This document shows positions 1 through 64,000 of a stretch of 64,000 nucleotides of DNA, in pieces. Source of the DNA: Conexibacter arvalis (lineage in GTDB: Bacteria; Actinomycetota; Thermoleophilia; Solirubrobacterales; Solirubrobacteraceae); the NCBI RefSeq assembly GCF_014199525.1, contig NZ_JACHNU010000004.1:371969-435968 (forward strand). Direction: 5' to 3'. Position 1 is the first letter of the stretch. Each line of letters starts with the position of its first letter. The notes below the pieces were generated by a model. The model made no database searches and was not told the origin of the DNA. It worked only from the letters and a program-made list of their open reading frames with translations. Position numbers and translations under genes: made by a program.

Positions 1-707
1 GCGGCGAGGTAGTCGAGCACGAAGTCGCGGTTGGAGACGGCGTCGATCGAGTTCTCCGCGACGCCGGCGAAGCCGAGCTCGCGGGCGACCAGCTGCCGGT
101 CGGTGTCGAAGTTGACCCCGGCCAGCGCGCCGGCGCCGAGCGGCAGTCTCGCCGTCGCCCGCTCGACCGCGGCGAACTTCTCCAGGTCGCGCGCCAGCAT
201 CCAGACGTATGCGAGCAGGTGGTGGCTGAGATAGACCGGCTGCGCCCGCTGGAGATGGGTGTAGCCCGGCATCTTCCAGTCGAGGTGGCGCTCTGCGGCG
301 TCGACGAGGGCCCCCATCAGCGCCTTGATCGCCGTCTGCGCCGCCTGCGCGTGGGCGCGCGTGAACAGCGCCATGTCGGTGGCGACCTGGTCGTTGCGCG
401 AGCGGGCGGTGTGCAGCTTGCCGCCGACGCTGCCGGCGAGCTGCGTGATCCGCCGCTCGATCGCCATGTGGATGTCCTCGTCGTCGGGCTCGAACGGGAA
501 GCTCCCCTCCCGCAGCTCGCCTTCGACGGCGTCGAGCGCGCGCAGCAGCGCGTCGCGGTCGTCCTCGCCGATGATCCCCTGCGCCGCGAGCATCTTCGCG
601 TGGGCGCGCGACAGGTCGACGTCGTAGGGCCCGAGGCGCCAGTCGAAGCCGATCGACGCGTTGAGCTGCTGGAAGACGGGGTGCTGAGGCTCGGAGAAGC
701 GGGACAT
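1..707 (-). CDS. argH: Argininosuccinate lyase (partial, C-terminus beyond window)
   Basis: ArgH cleaves argininosuccinate to arginine and fumarate, the last step of arginine synthesis, in the cytoplasm. Only the first 235 codons are present because the window edge removes the rest. The family signature HTARSRNDQ is visible at residues 99-107, preceded by DIHMAIE (79-85) and followed by a GYTHLQRAQP stretch near residue 150, all typical of the fumarase/lyase superfamily. The ATG at 707 gives the usual N-terminus. The gene lies 11 nt downstream of the aminotransferase stop on the same strand, so co-transcription is likely. A TAGACT hexamer sits 8 nt before the ATG but overlaps the upstream TAG stop, so its promoter role is uncertain. 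Confidence 0.96.
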   Translation of the reverse strand, partial: MSRFSEPQHPVFQQLNASIGFDWRLGPYDVDLSRAHAKMLAAQGIIGEDDRDALLRALDAVEGELREGSFPFEPDDEDIHMAIERRITQLAGSVGGKLHTARSRNDQVATDMALFTRAHAQAAQTAIKALMGALVDAAERHLDWKMPGYTHLQRAQPVYLSHHLLAYVWMLARDLEKFAAVERATARLPLGAGALAGVNFDTDRQLVARELGFAGVAENSIDAVSNRDFVLDYLA

Positions 708-718
708 GGCCGGCGAGT

Positions 719-1840
719 CTACGCGCCCAGCACGGCGCGCAGCTCGCGGACGACGCGCGCGACCTGGCCCTCGGTCATCGCCGGGAAGAACGGCAGCGCG
801 ATCGAGCGGGCGGCGACGTCCTCGCAGATCGGGAACTGGCCCTCGCGGAAGCCGAACCGCTCGCGGTAGAAGCTCATCAGGTGGATCGCCGGCAGGTACG
901 GCTTGCTCTGGATCCCCCTCGCCGCCAGCGCGCGGATCGTCGCGTCGCGGTCGACGCGGTGCGGCAGCTGGACGACGAAGACGAACCAGCCGCGGCGCTC
1001 ACCGCCGCGGTCCTCGCACGGCAGCGTCAGGTCCTCGACGGGATCGGCCGCGAAGGCGGCGCGGTAGGCGTCGGCGACGCGGGCGCGGTCGGCGAGCATC
1101 GCGTCGAGCCGGCCAAGCTGGGCGATCCCGAGCGCGCAGGCGACGTCGGAGAGCCGGTAGTTGAAGCCGAGCCGATCGTGGTCGAGCCATCCCATGTCAG
1201 GCGCGCGGCCCTGGTTGCGCTCGGAGTCGATCCGGACCTTGTGGCGCTGGTCGCCGAGCGCGATCAGGCCGCCCTCGCCGGTCGTGATCTGCTTGTTGGC
1301 GTAGAAGCCGAAGACCGCCGGATGGCCGCGGCCGCCGACCGGGAGGCCGTCGGCGTGGAAGGCGCCGAGTGCCTCGCAGGCGTCCTCGACGATCGGCAGG
1401 CCGTGGGCCTCCAGCGCCGGGGTGTCGGCCGGGTAGCCGAAGATATGGACCGGCAGCAGCGCGCGGGTGCGCTCGGTGATCGCCGCCGCGGCGGCGTCGA
1501 CGTCGAGGTTGAGCGTGACCGGGTCGATGTCGGCGAAGACCGGTGTCGCGCGCTCGTAGAGGATCGCGTTGGAGGAGGCGACGAACGACAGCGGGCTGGT
1601 CACGACCTCGTCGCCCTCCTCCACCCCGACGGCGCGCAGCGCGAGGTGGAGGCCCGCGGTGCCGGAGGAGACCGCCGCCGCGTGCTCGACGCCGAGCCGC
1701 GCGGCGAAGGCCTGCTCGAAGGCGGCGAGGCGCGGGCCGAGCGACAGCTGGCCGGAGCGCAGGACCTCGAGGACGAGCGCCTCCTCCTTGGGGCCGATGA
1801 CGGGCTTGGCGAGCGGGATCGTCTCCGTCTCGACGGTCAC
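719..1840 (-). CDS. DegT/DnrJ/EryC1-type PLP aminotransferase
   Basis: A 373-residue fold-type I PLP aminotransferase of the DegT/DnrJ/EryC1/StrS family, which usually transaminates keto-sugars. Visible features are SGTAGLHLAL (cofactor phosphate site), EDACEALGA (PLP-binding Asp) and FYANKQITTGEGG, whose Lys is the expected Schiff-base residue, followed by a GFNYRLSDVACALG stretch. The chosen start is GTG at 1840, which overlaps the cimA stop as GTGA and gives METIPLAKP-type spacing; the open frame continues upstream only inside cimA. The position between cimA and argH is unusual for a sugar aminotransferase. It could instead act on an amino-acid-like substrate, but the sequence does not decide this. 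Confidence 0.88.
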   Translation of the reverse strand: MTVETETIPLAKPVIGPKEEALVLEVLRSGQLSLGPRLAAFEQAFAARLGVEHAAAVSSGTAGLHLALRAVGVEEGDEVVTSPLSFVASSNAILYERATPVFADIDPVTLNLDVDAAAAAITERTRALLPVHIFGYPADTPALEAHGLPIVEDACEALGAFHADGLPVGGRGHPAVFGFYANKQITTGEGGLIALGDQRHKVRIDSERNQGRAPDMGWLDHDRLGFNYRLSDVACALGIAQLGRLDAMLADRARVADAYRAAFAADPVEDLTLPCEDRGGERRGWFVFVVQLPHRVDRDATIRALAARGIQSKPYLPAIHLMSFYRERFGFREGQFPICEDVAARSIALPFFPAMTEGQVARVVRELRAVLGA

Positions 1841-3456
1841 GGGGCGGCGCTCTTCCCGGCGCCGGCGGCGCGCGCGGCTGCCGCCTGCTCCTCGCGCCCG
1901 TCCTGGACGGCGTACTCGAGCGAGTCGACCAGCGCGTACCAGGAGGCGGCGATCACGTTCTCCGAGACGCCGATCGAGCCCCACACCTCCTGGCCGTCGG
2001 AGGCGTCGAGCAGGACGCGGGTGACCGCCTCGGTCCCCTTCGTCTCGTCGAGGATGCGGACCTTGAAGTTGACGAGGCCGGTGTCGTCGAGATGCGGGTG
2101 GGTGTCGCTGAGGACGGCCCGCAGCGCGTTGTCGAGCGCGTGGACCGGGCCGTTGCCCTCGCCGGTGCGGACGTAGCGCTCGCCGTCGACCCAGATCTTG
2201 ATCGTCGCCTCGGTCTCGACCTTGCCGTCGGCGCGCTGCTCGACGATCACGCGCCACGACTCGAGCGTGAACAGCGGCTCGTAGTCGCCGGCCTCCTTGC
2301 GCAGCAGCAGCTCGAAGGAGCCGTCGGCGGCCTCGAACTGGTAGCCGCGGTGCTCCAGCTCCTTGACCCGCTCGATCAGCCGGCGCGAGGCGGCGTCGTC
2401 GAGCGTGATGCCGGCCTCCTCGGCGCGCGCCTGCACCGTGCCCTTGCCGCCGAGCTCGGAGATCAGCAGCTCGCGACGGTTGCCGACCAGCGCCGGATCC
2501 ATGTGCTCGAAGGTCGTCGCGTCGGCCATCACGCCCGCGACGTGCATGCCGCCCTTGTGCGCGAAGGCGTTCTTGCCGACGTACGGCGCGTCGGCGTTCG
2601 GCGTCCGGTTGAGCAGCTCGTCGAGGTAGTGAGAGGTCGCCGTCAGCGACGCCAGCTGCTCGTCGCTGATGCAGGCGTGGCCGAGCTTCAGCTGCAGGTT
2701 GGGGACGATCGAGACGAGGTTGGCGTTGCCGCAGCGCTCGCCGTAGCCGTTCATCGTCCCCTGCACGTGGGTCGCGCCGGCGCCGACCGCCGCGAGCGAG
2801 TTGGCGACGCCGACGCCGGCGTCGTCATGGCAGTGGATGCCGACCTGGACGCCGGTGCCCTCCAGATGGGCGACGACGTCGGCGACCGCGGTCGCGATCT
2901 GGCCGGGCAGGTGGGCGCCGTTGGTGTCGCACATGACGACCGTCTCGGCGCCGGCCTCGGCGGCCGTGCGCAGGCAGCGCAGCGCGTAGTCGCGGTCGGC
3001 GTGCCAGCCGTCGAAGCAGTGCTCGGCGTCGTAGACGACCCGCTTGCCCTCCGCGCGCAGGAAGGCGATCGACTCCTCGATCATCCGCAGGTTCTCGTCG
3101 CGGTCGACCTTCACGACCTTCTCCAGATGGAGGCTCCACGTCTTGCCGACGATCGTGCAGACCGGCGCGAACGAGTCGACCAGCACGCGCAGCGCCGGGT
3201 CGTCCTCGGCGCGCGCGTCGCGGCGGCGTGTCATCCCGAAGGCGGCGATCAGCGCGTGCTCGAAGCGCTCGCGCGAGAGCAGGTCGAACAGCTCCAGCTC
3301 CTTCGGGTTGGAGCTGGGGAAGCCGGCCTCGATCATGTGCACGCCGAGCGCGTCGAGTCTGTGCGCGACGCGCAGCTTCTCGGCGGCGGAGAGCGACATG
3401 CCCTCCCCCTGCATCCCGTCGCGGAGGGTCGTGTCGTACAGCTGGATCGTGGTCAT
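1837..3456 (-). CDS. cimA: (R)-citramalate synthase
   Basis: CimA condenses pyruvate with acetyl-CoA to (R)-citramalate, opening a threonine-independent route to 2-oxobutyrate and isoleucine. The protein has 539 residues, the usual length. The N-terminus carries YDTTLRDGMQGEGMS, the form typical of the citramalate branch; LeuA has DTTLRDGEQSPG instead. Further marks are EAGFPSSNPKE, HCHDDAGVGVANS (metal-binding His pair) and FAHKGGMHVAGV, followed by a C-terminal LeuA-like regulatory domain. The ATG at 3456 has only a weak ribosome site. Upstream lies a 140-nt gap with a hairpin and a possible leader peptide. The downstream aminotransferase overlaps by 4 nt. LeuCDB next door can finish the citramalate pathway. 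Confidence 0.93.
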   Translation of the reverse strand: MTTIQLYDTTLRDGMQGEGMSLSAAEKLRVAHRLDALGVHMIEAGFPSSNPKELELFDLLSRERFEHALIAAFGMTRRRDARAEDDPALRVLVDSFAPVCTIVGKTWSLHLEKVVKVDRDENLRMIEESIAFLRAEGKRVVYDAEHCFDGWHADRDYALRCLRTAAEAGAETVVMCDTNGAHLPGQIATAVADVVAHLEGTGVQVGIHCHDDAGVGVANSLAAVGAGATHVQGTMNGYGERCGNANLVSIVPNLQLKLGHACISDEQLASLTATSHYLDELLNRTPNADAPYVGKNAFAHKGGMHVAGVMADATTFEHMDPALVGNRRELLISELGGKGTVQARAEEAGITLDDAASRRLIERVKELEHRGYQFEAADGSFELLLRKEAGDYEPLFTLESWRVIVEQRADGKVETEATIKIWVDGERYVRTGEGNGPVHALDNALRAVLSDTHPHLDDTGLVNFKVRILDETKGTEAVTRVLLDASDGQEVWGSIGVSENVIAASWYALVDSLEYAVQDGREEQAAAARAAGAGKSAAP

Positions 3457-3512
3457 CTCGTGCGTTCCATTCTCGTTCGGTGGGCGTTCGGTCGGCTGCG
3501 GCGACCGGCACG

Positions 3513-3531
3513 CGCGCGCACGCTGCGCGCG
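3513..3531 (-). terminator. Short GC hairpin between ilvE and cimA
   Basis: A perfect 8-bp stem (CGCGCGCA / TGCGCGCG) with a 3-nt loop. It lies after the ilvE stop (3597) and before the cimA start (3456). There is no U tract, so it is either a weak ilvE terminator or an attenuator in the cimA leader. Confidence 0.4.
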
Positions 3532-3532
3532 C

Positions 3533-3580
3533 TCAGCCGGCCGCGCCGGTAATTCGCCCGATGAACGAGTGGAAGGTCAT
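3533..3580 (-). CDS. Candidate 15-codon leader peptide upstream of cimA
   Basis: ATG at 3580 opens MTFHSFIGRITGAAG, ending at TGA 3533-3535, directly before the 8-bp hairpin at 3513-3531 and 77 nt ahead of cimA. It holds two Ile codons (ATC, ATT) around a CGA, and ATT and CGA look uncommon in this genome. Isoleucine is the end product of the CimA pathway, so attenuation is conceivable. The Ile content is modest and the start lacks a clear ribosome site. This is a candidate only. Confidence 0.3.
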   Translation of the reverse strand: MTFHSFIGRITGAAG

Positions 3581-3596
3581 GACCGCTCGGAGCAGT

Positions 3597-4532
3597 CTAC
3601 GCGGTCTCCGCCGCGACCGGCACGATGTCGTTCCAGTGCAGGTAGCGCTCGTCGCGCGCATGGAGCGCGTCGTCGAAGATCTTCTGCAGCTTCCTCGTGA
3701 CCGGGCCGGGCTCGCCGGCGCCGACGGGGCGGTCGTCTATCTCGCGGATCGGCGTCAGCTCGGCGGCCGTGCCGGTCATGAAGATCTCCTCCGCGAGGTA
3801 GAGCTCGGCGCGCGCGATGTTGCGCTCGACCAGCTCGAAGCCCTCGTCGCGGGCGATCTGCACGACCGAGCGGCGGTTGATCCCGTCGAGGATCCCGTTC
3901 GTCTCGCACGGCGTGATGATCTTGCCGTCGCGCACGAGGAAGAGGTTCTCGCCGGTCCCCTCGCAGACGAAGCCGTTGTCGTCGAGCAGGATCCCCTCCT
4001 CGTAGCCGGCCTTGTGGCTCTCGATCTTCGCCAGCACGCTGTTGAGGTACTGGCCGGAGGCCTTTGCGTGCGGGATCAGCGACTCGCCGCTGATCCGCCG
4101 CCAGCTGGAGACCTTGGCGCGCACGCCCTTCGTCTTGCCCTCGTCGCCGAGGTAGGCGCCCCACGACCAGGCGGCGATCGCCACCTCGACGGGGGCGTCG
4201 AGCGGGTTGAGGCCCATGACGCCCGTGCCGCGGAAGACGATCGGCCGGATGTAGCAGGCCGGCAGGCCGTTGCGCGCGATCAGCTCGTGCGTGGCGGCCT
4301 TGATCTGCTCGCGCGTGTACGGCACCGGCATGTAGTAGAGGTCGGCCGATCTGAACAGCCGCTCGACGTGGTCGTCGTTGCGGAAGATCGCCGTGCCCCG
4401 CTCCGTCTCATAGGCGCGGATGCCCTCGAAGACGCCGGTGCCGTAGTGCAGCGCGTGCGTGAGTACGTGGATCTTCGCGTCCTCCCAGGCGACGAGCTCC
4501 CCGTTCATCCAGATGAGGTCCGCTTGCTCCAC
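3597..4532 (-). CDS. ilvE: Branched-chain amino acid aminotransferase
   Basis: IlvE transfers the amino group between glutamate and the keto acids of leucine, isoleucine and valine (fold-type IV PLP enzyme). The protein has 311 residues, normal for the family. Visible motifs are HALHYGTGVFEGIRAY near the N-terminus, IPHAKASGQYLNSVLAK with the expected PLP lysine, EGTGENLF, and FMTGTAAELTPI in the C-terminal half. The start is GTG at 4532, with an AAGGAG ribosome site 7 nt upstream. The gap to leuB is 9 nt, so it is probably part of the leuCDB-ilvE unit. Confidence 0.96.
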   Translation of the reverse strand: MEQADLIWMNGELVAWEDAKIHVLTHALHYGTGVFEGIRAYETERGTAIFRNDDHVERLFRSADLYYMPVPYTREQIKAATHELIARNGLPACYIRPIVFRGTGVMGLNPLDAPVEVAIAAWSWGAYLGDEGKTKGVRAKVSSWRRISGESLIPHAKASGQYLNSVLAKIESHKAGYEEGILLDDNGFVCEGTGENLFLVRDGKIITPCETNGILDGINRRSVVQIARDEGFELVERNIARAELYLAEEIFMTGTAAELTPIREIDDRPVGAGEPGPVTRKLQKIFDDALHARDERYLHWNDIVPVAAETA

Positions 4533-4541
4533 GACTGCTCC

Positions 4542-5567
4542 TTACAGGTAGTTCAGCACGGCCGCGGCCGCGTCCGCCGTGTTGGCGTCTCCGCCCAGGT
4601 CGGCCGTCCGCAGGCCCTCGGCCAGCGCTCGATCGACCGCCGATTCTACCGCCGCCGCCTCGTCCTCCATCGCGAAGCCGTGACGCAGCAGCAGCGCCGC
4701 CGACAGGAACATCGCGAGCGGGTTGGCGATCCCCTTCCCGGCGATGTCGGGGGCCGAGCCGTGGACCGGCTCGAACAGGCCGGGGCCGTCGCCGCCGAGC
4801 GACGCGCTCGGCAGCAGGCCGATCGAGCCGGTCAGCATCGCCGACTCGTCGCTGAGGATGTCGCCGAACATGTTCTCGGTGACGATCACCTCGAACGCGG
4901 TCGGGTTGGAGATCAGCTGCATCGCCGCGTTGTCGACGAGCACGTGCTCCAGCTCGATGTGGCTGAACTCGTCGCGGTGGACGCGCAGGACGACTTCGCG
5001 CCAGAGGCGGGAGGACTCGAGCACGTTGGCCTTGTCGACGCTCGTCAGCTTCTTTCTGGCGGCCTTGAAGCCGGTGCGGACGATCCGCTCGATCTCCTCG
5101 ACCGAGTAGATCATCGTGTCCCAGGCGACGTCGTCTCTGCGGCCGCGGTCGCCGAAGTACAAGCCGCCGGTCAGCTCGCGCACGACGAGCAGGTTGGTGC
5201 CGTCGATGATCTCGCGCTTCAGCGGGCTGGCGTCGTACAGCGCCGGCACCGGGCGGACCGGGCGCAGGTTGGCGTAGAGGCCGAGCGCCTTGCGCAGGCC
5301 GAGCAGGCCCTGCTCCGGGCGCGGCTTGGCCGGGTCGGTCGTGTCCCACTTCGGACCGCCGACGGCGGCCAGCAGGACGGCGTCGGCGCGCTGGCAGGCG
5401 GCCGTCACCTCGTCGGTGAGGGCGGTGCCGTGGGCGTCGATCGAGGCGCCGCCGAACAGATGCTCCTCGAAGGAGAAGTCGCCGAGCTTGTTCAGCAGCT
5501 CGACCGTCGGCGCGGTGATCTCCGGCCCGATGCCGTCACCGGGCAGGAGTGCGATGGTCTTCGTCAT
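4542..5567 (-). CDS. leuB: 3-isopropylmalate dehydrogenase
   Basis: LeuB oxidises and decarboxylates 3-isopropylmalate to 2-oxoisocaproate with NAD+. It can also process erythro-methylmalate in the citramalate route. The 341-residue protein opens with [13 protein letters not shown] and carries [13 protein letters not shown] (substrate-binding arginine loop), the Tyr/Lys region [18 protein letters not shown] (metal-binding Asp), and [17 protein letters not shown], the NAD-binding motif. It follows leuD by 13 nt and precedes ilvE by 9 nt. Confidence 0.96.
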
Positions 5568-5580
5568 ATCTGTGCCGGGC

Positions 5581-6141
5581 TCAGAGCGCCGTCGTGACGG
5601 GGCCGGAGCGCTCGCGCTGCTGCTCGTAGGCCGACAGCGCCTCGCCCTGCTGGAGCGTCAGCGCGATGTCGTCGAGGCCGTTCAGCAGGCGGTGCTTGGT
5701 GTCGGGATCGATCTCGAACGACGCCTTGCCGCCGTCCCAGCGGACCTCCTGCTCGGCGAGGTCGACCTGGACGGTGTCGGACGCGGAGATCGCCTCGACC
5801 GTGGCGCGGTCGAGCTGGATCGGCAGCAGGCCGATCTTCGTGCAGTTCGATCTGAAGATGTCGGCGAAGCTCTCGGCGACGATCGCCTTGAAGCCGTAGT
5901 CCTCCAGGCCCCACGGCGCGTGCTCGCGCGAGGAGCCGCAGCCGAAGTTGCGGCCGGTGACCAGCACCTGCGTTCTCGGCAGGTCCCAGCCGTCCTCCTT
6001 GGCCCAGTCGTAGAAGAGGAACTCGCCGAAGCCGGTCCGCTCGACCCGCTTCAGGAACTGCTTGGGCATGATCTGGTCGGTGTCGACGTCGTCGCGCATC
6101 AGCACGGCGGGTCTCGACGTGATCGTCTCGAACGGCTCCAT
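5581..6141 (-). CDS. leuD: Isopropylmalate isomerase small subunit
   Basis: The swivel-domain subunit of the LeuCD isomerase (186 residues), which converts 2- to 3-isopropylmalate and, with citramalate, makes methylmalate isomers. Typical marks are [15 protein letters not shown] and [15 protein letters not shown]. Its ATG is 3 nt downstream of the leuC stop, with a GGAG ribosome site inside the leuC end, so the two subunits are coupled. Confidence 0.95.
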
Positions 6142-6144
6142 TGC

Positions 6145-7515
6145 TCAGCTCCAGTCGCGGATGTCGACGAAACGGCCCTCGATCGCCGCGGCGGCGGCCA
6201 TCTGCGGGCTGACCAGGTGCGAGCGGGCGCCGCGGCCCTGACGGCCCTCGAAGTTGCGGTTCGAGGTCGAAGCGACGCGCTCGCCGGGCGCGGCGATGTC
6301 GGGGTTCATGCCGAGGCACATCGAGCAGCCGGCGACGCGCCAGTCGAAGCCGGCCGCCTTGAAGACCTCGTCGAGGCCCTCGGCCTCCGCCTGCGCCTTC
6401 ACCTCCTGCGAGCCCGGCACGACCATCGCGTTGACCGAGCTGGCGACCTTGCGGCCCTTGACGACCTCCGCCGCGGCGCGCAGGTCGCCGATCCGCGAGT
6501 TGGTGCAGGAGCCGATGAAGACGCGGTCGAGTCTGATCTCCTGGATCGGCGTGCCGGCCTCCAGGCCCATGTAGTGGAGCGCCCGCTCGTGGCCCTCGTG
6601 CTGCGGGTCGGGGACGACCGAGGCGACGTCGGTGACCATGTCGGGCGCCGTGCCCCACGTGACCTGCGGGGCGAGTGCCGCGGCGTCGACGACGATCTCG
6701 TGGTCGAAGGTCGCGCCGTCGTCGGTCTTCAGCGTCCGCCACTGGCGGACGGCCTCGTCGAACTCGGCGCCCTGCGGCGCCGCCGGGCGGCCCTCGACGA
6801 ACTGGAAGGTCGTCTCGTCGGGGGCGATCATGCCTGCGCGGCCGCCGCCCTCGATCGTCATGTTGCAGATCGTCATGCGGCCCTCCATCGACAGCTTCTC
6901 GATGACGGGGCCGGCGAACTCGACGACGTGGCCGGTCGCGCCGTCGGTGCCCATCTGGCCGATGGTGCCAAGGATCAGGTCCTTGGCGGTGACGCCGAAG
7001 CCGAGGTCGCCCCTGTAGAGGATCCGCATCGACTTCGGCTTCTTCTGCACGAGCGTCTGGGTCGCGAGCACGTGCTCGACCTCGCTGGTGCCGATGCCGA
7101 AGGCGAGCGCGCCGAAGGCGCCGTGGGTGGCGGTGTGAGAGTCGCCGCAGACGATCGTCATCCCCGGCTGCGTGACGCCGAGGTTCGGGCCGATGACGTG
7201 GACGATCCCCTGGCGCTCGGAGCCGAGCGAGTAGACCGGGACGCCGAACTCGGCGCAGTTCCGCTCGAGCGTCTCGACCTGGACGCGCGACAGCTCGTCC
7301 TTGATCAGCCGCGCGACCGGCGTGCCGTCCGTCGGCGTGTTGTGGTCGGCGGTCGCGAGCGTGCGGTCCGGGCGGCGCACGCTGCGGCCGGCCATGCGGA
7401 GCCCGTCGAACGCCTGCGGGCTGGTGACCTCGTGCACGAGGTGGAGGTCGACGTAGATCAGGCCGGGAGCCACCTCGTGGGCGGCCCAGATCTTGTCGAA
7501 CAGCGTCGTTGGCAT
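6145..7515 (-). CDS. leuC: Isopropylmalate isomerase large subunit
   Basis: The aconitase-family [4Fe-4S] subunit (456 residues) of the LeuCD isomerase. The first cluster cysteine is in [17 protein letters not shown] and the second and third are in [50 protein letters not shown] and [10 protein letters not shown] are also characteristic (quoted in parts). The ATG at 7515 has an AAGGAG site 12 nt upstream. It starts 38 nt after the XRE-cupin regulator on the same strand, so it may share that gene's transcript. Confidence 0.96.
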
Positions 7516-7553
7516 CGGTGCGGGGCTCCTTCTGCGGGGCGGGGGCGGCGGGG

Positions 7554-8144
7554 CTAGCTGCGGCGAAGGCCGGCGGAGACGATCGCCAGCAGCGACGCCT
7601 CCTCCGGTCCGGGGTTCTCGAAGTGGTGGGGCAGGTCGGCGTCGAACGTGACGGTGTCGCCGGCCTCCAGCGCGTAGACGGCGCCGTCGCAGTGGAGGAC
7701 GACCCGTCCGCTCTGCACGAACGCGGTCTCGCGGCTGCCCGGCTCGTGCACCGGCGGGTCGCCGGGGCCGCCGGTCGCGGCGCCGCCGTCGAGCACGTGG
7801 CGCGACAGCTCGGCACGCTGACCGGGCAGCGGCGGGGTCAGCACCTCGTAGCGGTGGCCTCTGACGCTGGTCGGGCCTCTGCGGCGCTCGTCGGCGCGCA
7901 CGATCGTGACGGCGCCGTCCTCGTCGAGGCGCAGCAGCTGCGAGAGCCGCAGGTCGAGGCCGTTGGCGATGCGGGCCGCGACCTGGAGGGTCGGGCTCGT
8001 CTCGCCGCGCTCGACCTGCGACAGCATCGGGGCGCTGACGCCGGAGCGCTCGGCGAGGTCGCGCAGCGACAGATCCATCGCCTCGCGCAGGGCGCGGACG
8101 CGCGATCCGATCGCGACGACTGAGTTGGCGTCGACGGCGGCCAT
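7554..8144 (-). CDS. XRE-family regulator with C-terminal cupin domain
   Basis: A 196-residue cytoplasmic DNA-binding protein. Residues about 12-66 form a Cro/C1-type helix-turn-helix ([20 protein letters not shown], then [19 protein letters not shown]). Residues about 110-190 form a cupin barrel ([34 protein letters not shown]) that likely senses a small ligand. I start at ATG 8144; the frame stays open upstream only through low-complexity DNA. A perfect dyad at 8153-8168 overlaps its presumed promoter, suggesting autoregulation. It heads the leuCDB-ilvE run, so control of branched-chain synthesis is a reasonable inference, though members of this family regulate many pathways. Confidence 0.88.
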
Positions 8145-8152
8145 GGTCGGCT

Positions 8153-8168
8153 GTACGTTATCACGTAC
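8153..8168. promoter_or_regulatory. Perfect dyad GTACGT-TATC-ACGTAC, likely operator
   Basis: A 6-bp inverted repeat with a 4-nt spacer, 8 nt before the ATG of the XRE-cupin gene. It is A/T-richer than its surroundings and contains GATAAC on the minus strand, a possible -10. Position and symmetry suit an autoregulatory operator for a dimeric XRE protein; this is inference from layout. Confidence 0.5.
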
Positions 8169-8213
8169 GCGCGTCTCGACCGTGGCCGTCGCGTGGGCCG
8201 CGGGCGGGCGGGC

Positions 8214-8281
8214 CGCCCCGGCGCTGGGATGCCGGGGCGACGGCGGGAGGTCGGGGCGCCGCCCGTGCCCGGCGGCGCCCC
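8214..8281 (-). terminator. Two tandem GC hairpins after the cupredoxin gene
   Basis: The first hairpin met by transcription from the cupredoxin gene is 8253-8263/8271-8281 (perfect 11-bp stem, 7-nt loop), 18 nt past its stop. The second is 8214-8222/8231-8239 (perfect 9 bp). No U tract follows. They separate the copper-protein genes from the XRE-leu unit. Confidence 0.6.
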
Positions 8282-8299
8282 TGCTCCTCCCCCGAAGCG

Positions 8300-8656
8300 C
8301 TACTTCACGACGATCGTCTGGCGCATGTTGGCGTGGTAGGTGCAGAGCAGCCGGTAGGTGCCCTTCACCTTCAACGTCCGCGACCACGAGATGCTGGCCG
8401 TGTAGACGGGCGAGGTGAACTTCTTCACGCCCTTGGGCCCCTTCGCGAGCTTCACGTCGTGCGGGGCGCTGTTGGCCTTGCTCCACTTCCAGACGATCTT
8501 CGTCCCCGGTCTGACGGTCATCTTCGCCGGGGTGAAGGCGTAGTCGATCACGCCGACCGTCTTGCTGCGGGGCTTCTTCTTGGCGCCCTGCGCCGGCGCC
8601 ACCGCGAGCGCGGCGAGCGCCACGGCGGCGAGCAGGACGATCAGGCGGCGGGACAT
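8300..8656 (-). CDS. Exported cupredoxin (plastocyanin/azurin-like)
   Basis: A 118-residue small blue-copper-type protein. Residues 1-24 are a Sec signal peptide (hydrophobic LIVLLAAVALAALAV, then APAQGA). The mature part holds the cupredoxin pattern: His in SAPHDV, then LCTYHANM, which supplies the Cys, second His and Met of a type I copper site. It probably shuttles electrons or carries copper outside the membrane. It follows the beta-helix gene by 9 nt with an AAGGAG site before the ATG, so it ends a three-gene operon with the multicopper oxidase, a plausible redox partner. Confidence 0.88.
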   Translation of the reverse strand: MSRRLIVLLAAVALAALAVAPAQGAKKKPRSKTVGVIDYAFTPAKMTVRPGTKIVWKWSKANSAPHDVKLAKGPKGVKKFTSPVYTASISWSRTLKVKGTYRLLCTYHANMRQTIVVK

Positions 8657-8665
8657 CGCGGCTCC

Positions 8666-10030
8666 TTACTTCGACTTTCTGCCGGTGTAGTAGACGAGCG
8701 GTCTGATCCCCTCGTACGGCGGATGGTCATGACGGACCCAGGCCGCCTCGTGGGTCGAGTCGGTCAGCCATCTCGTCGCGGTCGAGAAGGCCTCGCCGCT
8801 GATCGGGATGCCGCCCGTGAACGGGCAGGGCTTGATCGTCGCGCCGTCGGAGGGCAGCGTCCGCTGGACGCCGACGTTGTCGGCGAAGCAGACGTCGCGG
8901 CTCTCGCCCTTGATCGTCGTGCCCGGGTAGAACAGGTCGTAGTTGTTGAGGTCGGTGCCGTCGCGGCCGAAGACGTTGCCGCGCACCTCGACGCCGCGGA
9001 TCGCCGCCTGGTCGTCGTCTCTCAGCTCTATCGCGTCGACCAGCCCGACCCCGACGAGGAAGTGGCCGAAGACGCGGTTGCTCTCGATCTTCGTGTTCTG
9101 GCTGCCGTACAGCAGGATGCCGCTGCCGACCGGGTACGCCAGGCCCTTCGCGCCCTGCCGGACCTCGAACGGCGCGCCTCTGAAGTAGTTGAAGTTGTTC
9201 CAGAAGACGTCGTTGTCGGCGATGACGTTCTGCTCCGGCGGCGGCCACTTCTCGGAGTCGAGCGCGTTCGGGACGATGCCGAGGCCGTTGTTGTACCAGC
9301 GGCTTCTCGTGATCGTGGTGTAGCGCATGTTCGTGCCCGAGAAGCCGAGCTGGTTGCCCCACGAGCGGACGTTCTTGACGATCGAGCGGATCGGCTTGGA
9401 CTGCTTCGGCGTCTGGCCGATGTAGAAGCCGGAGTCGTTGTTGTAGAACGCCTCCGAGTTGGAGATCTCGCCGCCCTTGGAGTTGAAGGCGTAGACGCCG
9501 TAGGTGCCGCCCCAGCCGGCCACGAGGTTGGTCAGCTTGTAGCCGGTGACGTTGATCGCGAAGAAGCCGTTGCCGAGGTAGTTGCGAGCGTAGAAGCCGT
9601 TGATCGTGACCTCGTGGGCGCCGTTGACGATCACGCCGTTCTGGCGCTTGGCCTTGCTGAGGCCGGCGAGGTCGATCACCGTTCTGCGCGGGTTCTTCGG
9701 CGAGCCGATCAGCTTGATCCGCGGATGTCTGGCGTCGATCGTGACGCTCTCCCGGTAGACGCCCGGCGGCACGCGCACCGTGTCGCCCGGGCGCGTCTTG
9801 TCGACCGCCGCCTGGATCGTCGGCGAGCAGTTCGGCTTCTTCTTGCCCCGCTTCTTCTTCAGCTGCTTGGCCTGCGCCTTGGTGCAGACCTTGAACGTCA
9901 CCGTCTTGCCGCCCGGGCGCGGTCTGACCTTGCCGGGGTCGGACGGGCCCGGATAGCTCTGCGCCACGGCGGCCGCCGGGACGGTGAGCGCGATCGCCAG
10001 TGCCGCGATCGTGGCTCGCGTGAGCCGCAT
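8666..10030 (-). CDS. Exported right-handed parallel beta-helix protein
   Basis: A 454-residue secreted protein. Residues 1-24 form a signal peptide ending in AVAQS. A short basic Lys-rich stretch follows (about 40-65). The main body shows pectate-lyase-like beta-helix coils with recurring N/G/S turns, for example GVIVNGAHEVTINGFYARN, SNSEAFYNNDSGFYIG, NTKIESNRVFG. No catalytic residues can be assigned, so it may be a carbohydrate-active or surface protein. The ATG at 10030 has a GAGAGGAGAGG ribosome site. It sits between the multicopper oxidase (32 nt upstream) and the cupredoxin. NosD-like copper-associated beta-helix proteins offer one analogy, but the evidence is weak. Confidence 0.8.
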   Translation of the reverse strand: MRLTRATIAALAIALTVPAAAVAQSYPGPSDPGKVRPRPGGKTVTFKVCTKAQAKQLKKKRGKKKPNCSPTIQAAVDKTRPGDTVRVPPGVYRESVTIDARHPRIKLIGSPKNPRRTVIDLAGLSKAKRQNGVIVNGAHEVTINGFYARNYLGNGFFAINVTGYKLTNLVAGWGGTYGVYAFNSKGGEISNSEAFYNNDSGFYIGQTPKQSKPIRSIVKNVRSWGNQLGFSGTNMRYTTITRSRWYNNGLGIVPNALDSEKWPPPEQNVIADNDVFWNNFNYFRGAPFEVRQGAKGLAYPVGSGILLYGSQNTKIESNRVFGHFLVGVGLVDAIELRDDDQAAIRGVEVRGNVFGRDGTDLNNYDLFYPGTTIKGESRDVCFADNVGVQRTLPSDGATIKPCPFTGGIPISGEAFSTATRWLTDSTHEAAWVRHDHPPYEGIRPLVYYTGRKSK

Positions 10031-10062
10031 GCACCTCTCCTCTCGTGTCGCGCGCCCGGATC

Positions 10063-11277
10063 TCATGCCGGGTCGACGATGTACCAGCCCGCCATCCCGG
10101 CGTCCTGGTGAGACATGACATGGCAGTGGTACATCCAGCGGCCGGGGTTGTCCTCGACGAACCGCGCCGTGATCGTCTCGAACGGCCCGACGGTCGGCGT
10201 GTCGGTGTTGAGCTGCCCGCCGTTGTCCTTCCAGCGGTGGCCGTGGATGTGGAACGTGTGGAAGTCGTTGTTGCCGCCGATCACGTGGAAGGCGACGTCC
10301 TGCCCGACCTTCGCGCGGAACGTCGGCGTGTTGCCGGCGTAGGCGTAGCCGTTGATGCAGTGGAGCACCCGGTTGAGGCCGGTCACCTCCGGGCCGAGCG
10401 AGTGGAACCAGACGATCTCCTCGACGTCGGGCGCCTTCGCCCCCTTCTCGCGGATGACGATCGCGCCGAAGAGGCCGCGGAAGGTGTTGAGCGTGTGGTT
10501 GGGCCCGTGGTCGTGGTAGGGCCAGACGCCGACCGAGTCGGGCGGGCACTCCCACGTGTACGTGAACTCCTCCCCCGGCGCGATGAAGCCGCCGACGCGG
10601 GTGAACGGCCCGAAGTAGGAGCCGTCGTAGTCGGGCGTGTAGCGCACGCCGTGCGGGTGCATCGTGATCGCCTGGTTGAAGTGCCTGTCGGCGTTGCGGA
10701 GGTGGACGACGATCGTGTCGCCGACCTCGGCGTGCAGCGTCGGCCCGGGCATCGTCGCCGGCGCGAGCGCCCGCACGAAGCCGGGGCTGAACAGCTGGTA
10801 GGTGAACGCGCGGAACTGGCGCTTTCTCTTCTTCGCCGGGATCGGCGCGTTCATCCACTCGTCGCGGCCGCTCGGCGCCCAGTCCCACATCGTCGAGCGG
10901 GCCTGGACCCAGTACTCGCGCACCTGGCCGCCCGGCTGCGGGTCCGGCGTCGGGAATCTGTCGCGGTCGCGCGGGTCGAGCGCGATCCGTCTCGGGCGTC
11001 TCACCTTCGACGCCGCCTTGTCGGCGGCCGCGACGGCCTTGCGCGTCTGCTTCGGGTCGCTGCCGATGTTGCCGGTCGCCGCGAGCGTGCAGTAGAGGGC
11101 GCCGGCGCCGCCGAGCGCGAAGAAGCCGCGTCGGTCCATGCCTCCGAAGCTCGGCGCCGGTGCGGGGTCGCCGAACGGCTCGCCGGGCAGGGGCGGTCGC
11201 GGCTCGTCGGGCGTCTGCGGCGCGATCGGGGCCTCGCGGGACGACTGCGTCCCGCGCTGTCGCGGTTCCTTCGTCAC
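10063..11277 (-). CDS. Tat-exported multicopper oxidase (404 aa)
   Basis: A copper oxidase with four copper-binding regions in order: MHPHGV (about 205), YHDHGPNH (about 255), HTFHIHGH (about 350) and HCHVMSHQDAGM (about 390), the last combining type 3 and type 1 ligands. Such enzymes oxidise phenols or metal ions with reduction of O2 to water. A twin-arginine segment DRRGFFALGG begins at residue 48, followed by a hydrophobic run. The annotated GTG start at 11277 has a GGAGG site, but ATG 11139 would put the RR near the N-terminus; either is possible. It is the first gene of the minus-strand copper operon, divergent from a TetR gene. Confidence 0.9.
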   Translation of the reverse strand: MTKEPRQRGTQSSREAPIAPQTPDEPRPPLPGEPFGDPAPAPSFGGMDRRGFFALGGAGALYCTLAATGNIGSDPKQTRKAVAAADKAASKVRRPRRIALDPRDRDRFPTPDPQPGGQVREYWVQARSTMWDWAPSGRDEWMNAPIPAKKRKRQFRAFTYQLFSPGFVRALAPATMPGPTLHAEVGDTIVVHLRNADRHFNQAITMHPHGVRYTPDYDGSYFGPFTRVGGFIAPGEEFTYTWECPPDSVGVWPYHDHGPNHTLNTFRGLFGAIVIREKGAKAPDVEEIVWFHSLGPEVTGLNRVLHCINGYAYAGNTPTFRAKVGQDVAFHVIGGNNDFHTFHIHGHRWKDNGGQLNTDTPTVGPFETITARFVEDNPGRWMYHCHVMSHQDAGMAGWYIVDPA

Positions 11278-11389
11278 CTTCGTCCTCCAACTCCGTGCGA
11301 CCGGAAGGCCGCACGAACGTGCCGTTTCTCCTCCGACGCCGCACGCGATGTGCGGGATCGCACACGGCTTGGCGCATGCTACGGCAGAA

Positions 11390-11407
11390 GCTGGACAAAA
11401 GTCCAGC
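11390..11407. promoter_or_regulatory. Perfect dyad GCTGGAC-AAAA-GTCCAGC, likely TetR operator
   Basis: An inverted repeat with 7-bp arms and an AAAA spacer in the 165-bp divergent gap between the multicopper oxidase and the TetR gene. It lies 20 nt upstream of the TAGGAT hexamer (11428-11433) that precedes the TetR ATG by 9 nt, so it would cover the -35 side. Symmetry and place suit binding by the adjacent TetR protein and possible control of both directions; not proven. Confidence 0.55.
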
Positions 11408-11442
11408 CTTTGTCACCATGCGGTCTCTAGGATTCTGGCGAG

Positions 11443-12156
11443 ATGGCTTCCGTGACGAAGGTGCGCCGGGCACGCGGCGAGCGCCGCCGGCGCGAGCTGC
11501 TCGAGGCGGCGCTCGACGTGATCGACCAGCGCGGCGTGCAGGCGACGACCCACCGCGCCGTCGCCGAGGCAGCCGGCGTCCCGCTCGCGACGACGACCTA
11601 CTACTTCGAGTCGATCGACCATCTGCTCGAAGAGGCGCTGATGCTGTTCGTCACCGAGGAGGCGGCGCGATTGCGCGCGCTCGCCGAGCGGCTGCGCGGC
11701 ACGACCGCCTCGCCGGCCGAGATCGCCGCCGACTTCGCGCGTGAGCTGGCCGAGGGATCGCCGTGGGAGCGGCCGCTGAAGCGGGTCCAGTTCGAGCTCT
11801 ACCTGGAGGCGTCGCGACGGCCGCGCCTGCGCGAGGCCGCCCAGCAGTGCGTGGCGACCTACGTCGAGCTGACGGAGGTCGCGCTGACCGCCGCCGGCTC
11901 GCCACGGGCTGCCGAGGGGGCGCGCCTGTTCGTCGCGCTCGCCGACGGGCTCGGCCTGCACGGCAGCTTCGCGCCGTCCGACCGGCCCCACACCCCCGCC
12001 GACCTGAGCGCGGCGCTGACCGAGCTGTTCATCCCCTTCGCGATGGGCGCCGACGAGCGCGCCGCGTGGGCGGAGCGACTCGCCGAGCCGCGGGGTGGCG
12101 CGGCGGTGGCGGGCGGCGCGCCGGCCGCCGATCAGACGCACGGGCGGGGGCGGTGA
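11443..12156 (+). CDS. TetR-family transcriptional regulator
   Basis: A 237-residue repressor-type protein. The N-terminal helix-turn-helix is clear (ELLEAALDVIDQRGVQATTH, then RAVAEAAGVPLATTTYYF, residues about 18-57), followed by an all-helical ligand domain. A Gly/Ala-rich tail ends the protein. The start is supported by TAGGAT 9 nt before the ATG, implying a leaderless message. The stop overlaps the next gene's GTG as GTGA, so the lipase is co-transcribed. A perfect dyad upstream is a natural operator. The ligand is unknown; the neighbouring lipase and copper-oxidase operon are candidate targets. Confidence 0.9.
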   Translation: MASVTKVRRARGERRRRELLEAALDVIDQRGVQATTHRAVAEAAGVPLATTTYYFESIDHLLEEALMLFVTEEAARLRALAERLRGTTASPAEIAADFARELAEGSPWERPLKRVQFELYLEASRRPRLREAAQQCVATYVELTEVALTAAGSPRAAEGARLFVALADGLGLHGSFAPSDRPHTPADLSAALTELFIPFAMGADERAAWAERLAEPRGGAAVAGGAPAADQTHGRGR

Positions 12157-13256
12157 ACGACGGGCCCGACGTGCTCGTGCTCGGTGCCGGAGGCGCGCTC
12201 GGCGAGCGGTGGATGCACGGCGTGCTCGCCGGGCTCGCGCACGGGGCCGGCATCGACTTCCGGCGTTGCGAGCACCTCGTCGGCACCTCTGCCGGCGCGA
12301 TCGTCGCCGCGTCGCTGCTCGCCGGCCGCGCGCCGGAGCGGCCGGAGGCCGGCACGGCGCCGGCGCTGCCGACGGCGGCGGGCGACAAGATGACGGGCGG
12401 CGGTCCGTCCGCGGGCGACGCTGTCGACGCGGGCGCGACCGGCGCCGGCGCGGCGTCGACGGGCGCGGCGGGCGGCGGCGGCGAAGCGGCCGGCGAGGGC
12501 GACGCGGAGGCGGGCGGCAGCGAAGCGGCCGGCGAGGGTGGCACGGAGGCGGGCGGCGGGCGGCGGGGGCTGCCGGCGCGGGCGCGCGGGGTGCTCGGCG
12601 TCGTCCCTCGCGGCGCGGCGAGGGTCGCGCGCGCCGCCGGGACGCCGCTGGCGCCGTACGCGCTGGCGGCGACGCGGCCGCCCGGGGCGCTGCTGCGCGC
12701 GAACGTGCTCGGGAGGATCGAGCGGCCGGGCGCGACGCTCGACGAGCTGGGCCGGCGGATCGCACGCGACAAGCTGCGCTTCGACGGCCGGCTGCGCGTC
12801 GTCTGCGTCGAGCGCGAGAGCGGCCGGCGGGTCGTCTTCGGCTCGCCGGGCGCTCCATCCGCGACCGTCGCCGAGGCGGTCCAGGCGTCGTGCGCGGTCC
12901 CGTGGCTCTACCGGCCGGTGCGGATCGGCGACCGCGAGTACGTCGACGGCGGGCTGTGGAGCCCGACCAGCATCGACGTCGCGCCGGCAGGCCGCGAGAC
13001 ACGGGTGCTGTGCCTCAACCCGACGGGCAGCGCCGCCGGCGACGCCGCGCCGCATGGCGTCATCCGCGCCACCTCCCGCTCGGCCGCCGCGCTCGAGGCG
13101 CTGACGCTGCGCCGCCGCGGCGCCGAGGTGACGATCGTCGCGCCCGACCGCCCGGCCGCCGCCGTCCTCGCCGCACCGCCCGGCGACGACGACCACGCCG
13201 CCCACGCGTTCGCCGCCGGCTTCCGCCAGGGCCTCGCGCTCGCGTCCGCGAGCTGA
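12153..13256 (+). CDS. Patatin-like phospholipase with low-complexity insert
   Basis: A 367-residue serine lipase/acyl hydrolase. The patatin features are the glycine loop LVLGAGGALGERW near residue 10, the nucleophile elbow GTSAG (Ser near residue 46) and the dyad Asp in EYVDGGLWSP. Between elbow and core lies an Ala/Gly/Glu-rich insert (about 12340-12580) containing two tandem copies of a 39-bp unit at 12483-12560; related enzymes lack such a segment as far as I know. The GTG at 12153 overlaps the TetR stop. The substrate is likely membrane or storage lipid; no signal peptide is visible. Confidence 0.85.
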   Translation: MNDGPDVLVLGAGGALGERWMHGVLAGLAHGAGIDFRRCEHLVGTSAGAIVAASLLAGRAPERPEAGTAPALPTAAGDKMTGGGPSAGDAVDAGATGAGAASTGAAGGGGEAAGEGDAEAGGSEAAGEGGTEAGGGRRGLPARARGVLGVVPRGAARVARAAGTPLAPYALAATRPPGALLRANVLGRIERPGATLDELGRRIARDKLRFDGRLRVVCVERESGRRVVFGSPGAPSATVAEAVQASCAVPWLYRPVRIGDREYVDGGLWSPTSIDVAPAGRETRVLCLNPTGSAAGDAAPHGVIRATSRSAAALEALTLRRRGAEVTIVAPDRPAAAVLAAPPGDDDHAAHAFAAGFRQGLALASAS

Positions 13257-13272
13257 CGCCAGGCGCCGGCGA

Positions 13273-13325
13273 CCGAAGTCCGGTCGTCTGGGGTTCCATA
13301 CGACCCCCAAACGACCGGAGTTCGG
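13273..13325. repeat. Long imperfect inverted repeat (21-bp arms)
   Basis: Arms 13273-13293 and 13305-13325 match as inverted repeats with two mismatches in 21 and an 11-nt loop. It lies 16 nt after the lipase stop. It could be a terminator (no U tract) or a remnant of a small palindromic repeat family. I saw no second copy in this window. Confidence 0.6.
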
Positions 13326-13352
13326 CGGGGATGCAGGGTGCGGAGGCTGGGG

Positions 13353-13412
13353 CGCGACGGGCGGCGGCGGGACGCGACGGGCGGCGGCGAGGCGCGACGG
13401 GCCGCGGCGGGA
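13353..13412. repeat. Tandem repeat, three 20-bp units
   Basis: Three near-identical 20-bp units beginning CGCGACGGGC at 13353, 13373 and 13393. It sits in the 216-bp gap between the lipase and the winged-helix gene. No gene is evident here. Confidence 0.7.
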
Positions 13413-13472
13413 CGGGCGTGGGTGTCGCGTTCCTCCAATCGCGGCCGGCGCGGCGGTCGTAGGCTGGGCGCC

Positions 13473-14777
13473 ATGAGCTTCTCCTCGGGCCAGATCGTCG
13501 CGTTTCGCCTCGCCGCTCAAGGGCTCGTCGGGCCTGCGCGCGAGCCGCTCGACGCGCTCGCGGGCGGCTGGGCCTTCCAGGACTCGCCGCCGGGCGCAGC
13601 CGCGGCGGCGTTGAGCGCTCGCTGCGACGAGCTCAGCGTCGGTTGGCTCGACGCGGCGCTCCACGACGACAGGACCGTCGTCGCGCTCTACAACCCTCGG
13701 ACGGCGACGGCGCTCGTGCCCGCCGGCGACGTCGCGACCTTCACCGCCGGGCTGATGCCCGCCGACGAGGCCTCCTGGCGGTTCCTGCTGGGGCGGGCGA
13801 TCCCGCCGGCCGGCGAGGGGGTCGGCCCGGCGGCCGCGCTCGACGTCGCGCTCCCCGCGTTCGAGGCGGCGCTCGACGGCGGTCCGCTCAGCCGCGACGA
13901 CCTCCATGCCGAGCTGCGCGAGCGGCTGCCCGACGAGCTGCTGCCGTGGTGCGACGGCTGCCAGAGCCACCACGCCCGCCGCGGGCTGCTCGTGGCGGCG
14001 AGCCTCCACGGCCGGCTGTGCATCGCCGGCCGGGCCGGGCGGCAGCCGCTCTTCGCCCGCACCGACCGGTGGCTCGGGCCGCAGGCCGCTCCGGAGGCGG
14101 TCAACCGCGACGAGGCGGCCGCCGAGGTCGTCCGCCGACACCTGCGCTGGTACGGCCCGACGACGCCCGCGCGGTTCGCGCAGTGGGCCGGGATCGCGCC
14201 GGCGCAGGCGCTGCGAGCGTGGGCGCTGGTCGCGGGCGAGCTGGAGGCGATCGAGCTGGAGGGCGGCGGGACCGCCTGGCTGCTCGCCGCCGACCGCGAT
14301 GCGCTGGAGGCAGCGGGCGCGGGCGGAACGGGCGCGGGCAGCGCGGACGCAGGCGGCGCGGGCCCGCGCGGCGCGGGCCCGCGCGGCGCGGGCCCGCGCG
14401 GCGCGGGCGCGGGCGGCGTGGGCGCGGGCGGCGTGGGCGCGGGCGGCGCGCAGGCGGGCGCGGACGCCGGCGCCCCGCGGGTCCGCCTCCTCCCCGCCGG
14501 CGATCCGCTGCTGCTGGCGCGCGACCGCGAGCTGCTCGTCTCGGACGCCGGCACGCGCAGACGGATCTGGGCGGCGATCAACGGACCGGGCGTCGCGCTG
14601 GTCGACGGGCGCCCCGCGGCGCTGTGGCGCGCCCGCAAGCGCGGCAGACGGCTGGCGGTCGAGCTGACCGCGCTCGACGGCGCGCTGCCGGCCGCGACGG
14701 TCGCCGCCGCCGAGCGCGAGGCCCGGCGCCTCGCGCCCCATCGCGGATGCGCGACGGCCGAGATCGCCGCCGCGTGA
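13473..14777 (+). CDS. Winged-helix DNA-binding protein (HTH_42 / AlkZ-like)
   Basis: A 434-residue protein resembling the winged-helix family that includes the AlkZ/YcaQ interstrand-crosslink glycosylases. Supporting stretches are VAFRLAAQGL at the N-terminus, FQDSPPGAA, HHARRGLLVAASLHGRLCI and RHLRWYGPTTPARFAQWAGI. Many actinobacteria carry such proteins with no known function, so glycosylase activity is only a possibility. A Gly/Ala/Pro-Arg insert encoded by 14355-14459 (15-bp repeats) interrupts the C-terminal half. TAGGCT lies 7 nt before the ATG, implying a leaderless message and supporting this start. Confidence 0.78.
   Translation: MSFSSGQIVAFRLAAQGLVGPAREPLDALAGGWAFQDSPPGAAAAALSARCDELSVGWLDAALHDDRTVVALYNPRTATALVPAGDVATFTAGLMPADEASWRFLLGRAIPPAGEGVGPAAALDVALPAFEAALDGGPLSRDDLHAELRERLPDELLPWCDGCQSHHARRGLLVAASLHGRLCIAGRAGRQPLFARTDRWLGPQAAPEAVNRDEAAAEVVRRHLRWYGPTTPARFAQWAGIAPAQALRAWALVAGELEAIELEGGGTAWLLAADRDALEAAGAGGTGAGSADAGGAGPRGAGPRGAGPRGAGAGGVGAGGVGAGGAQAGADAGAPRVRLLPAGDPLLLARDRELLVSDAGTRRRIWAAINGPGVALVDGRPAALWRARKRGRRLAVELTALDGALPAATVAAAEREARRLAPHRGCATAEIAAA
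14355..14459 (+). repeat. In-frame 15-bp repeats inside the winged-helix gene
   Basis: Three exact 15-bp copies (14355-14369, 14370-14384, 14385-14399), each encoding GAGPR, followed by related GAGAG/GVGAG units. The array preserves the reading frame and adds about 35 Gly/Ala-rich residues. Confidence 0.8.
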
Positions 14778-14834
14778 GCGCGCGGCGACAAGCGGGCCGG
14801 CGGCCACCGGACGGGCGCGGCGGCCGGCGCGCGG

Positions 14835-14999
14835 CGACCGGGCGCGGCACGGCGGTCGGCGCGGGACGGCCGGCGCGGCACGGCGGCCGGCGCGCGGCGG
14901 CCGGCGCGCGGCGGCCGGCGCGGCACGGCGGACGGCGTGGGGCGGCCGGCGCGGCACGGCGGCTGACGCGGCACGGCGGCCGGCGCGGGGTGGCCGGCG
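14835..14999. repeat. Degenerate tandem repeat of alternating 17- and 14-bp units
   Basis: The gap 14778-15043 is filled by units of the type GCGCGGCACGGCGGCCG (17 bp) alternating irregularly with GCGCGCGGCGGCCG (14 bp). No gene is credible here. The array lies just beyond the leuA terminator. Confidence 0.7.
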
Positions 15000-15000
15000 C

Positions 15001-15021
15001 GGCGCCCGTCCGACGGGCGCC
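15001..15021 (-). terminator. Hairpin terminator of leuA
   Basis: A perfect 9-bp stem (GGCGCCCGT / ACGGGCGCC) with a 3-nt loop, 22 nt past the leuA stop. No U tract, as usual in this genome. Confidence 0.6.
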
Positions 15022-15043
15022 TGCCGGCCTGAGGCGAGGAGGG

Positions 15044-16633
15044 CTACGGCGTGGTGACGCGGGAGGCGGCCTCGGCGGTCGCCTCCTCGGCCTCGGCGGC
15101 GACGGAGCGCCGGCGGACCGCGTTGGAGAGCGCGCGCACGTAGGCGCGGCCGGCCGCCTCGATCACGTCGGTCGAGACGCCCTGGCCGGAGCCGGAGACG
15201 CCGTCGACCTCGAGCACGACCGACGTCTCGCCGAGCGCGTCCTGGCCGCTGGTGACCGCGTCGATGCGGAAGTCGCGCAGCTTCGCGTCGACCGACGTCG
15301 CCGCGTTGATCGCGTGGAAGACCGCGTCGATCGGGCCGTCGCCGGTGAACGAGCCGGTCGCCTCGGCGCCGTCGGGCAGTCTCACGCCGACGGTCGCGTG
15401 CGGCGGCCGTCTCGACGACGCCTCGACCTCGAACCACTCGAGCGAGTACGCGGGGATCTCCTCGCGCAGCTCGTCGGTCACGAGCGCCTCCAGGTCCATC
15501 GCGGTGACCTGCTTCTTCTTGTCCGCGATCTCCTTGAAGCGCTTGAAGGCGGTGTTCAGCGCCTGGCCGTCGACGACGATCCCGAGCTGCGCCAGCGCGT
15601 CTCTCAGCGCGTGGCGGCCGGAGTGCTTGCCGAGCACGAGCGAGTTGGAGTCGAGGCCGATCGACTGCGCGTCCATGATCTCGAAGGTCTCGCGGTGCTT
15701 CAGCACGCCGTCCTGGTGGATGCCGGACTCGTGCGCGAAGGCGTTGCGGCCGATGATCGCCTTGTTCGGCTGCACCGCGTAGCCGGTCAGGCGCGAGACG
15801 AGGCGGCTCGTGCGCGCGATCTCGGTCGTGACGGCGCGCGTGTCGAGGCCGACGTCGGCCTTGCGCGTGCGCAACAGCATCACGATCTCCTCCAGCGACG
15901 CGTTGCCGGCGCGCTCGCCGAGGCCGTTGACGGCGCACTCGACCTGGCGGGCGCCGGCCAGCACGCCCGCGAAGGAGTTGGCGACCGCGAGGCCGAGGTC
16001 GTCGTGGCAGTGGACCGACAGGACGACGTCTCTGAGGCTCGGCGTCAGCTCGTACAGCCGCTCCAGGAAGGCCGTGTACTCGTGCGGCATCGTGTAGCCG
16101 ACGGTGTCCGGGATGTTGATCGTCGTCGCGCCCTCCTCGATCGCGATCCGCAGCACCTCGGCGGTGAACTCGACGTCGGAGCGGGTCGCGTCCATCGGCG
16201 AGAACTCGACGTCGTCGACGTACTGCTTGGCGTGCGCGACGCCGGCCCGCGTCAGCCCGAGCACGTCGGCGCGCGTCGCGCGCATCTGGTGCTCGATGTG
16301 GATGTCGGAGGTCGAGACGAAGGTGTGGATGCGCGGCCGCGGCGCGTCTCTCAGCGCGTTCCAGGCCGCGTCGATGTCACCCGGGTGGATGCGCGCGAGG
16401 CCGGCGATGACCGGGCCCTCGACCTGGCGGGCGATCGCCTGGACGGCCTCGAAGTCGCCCGGGGAGGCGATCGGGAAGCCGGCCTCGACGATGTCGACGC
16501 CGAGCCGGGCGAGCTGCTGCGCGATCTCCAGCTTCTCGCTGGTGTTGAGCGAGATCCCCGGCGACTGCTCGCCATCGCGCAGCGTCGTGTCGAAGATCAG
16601 TACTCGGTTGGGGTCCTGCTCTGCGGGAGTCAT
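15044..16633 (-). CDS. leuA: 2-isopropylmalate synthase
   Basis: LeuA condenses 2-oxoisovalerate with acetyl-CoA, the committed step of leucine synthesis. The protein has 529 residues. The catalytic TIM barrel shows FDTTLRDGEQSPGISLN, VEAGFPIASPGDFEAV, SVHCHDDLGLAVANSFAGV (metal-binding HxH-type site) and NAFAHESGIHQDGVLK. The C-terminal third is the allosteric leucine-feedback domain (PDGAEATGSFTGDGPIDAVF, then DALGETSVVLEVDG). The ATG at 16633 has an AAGGAAG ribosome site. The gene stands alone, 73 nt downstream of a leucine-rich leader peptide, so transcriptional or translational attenuation by leucyl-tRNA supply is likely in addition to enzyme feedback. Confidence 0.97.
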   Translation of the reverse strand: MTPAEQDPNRVLIFDTTLRDGEQSPGISLNTSEKLEIAQQLARLGVDIVEAGFPIASPGDFEAVQAIARQVEGPVIAGLARIHPGDIDAAWNALRDAPRPRIHTFVSTSDIHIEHQMRATRADVLGLTRAGVAHAKQYVDDVEFSPMDATRSDVEFTAEVLRIAIEEGATTINIPDTVGYTMPHEYTAFLERLYELTPSLRDVVLSVHCHDDLGLAVANSFAGVLAGARQVECAVNGLGERAGNASLEEIVMLLRTRKADVGLDTRAVTTEIARTSRLVSRLTGYAVQPNKAIIGRNAFAHESGIHQDGVLKHRETFEIMDAQSIGLDSNSLVLGKHSGRHALRDALAQLGIVVDGQALNTAFKRFKEIADKKKQVTAMDLEALVTDELREEIPAYSLEWFEVEASSRRPPHATVGVRLPDGAEATGSFTGDGPIDAVFHAINAATSVDAKLRDFRIDAVTSGQDALGETSVVLEVDGVSGSGQGVSTDVIEAAGRAYVRALSNAVRRRSVAAEAEEATAEAASRVTTP

Positions 16634-16777
16634 GTCGTGCTCTTCCTTGTCGGCTCGGTGCTTCGATCTCTTCTCGCTGGGTTTGCGGCTACGCGGCCGC
16701 CACGCACTATTCCCCCCGAGGGGGGAGGAGAAGAAGTCGAAGGGCGAGCTGGCGCGACATGAACGCAGAGCAGCTTA
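16634..16777 (-). promoter_or_regulatory. leuA promoter and attenuator region
   Basis: It contains TAAGCT (16772-16777), the leader peptide, and a 7-bp C/G stem at its end. The segment 16728-16734 (within the Leu codons) can pair over 7 bp with 16669-16675 close to the leuA ribosome site. This pairing suggests alternative structures, but I cannot fold the RNA here. Confidence 0.55.
16707..16760 (-). CDS. Leucine-rich leader peptide of leuA
   Basis: ATG at 16760 encodes MSRQLALRLLLLPPRGE and stops with TAG at 16707-16709. Six of 17 residues are Leu, four of them consecutive, read by CTT and CTC codons rather than the CTG/CTC that dominate neighbouring genes. A TAAGCT hexamer lies 11 nt before the ATG, implying a transcript that starts almost at the peptide. 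The last codons overlap a G/C hairpin (centre near 16717). This is the classic layout of a leucine attenuator: stalling at Leu codons would change folding before leuA. Confidence 0.8.
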   Translation of the reverse strand: MSRQLALRLLLLPPRGE

Positions 16778-16791
16778 CCAGCGTCGTCGAG

Positions 16792-16827
16792 CCGGTGCGG
16801 GCGCCGCCGATGGCGCGCCCGCACCGG
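16792..16827 (-). terminator. Hairpin terminator of serA
   Basis: A perfect 13-bp stem (CCGGTGCGGGCGC and its complement) with a 10-nt loop, starting 7 nt past the serA stop. It separates serA from the leuA promoter, which begins immediately afterwards. Confidence 0.75.
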
Positions 16828-16834
16828 GACGGCG

Positions 16835-18451
16835 TCAGAGCGTGACGGCGCGCCCGTCGAGGAAGCCGGCGCCGGCGACGATCTCCCCGACGACCTCCGC
16901 CGGGACCGGCGCGTCGGTCGTCACGACCATCACCGCGTTGCCGTCGCGGGCGGGACCGTCGTCGTCGCCGGGCGTGCGGCCGACCGCGGCGGAGACGATG
17001 TTGATCCCCTTCTCGCCGAAGATCGAGCCGACGCGGCCGATCATCCCCGGCACGTCCTCGTAGCGGAACAGCGCGAGGTCTCGCTCCAGCTGCAGGTCGA
17101 AGCGCTGGCCCCACACCTCGAGCAGGTGCGGGCGGTTGCGGCGGCCGACGTTCGTGCCGACGACCCGCTGGCGCGTGTCGCCGCTGACGACCGTGACGCG
17201 CACGAGGTCGGTGAAGTCCCGCGCCGTCGCGCGCTTGGTCTCGGTCACCTCGATCCCGCGCTCCTCGGCGATGCTCGGCGCGTTGACCTGGTTGACCTCC
17301 TCCTCGGTGTGCCCGGAGAGGACGCCCTGCAGGACCGCGATCGACAGCAGGCGCGTGTCGCGCTCGCCGATGCGGCCGAAGAACTCCAGCTCGAGCGCGT
17401 CGATCGAGCCGTCCGCGAGCGAGACGGCGAGCTTGCCGAGCTGCTGGCAGAGCGGCACGAACGGGCCGAGCACCTCCATGTCCTCGGCGGCGATCGCGGG
17501 GATGTTGACGGCGGTCGTGACCGTCCCGCCGGTCAGCGCGGCGATCACCTGCTCGGCCGTCTGGACGCCGGCGCGATCCTGGGCCTCCGCGGTGGAGGCG
17601 CCGAGGTGCGGCGTGACGACGACGTTCGGGTAGCCGTCGAACAGCGGGTAGTCGGTGATCGGCTCGCTCGGGAAGACGTCGAGCGCCGCGCCGGAGAGCT
17701 TGCCGGAGTCGAGCGCGGCCTTCAGCGCCGCGTCGTCGACCAGCTCGCCGCGCGCGCAGTTGATCAGCCGCGCGCCCTCCTTCACGTGCGCGAAGAAGTC
17801 GGCGTCGAGCGAGCCGCGCGTCTCCGGCGTGACCGGCAGGTGGACGGTGATGAAGTCGGCGTCGCCGACGGCGTCGGCGATCGTCTCGGCCTTCTCGACG
17901 CCGAGGTCGCGGTAGCGGTCGGAGGCGACGAACGGGTCGTAGGCGACGACCTTCATGCCGAAGCCCTTCGCGCGCTCGGCGACGAGCTGGCCGATGCGGC
18001 CGAAGCCGATCACGCCGAGCGTCTTCTCGTAGACCTCGACGCCGCCGAACTTCGAGCGCTCCCACTTGCCGCCCTTGAGCGAGGCGTCGGCCTGCGGGAC
18101 GTTGCGCGCCAGCGACAGCAGCAGCGCGAGCGTGTGCTCGGCGGCCGTGACGACGTTCGACTGCGGGGCGTTGGCGACGATGATGCCGCGTCTGGTCGCG
18201 GCCGGGACGTCGACGTTGTTGACGCCGACGCCGGCGCGGCCGATCACGCGGAGGTTGCTGCCGAGGGCGATGTACTCCTCGGTCATCTTCGTCGCCGAGC
18301 GGATCAGGATGCCGTGGTAGTCGCCGATTCTCGCGCGGAACTCGTCGTCGCTCCAGCTGTCGCCGAGGTCGACGTCGAAGTGCTCGCGCAGCAGCTGGAC
18401 GCCGCTGTCGGCGAGCTTCTCCTTCACCAGGATCTTCAGTCTCTCGCTCAT
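16835..18451 (-). CDS. serA: D-3-phosphoglycerate dehydrogenase
   Basis: SerA oxidises 3-phosphoglycerate to 3-phosphohydroxypyruvate with NAD+, the first step of serine synthesis. The 538-residue length marks the long form with an allosteric-substrate-binding domain and a C-terminal ACT domain (RYEDVPGMIGRVGSIFGEKG, near residue 455). Other marks are RAGVGVNNVDVPAA, GVIGFGRIGQLVAERAKGFG (Rossmann loop), INCARGELVDDAAL with its active-site Arg, and TPHLGAST with the catalytic His. The ATG at 18451 has a GAGGAG site and overlaps the stop of a 31-codon upstream ORF by ATGA, so translation is probably coupled. SerA feeds the cysE-cysK route found further along. Confidence 0.97.
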   Translation of the reverse strand: MSERLKILVKEKLADSGVQLLREHFDVDLGDSWSDDEFRARIGDYHGILIRSATKMTEEYIALGSNLRVIGRAGVGVNNVDVPAATRRGIIVANAPQSNVVTAAEHTLALLLSLARNVPQADASLKGGKWERSKFGGVEVYEKTLGVIGFGRIGQLVAERAKGFGMKVVAYDPFVASDRYRDLGVEKAETIADAVGDADFITVHLPVTPETRGSLDADFFAHVKEGARLINCARGELVDDAALKAALDSGKLSGAALDVFPSEPITDYPLFDGYPNVVVTPHLGASTAEAQDRAGVQTAEQVIAALTGGTVTTAVNIPAIAAEDMEVLGPFVPLCQQLGKLAVSLADGSIDALELEFFGRIGERDTRLLSIAVLQGVLSGHTEEEVNQVNAPSIAEERGIEVTETKRATARDFTDLVRVTVVSGDTRQRVVGTNVGRRNRPHLLEVWGQRFDLQLERDLALFRYEDVPGMIGRVGSIFGEKGINIVSAAVGRTPGDDDGPARDGNAVMVVTTDAPVPAEVVGEIVAGAGFLDGRAVTL

Positions 18452-18543
18452 GCCGCGACCTCCTCAGGGGTCGCGCTCGGGGCCTGCGGGAGGGGCTCAG
18501 CGGTCATGTGAATCGGCTCGTTCCAAGGGTTGATCGTCGTCAT
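18448..18543 (-). CDS. Small 31-aa upstream ORF coupled to serA
   Basis: ATG at 18543 opens a 31-codon frame beginning MTTINPWNEPIHM and ending TPEEVAA, whose TGA overlaps the serA ATG (ATGA). A TAGTCT hexamer lies 13 nt upstream of its ATG. The serA ribosome site is inside its last codons. It contains one Ser only, so a serine attenuator is not supported. It may be a coupling ORF or a genuine small acidic/proline-rich protein. I do not recognise it. Confidence 0.5.
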   Translation of the reverse strand: MTTINPWNEPIHMTAEPLPQAPSATPEEVAA

Positions 18544-18556
18544 CGGCGGCGCGGGA

Positions 18557-18566
18557 AGACTAGCGT
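18557..18566. promoter_or_regulatory. Overlapping divergent -10 hexamers (serA / hydrolase)
   Basis: The ten bases AGACTAGCGT hold TAGTCT on the minus strand (18557-18562, towards serA) and TAGCGT on the plus strand (18561-18566, towards the hydrolase). They share the TA pair, so the two promoters should compete for polymerase. Confidence 0.45.
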
Positions 18567-18604
18567 CTCGCCTGAGACCGTTCTCCCGCGGAGGCACAAC
18601 CGGC

Positions 18605-19291
18605 ATGAACACCAGCACCCACGGCGCCCACCTCGTCAAGCTGACCCGGCTCGGGGCGGTGAACGTCTTCCTCGTGCGCGAGGAGGACGGCTTCACGCTC
18701 GTCGACACCGGCGTCAAGGGCAGCGGGAGGGCGATCGTCGAGGGCGCGCGGGCGGCCGGCGGCGAGATCGCGCGGATCGTGCTGACGCACGGGCACAGCG
18801 ACCACGCCGGCTCGCTCGACGAGCTGCACGCGCTGCTCCCCGACGTGCCGGTGCTGGTCGGCGCGCGCGAGGCGAGGCTGATGGACGGCGACCGCGCGAT
18901 GGAGGCCGGCGAGCCGCCGCTCGGCGGCGGCAGGATCGTCCGCACGACCACGCGCCCGACGACGCTGCTCTCCCCCGGCGACCGCGTCGGCTCGCTCGAG
19001 GTCCATCGGGCGCCGGGTCACACGCCCGGCCAGATCGCGCTGCTGGACCCGCGCGAGCGGACGCTGATCGCCGGCGACGCGTGGGTCACGCTCGGCGGCA
19101 TGCAGGCGACCGGCAAGGCGAAGTGGCCGTTCCCGTTCCCGACGATGGCGAGCTGGCACCGGCCGACGGCGCTGGCGACGGCGCGCGAGCTGCGCGGGCT
19201 CGATCCCGCGCGGCTGGCGGTCGGCCACGGCCCGGTCGTCGAGTCGCCGGGCGCCGCGATGGACCGCGCGCTGGCGGCGGCCGGAGCCTAG
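18605..19291 (+). CDS. Metallo-beta-lactamase-fold hydrolase
   Basis: A 228-residue MBL-fold enzyme. The zinc motif LTHGHSDHAGS is at about residues 61-71, followed by APGHTPGQIALLD (third His) and IAGDAWVT (bridging Asp), with a late His in VGHGPV. Such proteins hydrolyse thioesters, lactones or ester metabolites; the substrate is unknown. The ATG at 18605 follows a GCGGAGG ribosome site and a 38-nt leader starting after TAGCGT. It is a single-gene unit closed by a perfect palindromic terminator. Confidence 0.85.
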   Translation: MNTSTHGAHLVKLTRLGAVNVFLVREEDGFTLVDTGVKGSGRAIVEGARAAGGEIARIVLTHGHSDHAGSLDELHALLPDVPVLVGAREARLMDGDRAMEAGEPPLGGGRIVRTTTRPTTLLSPGDRVGSLEVHRAPGHTPGQIALLDPRERTLIAGDAWVTLGGMQATGKAKWPFPFPTMASWHRPTALATARELRGLDPARLAVGHGPVVESPGAAMDRALAAAGA

Positions 19292-19298
19292 AACGACG

Positions 19299-19322
19299 AC
19301 GGGCGCCCCGCGGGGCGCCCGT
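19299..19322. terminator. Bidirectional terminator, 12-bp perfect palindrome
   Basis: The arm ACGGGCGCCCCG and its exact complement form a 24-bp palindrome between the convergent hydrolase gene (stop 19291) and ilvC (stop 19363). Confidence 0.75.
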
Positions 19323-19362
19323 GAAACCGCAGGCGCGCCGAGGCGTCGCCTGGCGCGATCGG

Positions 19363-20355
<993 letters not shown>

Positions 20356-20408
20356 GACGCGGCAGGGTAGCGGAAGCGCCCGTGGCGCCGGCTTCTGGAA
20401 CGCCGGCG

Positions 20409-20438
20409 TTGACAGGCCGGACCGGCACGCGCCAGACT
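20409..20438 (+). promoter_or_regulatory. Candidate promoter of the MpaB-family gene
   Basis: TTGACA at 20409-20414 is followed, 18 nt later, by CAGACT (20433-20438). The downstream ATG at 20471 has a GGAGGGGG ribosome site, so a leadered transcript is expected. The -35 is perfect; the -10 is poor. Confidence 0.4.
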
Positions 20439-20470
20439 GACGACGTGCGTAGTCAGATCGGAGGGGGCCG

Positions 20471-21379
20471 ATGACCGACGACGGGTACTTCCCGCGCGGA
20501 CGATCGCTGCTGCGAGCGGTCCACGAGGAGCGCCTCGTCGGGCTCCACTACGGCCAGCGGGCGCTCGCGATCGGCGCGCTCGACCCGCGCAACTTCGTCG
20601 GCACGATCCAGTCCTCCAGCGGCCGGCTGGCGCCGTTCAGACGGCTGTCGCGCACCGCGGCCGCGTTCGAGACGGTCTTCTTCGGCACGCGCGCGGAGGC
20701 CGACCGCCTGCTGGAGCGCGTCGACCGCATGCACCAGCGCGTCGACGGCGAGCTGCCGGTCGACTCCGGCCCCTTCCCCGCCGGCACCCACTACTCGGCG
20801 TTCGACCCCGAGCTGATGCTGTGGACGGTCGCGGTGATCGCCGACTCGGGCCAGCGCTTCTACGAGCTGTTCGTGCGCGAGCTCACCGACGACGAGCGCG
20901 AGGCGCTGTGGCAGGACTACCGCCGCTTCGGCGCCCTCTTCGGGATGCCGCTCGGGAGCGCGCCGGCGACCTACGGCGACTTCCGCGCCTGGTGGGAGCG
21001 GCGGCTCGCCTCCGACCGCATGCACCTGACGCCGGAGGCGCGCTACACCGGGCGCGCCATCGCCTTCGAGATCCCGATGCCGAACATGCACGGCGCCGCG
21101 AAGCGCCTCCACGACCTCGTGATGCTCGGCTCGCTGCCGCCGCGCGTGCGCGAGCTGTACGGGCTCCCGTGGGCGCCGTCCCAGGCGCGGCGCTGGCGGG
21201 CCGTCGTCGCCGCGATGCGCGCCGGCCGCCGCCTCGCGCCCACGCGGGTCGCGCGCGGCAGCTGCCGGCGCAACTACGAGCTGGTCGCGGCGATCGAGCG
21301 CAAGCGCCTCCGGAACGGCCGCCCGACGCCCCAGGTCCCCGCCGCCGGCGAGCTGTCGGCGGGGGTCGCGGCCGAGTAG
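20471..21379 (+). CDS. MpaB/Lcp-type oxygenase family protein (DUF2236)
   Basis: A 302-residue protein of the DUF2236 family, related to the fungal MpaB oxygenase and bacterial rubber oxygenase, which bind a b-type haem. Supporting stretches are [40 protein letters not shown] and [16 protein letters not shown], the last two containing the conserved His and Asp/Glu positions of the family. Actinobacteria carry many paralogues of unknown substrate. It stands alone between ilvC (divergent) and a convergent methyltransferase. Confidence 0.82.
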
Positions 21380-21389
21380 CGGGCGGGCG

Positions 21390-22259
21390 CTACGCGTCGG
21401 CTGCGGCGACGAGGGCGACGCCGGGCAGCAGATAGCTGCCGTCGGGCTTCGCGTACGGGGCGGCCTGCTCGGCGATCCGGGCTCTCAGGTCGTCGAGCTG
21501 GCGCTGGTCGAGCGTCGCGACGAGATCGGCGAACTGGCGCGAGCGCGCGACCGTCTGGTGGAAGAGATCGTCGGGGTCGTTGGCGGGGAAGCGCAGCTCG
21601 ACCTCGTCGCAGCGCACGTCGGCGAAGCCGGCGTCCTCCAGCAGCTCGGTGACGACCGCCGGCGTGGCGAGGTCGAACGGGCTCGGCGACGGCAGCTCGA
21701 GCTGGTCGACGAGGCCGGCGTCGTAGAGCGCTGCGCGCGTCGTCATCGCCCACGGGTTGCGGCCGCTCTCGGTCCAGGTCGCGAGCGCGACGCGGCCGCC
21801 GGGCCGCAGGACGCGGCGGGTCTCGCGCAGGGCGGCCTCGCGGTCGAGCGCGAACATGTAGCCCCAGCGGCAGATGACCGCGTCGAACTCGGCCGTCCCG
21901 GCGTCGATCCACTCGAGGTCGATCGGCTTGAACTCGACGTTGCGCAGGCCCAGCTGCTCGGCGCGCGCTCTCGCGTGCGCGAGCATCGCCTCGGCGCCGT
22001 CGCTGGAGACGAGCGTCCCGCCCGGCTGCAGCAGCTCGGCGGCGAGGAAGCCGGTCTCGCCGATCCCCGCCGCCAGCTCCAGCACGCGCTGGCCGGGCTG
22101 CGGGTCGATCGCGTCGACGAGCCACTGCGAGACCGGCATCGTCGCGCGGTTGAAGCGGTCGGCGGTCTCCTGCCAGCCGTCGGCGGAGCGCTCCCAGCGG
22201 TCGCGCTGCGCGGCGCGCAGCTCGTCGGGGTCGGGGGCGTCCTGCTCGGGGCCGGTCAT
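21390..22259 (-). CDS. Class I SAM-dependent methyltransferase
   Basis: A 289-residue Rossmann-fold methyltransferase: VLELAAGIGETG is the SAM-binding motif I, SSDGAEAMLAHARARAE the acidic loop, and FDAVICRWGYMFALD with LRPGGRVALATW the post-motifs. It follows the menE-like ligase by 9 nt on the same strand. A role as demethylmenaquinone methyltransferase (MenG/UbiE) would fit the context, but the UbiE signature residues are not obvious and the N-terminus (RWERSADGWQETADRFNR) is closer to general small-molecule methyltransferases. The substrate is open. Confidence 0.82.
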   Translation of the reverse strand: MTGPEQDAPDPDELRAAQRDRWERSADGWQETADRFNRATMPVSQWLVDAIDPQPGQRVLELAAGIGETGFLAAELLQPGGTLVSSDGAEAMLAHARARAEQLGLRNVEFKPIDLEWIDAGTAEFDAVICRWGYMFALDREAALRETRRVLRPGGRVALATWTESGRNPWAMTTRAALYDAGLVDQLELPSPSPFDLATPAVVTELLEDAGFADVRCDEVELRFPANDPDDLFHQTVARSRQFADLVATLDQRQLDDLRARIAEQAAPYAKPDGSYLLPGVALVAAADA

Positions 22260-22268
22260 CGGCCGAGG

Positions 22269-23588
22269 CTATCTCAGCTGCCGGCGCAGCAGCTTGCCCG
22301 AGGCGGTGCGCGGCAGCTCGGCGGCGAAGTCGATCCGCTTGGGCACCTTGAAGCGGGCCAGCCGCGCGGCGACGTGCTCGCGCAGCTCGGCCGCGAGCGG
22401 CTCGCCCGCGGCATGGCCGTCGCGCACGACGACCGTCGCGACGACCGCCTCCCCCCACTCCGGATCGGGCCGGGCGTGGACGCCGGCGTCGGCGACGGCG
22501 CGGTGCTCCAGCAGCGCCGCCTCGACCTCCTGCGGCGCGACGTTCTCGCCGCCGGAGACGATCGTGTCGGCCTTGCGGCCGGTGACCGTCAGGCGGCCGC
22601 GCGCGTCGAGGCGGCCGAGGTCGCCGGTGTGCAGCCAGCCGTCGGCCGCCGGCGCGCCGGGCGCGACCGTCTCGCCGGCGACGAGGATCTCGCCGTCGTC
22701 GGCGAGCGCGACGCGCTGGCCGACGAGCGCCCGGCCGGCGGTCTCCGGCTCGCCGGGAAGCGAGGTGGTGACCTGCGAGCAGGCCTCGGTCATGCCGTAG
22801 GTCTGGGCGGCGGGGATGCCGGCGTCGGCGGCGCGGGCGGCGAGCGTCGGCGGCAGCGGGCCGCCGCCGATCAGGGCGCAGCGGAGGCGCGGCGGGCGGT
22901 CGAGCCCCGCGTCGAGCGTCCGCCGCAGCGTCGTCGCGACGAGCGAGACGAGCGTGATGCCGTCCGCGGCCAGCGCGCGGGCGGCGCGGTCGGCGTCGAA
23001 GCGTTCGTGCAGGACGACGGTCGTGCCGTAGATCGCGCTGCGGATCAGGATCGAGAGCCCGCCGACGTGGCTGAGCGGCAGCGTGCAGAGCCAGCGCTCG
23101 TCGCGGTCGAGCCCGAGCGCGAGCGCCGAGCCGAGCGCGTTCCACTGCCAGTTGGAGACGGTCAGCGCGACCGGCTTCGGCGCGGCGGTCGTGCCGGAGG
23201 TGTGCAGCAGCGTGGCGACCGCGTCCGGGTCGAGGCGCGCCGCGAGCGGGCGCTCGGCGCGGCCGGCGTCGAGCGGCTCGGCGACCGTCGCCGCGGCGCC
23301 GGCGGCCCGCTGCGCCCGCTCGGCGTCGGAGAGCCGCGCGTCGAGCGGCACGAAGGTCGCGCCGAGGCCGAGCACGGCGTGGAGCGTCGCGACGAACGGA
23401 ACGTCCGGCGGGAGGCTCACCGCCACCCGATCGCCCGGACCGACCCCGCTCGCGGCGAGCGCCGCGGCCGCGCGCCGGGCGGCGGCGTGCAGCTCGGCGT
23501 AGGTCGTCACGTCGCGGTCGCCGGTCACGAGCGCCGGATGGTCGGGGCGCAGCGCGGCGGCGCGCGGGAGCCAGGCGTCGAGGTCCAT
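22269..23588 (-). CDS. menE: O-succinylbenzoate-CoA ligase
   Basis: A 439-residue AMP-forming acyl-CoA ligase. The P-loop is LLHTSGTTAAPKPV; later motifs are TYGMTEACSQ (adenine site), GWLHTGDLGRLD and GRKADTIVSGGENV (hinge), and LPRTASGKLLRR with the catalytic Lys near the C-terminus. The short length and the location beside menB, menA and menC make OSB-CoA synthesis the best reading, although general acyl-CoA ligases look alike. TAGCCT lies 9 nt before the ATG, suggesting a leaderless transcript. Confidence 0.82.
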   Translation of the reverse strand: MDLDAWLPRAAALRPDHPALVTGDRDVTTYAELHAAARRAAAALAASGVGPGDRVAVSLPPDVPFVATLHAVLGLGATFVPLDARLSDAERAQRAAGAAATVAEPLDAGRAERPLAARLDPDAVATLLHTSGTTAAPKPVALTVSNWQWNALGSALALGLDRDERWLCTLPLSHVGGLSILIRSAIYGTTVVLHERFDADRAARALAADGITLVSLVATTLRRTLDAGLDRPPRLRCALIGGGPLPPTLAARAADAGIPAAQTYGMTEACSQVTTSLPGEPETAGRALVGQRVALADDGEILVAGETVAPGAPAADGWLHTGDLGRLDARGRLTVTGRKADTIVSGGENVAPQEVEAALLEHRAVADAGVHARPDPEWGEAVVATVVVRDGHAAGEPLAAELREHVAARLARFKVPKRIDFAAELPRTASGKLLRRQLR

Positions 23589-23645
23589 CGCGCCGGAAGG
23601 CTACGCCCCGGCGACCGACGGCGGCGAGGCGGCCGCCGCCGGCGG

Positions 23646-24542
23646 TCACGGCATCGTGCCGCCGCGCTCGTCCATCGGCGTCCCGCCGCCCGGCGCCTCC
23701 ATCGGCGCCGCGTCGCCCGGCGCCTCCATCGGCGCCCCGCCGCCCGGCTCGCCCATCGGCATCGGCGATCCGGGCTCGGTCACCTCGGGCGCGCTTCCGG
23801 GCGCGAGGGCGATCCACAGCCCGAGCGCGACGAGCGCGAGCGCGAACCAGCGCGTCGAGCGCTCGCCGAACGGCAGCGCCTTCTCGACGAAGATCACCGC
23901 CGCGACGACGACCATCCAGAAGAGGCTCATGATCCCGAGCGCCACCAGCGCCGCCATCAGCGCCCAACAGCAGCCGACGCACCAGGCGCCGTGCTCGACG
24001 CCCATCCGCACCGCGCCGACGCGCCCCTCGCGCCAGCGGCCCAGCAGGAAATGCAGCGGCGTGCGGCAGTGGCGCAGGCAGCGCAGCTTCAGCGGCGTCA
24101 GCTCGTACAGCCCGGCGACCGCGACCGCCGCGCCGGTCACCAGCGGCCCCTGACGGTCCCAGGCGAGGAAGCCCGGATCGGCCGCGCGCACGAGCGCGTC
24201 GAGCGCGAAGGCGGCGACGCCGAAGGCGGCCCACACGAGCCCGTAGCCGGCGAGGAACCAGGCGAGCGCTCCTCCCTCCGGGCGCGCCCGCGCGACGCGG
24301 TCGAAGGCCGACGCCATCGGCACGACGGCTGGCAGCATCATCGCCGCCATCATCGTCACCCAGACGCCGACGAACCAGCCGAGCCCGCCGAGCGCCGTGC
24401 CGGGGCCCTCGTCCATCCCCTCCATCCGCACGGCGGTGACGATCCAGCCGGCGAGCGCCAGCGCGACGAGCGCGGAGGCGATCGCCTGCCGGCGGCGCGG
24501 CCGCGCGCCGAGCGCGAGCGGCCGCGGACCCGAGGCGCTCAT
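23646..24542 (-). CDS. DUF2182 membrane protein with Met/Pro-rich tail
   Basis: A 298-residue integral membrane protein with about five to six hydrophobic segments. DUF2182 features are [39 protein letters not shown], and [17 protein letters not shown] with paired cysteines. The last 40 residues, after the membrane part, repeat PMEAPGD-like units rich in Met, Pro and Gly ([24 protein letters not shown]), which could bind soft metal ions such as copper. The ATG at 24542 overlaps the DUF1326 stop (ATGA). DUF1326 and DUF2182 genes are commonly paired; their function is not established. Confidence 0.85.
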
Positions 24543-25135
24543 GCCGCCCAGGAGAACGGCGCCGAGGCGCCGGCCTTCCCGGCGAACTCGATCCCGCGCG
24601 CGGAGACGCGCGATCTGCGCGCCTGCGACAGCGTCAGCGTCGTGTTCGACGGGTGCTCGACGTTGACCAGCCGCGTCGGCTCGTCGAGGTGCTCGCCCTG
24701 CAGGTCCTCGATCTCGACCTCGATCGCGTCGCCGACCTTCAGACGGTGCAGGCGCGCGTCGTCGACGTACTCGATCGGCGCCTGCTCGACGCCGAGCAGC
24801 TCGCCGATCAGCGGCGCCAGCTCCGCCATCGGCCCGCCGACCTGTCCGCCGAAGACCGCGGCGAGCTTCGCCGCCTGCTCCTCGCTCGCCCGCTCGTCGA
24901 CGTAGAGCGCGACGCGCCAGCCGCCGTCGGTCATCTGCTTCGGCGTGTCGCCGACCAGCACGAGCGTCAGGTCGTCGACGGCGACGCCCTCGACCTCGCC
25001 GGAGTCGACGTGGAAGGCGAGCATCGCGTTGCAGCGGTCGTAGGTCGCCGGGAGCTGCAGCGAGGAGACCGTGCAGGGGCAGGCGACCTCGCAGTTGCAG
25101 TTCTCGAAGTAGGTGCCGGTGAGCTGCCAAGCCAT
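24539..25135 (-). CDS. DUF1326 family protein
   Basis: A 198-residue soluble protein. The N-terminal [12 protein letters not shown] gives four clustered cysteines, the hallmark of DUF1326 and a likely metal or redox site. It forms a translationally coupled pair with the DUF2182 membrane protein downstream. The ATG at 25135 has an unusually strong ribosome site (AGGAGGTGGT), and TAGCGT about 60 nt upstream is a candidate -10. Function unknown; partnership in metal handling is inferred from the cysteines and the partner's Met-rich tail. Confidence 0.87.
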
Positions 25136-25336
25136 TCGCGACCACCTCCTGGCGCGGAAGACGCTGCGCCGACGGGCGCGCCGGCGCCGCCACCGACGCT
25201 ACTCCCCGCCCCACCCCGTCGCAATGGATTCCGGCGGCTTGTGGCGCGCCGCTGCGGCGGGCGCCGCTCATGGGGCATCGCGGCGGCGCGAACCACTACT
25301 GTCCTGGCGGCCCCCGACCGTGTAGGAGCGCCCGAC

Positions 25337-26164
25337 GTGCCCGTGAACTGGACTTCCGCAGGAGAGTACGAGGACATCCGCTACGAGTTGTCCGGCGACG
25401 GGATCGCGAAGATCACGATCGACCGGCCCGAGGTCCGCAACGCCTTCCGGCCGGAGACCGTGATCGAGCTGATGGACGCCTTCGAGCGGGCGCGCGAGGA
25501 CACCTCGGTCGGCGCGATCATCCTCGCCGGCGAGGGCGACAAGGCGTTCTGCTCCGGCGGCGACCAGCGCGTCCGCGGCGAGTCCGGCTACAGAGTCGGC
25601 GGCAACGCGGCGGTCGGCCGCTTCCACGTCACCGACCTGCATGTCCAGATCCGCCGCCTGCCGAAGCCGGTCGTCGCGATGGTGAGAGGGTTCGCGGTCG
25701 GCGGCGGCCACGTCCTGCACGTCATCTGCGACCTGACGATCGCGGCCGACAACGCCCGCTTCGGCCAGACCGGCCCCAGGGTCGGCTCGTGGGACGGCGG
25801 CTTCGGCGCCTCGGTCCTGCGCGACCTCGTCGGCACGAAGAAGGCGAAGGAGATCTGGCTGCTGTGCCGCCAGTACGACGCGCAGGAGGCGCTGGAGATG
25901 GGCCTCGTCAACGCCGTCGCGCCGCTCGCCGAGGTCGAGGAGGTGACCGTCCAGTGGTGCCGCGAGATGCTCGCCCTCTCCCCCTTCGCGCTGCGGCTGG
26001 TGAAGTCGAGCTTCAACGCGCAGGAGGACGGCTACGCCGGCATCCAGCAGCTCGCCCACGACACCAACCTGCTGCTGTACGGCAGCGAGGAGGCGAGAGA
26101 GGGTCGCACCGCCTTCCTGGAGAAGCGCAAGCCGGACTTCTCGAAGTTCCCGCGGCGCCCGTAG
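25337..26164 (+). CDS. menB: 1,4-dihydroxy-2-naphthoyl-CoA synthase
   Basis: MenB closes the second ring of menaquinone from OSB-CoA (crotonase fold, 275 residues). Marks are [32 protein letters not shown] (oxyanion loop, MenB type), [20 protein letters not shown] and [20 protein letters not shown] with the catalytic Asp/Tyr region. The GTG at 25337 is chosen because of the GGAG site 9 nt upstream; TACTGT at 25297-25302 is a likely -10. menA follows after 28 nt. Confidence 0.95.
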
Positions 26165-26192
26165 CGGCCGCAGGCCGTAGGCTGCAACGGAG

Positions 26193-27095
26193 ATGAGCGC
26201 CGACACCGCCTCGCCCAACGTCGTCCGCATCTGGCTGATGGCCGCCCGGCTGCGCACGCTGCCGGTCGGCCTCGCGCCGGTGCTGGTCGGCACCGCGCTC
26301 GCCGGCGTCGAGGACTCCTTCCACCCGTTGCGGTTCGTCGCGGCGGTGCTCGGCGCGCTGTTCATCCAGGTCGGCGCCAACCTCAGCAACGACTACTCCG
26401 ACGCCCGCCGCGGCGCCGACACCGAGGACCGCCTCGGCCCCGTCCGCGTCACCGCCGGCGGCCTCGTGCCGCCGCGCCAGGTGCTGATCGCGACCTACGT
26501 GACCTTCGGGCTGGCCGTCCTCTGCGGCGCCTACCTGATCGCCGTCGCAGGCTGGGAGCTGCTGCTCGTCGGCGTCGCCTCGATCATCGCCGGCGTGCTC
26601 TACACCGGCGGCCCGCGGCCGTACGGCTACGACGGCCTGGGCGAGGTCTTCGTCTTCCTCTTCTTCGGGATCGTCGCGGTCGCCGGCTCGTACTTCGTGC
26701 AGACCGAGACGCTCGAGTGGGAGGCGTTCGCGCTCGCCGTCCCGGTCGGCCTGCTCGCCTCCGCGGTCCTGGTCGTCAACAACTACCGCGACATGGACAC
26801 CGACCGCAGGGCCGGCAAGAGGACGCTCGCGGTGCGGCTCGGCCGCGAGAAGACGCGCGTCCTCTACGCGGCGATGGTCTACGGCTCCTACCTGCTCACC
26901 CCGGTCACCTGGCTCTTCGGGCAGCTGTCGCCGTGGGTCCTGCTGCCGCTGCTGACGGTGCCGCTGGCGGCTCCCGTGGTGCGGATCGTCCGCAACCGCA
27001 CCGACGGCCCGACGCTCAACGAGGCGCTCGCGAAGACCGGCATGCTCGAGCTGCTCTTCTGCGTCCTGCTGTCGGCCGGCGTCCTGCTCAGCTAG
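26193..27095 (+). CDS. menA: 1,4-dihydroxy-2-naphthoate polyprenyltransferase
   Basis: A 300-residue integral membrane prenyltransferase with about nine hydrophobic segments. It attaches the isoprenoid tail to dihydroxynaphthoate, giving demethylmenaquinone. The two Asp-rich motifs are NLSNDYSDARRGAD and VNNYRDMDTDRRAGKRTLAV. TAGGCT lies 9 nt before the ATG with no good ribosome site, so it may have its own leaderless promoter besides read-through from menB. menC starts 16 nt downstream. Confidence 0.95.
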   Translation: MSADTASPNVVRIWLMAARLRTLPVGLAPVLVGTALAGVEDSFHPLRFVAAVLGALFIQVGANLSNDYSDARRGADTEDRLGPVRVTAGGLVPPRQVLIATYVTFGLAVLCGAYLIAVAGWELLLVGVASIIAGVLYTGGPRPYGYDGLGEVFVFLFFGIVAVAGSYFVQTETLEWEAFALAVPVGLLASAVLVVNNYRDMDTDRRAGKRTLAVRLGREKTRVLYAAMVYGSYLLTPVTWLFGQLSPWVLLPLLTVPLAAPVVRIVRNRTDGPTLNEALAKTGMLELLFCVLLSAGVLLS

Positions 27096-27111
27096 CGACC
27101 GGGGCCGATCG

Positions 27112-28143
27112 GTGCAGCTCGCGATCGCGCCCCGCCGCCTGCGCCTGCGCGAGCCGCTGCGGACCACCCACGGCGATGTCGCCGACCGGCAGCTGCTCGA
27201 CGTCGTCGTGATCGGCGCCGACGGCCACGCCGGCGCCGGCGAGGCGGCGCCGCTGCCCTCCTACGACGGCGTGACGCTCGACGACGTGCGGGCGGCGCTG
27301 GAGGACTGCCGCCCGGTCCTGCGCGACGCCGACGGCCTTCCGCCGCTGCAAGCGATCGCGCTCTGCCGCGAGGCGGCCGTCCTGCCCCAGGCGGTCGCGG
27401 CGATCGACCTCGCGCTGTGGGACCGCGAGGGGCGGCGGACCGGCCTGCCGGTCGCGGAGCTGCTCGGCGTGCGGCGCGGCGCGGCCGTCGCCGTCAACGC
27501 GCTGATCGGCGCGGCCGACCGCGCCGGTGCGGCCGCCGAGGCGAGCGCGGCGGTCGGCGCCGGCTTCCGCTGCCTGAAGCTGAAGGTCGGGATCGGCGAC
27601 GACGCCGGCCGGCTCGCCGCGGTGCGGGCCGCCGTCGGGCCGGAGGTGGCGCTGCGGATCGACGCCAACGGCGCCTGGGCGACGCCGGAGGAGGCGCTCG
27701 CCAACCTGCGGGCGCTGGAGCCGAGCGCGATCGAGCTGTGTGAGGAGCCGGTCCACGGCGTCGAGGCGCTGCGCGCGGTGCAGGAGGGCGCCGGCGAGCT
27801 GGCGATCGCGATCGACGAGTCGGCCGCGGCGCCGGGCGCCGTCGACTCCGGCGCGACCCGCGCGGTCTGCCTCAAGCTCAGCCGCTGCGGCGGGATCGCC
27901 GGGCTGCTGGAGCAGGCCGAGCGCGCCCGCGCCGCCGGCAGCGAGGTCTACCTCGCCTCCACCTTCGATGGGCCGCTCGGGATCGCCGGCGCGCTCCACG
28001 CCGCGGCCGCGATCGCGCCCGAGCGCCCGAGCGGGCTCGCGACGCTCGACGCCTTCGCCGACCTCGACCCCGACCCGGCGCTCTCCGTCGCCGCCGGCCT
28101 CATGCGGGTCCCGACGGGGCCGGGGCTGGGGGTCCGGGCGTAG
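27112..28143 (+). CDS. menC: O-succinylbenzoate synthase (enolase superfamily)
   Basis: A 343-residue enolase-superfamily enzyme that dehydrates SHCHC to o-succinylbenzoate. The base Lys lies in CLKLKVGIG, metal ligands in RIDANGAW, LCEEPV and AIDES, and the second Lys in VCLKLSRCGG. Dipeptide epimerases look similar, but the gene sits directly behind menB and menA. The start is GTG 27112. Its last 44 nt overlap the convergent MMPL transporter gene, an unusual tail-to-tail overlap. Confidence 0.9.
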   Translation: MQLAIAPRRLRLREPLRTTHGDVADRQLLDVVVIGADGHAGAGEAAPLPSYDGVTLDDVRAALEDCRPVLRDADGLPPLQAIALCREAAVLPQAVAAIDLALWDREGRRTGLPVAELLGVRRGAAVAVNALIGAADRAGAAAEASAAVGAGFRCLKLKVGIGDDAGRLAAVRAAVGPEVALRIDANGAWATPEEALANLRALEPSAIELCEEPVHGVEALRAVQEGAGELAIAIDESAAAPGAVDSGATRAVCLKLSRCGGIAGLLEQAERARAAGSEVYLASTFDGPLGIAGALHAAAAIAPERPSGLATLDAFADLDPDPALSVAAGLMRVPTGPGLGVRA

Positions 28144-30346
28144 GCGGAGCTGGCTTGTCGCGGTCGGAGCCGTCGCGCTCGTCGAAGTAGCCGCGGCCCT
28201 CGATGCTGATGCGCGGCAGGATCCGGTCGAGCCAGCCGGGCAGCCACCACGCCGCTCTGCCCAGCAGCGCCATCACCGCCGGCACGAGCAGGCAGCGCAC
28301 GAGCGTCGCGTCGACGATCACCGCGACCGACAGCCCGACCCCGAACTGCTTCACGACCGGGTCGCCGTTGAGGATGAAGCTGGCGAAGACCGAGACCATG
28401 ATCAGCGCCGCGGCGGTGATCACACGCGCGCTCTCGGCCAGCCCGACGACGATCGCCCCGCGCGCGTCGCCGCTCTCGCGGTAGTGCTCCTGCACGTGGC
28501 TCATCAGGAAGACCTCGTAGTCCATCGACAGCCCGAACAGGCCGGCGAACATCAGCAGCGGCAGGTAGCTGACGATCGGGACGGCGCCGTCGAGGCCGAC
28601 GAGGCCGGCGAACCAGCCGTACTGGAAGACCATCACCACGACGCCGTAGGCGGCGCCGATCGACAGCAGGTTCATCACCGCCGCCTTCGCCGGCACCAGC
28701 AGCGAGCGGAAGGCGATCGTCAGCAGCACGAAGCTGAGCGCGATGATCACGAGGATCGTCTCGACGAGCGTGTCGGAGATCTCCTCGCCGAGGTCGATGA
28801 AGCCGGCGGTCGAGCCGCCGACCGAGGCATCGAGCCCGCTGCCGCGCTGGGCCTGCGGGATCGTCGTGTCGCGCAGCGTGTCGACGAGCGTCTCGGTCGC
28901 GTCGTCGGAGGGCGCCGTTCTCGGGATCGCGTTGAAGGTCAGGACCGTGCCCTGCTGGTCGACCGAGACCGGCGTGACCGTCGCCACGCCCGCCTCTCTG
29001 GCGACCGCCTGCTGCAGTCTGGTCACCGCGTCGTCGTCGGCCTGGACCGGTCTCGCCGCCGAGGCGGCGATCACGATCGGCCCGTTGGCGCCGACCCCGA
29101 AGCCGCGCGTGAGCGCGTCGTAGGCCTGGCGCGCGGTCTCGTCGGTCGGCAGCGCGCCGACGTCGTTCTGCCCGAAGGTGAGCGAGAAGGCGGGGATCGA
29201 CAGCGGGATCAGGACCGCCAGCGCGAGCACGACGGCGACCAGTCGGTTGCGCATGATCCAGCGGGCGAAGCGGGCCCAGCCGCCGTGCTCGACGTCGATC
29301 GGGCGATCCGGTCTGCGCCCCGGCAGCGGCAGGTGGTTGATGCGGTTCCCGACGAGCGCGAGGATCGCCGGCAGCAGCGTCAGCGCGCAGAGGATCGCGA
29401 CGGCGACCATCAGCCCGGTCGTGAAGCCGAGCGCGGTCACGAGCGGGATGCCGGCGACCGCCAGCGAGCAGACGGCGACGACGACGGTCGAGCCGGCGAA
29501 CAGCACCGCGCCGCCGGAGGTCGCGACGGCGCGCGCGACCGACTCGCGGGCGTCCATTCCCCGCGCCAGCGTCGCGCGATGGGCGGTGACGATGAACAGC
29601 GCGTAGTCGATCCCGACGCCGAGGCCGAGCATGATCGCGAGCGTCGGCGCCGAGGTCGGCACCTCCGTCAGGTGGCTGAGCAGCGTGATCCCCGCGATCC
29701 CTGCGATGACGCCGACGAGCGCGGAGGCGATCGGCAGCCCCATCGCGACGAGCGAGCCGAAGGTGAAGGCGAGGATCACCAGTGCGCAGGCGAGCCCGAT
29801 CACCTCGGAGGACTCCGACTCGCTCTTGGACAGCTTCGAGCCGAGCGGCCCGCCGGCCGACACCTCCAGCCCGCTCGCCTTCGCCGGGTCGGCCTTGTCG
29901 AGGATCTCCTGTCCGTCGTCGATCGTGACGTCGCCGAGGCTGCGGTTCGGGAAGACCGAGATGTAGGCGACGGTGCCGTCTCTGGAGACCTGGCCGGCGC
30001 CCGCGCTGTCGAGCGGGCTGACGACCTTGGCGACGAACTGGTCGCGCTTCAGCGCGTCGACCGAGTCCTCGATCGGCTGCTGGTATCTGCCGTCGGTGAC
30101 CTTCGCGCCGGGCGGCGCCTCCAGCACGATCGGGCTCGGGCCGTTGGCCTGGTCGGGGAACCCTCTCGCGAGCAGGTCGGTGACGCGCTGGCTGCCGGTG
30201 CCCGGCAGCGAGATGTTGTCGCTCGCCTGCGAGCCGAGCGAGCCGGCCGCCACGACGAGCGCGACGGCCAGCGCCAGCCAGGCGAGCAGGACGACGAGGC
30301 GATGCCTGACGCAGAACCGGCCGAGGCGGTAGAGCGCCGCGGTCAT
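28100..30346 (-). CDS. MMPL-family (RND) transporter
   Basis: A 748-residue membrane exporter with the RND layout: one N-terminal helix, a large external loop (about 35-165), a block of five helices, a second helix-loop-block unit, and a cytoplasmic Pro-rich tail. The proton-relay DY pairs are in GLGVGIDYALFIV and GLSMDYEVFLMS, as in MmpL proteins. The cargo is unknown; lipids or drugs are typical. It is followed on the minus strand by nothing of its own; the ScyD/ScyE-like gene lies 18 nt upstream and is likely co-transcribed. Confidence 0.92.
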   Translation of the reverse strand: MTAALYRLGRFCVRHRLVVLLAWLALAVALVVAAGSLGSQASDNISLPGTGSQRVTDLLARGFPDQANGPSPIVLEAPPGAKVTDGRYQQPIEDSVDALKRDQFVAKVVSPLDSAGAGQVSRDGTVAYISVFPNRSLGDVTIDDGQEILDKADPAKASGLEVSAGGPLGSKLSKSESESSEVIGLACALVILAFTFGSLVAMGLPIASALVGVIAGIAGITLLSHLTEVPTSAPTLAIMLGLGVGIDYALFIVTAHRATLARGMDARESVARAVATSGGAVLFAGSTVVVAVCSLAVAGIPLVTALGFTTGLMVAVAILCALTLLPAILALVGNRINHLPLPGRRPDRPIDVEHGGWARFARWIMRNRLVAVVLALAVLIPLSIPAFSLTFGQNDVGALPTDETARQAYDALTRGFGVGANGPIVIAASAARPVQADDDAVTRLQQAVAREAGVATVTPVSVDQQGTVLTFNAIPRTAPSDDATETLVDTLRDTTIPQAQRGSGLDASVGGSTAGFIDLGEEISDTLVETILVIIALSFVLLTIAFRSLLVPAKAAVMNLLSIGAAYGVVVMVFQYGWFAGLVGLDGAVPIVSYLPLLMFAGLFGLSMDYEVFLMSHVQEHYRESGDARGAIVVGLAESARVITAAALIMVSVFASFILNGDPVVKQFGVGLSVAVIVDATLVRCLLVPAVMALLGRAAWWLPGWLDRILPRISIEGRGYFDERDGSDRDKPAPPTPGPPAPAPSGPA

Positions 30347-30364
30347 CTTCGCGCCGTCGCTCTC

Positions 30365-31465
30365 CTACAGCCCCGTGATCCGGACGACCTCTCCGCCCAT
30401 CCCTCTGAACGGGCTTCTTCTCGGCGTTCTCCCCGGCAGCACCGAGAAGTTCGACACGTAGAGGTCGCCGTTGGGCGCGACCGCGGCGCCCTGCGGGAAG
30501 ATCAGCCCTCGCGTGAAGCGGGTCCGTCTGCCGTCGGGCGCGATCCGCGTGACGCGGCCGGGCGCGGACTGCGATCTGAAGTTGGTCGTCAGCTCGGTCA
30601 CGTACATCGAGCCGTCGGGACCGAAATCCAGACCGGTGATCGCGGTGAAGCCGGTCGCGACGACGGTCGGTCTCGTGCCGGCCGGTCCGAGCCGCAGCAC
30701 CCGCGCTCTGCCGGTGCCGGCGCCCTCGGCCAGCTCGCCGACGTAGATCGAGCCGTCCGGCCCCTGCGCGAGCGAGCTGGGCACGCGCTGCGATCTGCCC
30801 GGGCCTCTGATGACGGCCAGCAGCGAGACCGCTCTGCCGCTCACCTCGAGGATCGCGTTCGCGCCGGCGTCGGCGACCACCTCGCGACCTTCGAGCGCGA
30901 GCACGGCGTACGGGTTGGAGTTGCGATCGCCTCTGACGCCGTCTGAGTTGTGCCTCCACTCGAACGTGTCGATCGAGGCGAGCGTGGTCAGCGGCCGCGG
31001 CAGCACGCGCAGCAGGTCGCCGGCCTGCGCCCGCACGCGCCTCGGCGTCGCGCGGACGTCTCTCGGCGGGCCGGAGGTGATGACGGTCACGACGCGCCCG
31101 TCGGGGCCGACGCCGACGCCGTCGGGGCCGGTCGCGAAGGTGCCGTCGGGGCCGGCGATCGACAGCAGGTCGCCCTGCACGGTCCGCTTGGCGCCTCTCG
31201 GCGAGAGCGCGACGATCCGGCCGCTGAAGCCGAAGCAGATGCGCTCGTCCCGACGTCCCTGACAGGCTCTGCCGCCTCTGCCGGCGGCGGCGACGTAGAG
31301 TGTGCCGTCGTCGGCGAGCGCGACGTGGCGCGGGTTGTCGAGCCCTCTGGCGAGCACGGACATGCTCGGCGCGGCGGCCGCGGCGCCGGGGACGGCGAGC
31401 ACCGCCGCGGCGGCGAGGATGAGACCGGATCTGCTGCGACCCGGCCGAAAGCCGGTGGTGGTCAT
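30365..31465 (-). CDS. Exported ScyD/ScyE-like beta-propeller protein
   Basis: A 366-residue secreted protein. Residues 1-31 form a signal peptide (LILAAAAVLAVPGAAAA). The mature part shows NHL/SMP-30-like propeller repeats: LARGLDNPRHVALADDGTLY, GPDGVGVGPDGRVV, LAQGPDGSIYVGEL, ITGLDFGPDGSMYVTEL, FPQGAAVAPNGDLYVSNF. This matches ScyD/ScyE family proteins, first seen in cyanobacterial scytonemin clusters but widespread. Its role is unknown. TAGCGT lies 6 nt before the ATG. Arginine is encoded very often by AGA here. Confidence 0.85.
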   Translation of the reverse strand: MTTTGFRPGRSRSGLILAAAAVLAVPGAAAAAPSMSVLARGLDNPRHVALADDGTLYVAAAGRGGRACQGRRDERICFGFSGRIVALSPRGAKRTVQGDLLSIAGPDGTFATGPDGVGVGPDGRVVTVITSGPPRDVRATPRRVRAQAGDLLRVLPRPLTTLASIDTFEWRHNSDGVRGDRNSNPYAVLALEGREVVADAGANAILEVSGRAVSLLAVIRGPGRSQRVPSSLAQGPDGSIYVGELAEGAGTGRARVLRLGPAGTRPTVVATGFTAITGLDFGPDGSMYVTELTTNFRSQSAPGRVTRIAPDGRRTRFTRGLIFPQGAAVAPNGDLYVSNFSVLPGRTPRRSPFRGMGGEVVRITGL

Positions 31466-31578
31466 TGGCGCACGCTACGCCCTGGCGTCCGCCCGGTTGA
31501 CGGAATTCGGGATGAACGGACGAAGCTGGCGGCGCGCGGGGGCTCTGCGGAAGGCGGGGCGCACGGCAGGCCGGGCGG

Positions 31579-31606
31579 GCGCACGGCGGGCGGCGCACGG
31601 CGGGCG
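31579..31606. repeat. 14-bp direct repeat, two exact copies
   Basis: Two exact copies of a 14-bp G/C unit (GCGCACGGCGGGCG) at 31579-31592 and 31593-31606, with degenerate flanking copies. They lie in the 158-bp gap between the ScyD-like gene and menH. Confidence 0.65.
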
Positions 31607-31623
31607 GCGCGCGGGGGCACCGC

Positions 31624-32361
31624 TCAGAGCAGCGCCGCGACCGCCTCGGGGCGCTCGAGCTGGACCGCGTGGCCGGCGCCGGGGACGACGTGGACGGTCA
31701 CGTCCGGGATATCGACGGCCATCCGTTCTGCGATCGCGCGGAACTTCGCGTCGCGCTCGCCGACGATCAGCGCGACCGGAACCGTCAGCTCGCCGAGCCG
31801 CTCCCACAGCGGCTCCATCGCGCCGGTCCCGACGCCGCGCAGCGACGCCGCGAGGCCGGCCGGGCTGGCGCGCAGCCGCTCGGCGTGGGCTCGCGCCGCG
31901 ACCGCGGGCGGCTGGTCGGCGAACAGCGGCTGCGCCGCCCAGCGGCGCGCGAACGCCTCGATCCCGTCGCGCTCAAGCTCCTGCGCGAGCGCCTCGTCGG
32001 CGACCCGCCGCGCCGCGCGCTCGCCGTCGCCGGCGATGCCGGGGCTGGCGCCGATCAGGACGAGCCGCTCGATCCGCGCCTGCGCCGCGCCGCCGTCGCG
32101 CAGCGCGAGGTCGAGCGCGATCCGGCCGCCCATCGAATAGCCGGCGAGCGTGAACCGCTCGGCCCGCTCGGCGCTCGCCAGTCCGAGCACGTCGGCGCCG
32201 ATCGTCCCGAAGGTGACGGGCCGCAGCGCCGCCGCGGCGCCGTGGCCGCGGAGGTCCGGCGCCAGGGCGCGATAGCGTTCGCCCAGCGCCGCGACCGTCT
32301 CCGCCCAGCTGCGCCCGCTCTGCGTGAAGCCGTGCAGCAGGACGATCGTCGGGGGCGCCAT
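31624..32361 (-). CDS. menH: Alpha/beta hydrolase, probable SHCHC synthase
   Basis: A 245-residue alpha/beta hydrolase. HGFTQSGRSW is the oxyanion loop, GYSMGGRIALDLAL carries the nucleophile Ser, and PGAGHAVQLERPE carries the catalytic His. MenH removes pyruvate from SEPHCHC. Placement directly divergent from menD and close similarity in motifs support this, although other hydrolases share them. I choose ATG 32361; an upstream ATG at 32412 would overlap menD. Only 34 bp separate the two start codons. Confidence 0.82.
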   Translation of the reverse strand: MAPPTIVLLHGFTQSGRSWAETVAALGERYRALAPDLRGHGAAAALRPVTFGTIGADVLGLASAERAERFTLAGYSMGGRIALDLALRDGGAAQARIERLVLIGASPGIAGDGERAARRVADEALAQELERDGIEAFARRWAAQPLFADQPPAVAARAHAERLRASPAGLAASLRGVGTGAMEPLWERLGELTVPVALIVGERDAKFRAIAERMAVDIPDVTVHVVPGAGHAVQLERPEAVAALL

Positions 32362-32395
32362 CCCGGTACTGAATACAGGAAGCCCCCGCCCCACG

Positions 32396-34288
32396 ATGAC
32401 TGCCACCGACACCTACCTCCTGCTGCGCGCCTTCTGCGACGAGCTCGCCCGCTGCGGCATGACCGACGCGTGCACCTCCCCCGGCTCCCGCTCGACGCCG
32501 CTGGTGCTGTCGCTGGCGCGCGAGCCGGGGCTGCGCTCCTGGTCGCACGTCGACGAGCGGGTCGCGGGCTTCTTCGCGCTCGGGCTCGCGAAGCGGACCG
32601 GCCGGGCGGTCGCGGTCGCCGTCACCTCCGGCACCGCGGCGGCCGAGCTGGCGCCGGCGGTGATCGAGGCGGCCGAGGCGCGCCTGCCGCTGATCGTGCT
32701 GACCGCCGACCGCCCGCCGGAGCTGCGCGACGTCGGCGCCGGCCAGACGATCGACCAGCTGAAGCTGTACGGCGGCGCGGCGAAGCGGTTCGTCGAGGTT
32801 GGCGTCGTCGGCGAGGCGACGCCGGAGCGGCTGCGCTGGATCCGCACGCTCGCCTGCCGCGCCGTCTGGACGGCGCAGGAGGGCCGAGCCGGCGTCGTCC
32901 ACCTCAACTTCCCGCTGCGCGAGCCGCTCGTGCTTGACGGCCCGATGCCGCCCGACCCGCTGCCGGGCCGGCCGGACGGGCGGCCGTGGGTCGCGCGGAC
33001 GGCGTGGGAGCCGGAGCCGGATGCGGCGAGCGCGCCAGGCACGACGCGCGACGGCGGCGGCACGGTCGGCGGAGGCGTCGCGGCCGCCGGGCGCATCGCG
33101 GCTGGCGGCCGCGGCGATGCCGGCGGGCGCGGCAATGCCGGCGGACGCGGCGCGGCGGCCGGACGCGGGCTCGCGGCGGCCACGGCGAGCGGGGACGTCT
33201 GGGCGACGGGCCGCGCGGTCGTCATCGCCGGGCGGGTCGAGCGGGGGCGCGCGCTCGGCGCCCGCATCGCCGCCTTCGCTCGCGACACCGGCAGCGTCCT
33301 GCTCGCGGACCCGCTCTCCGGCGCCCGCCGCGGCCCGGCGGCGATCGCCCGCTACGACGCGCTGCTGCGCGACCCCGGCTTCCTCGCGGGTCCGGCGGCG
33401 CGGCCCGACGTCGTGCTGCGGATCGGCGACGTGCCGACCTCCAAGCCGCTGCGCGCGTGGCTGGCGGGCCTCGACCCCGCGGTCCCGCAGATCGCGCTCG
33501 ACCCGGAGCGGACGTGGCACGATCCCGACGCCGTCGTCGGCGAGCGGGTCGAGCTGCCGCTGGAGGAGGCGCTCTCACGGCTGGAGGCGAGCCGCGGCGC
33601 CGGCGACCCCGCATGGCCGGCCGCATGGCGCGACGCCGACGCCGCCACGGCCCGCGCGATCGCCGCGACGATCGGCACGGGCGACGACGAGCCGCTGAAC
33701 GAGCCGCGGATCGCCGCCGAGGTCGCCGCCGCGCTGCCCGCCGACGCGGCGCTGCTCGTCGCCGCCTCGATGCCGATCCGCGACGTCGAGACGTTCGCGG
33801 CGGCCCGCGACGACGGCCCGCTCGTGCTCGCCAACCGCGGCGCGAACGGGATCGACGGCACGGTCGCGACCGCGCTCGGCCTCGCCGCTGCCGAGAGGGG
33901 CCCGACCGCGCTGCTGGTCGGCGACGTGACGCTCGCCTACGACCTCTCGGCGCTGCTGTCGGCGATGCGGCTCGGCCTCGACCTCGCGATCGTGCTGGTC
34001 GACAACGGCGGCGGCGGGATCTTCGACTTCCTCCCCGTCGCCACCCAGACCGACCACTTCGAGCAGCACGTCGCGACGCCGCACGGGCTCGACTTCGCCC
34101 TCGCCGCGCGGCTCTACGGCGCCCGCCACGTCCCGGTCGCGACCGCCGCCGAGCTGCGCGCCGCGCTCGCGGAGGCGACCCGGCCGGGCGCCGGCGTGAC
34201 GATCGTCGCCGCCGCGACCGACCGCGCCGAAAACGTCGCCCTCCACCGCCGCGTGTGGGCGGCGGTCGCGGCCGAGCTGGCGCGGTAG
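32396..34288 (+). CDS. menD: SEPHCHC synthase
   Basis: A ThDP enzyme that adds succinic semialdehyde (from 2-oxoglutarate) to isochorismate, the first committed menaquinone step. Conserved parts are SPGSRSTPLVLSLAREPGL, HVDERVAGFFALGLAK (ThDP Glu), VTSGTAAAELAPAVIEA, LTADRPPELRDVGAGQTIDQ and NRGANGIDGTVATALGLA. At 630 residues it is longer than the usual 550-580; the excess is a Gly/Arg/Ala-rich insert near residues 205-265, including four 18-bp repeats at 33104-33175. ATG 32396 is chosen over an upstream ATG inside menH. Confidence 0.95.
   Translation: MTATDTYLLLRAFCDELARCGMTDACTSPGSRSTPLVLSLAREPGLRSWSHVDERVAGFFALGLAKRTGRAVAVAVTSGTAAAELAPAVIEAAEARLPLIVLTADRPPELRDVGAGQTIDQLKLYGGAAKRFVEVGVVGEATPERLRWIRTLACRAVWTAQEGRAGVVHLNFPLREPLVLDGPMPPDPLPGRPDGRPWVARTAWEPEPDAASAPGTTRDGGGTVGGGVAAAGRIAAGGRGDAGGRGNAGGRGAAAGRGLAAATASGDVWATGRAVVIAGRVERGRALGARIAAFARDTGSVLLADPLSGARRGPAAIARYDALLRDPGFLAGPAARPDVVLRIGDVPTSKPLRAWLAGLDPAVPQIALDPERTWHDPDAVVGERVELPLEEALSRLEASRGAGDPAWPAAWRDADAATARAIAATIGTGDDEPLNEPRIAAEVAAALPADAALLVAASMPIRDVETFAAARDDGPLVLANRGANGIDGTVATALGLAAAERGPTALLVGDVTLAYDLSALLSAMRLGLDLAIVLVDNGGGGIFDFLPVATQTDHFEQHVATPHGLDFALAARLYGARHVPVATAAELRAALAEATRPGAGVTIVAAATDRAENVALHRRVWAAVAAELAR
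33104..33175 (+). repeat. In-frame 18-bp repeats inside menD
   Basis: Four degenerate 18-bp units encode GGRGDA, GGRGNA, GGRGAA and AGRGLA, between the N-terminal and central domains of MenD. The enzyme core on both sides is intact. Confidence 0.75.
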
Positions 34289-34341
34289 CGCGCGGGCGGG
34301 CGGCCCGCGCGCCGCCGCGGCGCGGGCTACCGTTCACGGCG

Positions 34342-34638
34342 ATGTCCGACGCGCCCGCCCAGATCAGCCTGCTCGGTCTCGACGAGCCGCCGGCCGCGCC
34401 GCCCGAGCCGGCGCGTCCGCAGCGGCTCAGCTCGAAGGGGATCGCGCCCGGCGACCTCGTCGAGGTCGACAAGAAGGGCCGCCGCTTCCACGCGCTCGTC
34501 GTCTCGCTCGAGCAGCGCGACAGCGGCCGCTTCGAGCTGTCGCTGCGGCCGCTCGACAACCGCATCTCCTACCGCTCCGCGACCGTCCGCGAGGTCGTGG
34601 GCCTGTGGCGCAGAGCGGTGCTGCCGCAGCGCGACTGA
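34342..34638 (+). CDS. Small protein of unknown function (98 aa)
   Basis: I do not recognise this protein. Its first 35 residues are Pro/Ala-rich (ISLLGLDEPPAAPPEPARP); the rest looks like a small beta domain (GIAPGDLVEVDKKGRRFHAL, RFELSLRPLDNRISYRSATV) ending in EVVGLWRR. The GDLVEV and RRFHALV strands resemble a Tudor/SH3-like fold, which is a guess. TACCGT lies 8 nt before the ATG, supporting a leaderless start. It sits between menD and the convergent menF, outside the pathway as known. Confidence 0.7.
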   Translation: MSDAPAQISLLGLDEPPAAPPEPARPQRLSSKGIAPGDLVEVDKKGRRFHALVVSLEQRDSGRFELSLRPLDNRISYRSATVREVVGLWRRAVLPQRD

Positions 34639-34689
34639 CCGCCGCCCCGCTGCGGGCGGGCCGTCCGGCGACCCGCTGCGCGCAGCAGC

Positions 34690-36201
34690 TCAGCCGGCCA
34701 GCACCGGCAGCAGCGCCTGCAGCTTGACCTCGGTCTCGGCCAGCTCGGCGGCCGGGTCGGAGTCGCGCACGACGCCGACGCCCGCGTAGCAGTGCGCGAC
34801 GGGGCCGTTCAGCAGCGCGCAGCGGAGCGCCACGCACAGCTCGCCGTCACCGCTGGTGTCGGTCCAGCCGACCGGTCCCGCGTACCAGCCGCGGTCGAAG
34901 CCCTCCAGCTGCGGGATCAGCCGCTCGGCCGTCTCGAACGGCTCGCCGCCGACCGCCGGCGTCGGGTGCAGCACGTCGGCGAGCTGCATCGCGCCGAGCG
35001 GACGCGACAGCTGCGCGCGGATCGGCGTCGCGAGGTGCTGGATGTTCGCGACGCGGACGACGACCGGCTCGGGCGCCGCGGTCACCCACAGGCTGTGCGG
35101 GTGGAGCGCCCGCGCGATCCGGCGCGTGACGATCGCCTGCTCCTCGCGGTTCTTGTTGCTGCGCAGCAGCGCCTCGCCAAGGTGGTCGTCGACGGCCGGG
35201 TCGGCGCTGCGGCGGGTCGAGCCGGCGAGCGCGACGGTCGAGGCCCGCTCGCCGTCGCGGCGCACCAGCAGCTCCGGCGTCGCGCCGACGAAGGTCCGCT
35301 CGCCCCGTCCGACGGCGTAGACGAAGCAGCCGGGGAAGGCGCTGCGCAGCGCGCCGAAGACGGCGCCCGGGTCGTGATCGACCGGCGCGTGCACCTGCAC
35401 CTCGCGCGCGAGCACGACCTTCTGCACCTCCCCCGCTCTGATCCGCTCGACGGCGCGCGTGACGGCGCTTTCGTAGTGCTCGGGCGGCATCGCGCTGACG
35501 ACGCGGTAGCGGCCGGCCGGGGCCGGGTCGAGCAGCGGCAGCTCGCGCGCCGGCCGCAGCTCCTCCAGCCGCGCCTCGATCCGCGCCAGCAGCTGCGCCG
35601 GGTCGTCGTCGGGGGTGGCGAGCGCGGCGACCGTCAGCCGCACGTCGTCGCCGCGACGGGCGAGCGCGACCTCCGGGACCTGTAGCGACGCCGGCGCGAA
35701 GCCGGTCCACGTCGGCGACTCGCCGCCGCGCGGCGCGAAGGCGAAGCCGCCGACGGCGACGAGGCCGCTGCCGGCGGGGCCGTCGGGCGGGTCGGCGACC
35801 GCCTCGCGCGCGAGCGTCTGCCACGCCTGCGAGACGGCGGCGAAGCGCTCGGCGCCGGTCGCCTCGACCGCCCGCACGCAGCCGAGCGCGGCGAGCGCGG
35901 TGCCGTCACGGTCGGGCTGCTCCAGCGCGAACCACGGCTCGCCGGGCCGGCGCGAGGCGACGACGACGGCGGTCGGGTCGGGCGCCGGGGCGGCCAGCCT
36001 GACGGTGACCGCCGCGAGCGCCTCGCCGGTCCGCTCGCGCGGCTCGGCCGGGCGGCCGGGCACGCGCAGCCCGCGCGCGCCGGCGCCGGCGCCGGCCCGC
36101 GCGCGGCGGACCGCCTCGGCGAGGCGGTCGCGCAGCAGCTCGCGCGTGCGGTCGTCGAGCCAGCCGGGGCTCGACGGGCGCGCGCGGATGCCGGTGCTCA
36201 T
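34690..36201 (-). CDS. menF: Isochorismate synthase
   Basis: A 503-residue chorismate-utilising enzyme that makes isochorismate for MenD. Diagnostic stretches are IRAGEVQKVVLAREVQV, FVGATPELLVRR, ALAGSTRRSADP, LRSNKNREEQAIV, IQHLATPIRAQL, LHPTPAVGGEP (catalytic Glu region) and GWYAGPVGWTD. A siderophore role is less likely given the surrounding men genes. It starts 21 nt after ilvN on the same strand, so it may partly share the ilvBN transcript; a near-consensus TAGAGC also lies 7 nt before its ATG. Confidence 0.94.
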   Translation of the reverse strand: MSTGIRARPSSPGWLDDRTRELLRDRLAEAVRRARAGAGAGARGLRVPGRPAEPRERTGEALAAVTVRLAAPAPDPTAVVVASRRPGEPWFALEQPDRDGTALAALGCVRAVEATGAERFAAVSQAWQTLAREAVADPPDGPAGSGLVAVGGFAFAPRGGESPTWTGFAPASLQVPEVALARRGDDVRLTVAALATPDDDPAQLLARIEARLEELRPARELPLLDPAPAGRYRVVSAMPPEHYESAVTRAVERIRAGEVQKVVLAREVQVHAPVDHDPGAVFGALRSAFPGCFVYAVGRGERTFVGATPELLVRRDGERASTVALAGSTRRSADPAVDDHLGEALLRSNKNREEQAIVTRRIARALHPHSLWVTAAPEPVVVRVANIQHLATPIRAQLSRPLGAMQLADVLHPTPAVGGEPFETAERLIPQLEGFDRGWYAGPVGWTDTSGDGELCVALRCALLNGPVAHCYAGVGVVRDSDPAAELAETEVKLQALLPVLAG

Positions 36202-36222
36202 GGGTGCGGCTCTACCCGCCGC

Positions 36223-36780
36223 TCAGGTCTCGTTGCGCCCGCGCGAGATCGCGATCTCGCCGGTGCGGGCCATCTCGATCAGGCCGAACGGGCGGACGAG
36301 GCGCTCGAACGCCTCGATCTTGTCGGTCGTGCCGGTGATCTCGACGACGACCGAGCGCTTCGCCACGTCGACGATCTTCGCGCGGAAGATCTCGCAGATC
36401 TGCATCACTTCGGCGCGCGCGGCGCCGTCGGCCGAGAGCTTGAAGAGCGCCAGCTCGCGCGCGAGCGTCTCCTCCGGCTCCAGGTCGCGGATCTTCAGCA
36501 CGTTGACGAGCTTGTGCAGCTGCTTGGTGACCTGGTCGATCGGGTGGACCGCGCCGTCGAGCGTCAGCGTGATGCGCGAGACGGTCGGGTCGTCGGTCGG
36601 GCCGACGGCGAGCGTGTCGATGTTGAACGCGCGCCGCGCGAACAGGCCGGCGACGCGCGTCAGCACGCCCGGCTTGTTCTCGACGAGGATCGAGAGGATG
36701 TGCTTGCGGCCGGTCATCAGGCCGCCGGCCGCCTCGAGCTCGTCGAGGCTGATCATGTCCTTCGTTCCGGGCTCTCCCAT
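36223..36780 (-). CDS. ilvN: Acetolactate synthase small (regulatory) subunit
   Basis: The regulatory subunit of acetohydroxyacid synthase (185 residues from the chosen start). The ACT domain KHILSILVENKPGVLTRVAG binds valine for feedback inhibition; the C-terminal part (LALFKLSADGAARAEVMQIC) follows. I use ATG 36780 because AGGTGA, a good ribosome site overlapping the ilvB stop, lies just upstream. A GTG at 36789 abuts ilvB, and an ATG at 36717 would give the commoner 164-residue length. It is coupled to ilvB. Confidence 0.95.
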   Translation of the reverse strand: MGEPGTKDMISLDELEAAGGLMTGRKHILSILVENKPGVLTRVAGLFARRAFNIDTLAVGPTDDPTVSRITLTLDGAVHPIDQVTKQLHKLVNVLKIRDLEPEETLARELALFKLSADGAARAEVMQICEIFRAKIVDVAKRSVVVEITGTTDKIEAFERLVRPFGLIEMARTGEIAISRGRNET

Positions 36781-36789
36781 GACAGTCAC

Positions 36790-38466
36790 CTAGCCGACCA
36801 TGTCGCGCGCGGCCTGCCCGGGCGCGATCATCGGGTACACGTTCGCCTCTCTCGTCACGCGGACGTCGACCACGACCGGGCCGTCGGTCGCGATCGCCGC
36901 TCTCAGGTCCTCGACGAGCGTCGTCTTGTCGGTGAGGCGGACGCCGGTGCAGCCGTACGCCTCGGCGAGCTTGACGAAGTCGGGGTACTGGCCGAGGTCG
37001 ACCTGCGAGTAGCGGTTGTCCCAGAACAGCTCCTGCCACTGGCGGACCATGCCGAGGAAGCCGTTGTTGAGGATGATCACCTTGATCGGGATTCTGTTCT
37101 GGGCGCAGGTCGCCAGCTCCTGGGCGTTCATCTGCACCGAGCCGTCGCCGGCGACGCAGACGACCGTCCGGTCCGGGACGCCGATCGCGGCGCCCATCGC
37201 CGCCGGGACGCCGAAGCCCATCGTCCCGAGGCCGCCGGAGTTGATCCAGCGGCGCGGCTCCGGGAAGTCGTAGTACTGCGCCGTCCACATCTGGTGCTGG
37301 CCGACGTCGGAGGTGACGATCGCCTCGCCGCCCGTCGCCTGGTGGATCGCCTGGATCGCGAACTGCGGCGTCACCTCGGTGTCGGCCGAGTCCTCATACC
37401 GGAGCGGGTGCTGGCGCTGCCAGCCGTGGATCCGCGCCCACCACTCCTCCAGCCGCCCTCTGTCGGCCGACAGCGCCCTGTACTCGCTCGTCAGCCGCGG
37501 GAGGATGTTCTTCGCGTCGCCGACGATCGGGATGTGGGCCGGGACGTTCTTGGAGATCTCGGCCGGGTCGATGTCGATGTGGATGAACTTCGCGCGCGGC
37601 GCGAACTCCGACAGCTTGCCGGTGATGCGGTCGTCGAAGCGGGCGCCGATCGCGACGATCAGGTCGGCCTCGTCCATCGCGTAGTTGGCGGCGCGCGTGC
37701 CGTGCATCCCGAGCATGCCGAGCCACTGGTCGTGCGGCGCCGGGAAGGCGCCGAGCGCCATCAGCGTGCAGGTGACCGGGAAGCGGTCGCTCATCGCGAG
37801 GTCGCGCAGCTCCTGGGCGGCGTTGCCGTTGACGACGCCGCCGCCAGCGTAGAGGACCGGGCGGCGGGCGTTCGCGAGCGCCTTCGCCGCGAGGCGGATC
37901 TGCTTCTGGTTGCCCTCGGTCGTCGGCTGGTAGCCGGGCAGGCGCACGTCGGTGACCGGCTCGTACGGGATCTCGGCGCGCGAGAGGTCCTGCGGGATGT
38001 CGACCAGCACCGGGCCCGGGCGGCCGGTGCGGGCGATGTGGAAGGCCTCGTGGATCGCGCGCGGGATCTCCAGCGGGTGCTGGATCATGAACGAGTGCTT
38101 CACGATCGGGAGCGTCATGCCGAGCATGTCCGCCTCCTGGAAGCCGTCGGTCCCGATCAGCTCGGTCCGCACCTGGCCGGTGATGAAGACGACCGGGACC
38201 GAGTCCATCATCGCGTCGGCGATCGGCGTGATCAGGTTGGTCGCGCCGGGGCCGCTGGTGCCGAAGGCGACGCCGACCTTGCCGGTCGCCTTCGCGTAGC
38301 CCTCGGCGGCGTGGCCGCCGCCGGCCTCGTGGCGCACGAGGATGTGGCGTATCCCCGCGTCGTAGAAGGCGTCGTAGGTCGGGAGGTTCGCGCCGCCGGG
38401 CAGCCCGAATACGACCTCGACACCCTCCGCCTTCAGGCATTCCATCAGGGCGTCGACTGCACGCAT
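36790..38466 (-). CDS. ilvB: Acetolactate synthase large (catalytic) subunit
   Basis: The ThDP- and FAD-dependent catalytic subunit (558 residues), which makes acetolactate and acetohydroxybutyrate. Features are VVFGLPGGANLPTYDAF, LVRHEAGGGHAAEGYAKATG (catalytic Glu), ATNLITPIADAMMDSVPVV, and VCVAGDGSVQMNAQELATC with the following NNGFLGMVRQWQELF (ThDP-binding GDG...NN motif). AAAGGAGG provides a strong ribosome site. The leader carries a terminator-like hairpin 39 nt upstream of the ATG, so attenuation is possible. Confidence 0.97.
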   Translation of the reverse strand: MRAVDALMECLKAEGVEVVFGLPGGANLPTYDAFYDAGIRHILVRHEAGGGHAAEGYAKATGKVGVAFGTSGPGATNLITPIADAMMDSVPVVFITGQVRTELIGTDGFQEADMLGMTLPIVKHSFMIQHPLEIPRAIHEAFHIARTGRPGPVLVDIPQDLSRAEIPYEPVTDVRLPGYQPTTEGNQKQIRLAAKALANARRPVLYAGGGVVNGNAAQELRDLAMSDRFPVTCTLMALGAFPAPHDQWLGMLGMHGTRAANYAMDEADLIVAIGARFDDRITGKLSEFAPRAKFIHIDIDPAEISKNVPAHIPIVGDAKNILPRLTSEYRALSADRGRLEEWWARIHGWQRQHPLRYEDSADTEVTPQFAIQAIHQATGGEAIVTSDVGQHQMWTAQYYDFPEPRRWINSGGLGTMGFGVPAAMGAAIGVPDRTVVCVAGDGSVQMNAQELATCAQNRIPIKVIILNNGFLGMVRQWQELFWDNRYSQVDLGQYPDFVKLAEAYGCTGVRLTDKTTLVEDLRAAIATDGPVVVDVRVTREANVYPMIAPGQAARDMVG

Positions 38467-38505
38467 CAGCGCTCGCCTCCTTTCGCAAGGCTCGGAAACT
38501 CAGAA

Positions 38506-38530
38506 GCGCGCGCCGACCGGCGGCGCGCGC
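38506..38530 (-). terminator. Terminator-like hairpin in the ilvB leader
   Basis: A perfect 9-bp stem (GCGCGCGCC / GGCGCGCGC), 7-nt loop, followed on the minus strand by TTCTGAGTTT. It lies 39 nt upstream of ilvB, so it would stop transcription before the gene unless prevented. It could instead end the upstream small gene (stop at 38589). No start codon for a leader peptide was found. Confidence 0.45.
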
Positions 38531-38588
38531 AGGATCTGCCCGAGTCTACCAGCGGCCGTGCGCGGAACCGCTGCGGCGAAGCGGCCGC

Positions 38589-38891
38589 TCAGCGGGGGAT
38601 TTCGCGGCGCCCCCGCGCCATCTGCACCTCGGAGGCGATCGCCGTCTCGGGGAAGTCGAGCTCGGTCCCGCAGCGGGTGCAGAGGGCGTCGTGGATCTTC
38701 ACGACCTTGCCGCAGCCGGGGCATTGGCGCCGCAGCTCGGCGTTGTCCCAGCGGTAGAGCAGCGCGCAGGCCAGCCCTATGAACGGGACGCAGAAGGAGA
38801 CGAGGAACCAGATGAAGAACGAGCTGCCCTTCAGCCGTCCGACGATCCCTCCGGCGATCCCGAAGCAGAGGAGGATGACGAGGAAGGCCAT
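38589..38891 (-). CDS. Small membrane protein with C-terminal zinc ribbon
   Basis: A 100-residue protein. Two hydrophobic segments (FLVILLCFGIAGGIVG and FFIWFLVSFCVPFIGLACAL) are followed by a zinc ribbon CPGCGKVVKIHDALCTRCGTE. Similar short zinc-ribbon membrane proteins occur widely without known function. It lies downstream of another small membrane protein gene (22 nt gap), so the two are probably co-transcribed. Confidence 0.75.
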   Translation of the reverse strand: MAFLVILLCFGIAGGIVGRLKGSSFFIWFLVSFCVPFIGLACALLYRWDNAELRRQCPGCGKVVKIHDALCTRCGTELDFPETAIASEVQMARGRREIPR

Positions 38892-38913
38892 CGCCGCTCC
38901 CGGTCGAGCCGCG

Positions 38914-39108
38914 TCAGAGCAACGTGTTGAGCGCCCACAGGAGCGCGATCAGCACGGCGACGCCGACGATGATCCAGAAGATCCCCATCACGAAGCCGAT
39001 CACGACCTTGAGCGCGAACGCGAGCACGACGATCAGGATCAGCGCCGCGACGCCCTTCTTCAGCAGCGACGGTCCTGCGGGCTTGTCTTCATAGCCTTGC
39101 GTGGACAT
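38914..39108 (-). CDS. Small membrane protein (64 aa)
   Basis: A 64-residue protein with a polar N-terminus (about 17 residues) and two hydrophobic helices (AALILIVVLAFALKVVIG and GIFWIIVGVAVLIALLWAL). No family is recognised. TACGCT lies 6 nt before the ATG, matching the leaderless pattern of the window and supporting expression. Confidence 0.65.
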   Translation of the reverse strand: MSTQGYEDKPAGPSLLKKGVAALILIVVLAFALKVVIGFVMGIFWIIVGVAVLIALLWALNTLL

Positions 39109-39140
39109 GCGCTAAGCGTACTCCCTCCGGCGGTGGGGCT

Positions 39141-39162
39141 ACCTGGCGTATCCACGCCAGGT
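39141..39162 (-). terminator. Hairpin terminator of gatCAB
   Basis: A perfect 9-bp stem (ACCTGGCGT / ACGCCAGGT) with a 4-nt loop, 19 nt past the gatB stop. Confidence 0.65.
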
Positions 39163-39181
39163 GCCCGCTTCGCCGTCGCGG

Positions 39182-40605
<1,424 letters not shown>

Positions 40606-40609
<4 letters not shown>

Positions 40610-42048
40610 CGACGCACCTCCGTTCCGTCGAAGCCCAACGCCTGCTCCAGCACGTAGGCGGCGTCGAGCAGGCGGTTCTCGCTGAAGGCCGGGCCGGCGA
40701 TCTGGAAGCCGACCGGGAGGCCGTCGGAGAGGCCGTTGGGGATCGAGATCGCCGGGATGCCGGCGAGCGACATCGGGACCGTGCAGAAGTCCTGCAGGTA
40801 CATCTCCAGCGGGTCGGCGGTCTTCTCGCCGAGGCGGAAGGCGACCGTCGGCGCCGTCGGGGTGACGATGAAGTCGAACCGCTCGAACGCCTGCTGGAAG
40901 TCCTCGGCGATCTTCGTGCGGACCTTCTGCGCGCGCCCGTAGTAGGCGTCGTAGTAGCCGCTGGAGAGCGCGTAGGTGCCGAGCATGATGCGGCGCTTGA
41001 CCTCCGGGCCGAAGCCCTCCGCGCGCGTCTTGACGTACATCTCCAGCAGGTCGTCGGCCTCGGCGCGCAAGCCGTAGCGGACGCCGTCGAAGCGGGCGAG
41101 GTTCGAGGAGGCCTCGGCCGGCGCGATCAGGTAGTAGGCGCTGAGCGCGTGCGGCGCGTGCGGCAGGTGGGTCGTCTCGACCGTCGCGCCGAGCTGCTCG
41201 GCGAGCGCGAGCGTCGCGTTGAACGCCTCGCGCACGCCCGACTCGACGCCCTCGCCGGTCAGCTCCTTGGGCACGCCGAGGCGGACGCCCTTCAGGTCGA
41301 CGCCGCTGGGCAGCTCGATCTCCTGCGGATGCTGGAGCGAGGTCGAGTCGCGGCGGTCGCGGCCGACCATGTGCTTGTAGAGCAGCGCGGCGTCGGAGAC
41401 GTCGCGCGCGAACGGGCCGGCCTGGTCGAGCGAGGAGGCGAAGGCGATCATCCCGAAGCGGGAGACCGAGCCGTAGGTCGGCTTCAGGCCGACGATCCCG
41501 CACAGCGCCGCCGGCTGGCGGATCGAGCCGCCGGTGTCGGTGCCGAGCGCCCACGGCGCCAGCCCGGCCGCGACCGCCGCGGCGCTGCCGCCGGAGGAGC
41601 CGCCCGGCACGCGCGTGCGGTCCCACGGGTTGCGCGCGGCGCCGAAGGCCGAGTTCTCGTTGGAGGAGCCCATCGCGAACTCGTCCTGGTTGGTCTTGCC
41701 GAGGATCGTCGAGCCGGCCGCCTCGAGCTGCTCGACGACGTGCGCCGTGTACGGCGGGCGGTAGCCGGCGAGGATCTTCGAGCCCGACTGGCTCGGGATC
41801 CCGGCGGTGCAGAAGAGGTCCTTGACGGCGAGCGGGACGCCGCCGAGCGGGGCCTCCTTCGACGGCGCGTCGGCGGGCGCCTGCTCGGCGACCCACGTGT
41901 AGGCGTTGAGGCCCTCCTCGCCGGCGGCCGCGTCGGCGGCGGCGCGCTCGCGGTATGCCTCGAACAGCTCCTGCGCGGAGAGGTGGCCGTGGCGGATCTG
42001 CTCGGCCGCGTCGCGGGCGGAGAGCGCGATCAGGTCGGTGGCGGCCAT
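40606..42048 (-). CDS. gatA: Asp/Glu-tRNA amidotransferase subunit A
   Basis: GatA (480 residues) is the amidase-signature subunit that releases ammonia from glutamine. The catalytic Lys is in [10 protein letters not shown], the cis-Ser in [14 protein letters not shown] and the nucleophile Ser in [18 protein letters not shown] 42048 shares one base with the gatC stop (TGATG); a GTG at 42051 is the alternative. It forms the gatC-gatA-gatB operon. Confidence 0.96.
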
Positions 42049-42335
42049 CACGACGCTCCCGGGCTGGGGACGCCGAAGCCGTCGTCGACGACCTCGGGGG
42101 CGTTCGCGAGCGCCTGCTCGCGCGGCAGCGACGGAAGCGGCTCGTCGGGCCGCAGGGCGTTGACGACGTCGACGACGTGCGACGTGGCGGGCACGTCGTC
42201 GAGGTCGAGCTCGCCGATCTTCTCGATGTGGTCGAGGACGGCCGACAGCTCGCGGGACATCGTCCCGACCTCCTCGTCGGTGAGGTCGAGACGCGCGAGC
42301 CGGGCGACGTGGAGTACCTGAGCGCGGTCGATCAT
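42048..42335 (-). CDS. gatC: Asp/Glu-tRNA amidotransferase subunit C
   Basis: A 95-residue linker subunit that stabilises GatA-Gat[21 protein letters not shown] and [19 protein letters not shown] are the usual GatC helices, with the Pro-rich [17 protein letters not shown] tail. TAGACT lies 10 nt before the ATG, a likely promoter for the operon. Confidence 0.94.
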
Positions 42336-42399
42336 TCGGCGCCGGAGTCTAGATGGTCGGACCGGCCGCGCGCGGGGCCGGAGCGGCGCGGCGCGCGCC

Positions 42400-42879
42400 T
42401 CAGGCGAGCGGACGGACGGGGACGTCGGGCAGCGGCCCGCGTCTGTCCTCGTCGCGCATCGACAGCCAGGCGCCGACGACCACCAGCGCCGCGGCGACGA
42501 GGCCGATCCAGGCGCCGGCCTTGACCTCGATCAGCGCGTTGGGCCCCGGCTCGTTCACGAGCACCCGCCAGGCGAGGCAGAGCGTCGTGATCCCGGCGAC
42601 GACGACGGTGACGACGGCCGCCGAGAGCGGGATCGCATCGGTCGGCTGGGTCGCGGTCAGCAGCCACAGCGCGACGCCGGCGACGATCGTCAGCAGCATC
42701 AGCCAGCGCAGGATCGAATGGGTCTCCCAGCCGTTGGCGCCGACCGAGAACGAGAAGCCGTTGCCGAGATCGGCGCTCGCGCCGTACCAGTCGAACAGGA
42801 ACAGCGAGACGAGCAGCAGCACGCCGCCGGCGCCGGCGATCCACTCGCCGCGCCGCAGCCGGGTCGGGTCGAAGCTCAT
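42400..42879 (-). CDS. Four-helix membrane protein of unknown function
   Basis: A 159-residue protein with four hydrophobic segments (WIAGAGGVLLLVSLFLF, WLMLLTIVAGVALWLL, AAVVTVVVAGITTLCLAW, WIGLVAAALVVVGAWLSM). A charged N-terminus (FDPTRLRRGEW) precedes the first. The pattern occurs in many uncharacterised actinobacterial proteins. It begins 11 nt after the folD stop on the same strand, so it is probably in the folD transcript. Confidence 0.72.
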   Translation of the reverse strand: MSFDPTRLRRGEWIAGAGGVLLLVSLFLFDWYGASADLGNGFSFSVGANGWETHSILRWLMLLTIVAGVALWLLTATQPTDAIPLSAAVVTVVVAGITTLCLAWRVLVNEPGPNALIEVKAGAWIGLVAAALVVVGAWLSMRDEDRRGPLPDVPVRPLA

Positions 42880-42890
42880 GGGCCGCGAGG

Positions 42891-43745
42891 CTACAGGCCG
42901 CGCTGGAGGCGCGCGGCGGTCAGCGTGTTGCGCAGCAGCAGCGCGATCGTCATCGGGCCGACGCCGCCCGGGACCGGGGTGATCAGCCCGGCGACCTCGC
43001 GCACGGCGTCGAAGTCGACGTCGCCGACCAGCCCCTCCTCGAGGCGGTTGATGCCGACGTCGATCACGGTCGCGCCCGGCTTGACGGCGTCGGCGCCGAT
43101 CAGGCGCGGCACGCCGACGGCGGCGACGAGCACGTCGGCGCGCCTGGCGACCGCCGGCAGGTCGCGCGTGCGCGAGTGGCAGACGGTGACGGTCGCGTTG
43201 CGCTGCAGCAGCAGGTGGATCAGCGGCTTGCCGACGAGGTCGGAGCGGCCGACGATCACCGCCTCGGCGCCCTGCAGCTCGACGTCATGGTGGTCGAGCA
43301 GCTCGATCACGCCCGACGGGGTGCACGGCCGCAGCCCCGGCACGCCCTGCGCCAGCCGTCCGGCGCTGACGGCGGTGAGGCCGTCGACATCCTTGTCGGG
43401 TGAGATCAGCTCGACGAGCAGGTTGGCGTCGAGGTGGGCCGGCACCGGCAGCTGGAGCAGGATCCCGCTGACCTGCGGGTCGGCGTTCAGCTTCTGGATG
43501 TGGGCGACGAGCTCGTCCTGGCTGACGTCCGCGGGCAGGTGCGCGTGGAGGTCGGCGATGCCGGCCGCGACGCACGCTCTGCGCTTGTTGGCGACGTAGA
43601 CCGCCGAGGCCGGGTCGTCGCCGACGAGGACGGTGGCGAGGCCGGGCTGGTCGCCGGTCTCCGCGGTGAAGACGGCGACGTCGGCCGCGACCTGCTCGCG
43701 CACGCGCTGGGCGACTGCTCTGCCGTCGATGAGGGTGGCTGCCAT
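42891..43745 (-). CDS. folD: Methylenetetrahydrofolate dehydrogenase/cyclohydrolase
   Basis: FolD (284 residues) interconverts methylene- and formyl-tetrahydrofolate, linking serine-derived one-carbon units to purines. The catalytic region is VYVANKRRACVAAGI (Tyr/Lys pair), followed by GILLQLPVPAHLD, KDVDGLTAV, PCTPSGVIELL, VIVGRSDLVGKPL (NADP loop), TVCHSRT, and ITPVPGGVGPMTIALLL. TAGCAT lies 11 nt before the ATG. Confidence 0.96.
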   Translation of the reverse strand: MAATLIDGRAVAQRVREQVAADVAVFTAETGDQPGLATVLVGDDPASAVYVANKRRACVAAGIADLHAHLPADVSQDELVAHIQKLNADPQVSGILLQLPVPAHLDANLLVELISPDKDVDGLTAVSAGRLAQGVPGLRPCTPSGVIELLDHHDVELQGAEAVIVGRSDLVGKPLIHLLLQRNATVTVCHSRTRDLPAVARRADVLVAAVGVPRLIGADAVKPGATVIDVGINRLEEGLVGDVDFDAVREVAGLITPVPGGVGPMTIALLLRNTLTAARLQRGL

Positions 43746-43810
43746 GGCGGCGGCGGATGCTACCTGGCGCGCATGTCGGCCTGCGGCTCGGCTCCGGCGC
43801 AGCGATCGTC

Positions 43811-43852
43811 GTGCCTGGCAAGGACGCAGTGAGCGCGGTGTGCGTCCGGCAC
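43811..43852 (-). terminator. Bulged hairpin after pcrA
   Basis: A stem of GTGCC/GGCAC plus GGACGCA/TGCGTCC, interrupted by a 6-nt bulge on one side, 45 nt past the pcrA stop and before folD. Confidence 0.4.
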
Positions 43853-43896
43853 ATGAGCGAGCGACGACGCGGCCAGGCGCGGCGAGCGCAAGCCGG

Positions 43897-46182
43897 TCAG
43901 CGCTTCTCGATCGGGGCGAGGTCTGCGACCAGCTTGCGCTCCGAGCCGTCTCTGCTGAAGCGGATCACGACGATGCCGCCGGCCTCGACGCCGGTCACGA
44001 CGCCGTCGCCGAAGGCCGCGTGGAAGACGTCGTCGCCGAGGCGCAGCTCCGTGCCGCCGCCGGCAGAGCCGCCGCTCGCGTCCCAGCCGCCGCCGGGGAT
44101 CGGCCCCGAGCCGAGCGGCGACAGGTTCGGCGACGGCGAGCCCCACGTCGTCGCGCGAGCGCGCACCGAGCCGACGCCGTGGGCCGGCTGCTCGCTGCGG
44201 TCGGTCAGCCCCATCGGCACCTCGTCGACGAAGCGGCTGCGGGCGGCGTAGGAGCGGGCGCCGAAGACCGCGCGGGCGCGCGCGTAGGTGAGGTAGAGGT
44301 CGCGCTGGGCGCGGGTGATGCCGACGTAGGCGAGCCGCCGCTCCTCCTCCAGGCCGCCCTCCTCGATCGCGCGCTGATGCGGGAAGACGCCCTCCTCCAG
44401 GCCGATCATGAAGACGATCGGGTACTCGAGGCCCTTCGCGTTGTGGAGCGTCATCAGCGTGACGAGGCCCTCGTCGTCCCTGCGGCCGTCGGCGTCGGCG
44501 ACCAGCGCGATCTGCTGCAGGAAGCCGGCGAGCGACGGGCCCTCGTCGCTGTTCTCGGCGGACAGGTCGTACTCGGCGGCGACGTTGACGAGCTCCTCGA
44601 GGTTCTCGATCCGGCCCTGCGCCTCGATCGTCCGCTCGGCCTCGAGCGCCTCGAGGTAGCCGGACTCGGCCAGCACCTCTCTCAGCAGCTCGCCGACCGG
44701 CGGGTTCGCCGCCGCCCGCTCGCCAAGGATCCTCATCGCGCCCATGAAGCGGTGGAAGGCCTTTCTGGCGGCGGTGCCGAGGCCCGGGACCGAGTCGGGG
44801 TCGAGCGCCGCGTCCCAGATCGTGATGCCGGCGGTGTTCGCCCACGATATGACCCGCGACAGCGAGGTCTGGCCGATCCCGCGCCGCGGCGAGTTGGCGA
44901 TCCGCGTGAAGGAGACGACGTCCTGCGGGTTGACGAGCATCGTCAGGTAGGCGATCGCGTCCTTGATCTCGGCCCGCTCGTAGAACTTCGTGCCGCCGAT
45001 CACCTGGTAGCCGATCTGCGCCCGCACGAGCGTGTCCTCCAGCACGCGCGACTGCGCGTTGGTGCGGTAGAAGACCGCGATCTCGCTGCGCGAGACGCCC
45101 TCGTCGACGAGCCGCTCGATCTCGCCCGCGACGTAGCGCGCCTCGGCGTGCTCGTCGTCGAGCTCGCGGACCTTGATCGGGTCGCCGACCCCCAGGTCGG
45201 TCCACAGCTCCTTCTCGCGCTGCCCGCGGTTGTTGCGGATCACGGCGTTGGCCGCGTCGAGCACCGTCTGCGTCGAGCGGTAGTTCTGCTCCAGCTTCAC
45301 GACCGTCGCGTCGGGATAGCTGTCCTCGAAGTCGAGGATGTTGCGGATGTCGGCGCCGCGGAAGCCGTAGATCGACTGGCTGTCGTCGCCGACGACGACG
45401 AGGTTGCGGTGGCCGTAGTCGGCGAGCCTGCCGTCGGCGCCGCCGCCGGTCAGCAGCTGCAGCAGGCGGTACTGGACGTGGTTGGTGTCCTGGTACTCGT
45501 CGACGAGCACGTGGCGGAACGCCTCGGCGTAGCGGCGTCTGACCTCCGGGAACAGCTCGAGCACGTTGACGGTGCGGACGAGCAGGTCGTCGAAGTCCAT
45601 CGCGTTCATGCGGTGGAGCTCGGCCTCGTAGAGCTTGTAGACGTCGGCGACGGTCTGCTCGAAGAACGAGCCGACCATCTGCGCGTAGGCCTCCGCGTCG
45701 CGCAGCTTGTTCTTCGCGTCGGAGATCTCGTGGTGGATCGCGCCGGGCGTGAAGCGCTTGGGGTCGACGTCGAGCTCGTCGATCGCGCGCTTGACGAGGC
45801 GGCGGGCGTCGGCCTGGTCGTAGATCGTGAACTGGCGCGTGTAGCCGAGCCGGTGGGCGTCGGCGCGCAGGATCCGCGCGCAGGCGGCGTGGAAGGTCAT
45901 CACCCACATCGCGCGCGTGCGGCGGCCGACGAGCAGCTCGACGCGCTCGCGCATCTCCTGCGCCGCCTTGTTGGTGAAGGTGATCGCGAGGATCTCGTCC
46001 GGCCGCGCCTGCCCGGTGCCGACGAGGTAGGCGATCCGGTGGGTCAGCACGCGCGTCTTGCCCGAGCCGGCGCCAGCGAGGATCAGCAGCGGCCCGTCGC
46101 CGTGGACGACCGCCTCCCGCTGGGGCTCGTTGAGGCCGGCGAGGAGGGCGTCGAGATCGGCGGCGTGGGCGTTGGCGGACAT
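43897..46182 (-). CDS. pcrA: UvrD/PcrA-type DNA helicase
   Basis: A 761-residue superfamily 1A 3'-5' helicase for repair and replication-fork upkeep. Motifs in order: Walker A AGAGSGKTRVLTHRIAYLV, motif Ia ITFTNKAAQEMRERV, Walker B VLVDEYQDTN, motif III VVGDDSQSIYGFRGAD, motif IV LEQNYRSTQTVLDAAN, VTLMTLHNAKGLEYPIVF and YVGITRAQ. The C-terminal KOW/Tudor-like segment (DDVFHAAFGDGVVTGVE) is the RNA-polymerase-binding type. TATCCT lies 7 nt before the ATG, so the message is probably leaderless. Confidence 0.95.
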   Translation of the reverse strand: MSANAHAADLDALLAGLNEPQREAVVHGDGPLLILAGAGSGKTRVLTHRIAYLVGTGQARPDEILAITFTNKAAQEMRERVELLVGRRTRAMWVMTFHAACARILRADAHRLGYTRQFTIYDQADARRLVKRAIDELDVDPKRFTPGAIHHEISDAKNKLRDAEAYAQMVGSFFEQTVADVYKLYEAELHRMNAMDFDDLLVRTVNVLELFPEVRRRYAEAFRHVLVDEYQDTNHVQYRLLQLLTGGGADGRLADYGHRNLVVVGDDSQSIYGFRGADIRNILDFEDSYPDATVVKLEQNYRSTQTVLDAANAVIRNNRGQREKELWTDLGVGDPIKVRELDDEHAEARYVAGEIERLVDEGVSRSEIAVFYRTNAQSRVLEDTLVRAQIGYQVIGGTKFYERAEIKDAIAYLTMLVNPQDVVSFTRIANSPRRGIGQTSLSRVISWANTAGITIWDAALDPDSVPGLGTAARKAFHRFMGAMRILGERAAANPPVGELLREVLAESGYLEALEAERTIEAQGRIENLEELVNVAAEYDLSAENSDEGPSLAGFLQQIALVADADGRRDDEGLVTLMTLHNAKGLEYPIVFMIGLEEGVFPHQRAIEEGGLEEERRLAYVGITRAQRDLYLTYARARAVFGARSYAARSRFVDEVPMGLTDRSEQPAHGVGSVRARATTWGSPSPNLSPLGSGPIPGGGWDASGGSAGGGTELRLGDDVFHAAFGDGVVTGVEAGGIVVIRFSRDGSERKLVADLAPIEKR

Positions 46183-46211
46183 CTCTTCGAGGATAGAGCG
46201 CGACCTCGACG

Positions 46212-46234
46212 GCGAGCCGCCCGGCCCGGCTCGC
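46212..46234 (-). terminator. Hairpin after the polysaccharide deacetylase gene
   Basis: A perfect 8-bp stem (GCGAGCCG / CGGCTCGC), 7-nt loop, 39 nt past the stop and before pcrA. Confidence 0.45.
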
Positions 46235-46273
46235 GCGGAGCGGCCCGCGCGGCTCCGTCGACCGCGGGTCGGG

Positions 46274-47227
46274 TCAGCCTGCGCCGCTGCTGTTGAAGCC
46301 CTCCGGCAGCCCCTGCTCGGAGGCCTCCGGCGGGTTGTCGAGCAGCAGCCGCGGGACGGTCACGAATCTGTAGCCCTGTCTGCGCAGCAGCGGCACGATC
46401 CGCTCGACCGCGGCTATCGTCTGCGTGCGATCGCCGCCGCCGTCGTGCATCAGCACGATCGCGCCCGGATGTATCCCGGAGACGACCTTGTCGACGATCG
46501 CGTCGACGCCCGGCTTCGTGTAGTCCTCGCTGTCGACCGACCACAGCACCGACAGCATTCTCAGCCTCCCCAGCACCTCGTGGGTCGTCTGGTCGTAGGC
46601 GCCGTACGGCGGGCGGAAGAGGCGCGGATAGGCGGCGCCCGAGTCCTCGATCGTCTGCGCCGCGCCGGCGATCTGGGCGCGCTGGTCGACGGCCGACAGC
46701 TGCGTCAGGTTGGGATGGTCGACCGTGTGGTTGTCGATCGGCACGCCCGCGTCGATCAGCCGCTGGACCGTCTGCGGGAACTGCGCCACGTTCTTGCCGA
46801 GCATGAAGAAGGTCGCCGGGACCCTCATCCGCTCGAGCAGGTCGAGCAGCGCGTCGGTGTCCGCGCCCGGCCCGTCGTCGAAGGTCAGCGCGACCTCCCT
46901 CGTCTGTCTGCCGCCCATCCGCACGAGCGGCATCTTCGCCAGCGTGTCGTCGATCGCGGCGTTCTCCCGCGACCGCTGCTCGAGCGAGAAGGAGCCCCTG
47001 CCGGCGCCGGCGAGCATGCCGAGGTGGCCGAACCAGCCGACCTCCGTCTGCTCGGCCTGCGCCTGCGAGCCGCCGCCGCGGCTGCCGGCCCCGACGATCA
47101 CGCCGACCAGCAGCGCGCAGAGCGCGACGGCGGCGAGCAGGGACGCGCGGCGGCGCCGGTAGCGCAGCTCCCTCTGCGTCGGGCGCGCCGGCCCGCGAAT
47201 CACCCTCAACAGCTCGTCGACGTTCAT
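46274..47227 (-). CDS. Membrane-anchored polysaccharide deacetylase
   Basis: A 317-residue NodB-fold deacetylase. One N-terminal transmembrane helix (LLAAVALCALLVGVIVGAG, about residues 29-47) anchors it outside the membrane. NodB motifs are ALTFDDGPGADT (metal Asp), DNHTVDHPNL (metal His pair), LFRPPYGAYD, and GAIVLMHDGGGDR. Targets are usually peptidoglycan or other N-acetylated glycans. I start at ATG 47227; a longer frame to 47305 would overlap the divergent glycosyltransferase start. Confidence 0.88.
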   Translation of the reverse strand: MNVDELLRVIRGPARPTQRELRYRRRRASLLAAVALCALLVGVIVGAGSRGGGSQAQAEQTEVGWFGHLGMLAGAGRGSFSLEQRSRENAAIDDTLAKMPLVRMGGRQTREVALTFDDGPGADTDALLDLLERMRVPATFFMLGKNVAQFPQTVQRLIDAGVPIDNHTVDHPNLTQLSAVDQRAQIAGAAQTIEDSGAAYPRLFRPPYGAYDQTTHEVLGRLRMLSVLWSVDSEDYTKPGVDAIVDKVVSGIHPGAIVLMHDGGGDRTQTIAAVERIVPLLRRQGYRFVTVPRLLLDNPPEASEQGLPEGFNSSGAG

Positions 47228-47303
47228 CCCGCACCGAGAGGATGGCGAATCGGACGGACGCGCGCCGTCCCGCTCATCCCCGTCCACTACTGTTCGGCGC
47301 CGC

Positions 47304-48062
47304 ATGGAACCAGTCGTCTGGGTGATCGTGCCGACCTACAACGAGGCCGGCCCCATCGAGCGCACGCTGCGCGAGGCGGCGCAGGCGCTGTCGCTGGCGG
47401 CGCCCGGCCGCCACCGGATCCTGGTCGTCGACGACAACTCCCCCGACGGCACGGCGGCGATCGCCGAGCGGGTCGGCGCCGAGCTCGGCGGCGTCGTCGA
47501 GGTGCTGCGGCGACCCGGCAAGGGCGGCCTCGGCCAGGCGTACCTGGCCGGCTTCGCGCACGCGCTGGCGGGCGGCGCCGACCTGGTCTGCGAGATGGAC
47601 GCCGACCTCTCGCACGACCCGCTCCACCTGCCCGATCTGCTGGCGGCGGCCGCCGAGGCCGACGTCGTGCTCGGCTCGCGCTACGTGCGCGGCGGCGGCG
47701 TCACCGACTGGGGGCCGCTGCGGCGGCTGGTCAGCCGCGGCGGCTGCGTCTACGCGCGGCTCGTGCTCGGCCTCCCGCAGCGCGACCTGACCGGCGGCTA
47801 CAAGGTGATCCGCCGCGAGGTGCTCGAGGCGATCGAGCTGGAGAGCGTCCGCTCGCAGGGCTACGTCTTCCAGATCGAGATCACCTACCGCGCCGTGCTC
47901 GCCGGCTTCCGCGTGACCGAGGTCCCGATCGTCTTCAGAGACCGCACGATCGGCACGAGCAAGATGTCGGCGCGGATCGCGGTCGAGGCGGCGTGGCGCG
48001 TCCCGCAGCTGCGCCGCAGCGCACCGGCCGCGCTCGCGCGCGTCGCGGCGGCCCGTCGCTAG
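47304..48062 (+). CDS. Polyprenol-phosphate mannosyltransferase-like GT2
   Basis: A 252-residue family 2 glycosyltransferase of the DPM1/Ppm1 type that transfers a sugar (usually mannose from GDP-mannose) to polyprenol phosphate. Marks are VIVPTYNEAGPI, LVVDDNSPDGTA, CEMDADLSHDP (DxD), GSRYVRGGGVTDW, DLTGGYKVIRREVLE and QGYVFQIEITYRA. There are no membrane helices, as in the soluble catalytic form. TACTGT lies 10 nt before the ATG. Its product would feed envelope glycan assembly; the divergent neighbour modifies glycans too. Confidence 0.9.
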   Translation: MEPVVWVIVPTYNEAGPIERTLREAAQALSLAAPGRHRILVVDDNSPDGTAAIAERVGAELGGVVEVLRRPGKGGLGQAYLAGFAHALAGGADLVCEMDADLSHDPLHLPDLLAAAAEADVVLGSRYVRGGGVTDWGPLRRLVSRGGCVYARLVLGLPQRDLTGGYKVIRREVLEAIELESVRSQGYVFQIEITYRAVLAGFRVTEVPIVFRDRTIGTSKMSARIAVEAAWRVPQLRRSAPAALARVAAARR

Positions 48063-48068
48063 GCAGCG

Positions 48069-48133
48069 CCGGAAGAACGAGCCCGGGCGAATTCTTCCGG
48101 ACGAAACCAAGGCCGCAGGCCGCCGGTTTCGTC
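48069..48133. terminator. Two adjacent hairpins between convergent genes
   Basis: 48069-48077/48092-48100 form a perfect 9-bp stem (CCGGAAGAA / TTCTTCCGG); 48100-48108/48125-48133 form another (GACGAAACC / GGTTTCGTC). They lie between the convergent glycosyltransferase (stop 48062) and cysE (stop 48132), one per direction. Confidence 0.7.
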
Positions 48134-48878
48134 AGCCGCCGGCGGGGTTCGGGCCGCGCGCCGGGCGGACCTGCGGCAGCTCCGGCTCGGGGCCGACCTC
48201 CGACGGGTCGCCGCCGCGCTCGGCGAGCGCCCGCTCGAGCGCGCCGATGCGGCTGGCGAGCCCCTTTATCGCGTCGGCGACCGGGTCGGGCAGGTGGACC
48301 CAGTCGGCGTCGGGACCCTCGGGGCGGCGGCCGTCGATCCGCACCGGGTGGCCGGGGTTGCCGACGACGGTCGAGTTCGGCGGCACGTCGTGGATGACGA
48401 CGGTGTTGGCGCCGATCTTCGAGCCGTGGCCGATCGTGATCGGCCCGAGCAGCTTCGCGCCGGAGCCGATCGTGACGTTGTCCTCGACGGTCGGATGGCG
48501 CTTGCCGGTCGCGAAGCCGGTGCCGCCGAGCGTGACGCCCTGGTAGAGCGTGACGTCGTCGCCGATCTTCGCCGTCTCGCCGATCACGACCCCCATCCCG
48601 TGGTCGATGAAGAAGCCCGAGCCGATGCACGCCGCCGGGTGGATCTCGATCCCCGTCAGCGCGCGCGAGAAGCCGGCGATCACGCGCGGCACGACCGGCA
48701 CCCGCGCCTCGTAGAGCGCGTGCGCGACGCGGTGGGCGAGGATCGCGTGGACGCCGGGCCAGATCGCGAACACCTCGGCGGGGCCGACGCCGCGCGCGGC
48801 CGGATCGCGCTCCTGCGCGGCGCGCACGTCGCGCCGGATCTCACCGGCGACCCGCTTCAGCGTGCGGAAACCGACCAT
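48132..48878 (-). CDS. cysE: Serine O-acetyltransferase
   Basis: CysE (248 residues) acetylates serine for cysteine synthesis. The left-handed beta-helix is evident: [69 protein letters not shown]-type repeats, and [15 protein letters not shown]. The catalytic His/Asp region is IDHGMG. An extended acidic/Pro-rich tail follows. ATG 48878 is preferred over a TTG at 48884 because TACGCT lies 6 nt before it, fitting a leaderless message. cysK lies 60 nt upstream on the same strand. Confidence 0.94.
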
Positions 48879-48938
48879 GCCCAAAGCGTAGAGGAGGCCA
48901 TGCCGGCCGGATGGTGGCTGTCGCCGCCCGCGCGCCCG

Positions 48939-49868
48939 TCAGGGCGCGAAGAACGGGGTCGAGACGTACCGCTCGCCGGAGTCGGGCAGGATCGTGACGA
49001 TCCGCCTGCCCCTCGACTCGGGCCGCTTGGCGACCTCGATCGCCGCCCACGTCGCGGCGCCGCAGGAGATGCCCGACAGGACGCCCTCGCGGCTGGCGAG
49101 CAGGCGGGCGGTCTCGATCGCGTCCTCGTCGTCGACCGCGATCACCTCGTCGATCAGCCGGCGGTTGAGCACGGCCGGGATGAAGCCGGCGCCGATCCCC
49201 TGGATCTTGTGCGGGCCGGGAGAGTGGCCCGAGAGGACCGCGGAGCTCCGCGGCTCGACCGCGATCACCTGCAGTCTCGGGTTGCGCTGCTTGAGGAACT
49301 CCCCCGCCCCGGTGATCGTGCCGCCGGTCCCGACGCCGGCGACGAGCACGTCGACCGCGCCGTCCATCGCCTCCCAGATCTCCGGCCCGGTCGTGCGGCG
49401 GTGGGCCTCCGGGTTGGCGGGGTTGGTGAACTGGTCTGGCAGGAAGACGTCGTCGCTTCTCGCCATCGCGCGCGCCGCGTCGACCGCCTCGTTCATGCCG
49501 CCGAGCGACTCGGTGATCTCGAAGCGGGCGCCGTACAGTCTCAGCAGGCCCTCGCGCTCGCGGCTCATCCCCTGCGGCAGCGTCAGCACGAGGTCGTAGC
49601 CCTTCGCTGCGCAGACGAAGGCGAGCGCGATGCCGGTGTTGCCGCTGGTCGCCTCGACGATCGTCGTGCGCCCCGGCTCGATCCGCCCCTCGGCCTCGGC
49701 CGCCTCGATCATCGCGACGCCGATGCGGTCCTTGACGCTGCCGCCGGGGTTGAACGCCTCGAGCTTCCCGAACAGCTCGCCGTGCGCCCCTGCGGGCAGG
49801 ATGCGGGTCAGCTGGACCATCGGCGTGCGGCCGACGTGCTCGGCAATGTTGATCGGGATTCGCGTCAT
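48939..49868 (-). CDS. cysK: Cysteine synthase A (O-acetylserine sulfhydrylase)
   Basis: CysK (309 residues) is a fold-type II PLP enzyme that makes cysteine from O-acetylserine and sulfide. The PLP Lys is in FNPGGSVKDRIGVAM; substrate loop ATSGNTGIALAF; phosphate loop GVGTGGTITGAGEFL; GISCGAATWAA near the C-terminus. ATG 49868 gives the normal N-terminus (IAEHVGRTPMVQL). TATCGT lies 10 nt upstream. It precedes cysE, completing serine-to-cysteine synthesis. Confidence 0.95.
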   Translation of the reverse strand: MTRIPINIAEHVGRTPMVQLTRILPAGAHGELFGKLEAFNPGGSVKDRIGVAMIEAAEAEGRIEPGRTTIVEATSGNTGIALAFVCAAKGYDLVLTLPQGMSREREGLLRLYGARFEITESLGGMNEAVDAARAMARSDDVFLPDQFTNPANPEAHRRTTGPEIWEAMDGAVDVLVAGVGTGGTITGAGEFLKQRNPRLQVIAVEPRSSAVLSGHSPGPHKIQGIGAGFIPAVLNRRLIDEVIAVDDEDAIETARLLASREGVLSGISCGAATWAAIEVAKRPESRGRRIVTILPDSGERYVSTPFFAP

Positions 49869-49878
49869 TGACGCTGGA

Positions 49879-49886
49879 ACGATAAT
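49879..49886. promoter_or_regulatory. Overlapping divergent -10 elements (cysK / phosphatase)
   Basis: The eight bases ACGATAAT contain TATCGT on the minus strand (towards cysK) and GATAAT on the plus strand (towards the phosphatase). The two start codons are only 26 bp apart, so neither gene can have a normal ribosome-site leader. Confidence 0.5.
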
Positions 49887-49894
49887 GGTCCGCG

Positions 49895-50572
49895 ATGCCG
49901 ACCACCGCACGGACGCTTGCCACCGGTGCGCTGCTGGCCCTTGGGCTCGCCGCCGCGCCCGCCGCGGCCACCGCCGCCGACGCCCCTTCCGCCGACCCGA
50001 CGCCGGAGCGGATCGCAGAGATCGAGCGCTACTACGAGTCCGGCGCCTGGAAGCGCGACGCCGACGCCGTCGCCGCCCGCGCGCTCAGGCAGTTGAGAGC
50101 GAGCGTCAGGCGAGCGAGAGAGCCGCGCAGACTGGTCGCCGTCTTCGACGTCGACGACACGGCGCTGTCGACCTACGACTGCATGAAGGCCGGCTTCTTC
50201 ACCGACGGCCGCCGCACCGCCTGCGTCGTGACCGGGCCGCACACGGCGATCGCGGGGGTGCTGAAGCTGTTCCGCTACGCGCAGCAGCGCAGAGTCCGCG
50301 TCGCGTTCGTGACCGGCCGGCCCGAGTACGTCAGAACGCTCACGCTGCAGCAGCTGCGCAGAGCCGGCTTCCGCGGCAGATACCAGCTGCTGCTGCGCCC
50401 CTCCGACGACAGACGCCACTCGGTCGTCCCGTTCAAGTCGAGCGCACGCCGCTCGCTGCAGAGAGGCGGCCGCCGCGTCGTGCTCAACATCGGCGACCAG
50501 CGCAGCGACCTCGCCGGCGGCGTCGCGCAGCGGACCTTCAAGCTGCCGAACCCGATGTACACGCTGCCGTAG
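49895..50572 (+). CDS. Exported HAD-family acid phosphatase
   Basis: A 225-residue secreted phosphatase of the class B/vegetative-storage-protein HAD type. Residues 1-28 are a signal peptide (LATGALLALGLAAAPAAA). HAD motif I is AVFDVDDTALSTYD (nucleophile Asp), motif II region VRVAFVTGRPE, and motif IV region VLNIGDQRSDLAGG. It hydrolyses phosphate monoesters outside the membrane. Arginine codons are often AGA, AGG or CGA. GATAAT lies 8 nt before the ATG. Confidence 0.87.
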   Translation: MPTTARTLATGALLALGLAAAPAAATAADAPSADPTPERIAEIERYYESGAWKRDADAVAARALRQLRASVRRAREPRRLVAVFDVDDTALSTYDCMKAGFFTDGRRTACVVTGPHTAIAGVLKLFRYAQQRRVRVAFVTGRPEYVRTLTLQQLRRAGFRGRYQLLLRPSDDRRHSVVPFKSSARRSLQRGGRRVVLNIGDQRSDLAGGVAQRTFKLPNPMYTLP

Positions 50573-50661
50573 GGGCGGCCGCCTCCCCGCTCGCGACCGG
50601 CCGGCCCCGCCGCGCGCGGCGCACCGCGCGCCCGGCGCCGGCGCGCCCTGTGGAGATCATG

Positions 50662-50690
50662 TTGAGATCCCCTGAGAGCGCGCTCATATT
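50662..50690 (+). promoter_or_regulatory. Candidate sigma-70-type promoter
   Basis: TTGAGA (50662-50667), 17-nt spacer, CATATT (50685-50690). It is one of the few A/T-rich spots in the 403-bp gap 50573-50975 and points towards the SemiSWEET-like gene, about 285 nt downstream. Confidence 0.4.
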
Positions 50691-50711
50691 CCCCGTTTCG
50701 GGGCCTCTGAA

Positions 50712-50727
50712 TGTGAGTGAGGTCACA
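50712..50727. promoter_or_regulatory. Consensus CRP-type site TGTGA-N6-TCACA
   Basis: An exact TGTGA / TCACA palindrome with a 6-nt spacer, the canonical half-sites of the CRP/FNR superfamily (GlxR and Crp in actinobacteria). It lies in the only gene-free gap over 300 bp, ahead of a SemiSWEET-like sugar transporter. Confidence 0.55.
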
Positions 50728-50738
50728 GACCCCTTTCC

Positions 50739-50886
50739 ATGCGCAACCACGCTGCGCATACTGCGTTCTACGGGATGGACGCCGGCCAGGCGTCCGCACC
50801 TCGCTTCACCTCTCTCCGGTCGTCCCACGGGCTCCGTCCCGCGGGATCCACGTAAGTCCCTGACGGCGGTTGCGACCGCCGCCGTC
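50739..50886 (+). other. Structured gap with several stem-loops
   Basis: Within 50573-50975 no coding frame is credible. I see ATGCGCA/TGCGCAT (50739-50745/50753-50759), a 7-bp GGACGCC/GGCGTCC stem (about 50775-50793), and GACGGCGG/CCGCCGTC (50862-50869/50879-50886), the last terminator-like. It may be a long structured 5' leader or a small RNA ending near 50886. No known riboswitch core was recognised. Confidence 0.35.
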
Positions 50887-50975
50887 TAGACGGGCCGCCC
50901 GATCCACCATCGCATGGGGCTGCGCGCTGCGGGTCTCGTGCTGCCCTGATCCATCTCTCGAGCTCTCAGATCGCC

Positions 50976-51446
50976 ATGTCCCTCATCTCCATCGCCTCAT
51001 CCTTCGCGATCGTGCTCGGCTTCGCCGGCACCCTGCCCCACATCCGCACGATGGTCCGCAGCAAGTCCTCCAACGGCCAATCCCCCGCTGGCTGGATGAT
51101 CGGCATCACCGTCAACGTCATGACCGGGTATGTGAACCTCGCCGGCGTCGGTGCGGTGATGCTCGGGGTCGGCAACGTGCTCGCCGGCACCTTCTCGACG
51201 ATCGCGCTGGCCTGCGTCGTCCGCTACCGCCGCCCGGCCGCCGAGGCCGCGGCGGTCGCCCCGGGCCCGGGCCCGCTGGCGACGGTCCACGAGCTGCCGA
51301 CGAGCGAGTTCCACGCCATAAAGACGCTGATCGACGAGGAGCACGCGCGCCGCGAGGCGTTCCGCGTCGAGCTCGCTGCGGAGGAGCTCGAGCACGCGCC
51401 GGTCCACGACGCGATCCCCGCCGAGCTCGCGCCGGTCGCGGCGTAG
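50976..51446 (+). CDS. SemiSWEET/PQ-loop-like small transporter
   Basis: A 156-residue protein with three hydrophobic helices (SIASSFAIVLGFAGTLPHI, GWMIGITVNVMTGYVNLAG, AVMLGVGNVLAGTFSTIALA) and a soluble acidic tail of about 65 residues. The three-helix unit with the TLPHIRTMVRSKSSNGQSP loop after helix 1 resembles SemiSWEET sugar transporters, in which a PQ motif occupies this place; here it is PH, so the match is imperfect. A long leader with a CRP-type site precedes it, which fits carbon-source control. Confidence 0.65.
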   Translation: MSLISIASSFAIVLGFAGTLPHIRTMVRSKSSNGQSPAGWMIGITVNVMTGYVNLAGVGAVMLGVGNVLAGTFSTIALACVVRYRRPAAEAAAVAPGPGPLATVHELPTSEFHAIKTLIDEEHARREAFRVELAAEELEHAPVHDAIPAELAPVAA

Positions 51447-51472
51447 GCCGGCCGGCCGCTCAGCCGGCCGGC
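51447..51472. terminator. Bidirectional hairpin terminator
   Basis: A perfect 10-bp stem (GCCGGCCGGC twice; self-complementary) with a 6-nt loop, between the convergent SemiSWEET-like gene (stop 51446) and adenosine deaminase (stop 51476). Confidence 0.7.
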
Positions 51473-51475
51473 GGC

Positions 51476-52489
51476 TCAGCCGGCCGCCGGCTCGGCCGGG
51501 AGCGCCGCCCAGTCGAAGCCGTCGGCGATCGCGCGCAGGCGGGCCTTCGTCTCCTCGCCGCAGAGCGCGCCGGCGACCCCGGCGTCGAACAGCGCGCGCG
51601 GGTCGGCGCCGAGCGAGCGGGCGGCGGCATGCTCCTCGTCGAGCTCGCACGCGAAGAAGGTCGGGTCGTCGGTGTTGACCGTGCACGGCACGCCGGCGGC
51701 GAGCAGCCGCGGCAGCTGATGCGCGGCGACCGAGTCGACGACCGACAGCCGCACGTTGGAGAGGACGCAGACGTCGAGCACCATCGCGCGGTCGGCCAGC
51801 TCGCGCACGAGTCCGGGGTCCTCGACCGCACGCACGCCGTGGCGGATGCGGTCGGCGTGGAGCGCGTCGAGCGCGCCGCGGATCGAAGCGGGGCCGGCGA
51901 CCTCGCCGGCGTGCGGGACGGAGCCGAGGCCGCCGGCGCGCGCGATCTCGAAGGCCGGCGCGTACGGCTCCGGCGGGAACTGCGCCTCCAGGCCGCCGAG
52001 ACCGAGCGCGACGATCCCGCGCTCCTTGTAGCGGACGGCGTGCTCGGCGGTCCGCTTCGCGACCTCGAGGTCGACGCCGCGCGTGATGTCAGGCGTCAGC
52101 CGCACCTCGATCCCGAGCTCCTCGCGCGCCGCCTGCACGCCGTCGGTGAAGCCGGTGAAGACGGTGTCGAGCGAGATCCCCTGGTCGAGCTTGTCGCATG
52201 GCGAGAAGATCGCCTCCAGGTAGACGGCGCCGTGCGCCTGCGCGCGGCGCGCGTAGTCGACGACCAGCTCGCGGTAGTCCTGCTCGGTCTGCAGCGCCGG
52301 GGTCGTCGCGAACCACGCCTCGATGAAGTGCTCGAAGTCGCGGAAGCGCATGAAGTCGGCCAGCTCCTCGACCGTCGCGACCGGCAGCGGGAAGCCGTTG
52401 CGTCTGGCGGCGGCGAACAGCGCCGGCGGCGAGACCGCCCCTTCGAGGTGGACGTGCAGCTCGATCTTCGGATAGCCGGAGGCGGTCAT
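51476..52489 (-). CDS. add: Adenosine deaminase family enzyme
   Basis: A 337-residue zinc aminohydrolase of the adenosine/adenine deaminase family. Zinc ligands and catalytic residues appear in KIELHVHLEGAV, SVPHAGEVAGPASI (His and Glu), RIRHGVRAVED and VNTDDPTFF (Asp pair). The enzyme deaminates adenosine or deoxyadenosine in purine salvage; adenine deaminase is an alternative. TAGGGT lies 7 nt before the ATG. It is divergent from rsgA with a 63-bp gap. Confidence 0.9.
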   Translation of the reverse strand: MTASGYPKIELHVHLEGAVSPPALFAAARRNGFPLPVATVEELADFMRFRDFEHFIEAWFATTPALQTEQDYRELVVDYARRAQAHGAVYLEAIFSPCDKLDQGISLDTVFTGFTDGVQAAREELGIEVRLTPDITRGVDLEVAKRTAEHAVRYKERGIVALGLGGLEAQFPPEPYAPAFEIARAGGLGSVPHAGEVAGPASIRGALDALHADRIRHGVRAVEDPGLVRELADRAMVLDVCVLSNVRLSVVDSVAAHQLPRLLAAGVPCTVNTDDPTFFACELDEEHAAARSLGADPRALFDAGVAGALCGEETKARLRAIADGFDWAALPAEPAAG

Positions 52490-52552
52490 GGGCGCAACCC
52501 TAACGCTGTCGTGTCAAGGTTCGCCATCGTCACATTCGCTACGCTCGCCGCA

Positions 52553-53602
52553 GTGACCGCCTTCCCCGCCGGAATCGGCCGGCGCGACGATCTCGACGCC
52601 GAGCTGAGCGAGCTGCGCGACCAGCTCGGCGAAGCGACGCTCGCCCCCGCGCGGGTGCTCTCCCAGCACAGCGGCGTCTGGCTGGTCGCCGAGCCCGACG
52701 TGCCGGAGCCGCGGCTGGTCCACGCCCGCGCGCGGCTGAGAGAGGAGGCAGAGGGCCCGCCGGTCACCGGCGACTGGGTCGCGCTCGACGACGGCGACGC
52801 GATCGCAGCGGTGCTGCCGCGCCGTGGGACGGTCGTGCGCCGCGCCGTCGGCGAGGGACGGGCCGAGCGGCAGGTGCTCGCGGCCAACGTCGAGCTGGCG
52901 CTGATCGCCGAGCCGCTGCCGGACCCGAACGCCCGCCGCGCCGAGCGGCTGGCGTCGATCGCCGGCGCCGGCGACGTGCCGGTCGCGCTCGTGCTGACGA
53001 AGGCCGACCTCGACCCCGACGCCGACGCGACCGCGCTGCGGCTCGGCCGCGAGATCGGGCTGCCGGACGCGATCGCCGTCTGCTCCAAGAGCGGCGACGG
53101 CGTCGGCATCGTCCGCAGCCTGCTGCCGCCCGGCTCGACCGCGGTCCTGCTCGGCCCGTCCGGCGCCGGCAAGTCGACGCTCGTCAACGCGCTGCTCGGC
53201 GAGGAGCGCCAGGCGACCGGCGACGTGCGCGAGTCCGACCGCCGCGGCCGCCACACGACGGTCACGCGCGAGCTGCTCGGCCTCCCCCACGGCGGCCTGC
53301 TGATCGACACGCCGGGGATGCGCGAGGTCGGCATGTGGGACGGCGGCGTCGACGACAGCTTCGACGACGTCGCCGCGCTCGCGGCCGCCTGCCGCTTCTC
53401 CGACTGCGCGCACGACAGCGAGCCCGACTGCGCTGTGCGCGGCGAGATCGCGCCCGAGCGGCTGGAGGCGTGGCGCAAGCTGGCGAGAGAGCAGGCGTGG
53501 GTCGACGACAGACGCGCGGCGGCCCGCGCGAGGGAGAGACTGGGCCGTTCCTACGGCCGGATCCAGCGCAAGGCGCGGTGGGTGAAGGGCGAGGAGCGAT
53601 GA
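52553..53602 (+). CDS. rsgA: Ribosome small-subunit GTPase RsgA
   Basis: RsgA (349 residues) is a circularly permuted GTPase that helps mature the 30S subunit. An OB-fold (about 35-105) precedes the GTPase domain with permuted motifs: TKADLD (G4), LGPSGAGKSTLVNALLG (G1), HTTVTRELL (G2) and IDTPGMREVG (G3). A zinc site CRFSDCAHDSEPDC closes the domain. The GTG at 52553 is chosen because TACGCT lies 7 nt upstream and the open frame further up is not protein-like. The next gene overlaps by ATGA. Confidence 0.93.
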   Translation: MTAFPAGIGRRDDLDAELSELRDQLGEATLAPARVLSQHSGVWLVAEPDVPEPRLVHARARLREEAEGPPVTGDWVALDDGDAIAAVLPRRGTVVRRAVGEGRAERQVLAANVELALIAEPLPDPNARRAERLASIAGAGDVPVALVLTKADLDPDADATALRLGREIGLPDAIAVCSKSGDGVGIVRSLLPPGSTAVLLGPSGAGKSTLVNALLGEERQATGDVRESDRRGRHTTVTRELLGLPHGGLLIDTPGMREVGMWDGGVDDSFDDVAALAAACRFSDCAHDSEPDCAVRGEIAPERLEAWRKLAREQAWVDDRRAAARARERLGRSYGRIQRKARWVKGEER

Positions 53603-54174
53603 GCGTCGCGCTGCGCCCCGAGCGCGAGGCCGACTTCCCGGCGATCCGCGCGGTGCTGCTGGGCGCCTTCCCGCAGCCGGCCGAGGCCGACCTCGTCGAG
53701 GCGCTGCGGGCCGAGGAGGCGCACGTGCCCGACCTCTGCCTCGTCGCGGAGCGCGACGGCGCGATCGTCGGCCACCTCTTCACCACCGTCGCGGCGCTCG
53801 AGGAGCCCGAGCCGCGGGCCGGCTCGCCGGTCGCCGGCGGAGGGGTCGCCGTCTCCGCCCCGCTGCTCGTGCTCGGCCCGATGGCGGTCGAGCCCGACCT
53901 CCAACGCGCGGGGATCGGCGCGGCGCTGATCGGCGAGCTGCTGCGCCGCGTGCCGGCCGCGGCGCCCGGCGTCCCGCTCGTCTCGGTGCTCGGACACCCC
54001 GGGTACTACCCGCGCTTCGGCTTCGAGCCGGCCCGCCCGCTCGGCGTCCGCCCGCCGTTCGACGTCCCCGACGAGGCGTGGATGGCCTTCCGCCTGCCGG
54101 CCTACCCGCCGCCGGGCGAGCCCCAGCCGACCGGCGTCGTCCGCTACGCCGACGCGTTCTCGGCGGTGACCTGA
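53599..54174 (+). CDS. GNAT-family N-acetyltransferase
   Basis: A 191-residue acetyl-CoA-dependent acyltransferase. LRPEREADFPAIRAV and LVLGPMAVEPDLQRAGIGAALIGELL (acetyl-CoA binding loop, quoted in part as QRAGIGAAL) with LGHPGYYPRFGFEPAR are typical of the YhbS-like group. The substrate is unknown. It is translationally coupled to rsgA. Confidence 0.87.
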   Translation: MSVALRPEREADFPAIRAVLLGAFPQPAEADLVEALRAEEAHVPDLCLVAERDGAIVGHLFTTVAALEEPEPRAGSPVAGGGVAVSAPLLVLGPMAVEPDLQRAGIGAALIGELLRRVPAAAPGVPLVSVLGHPGYYPRFGFEPARPLGVRPPFDVPDEAWMAFRLPAYPPPGEPQPTGVVRYADAFSAVT

Positions 54175-54182
54175 GCGCGGCG

Positions 54183-55799
54183 TCACTCGTCGTGGCGATG
54201 CGCGCGGTCGGGGACCGTCCCCGGCTCGCCGCCCGGCTCGACGACGACGAACTGGCCCATCATCCCGCGGTCCTCGTGGGAGAGCAGGTGGCAGTGGAAC
54301 ATCAGCGGCAGGTTCGGGTCGCTGTGGTCGCGCATCCGCACGAGCAGCCGCATCTCCTGGTCGGGCTCGAGCGTCACCGTGTCCTTCAGCCCGGCCAGCT
54401 CGGGCGGCGGCGGCGCGCCGTCGACCTCCAGCACGCGGAACTGGACGCCGTGGACGTGGAAGCTGTGGAACAGCCCGTGGCTGTTGCGCACCTCCCACAC
54501 CTCGCGGCGGTCGCGCTCGACGGCGAAGTCGATCCGCTCCATCTCCATCGAGCGATCGTCGATCGTGCTCGCCGAGGTCAGCTCGAACGAGCGGGTCGGC
54601 GCGTCGGCCGGGACGCGCGGCGCGGGCAGCTCCGCGAGCGTGCGGGCCGGCGGCGGCGCTGACTCGAGCGTGCGGGCGGCGCGCAGCTCGAGCAGGTCGA
54701 GCGCGTCGTCGGCGCCGCTGAAGCGGCGGTTCCAGACGTCCATCCCGAGCGCCTTCGGGAAGCTCCGCAGGACGGCCCGCTCGCCGGCTCTGAGCGCCAC
54801 GACGATCTCTGCGCGCTCGCCCGGCGTCAGCGCGACGCGGGTCGTGCGGTGCGGCCGCTCCAGCAGGCCGCCGTCGGTCGCGACGAGATAAAAGGCGCGC
54901 CCGTCGGCGAAGCCGAGGTCGTAGGGGCGGGCGTTCGAGCCGTTCAGCAGCCGCAGCCGCACCCGCTCGTGCGCGACCTCCAGGTAGGGGCCGGGCGTGC
55001 CGTTGACGAGCAGCTGGTCGCCGACGATTCCGCTCGGGCTGAACGGCCCCTCGCTCGTGTCCAGCTCGCCGTCGTCGCCGATCCGCTTGTCCTGCACGAT
55101 CAGCGGGAAGTCGTCGACGCCGTAGCGCGACGGCAGGCCGCGCGGCGCACCGCCGGGGTCGTCGACGATGAAGACCCCCGCCATCCCGCGGTAGACCTGC
55201 TCGGCGGTGCGGCCGTGGAGGTGCGGGTGGTACCAGAGCGTCGCGGCCGGCTGGTCGATCCGCCACTCCGGGGCCCAGGTCGCGCCGTCCCCGATCAGCT
55301 GGTGCGGCCCGCCGTCCATCTCGGCCGGCAGGTGCATGCCGTGCCAGTGGAGCGTGCTCGGCTCCCCGAGCCGGTTGCGGACCTCGACCCGCACCTGCTC
55401 GCCGCGCCGCGCGCGCAGCGTCGGCCCGAGCACGTCGCCGTCGATCCCGTAGGTCTCGGTGCGCGTGCCCGGCCGCAGCTCGGCCGATCCTCTCCGCAGC
55501 TCCAGCTCGAAGACCCGGCGGCCGTCGCCGTCGATCCGCGTGTCGGCCAGCGGCGGGATCCGCAGCGGGCGCTCGAACGCGACCTCGCCGACGGTGTCGA
55601 GGTGGGCGCGCTGGAAGGCGATCGCCGCGAAGGCGGCGAAGCCGAGACAGAGCGCGCTGAACGCCGCCGCGGTCCAGATCGCGATCCGCCGCCGGCGGGA
55701 GCGCCGCGGCCGGCGCGCGGGCGCGTCGCGCGAGGTCGCCTCGCGCGTGGGCGAGTCGCTCGCGGGCGCATCGCTCGCGGGTGTCGGCTCGTCGGGCAT
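54183..55799 (-). CDS. Membrane-anchored multicopper oxidase (538 aa)
   Basis: A three-domain multicopper oxidase resembling CueO/laccase enzymes. An N-terminal basic stretch and one hydrophobic helix (IAIWTAAAFSALCLGFAAF, about 39-57) anchor it outside the membrane. Copper sites: TLHWHGMHLP, LWYHPHLHG, FHSFHVHGVQF and MFHCHLLSHEDRGMM, with the type 1 Cys, His and Met in the last. It may oxidise Cu(I), Fe(II) or Mn(II), or organic compounds. It is the second such enzyme in the window and ends 8 nt from the convergent GNAT gene. Confidence 0.93.
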   Translation of the reverse strand: MPDEPTPASDAPASDSPTREATSRDAPARRPRRSRRRRIAIWTAAAFSALCLGFAAFAAIAFQRAHLDTVGEVAFERPLRIPPLADTRIDGDGRRVFELELRRGSAELRPGTRTETYGIDGDVLGPTLRARRGEQVRVEVRNRLGEPSTLHWHGMHLPAEMDGGPHQLIGDGATWAPEWRIDQPAATLWYHPHLHGRTAEQVYRGMAGVFIVDDPGGAPRGLPSRYGVDDFPLIVQDKRIGDDGELDTSEGPFSPSGIVGDQLLVNGTPGPYLEVAHERVRLRLLNGSNARPYDLGFADGRAFYLVATDGGLLERPHRTTRVALTPGERAEIVVALRAGERAVLRSFPKALGMDVWNRRFSGADDALDLLELRAARTLESAPPPARTLAELPAPRVPADAPTRSFELTSASTIDDRSMEMERIDFAVERDRREVWEVRNSHGLFHSFHVHGVQFRVLEVDGAPPPPELAGLKDTVTLEPDQEMRLLVRMRDHSDPNLPLMFHCHLLSHEDRGMMGQFVVVEPGGEPGTVPDRAHRHDE

Positions 55800-55931
55800 T
55801 CCCGCAGCCTCGCGCCGCGCGGCCGTCGGCGCATTGCCGCTGCCTCGCCGGTCGCGGTCGAGCTGCCGGGCGTCGCGATGGTGGGGGCAGCCCGAAGGCG
55901 GTGGCCTCGACGGCCGTCCCCCTAAGCGCGC

Positions 55932-56324
55932 CTAGATGTAGTACATCGTCGCGCCGGCCTCGCGGGCCTCACGCTCGATCACGTCGGCGACGGTCGTCTG
56001 CTCGAGCACGGCGCGCGCGGAGCTGGCCGCCTCGGCGAAGACGCCCTCGGCGTCGGCCCCGAAGGCGCCGTCGAGCAGCTCGACGACCTCCAGCACGGTG
56101 ATCTCGCCGGGCTCGCGCGCGAAGCTGTAGCCACCCTTGACGCCGCGCTGGGACTTCAGCACCCCGGCCCGCCGCAGCACCGCGAACAGCTGCTCGAGGA
56201 ACTGGACGGGGATGTCGCGGCGACGGGCGAGCTCGGCGATCGGCACCGGGCCGTTGCCGCCAAGGCGGCCGAGCTCGGTGAGCGCCCGCAGCGCGTAGGG
56301 GGATTTGGTCGTGATCGAGATCAT
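55932..56324 (-). CDS. Rrf2-family transcriptional regulator, CymR-like
   Basis: A 130-residue winged-helix regulator: SITTKSPYALRALTELGRLG, IPVQFLEQLFAVLRRAGVL and SQRGVKGGYSFAREPGEITV are family hallmarks. The three cysteines that ligate Fe-S in IscR, NsrR or RsrR are absent (no Cys in the protein), which is closer to CymR, a cysteine-metabolism regulator that pairs with CysK. cysE-cysK lie 6-8 kb away, so such a role is possible but unproven. Its start is 27 bp from the divergent VanZ-like gene. Confidence 0.88.
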   Translation of the reverse strand: MISITTKSPYALRALTELGRLGGNGPVPIAELARRRDIPVQFLEQLFAVLRRAGVLKSQRGVKGGYSFAREPGEITVLEVVELLDGAFGADAEGVFAEAASSARAVLEQTTVADVIEREAREAGATMYYI

Positions 56325-56351
56325 TCGCTCGGTCCTGGCATCCTCGATGGT

Positions 56352-56747
56352 ATGACACCGACGCGACGGCTCGCGCACTGGATCGGTCGACTCGGTCCGC
56401 CCCTCCTCCTGATGGGCGTGATCTTCTACCTCTCCGCGCAGCCGCACCTGAGAACCGATCTCGGCACGATCGACCTCGTCGGGCGCAAGTTCGTCCACAT
56501 GGTCGAGTTCGGCCTGCTGTGGTTCCTGTGGCTGCGCGCGCTCGGCTGGCGCGGCCACGCGCCGTGGACCGCCGCCGCGATCGCGTTCGGCTACGCGATC
56601 AGCGACGAGTTCCACCAGAGCTTCGTCGACGGCCGCCAGGGCTCGGTGCGCGACGTGCTGATCGACAGCGCCGGCGTCGCGCTCGCCGCGGTCGCCTGGC
56701 TCCGCGTCCGCCCCCGGCTGCGCCGCCGCAGAGCCGTCGCGGCGTAG
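56352..56747 (+). CDS. VanZ-family membrane protein
   Basis: A 131-residue protein with about four hydrophobic segments. The VanZ motif is ISDEFHQSFVDGRQGSVRDV, followed by LIDSAGVALAAVAW. VanZ confers low-level teicoplanin resistance in enterococci, but most bacterial homologues are of unknown function. It is a single gene, divergent from the Rrf2 regulator. Confidence 0.85.
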   Translation: MTPTRRLAHWIGRLGPPLLLMGVIFYLSAQPHLRTDLGTIDLVGRKFVHMVEFGLLWFLWLRALGWRGHAPWTAAAIAFGYAISDEFHQSFVDGRQGSVRDVLIDSAGVALAAVAWLRVRPRLRRRRAVAA

Positions 56748-56823
56748 CGCCCGGCCGGCCGCTGCGCCCCGCCGCGACGGCCGGCCGGCGGCGCACAGCA
56801 CGGCGGAACCAGCCGCGCCCGAC

Positions 56824-56842
56824 TATGTAGTCTTTCTACCTA
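56824..56842. promoter_or_regulatory. Dyad over the padR start, likely operator
   Basis: TATGTAG-TCTTT-CTACCTA is an inverted repeat with one mismatch in 7-bp arms. It contains TAGTCT (56828-56833), the presumed -10, and reaches the ATG at 56842. Binding here would block transcription, consistent with PadR autoregulation. Confidence 0.55.
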
Positions 56843-57186
56843 TGAAGAGAACCGACCAACGGCCTGCATGGTTGCGCGGCGTGCTCGACCTCTGCCTGCT
56901 CGCGCTGCTCGACGAGGGCGAGGCGTACGGGTACGAGCTGGCGCGCCGGCTGGAGGAGCTCGGCTTCGGCGCGATCCCCGGCGGCTCGCTCTACCCAGCG
57001 CTCTTGCGACGCGAGAAGCTCGGCCACCTGCGCGCCGAGTGGCGTGCCGGCGACGGCGGGCCCGGGCGCAAGTACTACGTGCTGACGCCGGCCGGTCGCG
57101 CGGCCCTCTCCGAGGAGCGAGCGGCGTGGCGCGCCTTCGCCGGCAGCGTCGAGGCGGCGCTGGCCGGCGCGGAGGCGGCGCGATGA
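56842..57186 (+). CDS. PadR-family transcriptional regulator
   Basis: A 114-residue winged-helix repressor. LRGVLDLCLLALLDEGEAYG, YELARRLEELGFGAIPGGSLY and PALLRREKLGHLRAEW are the PadR N-terminal pattern, with GRKYYVLTPAGRAALSE forming the wing. The TAGTCT hexamer 8 nt before the ATG implies leaderless transcription. It opens a three-gene operon with overlapping start and stop codons and probably responds to a compound exported by the ABC transporter. Confidence 0.93.
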   Translation: MKRTDQRPAWLRGVLDLCLLALLDEGEAYGYELARRLEELGFGAIPGGSLYPALLRREKLGHLRAEWRAGDGGPGRKYYVLTPAGRAALSEERAAWRAFAGSVEAALAGAEAAR

Positions 57187-58013
57187 GGACCGCGACGTGG
57201 ATCGAGCAGCTGGCGCACGAGCTGGCCGCGCTCGACGTCCCCTCCGCCGACGCCGCCGCGATCGTCGTCGAAGCCGAGAGCCATCTCGGCGAGGCCGCCG
57301 CCGACCCGCTCGCCGCCTTCGGCGCCCCGGCCGCCTACGCCCGCCTGATGGCCGACGCGCTCGCGCCCGCCGCGTCGGCCGGTCCCGCCGCCGGCCGCGT
57401 CCGCGCGCGGGTCGCCGGCGTGCACAAGCGCTATCGCGGCCGCACCGTGCTCGACGGCGTCGACCTGACCGTCCGCGACGGCGAGGCGGTGCTGTTGATC
57501 GGCCCCAACGGCTGCGGCAAGTCGACGCTGGTGCGGATCCTCGCCGGCCTGCAGCGCCCCGACGGCGGACGCGTCGCGGTCGACGGCAGCGTCGGCTACG
57601 CGCCCCAGCACGGCGGCGTCGCCCCGCATCTGACGCCGTCGGAGCAGTTCGTCCTGTTCGGGCGGGCGCGCGGGCTGTCGCGCGCGGCGGCGATCCGCGA
57701 CGGCGTGCGCCTCGCCGACCAGCTCGCCTGGGACGCGGCGCGAGCGCCGGTCGCCGCCGCCCTCTCCGGCGGCACGCGGCAGAAGCTGAGCATCGTGCTC
57801 GCGGCACTCGGCGAGCCCGACCTGCTGCTGCTCGACGAGCCCTATCAGGGCCTCGACCTCGACAGCGCCCAGCGCTTCTGGGAGCTGCTGTGGGACTGGC
57901 GCGACCGCGGCCGCGCGGCGCTCGTCGTCGCCCATGCCCGCGACGCGCTCGAGCGCGCCGACGCGGTCGTCGAGCTCGGCCGCGCCAGCGCGCCGCTGCG
58001 GAGCGCCGCATGA
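57183..58013 (+). CDS. ABC transporter ATPase with N-terminal HAAS-like domain
   Basis: A 276-residue protein. Residues about 75-276 form an ABC ATPase: Walker A IGPNGCGKSTLVRIL, Q-loop YAPQHGGVAPHLTPS, signature LSGGTRQKLSIVLAAL, Walker B LLLLDEPYQGLDL, switch His in VVAHARD. Residues 1-70 (WIEQLAHELAALDVPSADAA, then IVVEAESHLGEAAADPLAAF and GAPAAYARLMADAL) resemble the helical HAAS/DUF1700 domain that normally occurs as a PadR partner. Here it is fused to the ATPase and follows padR directly (ATGA overlap). Assignment of the N-terminal domain is by pattern only. Confidence 0.85.
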   Translation: MRTATWIEQLAHELAALDVPSADAAAIVVEAESHLGEAAADPLAAFGAPAAYARLMADALAPAASAGPAAGRVRARVAGVHKRYRGRTVLDGVDLTVRDGEAVLLIGPNGCGKSTLVRILAGLQRPDGGRVAVDGSVGYAPQHGGVAPHLTPSEQFVLFGRARGLSRAAAIRDGVRLADQLAWDAARAPVAAALSGGTRQKLSIVLAALGEPDLLLLDEPYQGLDLDSAQRFWELLWDWRDRGRAALVVAHARDALERADAVVELGRASAPLRSAA

Positions 58014-58675
58014 GCGCCGCGCTGCTGTCCGTCGGCGAGATGACGCTGCGCGGGCTCTCCCGCCGGCGCGCGTCGCTGGCGCTGCTGTTCGCGCTTCCGC
58101 TCGCCTTCTACCTCGCCCGCCACGGGCAGCCGTGGCAGGCCGTCCGCTTCCTCGGCGTCGGCCTCGCGTGGGCGGCGAGCACGATCGCGCTGTTCGCCGC
58201 GCTCGACGCGCGCGGAACCGAGCCGCGCCTGCGGGTCAGCGGCTGGTCGTGGCGCGACCTCGTCGCGGGCCGCGTCGGCGCGATCGCGCTGCTCGGCCTC
58301 GTGCTCGCCGGCTGCTACGTCGCGCTCGTCGCGGTCGACCGCCCGATCGGGACGACCGGCTCGCTGGCGCTGGCGCTGGCGGTCACGGCGATCACCGGCG
58401 TCGCGACCGGCTCGGCGCTCGGCGCGCTCGCCCCGCGCGAGCTGGAGGGCGCGCTGCTGCTGTTCATCGTCGCCGGCCTGCAGATGGTCGTCGACCCCGA
58501 GGCCGGCGCTGCGCGTCTGCTCCCGTTCTGGTCGACGCGCGAGCTGATGACGCGCGCGATCGAGGGCTCGTCGTCCTCGGCGTCGCTCGCGGCCGCGCTC
58601 GTGCACGCCGGCGCGACGGTCGCGCTCTGCGCGCTCGTCACCGCGATCGCGAGCCGGCGGCGGATCGGCGCTTAG
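58010..58675 (+). CDS. ABC transporter permease-like membrane protein
   Basis: A 221-residue protein with six hydrophobic segments, e.g. LALLFALPLAFYLA, FLGVGLAWAASTIALFAAL, IALLGLVLAGCYVALVAV, LALALAVTAITGVATG and AALVHAGATVALCALV. Size and layout fit an ABC-2 type permease working with the upstream ATPase. The ATG at 58010 overlaps the ATPase stop. Its own stop overlaps the convergent HDOD gene by 4 nt (TTAG). Confidence 0.8.
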   Translation: MSAALLSVGEMTLRGLSRRRASLALLFALPLAFYLARHGQPWQAVRFLGVGLAWAASTIALFAALDARGTEPRLRVSGWSWRDLVAGRVGAIALLGLVLAGCYVALVAVDRPIGTTGSLALALAVTAITGVATGSALGALAPRELEGALLLFIVAGLQMVVDPEAGAARLLPFWSTRELMTRAIEGSSSSASLAAALVHAGATVALCALVTAIASRRRIGA

Positions 58676-59769
58676 ATCCAGCCTCGCTCGGTGGCGATCA
58701 GGACCGCCTGGGCGCGGTCGACGGCGCCGAGCTTGCCGTAGATGTTGTGCAGGTGGGTCCGCACGGTGCTGGTCGACAGCTCCAGCTCGTGCGCGATCTG
58801 CTTGTAGACCTTCCCCTGGCCGAGCCGCCTGAGCACCTCGGTCTCGCGCGTCGACAGCGGGCACGGGTCGAGTGCCCGCTGGCGGCCGTTGGTCGACGGG
58901 TTGGGCAGGTCGTACATGACCGCCCGCAGCTCGGCCGGCCCGATCCCGACCACGCGCGCCGTCGTCAGCATCTCGTTCGGAGAGACGGCGTCGCCGTGGC
59001 CGTAGTGGGCGAGCATGTCGGCCAGCCTCACGAGCGCCGCCTCGCCGTCGGCGTCGTCGCTGTGGTGGCGCTCGATCGTCGAGGCGACCGCCTTCGGCAG
59101 GCCCCACCGGCGCGCGAGCACGCCGCCGACGAGCGCGTGGTCGACGCCGAGCTCGCGGCGCTCGCGGTGGATCCGCTCCTCCGGCGTGCGCGCCTCGCCG
59201 TGAACCTGGCGCGGGTAGCCCGGGTAGGCGTGGGAGAGCACGAGCTTGCCGACGTCGTGCAGCAGCGAGGTGACCATCAGGCGGTCGCGATCCTCGTAGC
59301 CGAGCTCGGCGGCGAGCCGGTCGGCCGCCCGCTGGGTCGCGACGCCGTGGAGGCGGAACCGCTCGGGCGTCCCCTCCCAGATGCCGCTGCGGTCGAAGAA
59401 GTCGAAGGTGCGGGCGCGACTGGCGAGCGCCTGGACGGCGGCCGGCGAGAGGACGCTGACCGCCCTCACGACGCTGTCGACTCTGCCGCGCGAGGAGCCG
59501 TCGACGCGGTTGGCGAGCCGCAGCGTCGCGATCGCGAGCGCGACGTCGGACTCGACCGCGGCGACGACCGCCGCGGTCGCCGGGCGCTCCTGCGTGAACA
59601 GGCGCAGGACCCGGTTGCGCGACTCGGCCAGGACGGGGAACGCCTCCAGCGCCTCGAACGCGGCCGTCAGGCGACGGCCGTGGCCCTCGTTGTGGTGGCG
59701 ACCGCCAAGGGCGGGGTCGGCGGAGGGGACCGATGAAGTCAAGCTGGCTGTGAGCGTCGGTGGCGTCAT
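58672..59769 (-). CDS. HDOD-domain protein with C-terminal LuxR helix-turn-helix
   Basis: A 365-residue signalling protein. Residues about 35-235 form an HDOD domain (FEALEAFPVLAESRNRVLRL, VESDVALAIATLRLANRV, LLHDVGKLVLSHAY, VDHALVGGVLARRWGLP). The HD pair HD is present, so hydrolase activity is not excluded. The C-terminal 65 residues are a LuxR-type helix-turn-helix (LSTRETEVLRRLGQGKVYKQ, IAHELELSTSTVRTHLHNIY). No receiver or phosphodiesterase domain is seen. It probably senses a signal through HDOD and acts on DNA. No clear promoter; the leader is about 80 nt. Confidence 0.87.
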   Translation of the reverse strand: MTPPTLTASLTSSVPSADPALGGRHHNEGHGRRLTAAFEALEAFPVLAESRNRVLRLFTQERPATAAVVAAVESDVALAIATLRLANRVDGSSRGRVDSVVRAVSVLSPAAVQALASRARTFDFFDRSGIWEGTPERFRLHGVATQRAADRLAAELGYEDRDRLMVTSLLHDVGKLVLSHAYPGYPRQVHGEARTPEERIHRERRELGVDHALVGGVLARRWGLPKAVASTIERHHSDDADGEAALVRLADMLAHYGHGDAVSPNEMLTTARVVGIGPAELRAVMYDLPNPSTNGRQRALDPCPLSTRETEVLRRLGQGKVYKQIAHELELSTSTVRTHLHNIYGKLGAVDRAQAVLIATERGWI

Positions 59770-59884
59770 TGGATCGATCCTCGCCGCGGCTGCGCACGAG
59801 GGGATCGCTTCAGCGACGACGCGAGGCCCGCTGTCCCGATCCGTTCAGGTTATCGGCACCACAGGCCCCCGAGTTGAGGCAATC

Positions 59885-59909
59885 GCGACTCGACAGGGTG
59901 TCGAGTCGC
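59885..59909 (-). terminator. Hairpin terminator of gltX
   Basis: A perfect 11-bp stem (GCGACTCGACA / TGTCGAGTCGC) with a GGG loop (plus-strand sense), directly abutting the gltX stop codon at 59910. Confidence 0.8.
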
Positions 59910-61247
59910 TCAGCCGCTCAACCGCGCGAGCGCCGCGTCGATGCGGCGCAGCGTCTCGTCGCGCCCGAGCAGCGCGACCGACTCGAAGATCCCGGGCGAG
60001 ATCGTCGTCCCGGCGATCGCGACGCGGACCGGCTGGAAGACGTGCTTGGGCTTCCAGTCGTTGGCCTCCAGCAGCCCGCGCAGGGCGGCCTCGACCGTCT
60101 CCTGCGTGAACGGCTCCAGCGCCCCCAGCGCCTCGCGCGCCGCTCTCAGGCCCTCGACGGCGCCCTCGACGCCGAAGGTCTTCGTCCACGCCTTCTCGTC
60201 GTCGCCGGGGCCGTCGAAGAAGAAGCCGGCGAGCGGCCAGAAGTCGGCGAGCGTCTGGATCTTCTCGCGGCTGATCTCGACCGCGTCGCGCAGGCCGTCG
60301 CGGCCGGTGAACGCCTCCAGCCGCGCCGTCAGCTCCTCGACGGGCAGCTCGCGCAGGTAGTGCCCGTTCATGTGGCGCAGCTTTCTCTCGTCGAAGACGG
60401 CCGGCGACTTCGAGATCCGCTCCAGTCTCAGCCGCTGCGCCAGCTCGTCCGCGCTGAAGTACTCGCGCTCCGGGTCGAAGCCGGCGCCGAGCAGCGCGAC
60501 GTAGTTGTTGACCGCCTCGGGCAGGTAGCCCTGGTCGCGCAGCTCCTGGACCGAGGCGGCGCCGTGGCGCTTGGAGAGCTTCTTGCCGTCGGGGCCGTGC
60601 AGCAGCGGCAGGTGGGCGTAGACCGGCGCTCTCGCCCCCAGCGCCTCGAACACGAGCAGCTGCTTGGGGGTGTTGGAGAGATGGTCCTCGCCGCGCACGA
60701 CGTGCGTGATGCCGGCGTCGAGGTCGTCGACGGCGACCGCGAAGTTGTAGAGCACCGAACCGTCGGCGCGGGCGATCACCGGATCGTCCATGTGCACGTG
60801 CTTGAAGGTCGCGTCGCCGCGGACGGCGTCGTGGACGACGGTCTCCCCCTCGTCGGGGACGCGCAGGCGGACCGCGCCCTCCTCTTCCGGCGTGCCGCGG
60901 AAGCCGCGGTCGTCGCCGTGCTGCGCCTTCCACGCTCTGACGTCGTCGCCGGTCGCGGTCGTGCGGTAGGCGTGGCCGGAGTCGAGCAGCTGCTGGAGCG
61001 CCTCCTGGTGGCGCGGCGTGTTCGCCGTCTGGAAGATCGGCCCCTCGTCCCAGCCGAGCTCGAGCCATCTGAGCGCGTCGAGGATCTGCTCGACGTTCTC
61101 GGGGGTCGAGCGTTCGCGGTCGGTATCTTCGATCCGCAGGACGAGTCTGCCGCCGCTCCCGCGTGCGAGCAGCCAGTTGTAGAGCGCTGTGCGCGCGCCG
61201 CCGATGTGCAGCGCGCCGGTCGGAGAAGGAGCGAAGCGAACTTTCAT
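59910..61247 (-). CDS. gltX: Glutamyl-tRNA synthetase
   Basis: GltX (445 residues) charges tRNA with glutamate. The class I HIGH motif appears as FAPSPTGALHIGGARTALYN; the KMSKS counterpart is KKLSKRHGAASV. RIEDTDRERS and HVVRGEDHLSNTPKQ are also standard. As GatCAB is encoded in the window, this enzyme is probably non-discriminating and also makes Glu-tRNA(Gln); this is inference. Its ATG is 9 bp from the divergent nfo ATG; TAGCAT inside the nfo start region (61257-61262) is the likely -10, implying a leaderless message. Confidence 0.96.
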   Translation of the reverse strand: MKVRFAPSPTGALHIGGARTALYNWLLARGSGGRLVLRIEDTDRERSTPENVEQILDALRWLELGWDEGPIFQTANTPRHQEALQQLLDSGHAYRTTATGDDVRAWKAQHGDDRGFRGTPEEEGAVRLRVPDEGETVVHDAVRGDATFKHVHMDDPVIARADGSVLYNFAVAVDDLDAGITHVVRGEDHLSNTPKQLLVFEALGARAPVYAHLPLLHGPDGKKLSKRHGAASVQELRDQGYLPEAVNNYVALLGAGFDPEREYFSADELAQRLRLERISKSPAVFDERKLRHMNGHYLRELPVEELTARLEAFTGRDGLRDAVEISREKIQTLADFWPLAGFFFDGPGDDEKAWTKTFGVEGAVEGLRAAREALGALEPFTQETVEAALRGLLEANDWKPKHVFQPVRVAIAGTTISPGIFESVALLGRDETLRRIDAALARLSG

Positions 61248-61256
61248 GGAGTCTGC

Positions 61257-62114
61257 ATGCTAATCGGCACCCACGTGTCGCAGGCCGGCGGCCTCGACAA
61301 GGCGATCGGGCGCGGGGTCGAGAGAGGCTGCGAGTCGATCCAGATCTTCAACCAGTCGCCGCGGATGTGGCGACCGACGAGATACGGGCCCGACGACTTC
61401 GCCGCGTTCAGAGCGGCGATGGCCGACTCGCCGATCAGAGCGGTCCTGATCCACGCCGTCTACCTGATCAACTGCGCCAGCGAGGACCCGGAGATCCGCT
61501 CCAAGTCGCTCGCGTCGCTGAAGCAGTCGCTGCACGTCGGCGACGGGATCGGCGCCGACGTCGTGCTCCACCCCGGCTCGGCGCTGAGAGGCCACGTCGG
61601 CGAGGCGATCAGACGGGCCGGCGCGGTCTTCAGAGAGGCGCTGGCGGAGTCGGAGCGCAGCATGCTGCTGCTGGAGGACACGGCCGGCGCCGGCGGCACG
61701 CTGGGGCGCTCCTTCGAGGAGCTGCAGGCGCTGCTGGAGGCGGCCGGCGGCGGCGACCGGCTCGGCGTCTGCCTCGACTCCTGCCACCTGCTCGCGTCCG
61801 GCTACGACGTGCGCACGGCCGCGGGCCTGACGGAGACGCTCGACTGCTTCGACGAGATCGTCGGGCTCGACCGGCTCGGCGCCGTCCACCTCAACGACTC
61901 GCAGACGCCGCTGGGCTCCAACCGCGACCGCCACGCCAACCTCGGCGAGGGCGAGCTCGGCGAGGAGGGCTGCGTCGCGTTCCTGTCGGAGCCGCGCTTC
62001 GAGCAGATGGCGGTCGTGCTCGAGACGCCCGGTCCCGACAAGAGAGGGACGACCGCCGAGGAGATCGCGTACGCGAAGAGGCTGCGCAGCAGAGGGCTGA
62101 AGGCGCGCGCGTAG
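61257..62114 (+). CDS. nfo: Deoxyribonuclease IV (AP endonuclease)
   Basis: Nfo (285 residues) cuts DNA at abasic sites in base-excision repair, using three zinc ions. Zinc ligands lie in GTHVSQAGGLDKAI, LIHAVYLINCAS, VLHPGSALRG, LLLEDTAGAGGTLG, VCLDSCHLLASGYD, AVHLNDSQTPLGSNRDRHAN (HLND...DRH) and LETPGP. The ATG at 61257 gives MLIGTHVS, the usual N-terminus. Nine bases separate it from gltX, so its promoter must lie within gltX. Arginine is often AGA. Confidence 0.94.
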   Translation: MLIGTHVSQAGGLDKAIGRGVERGCESIQIFNQSPRMWRPTRYGPDDFAAFRAAMADSPIRAVLIHAVYLINCASEDPEIRSKSLASLKQSLHVGDGIGADVVLHPGSALRGHVGEAIRRAGAVFREALAESERSMLLLEDTAGAGGTLGRSFEELQALLEAAGGGDRLGVCLDSCHLLASGYDVRTAAGLTETLDCFDEIVGLDRLGAVHLNDSQTPLGSNRDRHANLGEGELGEEGCVAFLSEPRFEQMAVVLETPGPDKRGTTAEEIAYAKRLRSRGLKARA

Positions 62115-62127
62115 GACTGCGCCGCAT

Positions 62128-62157
62128 GGGCGCGGCGGCCGGATCGGCGCCGCGCCC
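62128..62157. terminator. Bidirectional hairpin terminator
   Basis: A perfect 10-bp stem (GGGCGCGGCG / CGCCGCGCCC) with a 10-nt loop between the convergent nfo (stop 62114) and dnaE (stop 62172). Confidence 0.7.
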
Positions 62158-62171
62158 GTCTCGACCGGCGG

Positions 62172-64000
62172 TCAGGCCGCAGCTGTCTCCATCATGGCGC
62201 TGCCGAGCAGGTGGTCGAGCTCGGCCTGCAGCGCGGCGTTGCGCGCGACTCTGTAGCTCGGCCCGAGCCGCAGCACGCGCGGCCCGTTGGAGGTGTGCAT
62301 CTCCAGCACGACCGTCGACTCGCCGGGGAAGGTCTCGAAGACCGACTTGAGCTCCTCGATCACCGACGCTCTCAGCACCGTCGCGTCGAGGCGGAGGCGG
62401 ACCGGCGGCGGGCCGACGGGGATCTTCGCCGCCTCCTCCTTCGCCTTCTCGATCTCCTCCTCGCTGGGCGCGAAGATCTCGGCCTCCTGGACGACGACCG
62501 TCGTCTTGGAGGCGTCCTTGTGGTCGACGCGGCCGCGCAGGGTGATGACGGCGTCCATCTCGAACGCCTCCTCGGAGGCGGCGAGCGTTCTGCCGAAGAT
62601 CAGCAGCTCGACCTGGCCCTCGAGATCGTCGAGGGTGGCGAACATCATGTGGTCGCCTCTCTTCGTGCGCAGCCTCTTCGTCTGCGTGATGATCCCCCCG
62701 ACGGTGACCCACTCGCCGTCCTTTCTCTCCGACAGGTCGGCGAGCGAGCAGTCGACCTTCGCGCGCATCGCCTCGCGGACGGTCTTCAGCGGGTGGGCGG
62801 AGATGAAGAGGCCGATCGACTCCTTCTCGGCGGCGAGCAGCTCGTTCTGGTCGAACTCCTCGGCCGGGATCGGCGGATGGGTCGGAGCCGCGAAGGCGGC
62901 CGCGGCGCCACCGCCGTCGGTGCCGCCGCCGAGGTCGAAGATCGAGCCCTGGCCGATCAACGCGTCCTGCTGCGCCTTCTGGCCGGCCGCCTGGGCGGTC
63001 TCCAGCACCTCCAGCATCCCCTTGCGCGAGGCGCCGGTCGATTCGAAGGCGCCGCACTTGATCAGCGCCTCGATCGACTTCTTGTTGACCGACTTGCCGT
63101 CGACCCGCTCGCAGAAGTCCCAGATCGAGGTGAAGGGACCGTCCTCCTCGCGGGCGCGCTTTATCGACTCGACGGCCGCGTAGCCGACGCCCTTGACGGC
63201 ATCGAGGCCGAAGCGGATGTTGCCGTCGACGACCATGAAGTCGTGATCGGACTCGTTGACGTCCGGCGGCAGGATCTCGATCCCCATCTGCTCGGCCTGC
63301 GCGACGAAGAACGGGACCTTGTCCTTCGTGTCCATCACCGAGGAGATCAGCGCCGCCATGTACTCGGCCGGGAAGTTGGCCTTCAGCCAGGCGGTGCGGT
63401 AGGCGATCAGCGCGTAGCAGGCGGCGTGCGACTTGTTGAAGGAGTAGTCGGCCGACTTCTCGTTGGTCGCCCACAGCCACTCGATCACCTGCTCGGAGGT
63501 GCCGGATCTGCGGCAGCCCTCGATGAACTCGGGCTTCAGCTTGGCCATCGCCTCGCGGTTCTTCTTGCCGATCGCCTTGCGGAGGTCGTCTGCCTTGGCG
63601 CCCGAGAAGCCGGCCAGCTGCTTGGCGATCTGCATCGCCTGCTCCTGGTACAGGATCACGCCCTTGGTCGACTCGAGGATCGGCCGCAGCCGCTCATCCG
63701 GGTAGGAGATCGCGTCCGGGTTGCGCTTGCCGCGCGCGTACGTCGGGATCTGGTCCATCGCGCCCGGCCGGTAGAGGGCGTTGAGCGCGATCAGGTCCTC
63801 GAGCTCGGTCGGTCTGACCTTCTTGAGCGACTCCCGCATGCCCTCGGACTCGAACTGGAAGACGCCGACCGAGTCGCCGCGGGCCATCATCTCGTAGGTC
63901 TTGGCGTCGTCGAGCGGCAGCGTCGTCATGTCGGGACGGGTGCCGGTCGAGCGCTCGATGATGTCGAGCGCGTCCTCGATCACGTCGAGGTTGCGCAGCC
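62172..64000 (-). CDS. dnaE: DNA polymerase III alpha subunit (partial, 3' part)
   Basis: The C-terminal 609 codons of the replicative polymerase; the PHP and palm domains lie beyond the window edge. Recognisable parts are GVFQFESEGMRESLKKVRPT, ALYRPGAMDQIP, LYQEQAMQIAKQLAGFSGAK with the following DDLRKAIGKKN, NKSHAACYALIAYRTAWLKA, the helix-hairpin-helix LDAVKGVGYAAVESI, and the OB fold VTVGGIITQTKRLRTKRGDH. The reading frame is open to base 64000. A Gly/Ala stretch near residue 345 (of the visible part) is low-complexity. Confidence 0.96.
   Translation of the reverse strand, partial: LRNLDVIEDALDIIERSTGTRPDMTTLPLDDAKTYEMMARGDSVGVFQFESEGMRESLKKVRPTELEDLIALNALYRPGAMDQIPTYARGKRNPDAISYPDERLRPILESTKGVILYQEQAMQIAKQLAGFSGAKADDLRKAIGKKNREAMAKLKPEFIEGCRRSGTSEQVIEWLWATNEKSADYSFNKSHAACYALIAYRTAWLKANFPAEYMAALISSVMDTKDKVPFFVAQAEQMGIEILPPDVNESDHDFMVVDGNIRFGLDAVKGVGYAAVESIKRAREEDGPFTSIWDFCERVDGKSVNKKSIEALIKCGAFESTGASRKGMLEVLETAQAAGQKAQQDALIGQGSIFDLGGGTDGGGAAAAFAAPTHPPIPAEEFDQNELLAAEKESIGLFISAHPLKTVREAMRAKVDCSLADLSERKDGEWVTVGGIITQTKRLRTKRGDHMMFATLDDLEGQVELLIFGRTLAASEEAFEMDAVITLRGRVDHKDASKTTVVVQEAEIFAPSEEEIEKAKEEAAKIPVGPPPVRLRLDATVLRASVIEELKSVFETFPGESTVVLEMHTSNGPRVLRLGPSYRVARNAALQAELDHLLGSAMMETAAA

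What the first reader, a model, noticed from the sequence alone, without database searches (positions are those of the whole stretch)
16634..16777. Leucine-codon leader peptide and probable attenuator before leuA
Seen: a 17-codon ORF (MSRQLALRLLLLPPRGE) ends 73 nt before leuA. It has six Leu codons, four in a row, including CTT codons that look rare here. A TANNNT hexamer lies 11 nt before its ATG, a C/G stem overlaps its end, and there is 7-bp complementarity between the Leu codons (16728-16734) and 16669-16675 near the leuA ribosome site. Known: leucine operons are often controlled by ribosome stalling at leader Leu codons. Inference: this lineage controls leuA that way, with a nearly leaderless leader peptide.
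Basis: partly seen in the sequence, partly recalled or inferred. Interest (0 to 1): 0.75.

Follow-up and report, generated by a model that had tools for sequence, protein, structure and literature searches.

The report
Leucine-sensing RNA leader before leuA
Just before the first leucine-making gene of this soil bacterium lies a tiny leucine-rich peptide gene whose RNA can fold over the next gene's start; it is kept across nearly the whole bacterial order and probably lets the cell make the enzyme only when leucine runs short.

Summary
On the minus strand, 73 nt before leuA (a Conexibacter-like member of the Solirubrobacterales), lies the 17-codon uORF MSRQLALRLLLLPPRGE. A TANNNT box sits 11 nt before its ATG. 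Half of its Leu codons are CTT, which makes up 1.5% of Leu codons in the window.

The uORF is not chance: 109 of 116 distinct relative sequences keep a Leu-rich, near-leaderless uORF. An RNA model built from them hits 194 of 232 Solirubrobacterales genomes. In the last four Leu codons, 117 changes are synonymous and 14 are not.

The RNA has a C/G hairpin over the uORF end, a pseudoknot just after the stop with compensatory changes, and two long-range helices with partner-specific complementarity (z about -11; controls null). One joins the Leu codons to the leuA leader, the other the uORF start to the leuA start. No terminator is seen. In three genomes the element precedes leuS or a different leuA type.

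Most likely this is a leucine-responsive translational attenuator. It works like the actinobacterial LEU element and leaderless LeuL, but with a different RNA and an added start-to-start helix. No expression data exist. New variant of a known kind.

The parts
16772..16777 (-). -10 promoter element TAAGCT; predicted transcription start about 16764-16766
   Evidence: Read directly. In 109 of 109 relatives a TANNNT box lies 6-17 nt (91 of 109 at 8-11 nt) before the uORF start, with conserved flanks (GC or TG before TA..CT). The start was picked partly by having such a box.
16707..16760 (-). near-leaderless leader peptide gene, MSRQLALRLLLLPPRGE, no room for a Shine-Dalgarno site
   Evidence: conserved in 109 relatives, 14-20 aa with three exceptions (25, 25 and 45), 38.7% Leu on average; the four codons before the Pro codon: 117 synonymous vs 14 nonsynonymous departures
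16661..16675 (-). anti-Leu strand of helix P1 (GAGAAGAGATCGAAG), pairs with 16728-16735 and 16737-16742
   Evidence: Minimum-energy fold; native pairing stronger than partner-swapped, z -10.9; control with leuA coding region z +2.7
16728..16742 (-). Leu-codon strand of helix P1 (CTTCGACTTCTTCTC)
16755..16762 (-). 5' strand of helix P0 (TCATGTCG, contains the uORF start codon)
   Evidence: Pairs with 16630-16637 in the minimum-energy fold; register-specific over 109 relatives, z 8.5 at this register, other registers between -2.8 and +2.0; duplex-energy z -10.8
16630..16637 (-). 3' strand of helix P0 (CGACATGA, contains the leuA start codon)
16711..16726 (-). hairpin P2, TCCCCC-CTCG-GGGGGA, over the end of the uORF
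   Evidence: 97.7% of cells paired in 43 distinct relatives, C-G to U-A change in 8 sequences
16685..16705 (-). H-type pseudoknot: GCG 16705-16703 with CGC 16695-16693, and GCGGC 16700-16696 with GCCGC 16689-16685, starting 1 nt after the uORF stop
   Evidence: All three pseudoknot pairs have changes on both sides; stem P3 pairs in 100% of cells, two of its pairs with double changes; covariation score of P2, P3 and pseudoknot together 0.213 vs 0.072 in shuffles, 0 of 500
16644..16648 (-). leuA Shine-Dalgarno sequence AAGGA
   Evidence: Read directly
15044..16633 (-). leuA, 2-isopropylmalate synthase (529 aa, bacterial type)
   Evidence: TIGR00973 690.6 bits, cut-off 598.7; NF002086 742.3 bits, cut-off 532

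Best explanation
A leucine-responsive translational attenuator. Transcription starts a few nucleotides before the uORF (inferred from the -10 box), so ribosomes load on it without a Shine-Dalgarno site while the RNA is still being made. With plentiful leucine they run through the Leu codons and leave at the stop. The leader then folds: hairpin P2 and the pseudoknot compact the middle, the Leu codons pair with the leuA leader (P1), and the uORF start pairs with the leuA start (P0), so leuA is closed. When charged leucyl-tRNA is short, ribosomes stall in the Leu codons, which are rich in the rare CTT codon. They keep these strands from pairing and leuA is translated. Shown here: conservation, the coding constraint on Leu, the helices and their covariation, and the absence of a terminator. 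Inferred: the transcription start, stalling, and the direction of regulation.
For: Conserved Leu-rich near-leaderless uORF, in 194 of 232 Solirubrobacterales genomes by RNA model, 103 of 112 good-quality ones and 52 of 54 genera. Leu kept over synonymous change, 117:14. Covarying hairpin and pseudoknot. P1 and P0 complementarity partner-specific (z about -11), controls null. P0 register-specific. Predicted cost of opening the leuA start, mean of 109: 8.9 kcal/mol free, 7.0 with a ribosome in the last four Leu codons, 9.9 with one at the stop; lower in the Leu codons than at the stop in 84%. No T-run longer than 4 nt and no terminator-like site. The same element stands before leuS in one genome and before the other leuA type in two, as expected of a leucine sensor rather than a part of one gene.
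Against: No expression, ribosome-profiling or mutant data for any Thermoleophilia were found. In Streptomyces coelicolor, mutating the comparable leuA leader had some effect, but not one consistent with classical attenuation (as reported in PMC1262725). In the fold model of the window itself, stalling with the A site at the early Leu codons (5 and 7) opens leuA (10.0 to 3.6-4.8 kcal/mol), but stalling at the Leu tetrad (codons 9-12) does not (9.1-10.5). P0 can re-form behind the ribosome unless a second ribosome waits on the uORF start. The swap tests do not correct fully for shared ancestry.
Confidence: 0.74

Rival explanations
1. Transcription attenuation of the trp/his/ilv kind: the leader peptide decides between a terminator and an antiterminator upstream of leuA, possibly through Rho.
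For: Leu-run leader peptides with terminators exist before ilvB and leuS in other Actinobacteria; P2 is a strong C/G hairpin next to the uORF stop.
Against: No terminator-like site. The longest T-run between P2 and leuA is 1-4 nt in 109 relatives. P2 is followed by AATAG, not U. Rho-dependent termination could not be tested.
Confidence: 0.12
2. The structure is bound by a protein (as proposed for LEU elements in 2005) or another ligand, and the Leu run matters as RNA, not as codons.
For: A pseudoknot with strongly conserved sequence after the stop. The Streptomyces leader mutants.
Against: Leu codons depart synonymously 117 times and nonsynonymously 14 times, and a few uORFs use TTG or TTA. 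The start codon, reading frame and -10 spacing are kept, which an RNA-only element would not need.
Confidence: 0.1
3. The uORF acts only by translational coupling or re-initiation (ribosomes ending at the stop pass to leuA), without leucine sensing.
For: A short distance of 62-92 nt from stop to leuA start in most relatives.
Against: Does not explain the Leu run, and a pseudoknot directly after the stop would hinder scanning.
Confidence: 0.04

Closest known systems
LEU element of Actinobacteria (Seliverstov et al. 2005, PMC1262725)
   Same: Leu-run uORF before leuA, pairing of the Leu run with the leuA leader, a pseudoknot between them, no terminator
   Different: Different helices and sequence: C5/G5 hairpin plus GCG-GCGGC-CGC-GCCGC pseudoknot here, CCGCGGCGAGG-type arms with LLLLSCRGEGL-like peptides in Actinomycetes. 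Model R1 gives no convincing match there. In the window the Leu run pairs upstream of the Shine-Dalgarno site. The start-to-start helix P0 is not seen in 32 Actinomycetes leaders (z -1.1). The downstream leuA belongs to a different family (TIGR00973 vs TIGR00970).
Leaderless LeuL1 leader peptide of Streptomyces lividans leuA, MRFGLLLLSCRGEGL (PMC8079986), and the Corynebacterium glutamicum leuA leader with four Leu codons (PMC4046766)
   Same: Short peptide with a Leu run before leuA; the S. lividans one is transcribed without a leader and has no Rho-independent terminator
   Different: Different peptide, RNA fold and leuA type; those rest on mapped transcripts, this one does not
Translation attenuation by stalling in a leader peptide (erm/cat type; own knowledge)
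   Same: A stalled ribosome frees the start of the next gene
   Different: The signal would be uncharged tRNA at Leu codons, not an antibiotic

Membership tests
LEU element (Seliverstov 2005) | upstream ORF with a run of Leu codons before leuA | tested here: met
LEU element (Seliverstov 2005) | base stem between the Leu run and the leuA Shine-Dalgarno box | tested here: not met
   In the window the Leu run pairs with 16661-16675, upstream of the AAGGA at 16644-16648. In 34 of 109 relatives the partner lies over the Shine-Dalgarno region.
LEU element (Seliverstov 2005) | conserved pseudoknot between the two strands of the base stem | tested here: inconclusive
   A covarying pseudoknot is there, but the published figure could not be read and the helices differ from the Actinomycetes leaders fetched here
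LEU element (Seliverstov 2005) | recognisable sequence/structure homology to Actinomycetes leaders | tested here: not met
   Model R1 on 12 leuA loci of Actinomycetes: best 15.5 bits (E 0.025), no convincing match at a leader
Leaderless leuA leader peptide (LeuL) | transcription start at or just before the uORF start codon | tested here: inconclusive
   -10 box 8-11 nt before the start in 91 of 109; no mapped 5' ends
Classical transcription attenuator | terminator hairpin followed by a U-run | tested here: not met
T-box or any Rfam family | match to the covariance model | tested here: not met
   Only chance-level matches at E up to 10
Translation attenuator | stalling in the leader opens the next start | not testable with these tools
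   Only a fold model, in the expected direction on average

The most novel reading that the evidence does not exclude
A distinct, portable leucine-sensing RNA class of Thermoleophilia. The leader peptide's own start codon pairs with the start codon of the gene it controls, so both starts open or close together and the decision is made while the RNA is being transcribed. The same module has come to stand before two kinds of leuA and before leuS.
Probability: 0.4. Interest if true: 0.65.

Novelty: new variant of a known kind. Interest (0 to 1): 0.52.

Why it matters
It extends leucine leader control to a deep, little-studied class of Actinomycetota, with an RNA that matches no family of Rfam 15. 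How the actinobacterial leuA leader works has been open since the Streptomyces mutants gave a paradoxical result. The strong coding constraint on Leu and the start-to-start helix give sharp predictions that can be tested. Its presence before leuS and a second leuA type suggests that an amino-acid sensor of this kind can be moved between genes. No paper in the held library names both Thermoleophilia and a leader peptide.

Tried and rejected
Rfam search at E up to 10: only chance matches. Promoter/terminator scan with sigma-70 consensus: nothing; no clear -35 box is conserved. Transcription attenuator: disfavoured for lack of a U-run. Chance ORF: rejected by conservation. RNA-only element: made unlikely by the synonymous changes. 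Weak R1 matches elsewhere in the phylum (L161, L162, L164, L170, L174) are not before leuA, lie in coding or unrelated sequence, and were discarded. The idea that P0 replaces P1 as the strand that hides the Shine-Dalgarno site was tested and is only suggestive (Spearman 0.26, p 0.006 uncorrected for ancestry; two-group test p 0.07). P0 in Actinomycetes: tested, not seen.

Full report
What was checked. The minus-strand sequence shows every item in the finding: the uORF at 16760-16707, TAAGCT 11 nt before its ATG, the C/G stem over its end, the 73-nt gap to leuA and the 7-bp complementarity. The gene is leuA of the bacterial type (TIGR00973); the frame upstream looks like serA by inspection. The nearest named relatives are Conexibacter strains. 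CTT is 1.5% of Leu codons in the window, and no other ORF of 8-40 codons there has four Leu in a row.

Conservation. I fetched leuA upstream regions from relatives. Of 116 distinct sequences, 109 gave a Leu-rich uORF that met every criterion. The peptides run 14-20 residues (three longer), with 4-9 Leu, most often 6 or 7. They mostly end either as LLLLPPRGE or LLLLPLRGE with the stop after the hairpin, or as LLLLPR with the stop inside the hairpin loop. All 109 have a TANNNT box upstream, 91 of them 8-11 nt before the start. This predicts a nearly leaderless message. I chose starts partly by that box, so the 100% figure is favoured, but the tight spacing is hard to explain by the choice.

Coding or RNA constraint. 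At the four codons before the Pro codon, departures from the commonest codon are synonymous 117 times and nonsynonymous 14 times, against about 1:2 for random single changes. Part of this could come from pairing with G, which tolerates T or C. But CTG and CTA also occur, and TTG/TTA are used in a few uORFs. So leucine itself, and hence translation, appears to be kept.

RNA structure. On 43 distinct sequences, hairpin P2, stem P3 and a three-pair pseudoknot helix form standard pairs in 97.5% of cells. The covariation score is 0.213 against 0.072 in shuffles, and no slid register comes near. GCG...CGC becomes CGC...GCG in several lineages. The pseudoknot starts directly after the stop codon in the window.

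Long-range helices. The minimum-energy fold of the window leader joins the Leu codons to 16661-16675 (P1) and the uORF start to the leuA start (P0). Over 109 sequences, native pairs are more complementary than pairs swapped between species for both helices (z -10.9 and -10.8), while the same segments against leuA coding sequence give +2.7 and +1.5. P0 is specific to one register (z 8.5; the other eight lie between -2.8 and +2.0). Shared ancestry is not fully removed by swapping, but the controls share the same ancestry. P0 is not seen in 32 Actinomycetes leaders.

Distribution and portability. Covariance model R1 hits 194 of 232 Solirubrobacterales genomes at E up to 1e-5, 103 of 112 of good quality. 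Weaker matches lie directly before leuA in other orders of the class. In the window genome leuA is the only strong site, 75.2 bits; the next reaches 25.4 and lies inside a coding frame. In one genome (L210) the element precedes leuS (TIGR00396, 937.7 bits). In two (L200, L206) it precedes leuA of the other type (TIGR00970). One of these two genomes, G480, also carries a normal copy and is listed as 7% contaminated.

Mechanism. There is no terminator. A fold model with a ribosome placed codon by codon gives a mean cost of opening the leuA start of 8.9 kcal/mol when free, 7.0 with the ribosome in the last Leu codons and 9.9 at the stop. The sign is right but the effect is modest. In the window itself only early codons, including Leu 5 and 7, open it, unless a second ribosome waits at the uORF start. 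The first Leu of the final run is at codon 9 or 10 in 86 of 109, about one ribosome length from the start, so such a queue is possible; this is inference. I conclude translational attenuation by leucine shortage, probability about 0.74, with transcription attenuation and protein binding as rivals.

Known relatives. The LEU element (PMC1262725) has the same logic, and Streptomyces lividans has a leaderless Leu-run leader before leuA (PMC8079986); Corynebacterium has one with four Leu codons (PMC4046766). The Actinomycetes leaders I fetched carry a different RNA and peptide and are not recognised by R1. [quoted passage not shown] I therefore do not file this as a member of the LEU element. It works like one and is best called a new variant of leucine leader control.

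Noticed in passing
L210 (G024), minus strand, and L152: The leucine leader (MTPLLALALLLLPPRGE, GTG start) stands before leuS, with a small ORF in between whose stop overlaps the leuS start; this genome has no strong leuA match to the window's protein.
   Followed up: partly
L200 (G493) and L206 (G480): The leader stands before leuA of the Actinomycetes type (TIGR00970), not the type found in the window, so gene and leader have been exchanged independently.
   Followed up: partly
L199 (G541:C50): Two near-identical leaders 1.1 kb apart; the first seems to lack its start region and no long leuA frame follows it, looking like a partial tandem duplication.
   Followed up: no
L139 (Patulibacter americanus): No Leu-run leader found before leuA; apparent loss.
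   Followed up: no
L052 (G029, 1.7 Mb genome): Degenerate leader MARSAHTIRSILILPLSGE with Ile in place of some Leu in a small genome.
   Followed up: no
window 16794-16825, minus strand: 11-bp G/C hairpin just after the upstream serA-like frame and before the leuA promoter, with no U-run; possible end of the upstream transcript.
   Followed up: no
L102, L128, L114: Public records labelled Bifidobacterium breve or Chlamydiae bacterium carry Solirubrobacterales-type leuA and leader, so they look mislabelled.
   Followed up: no
L222, L223: Type-2 leuA matches in two related Actinomycetes genomes contain one in-frame TGA.
   Followed up: no
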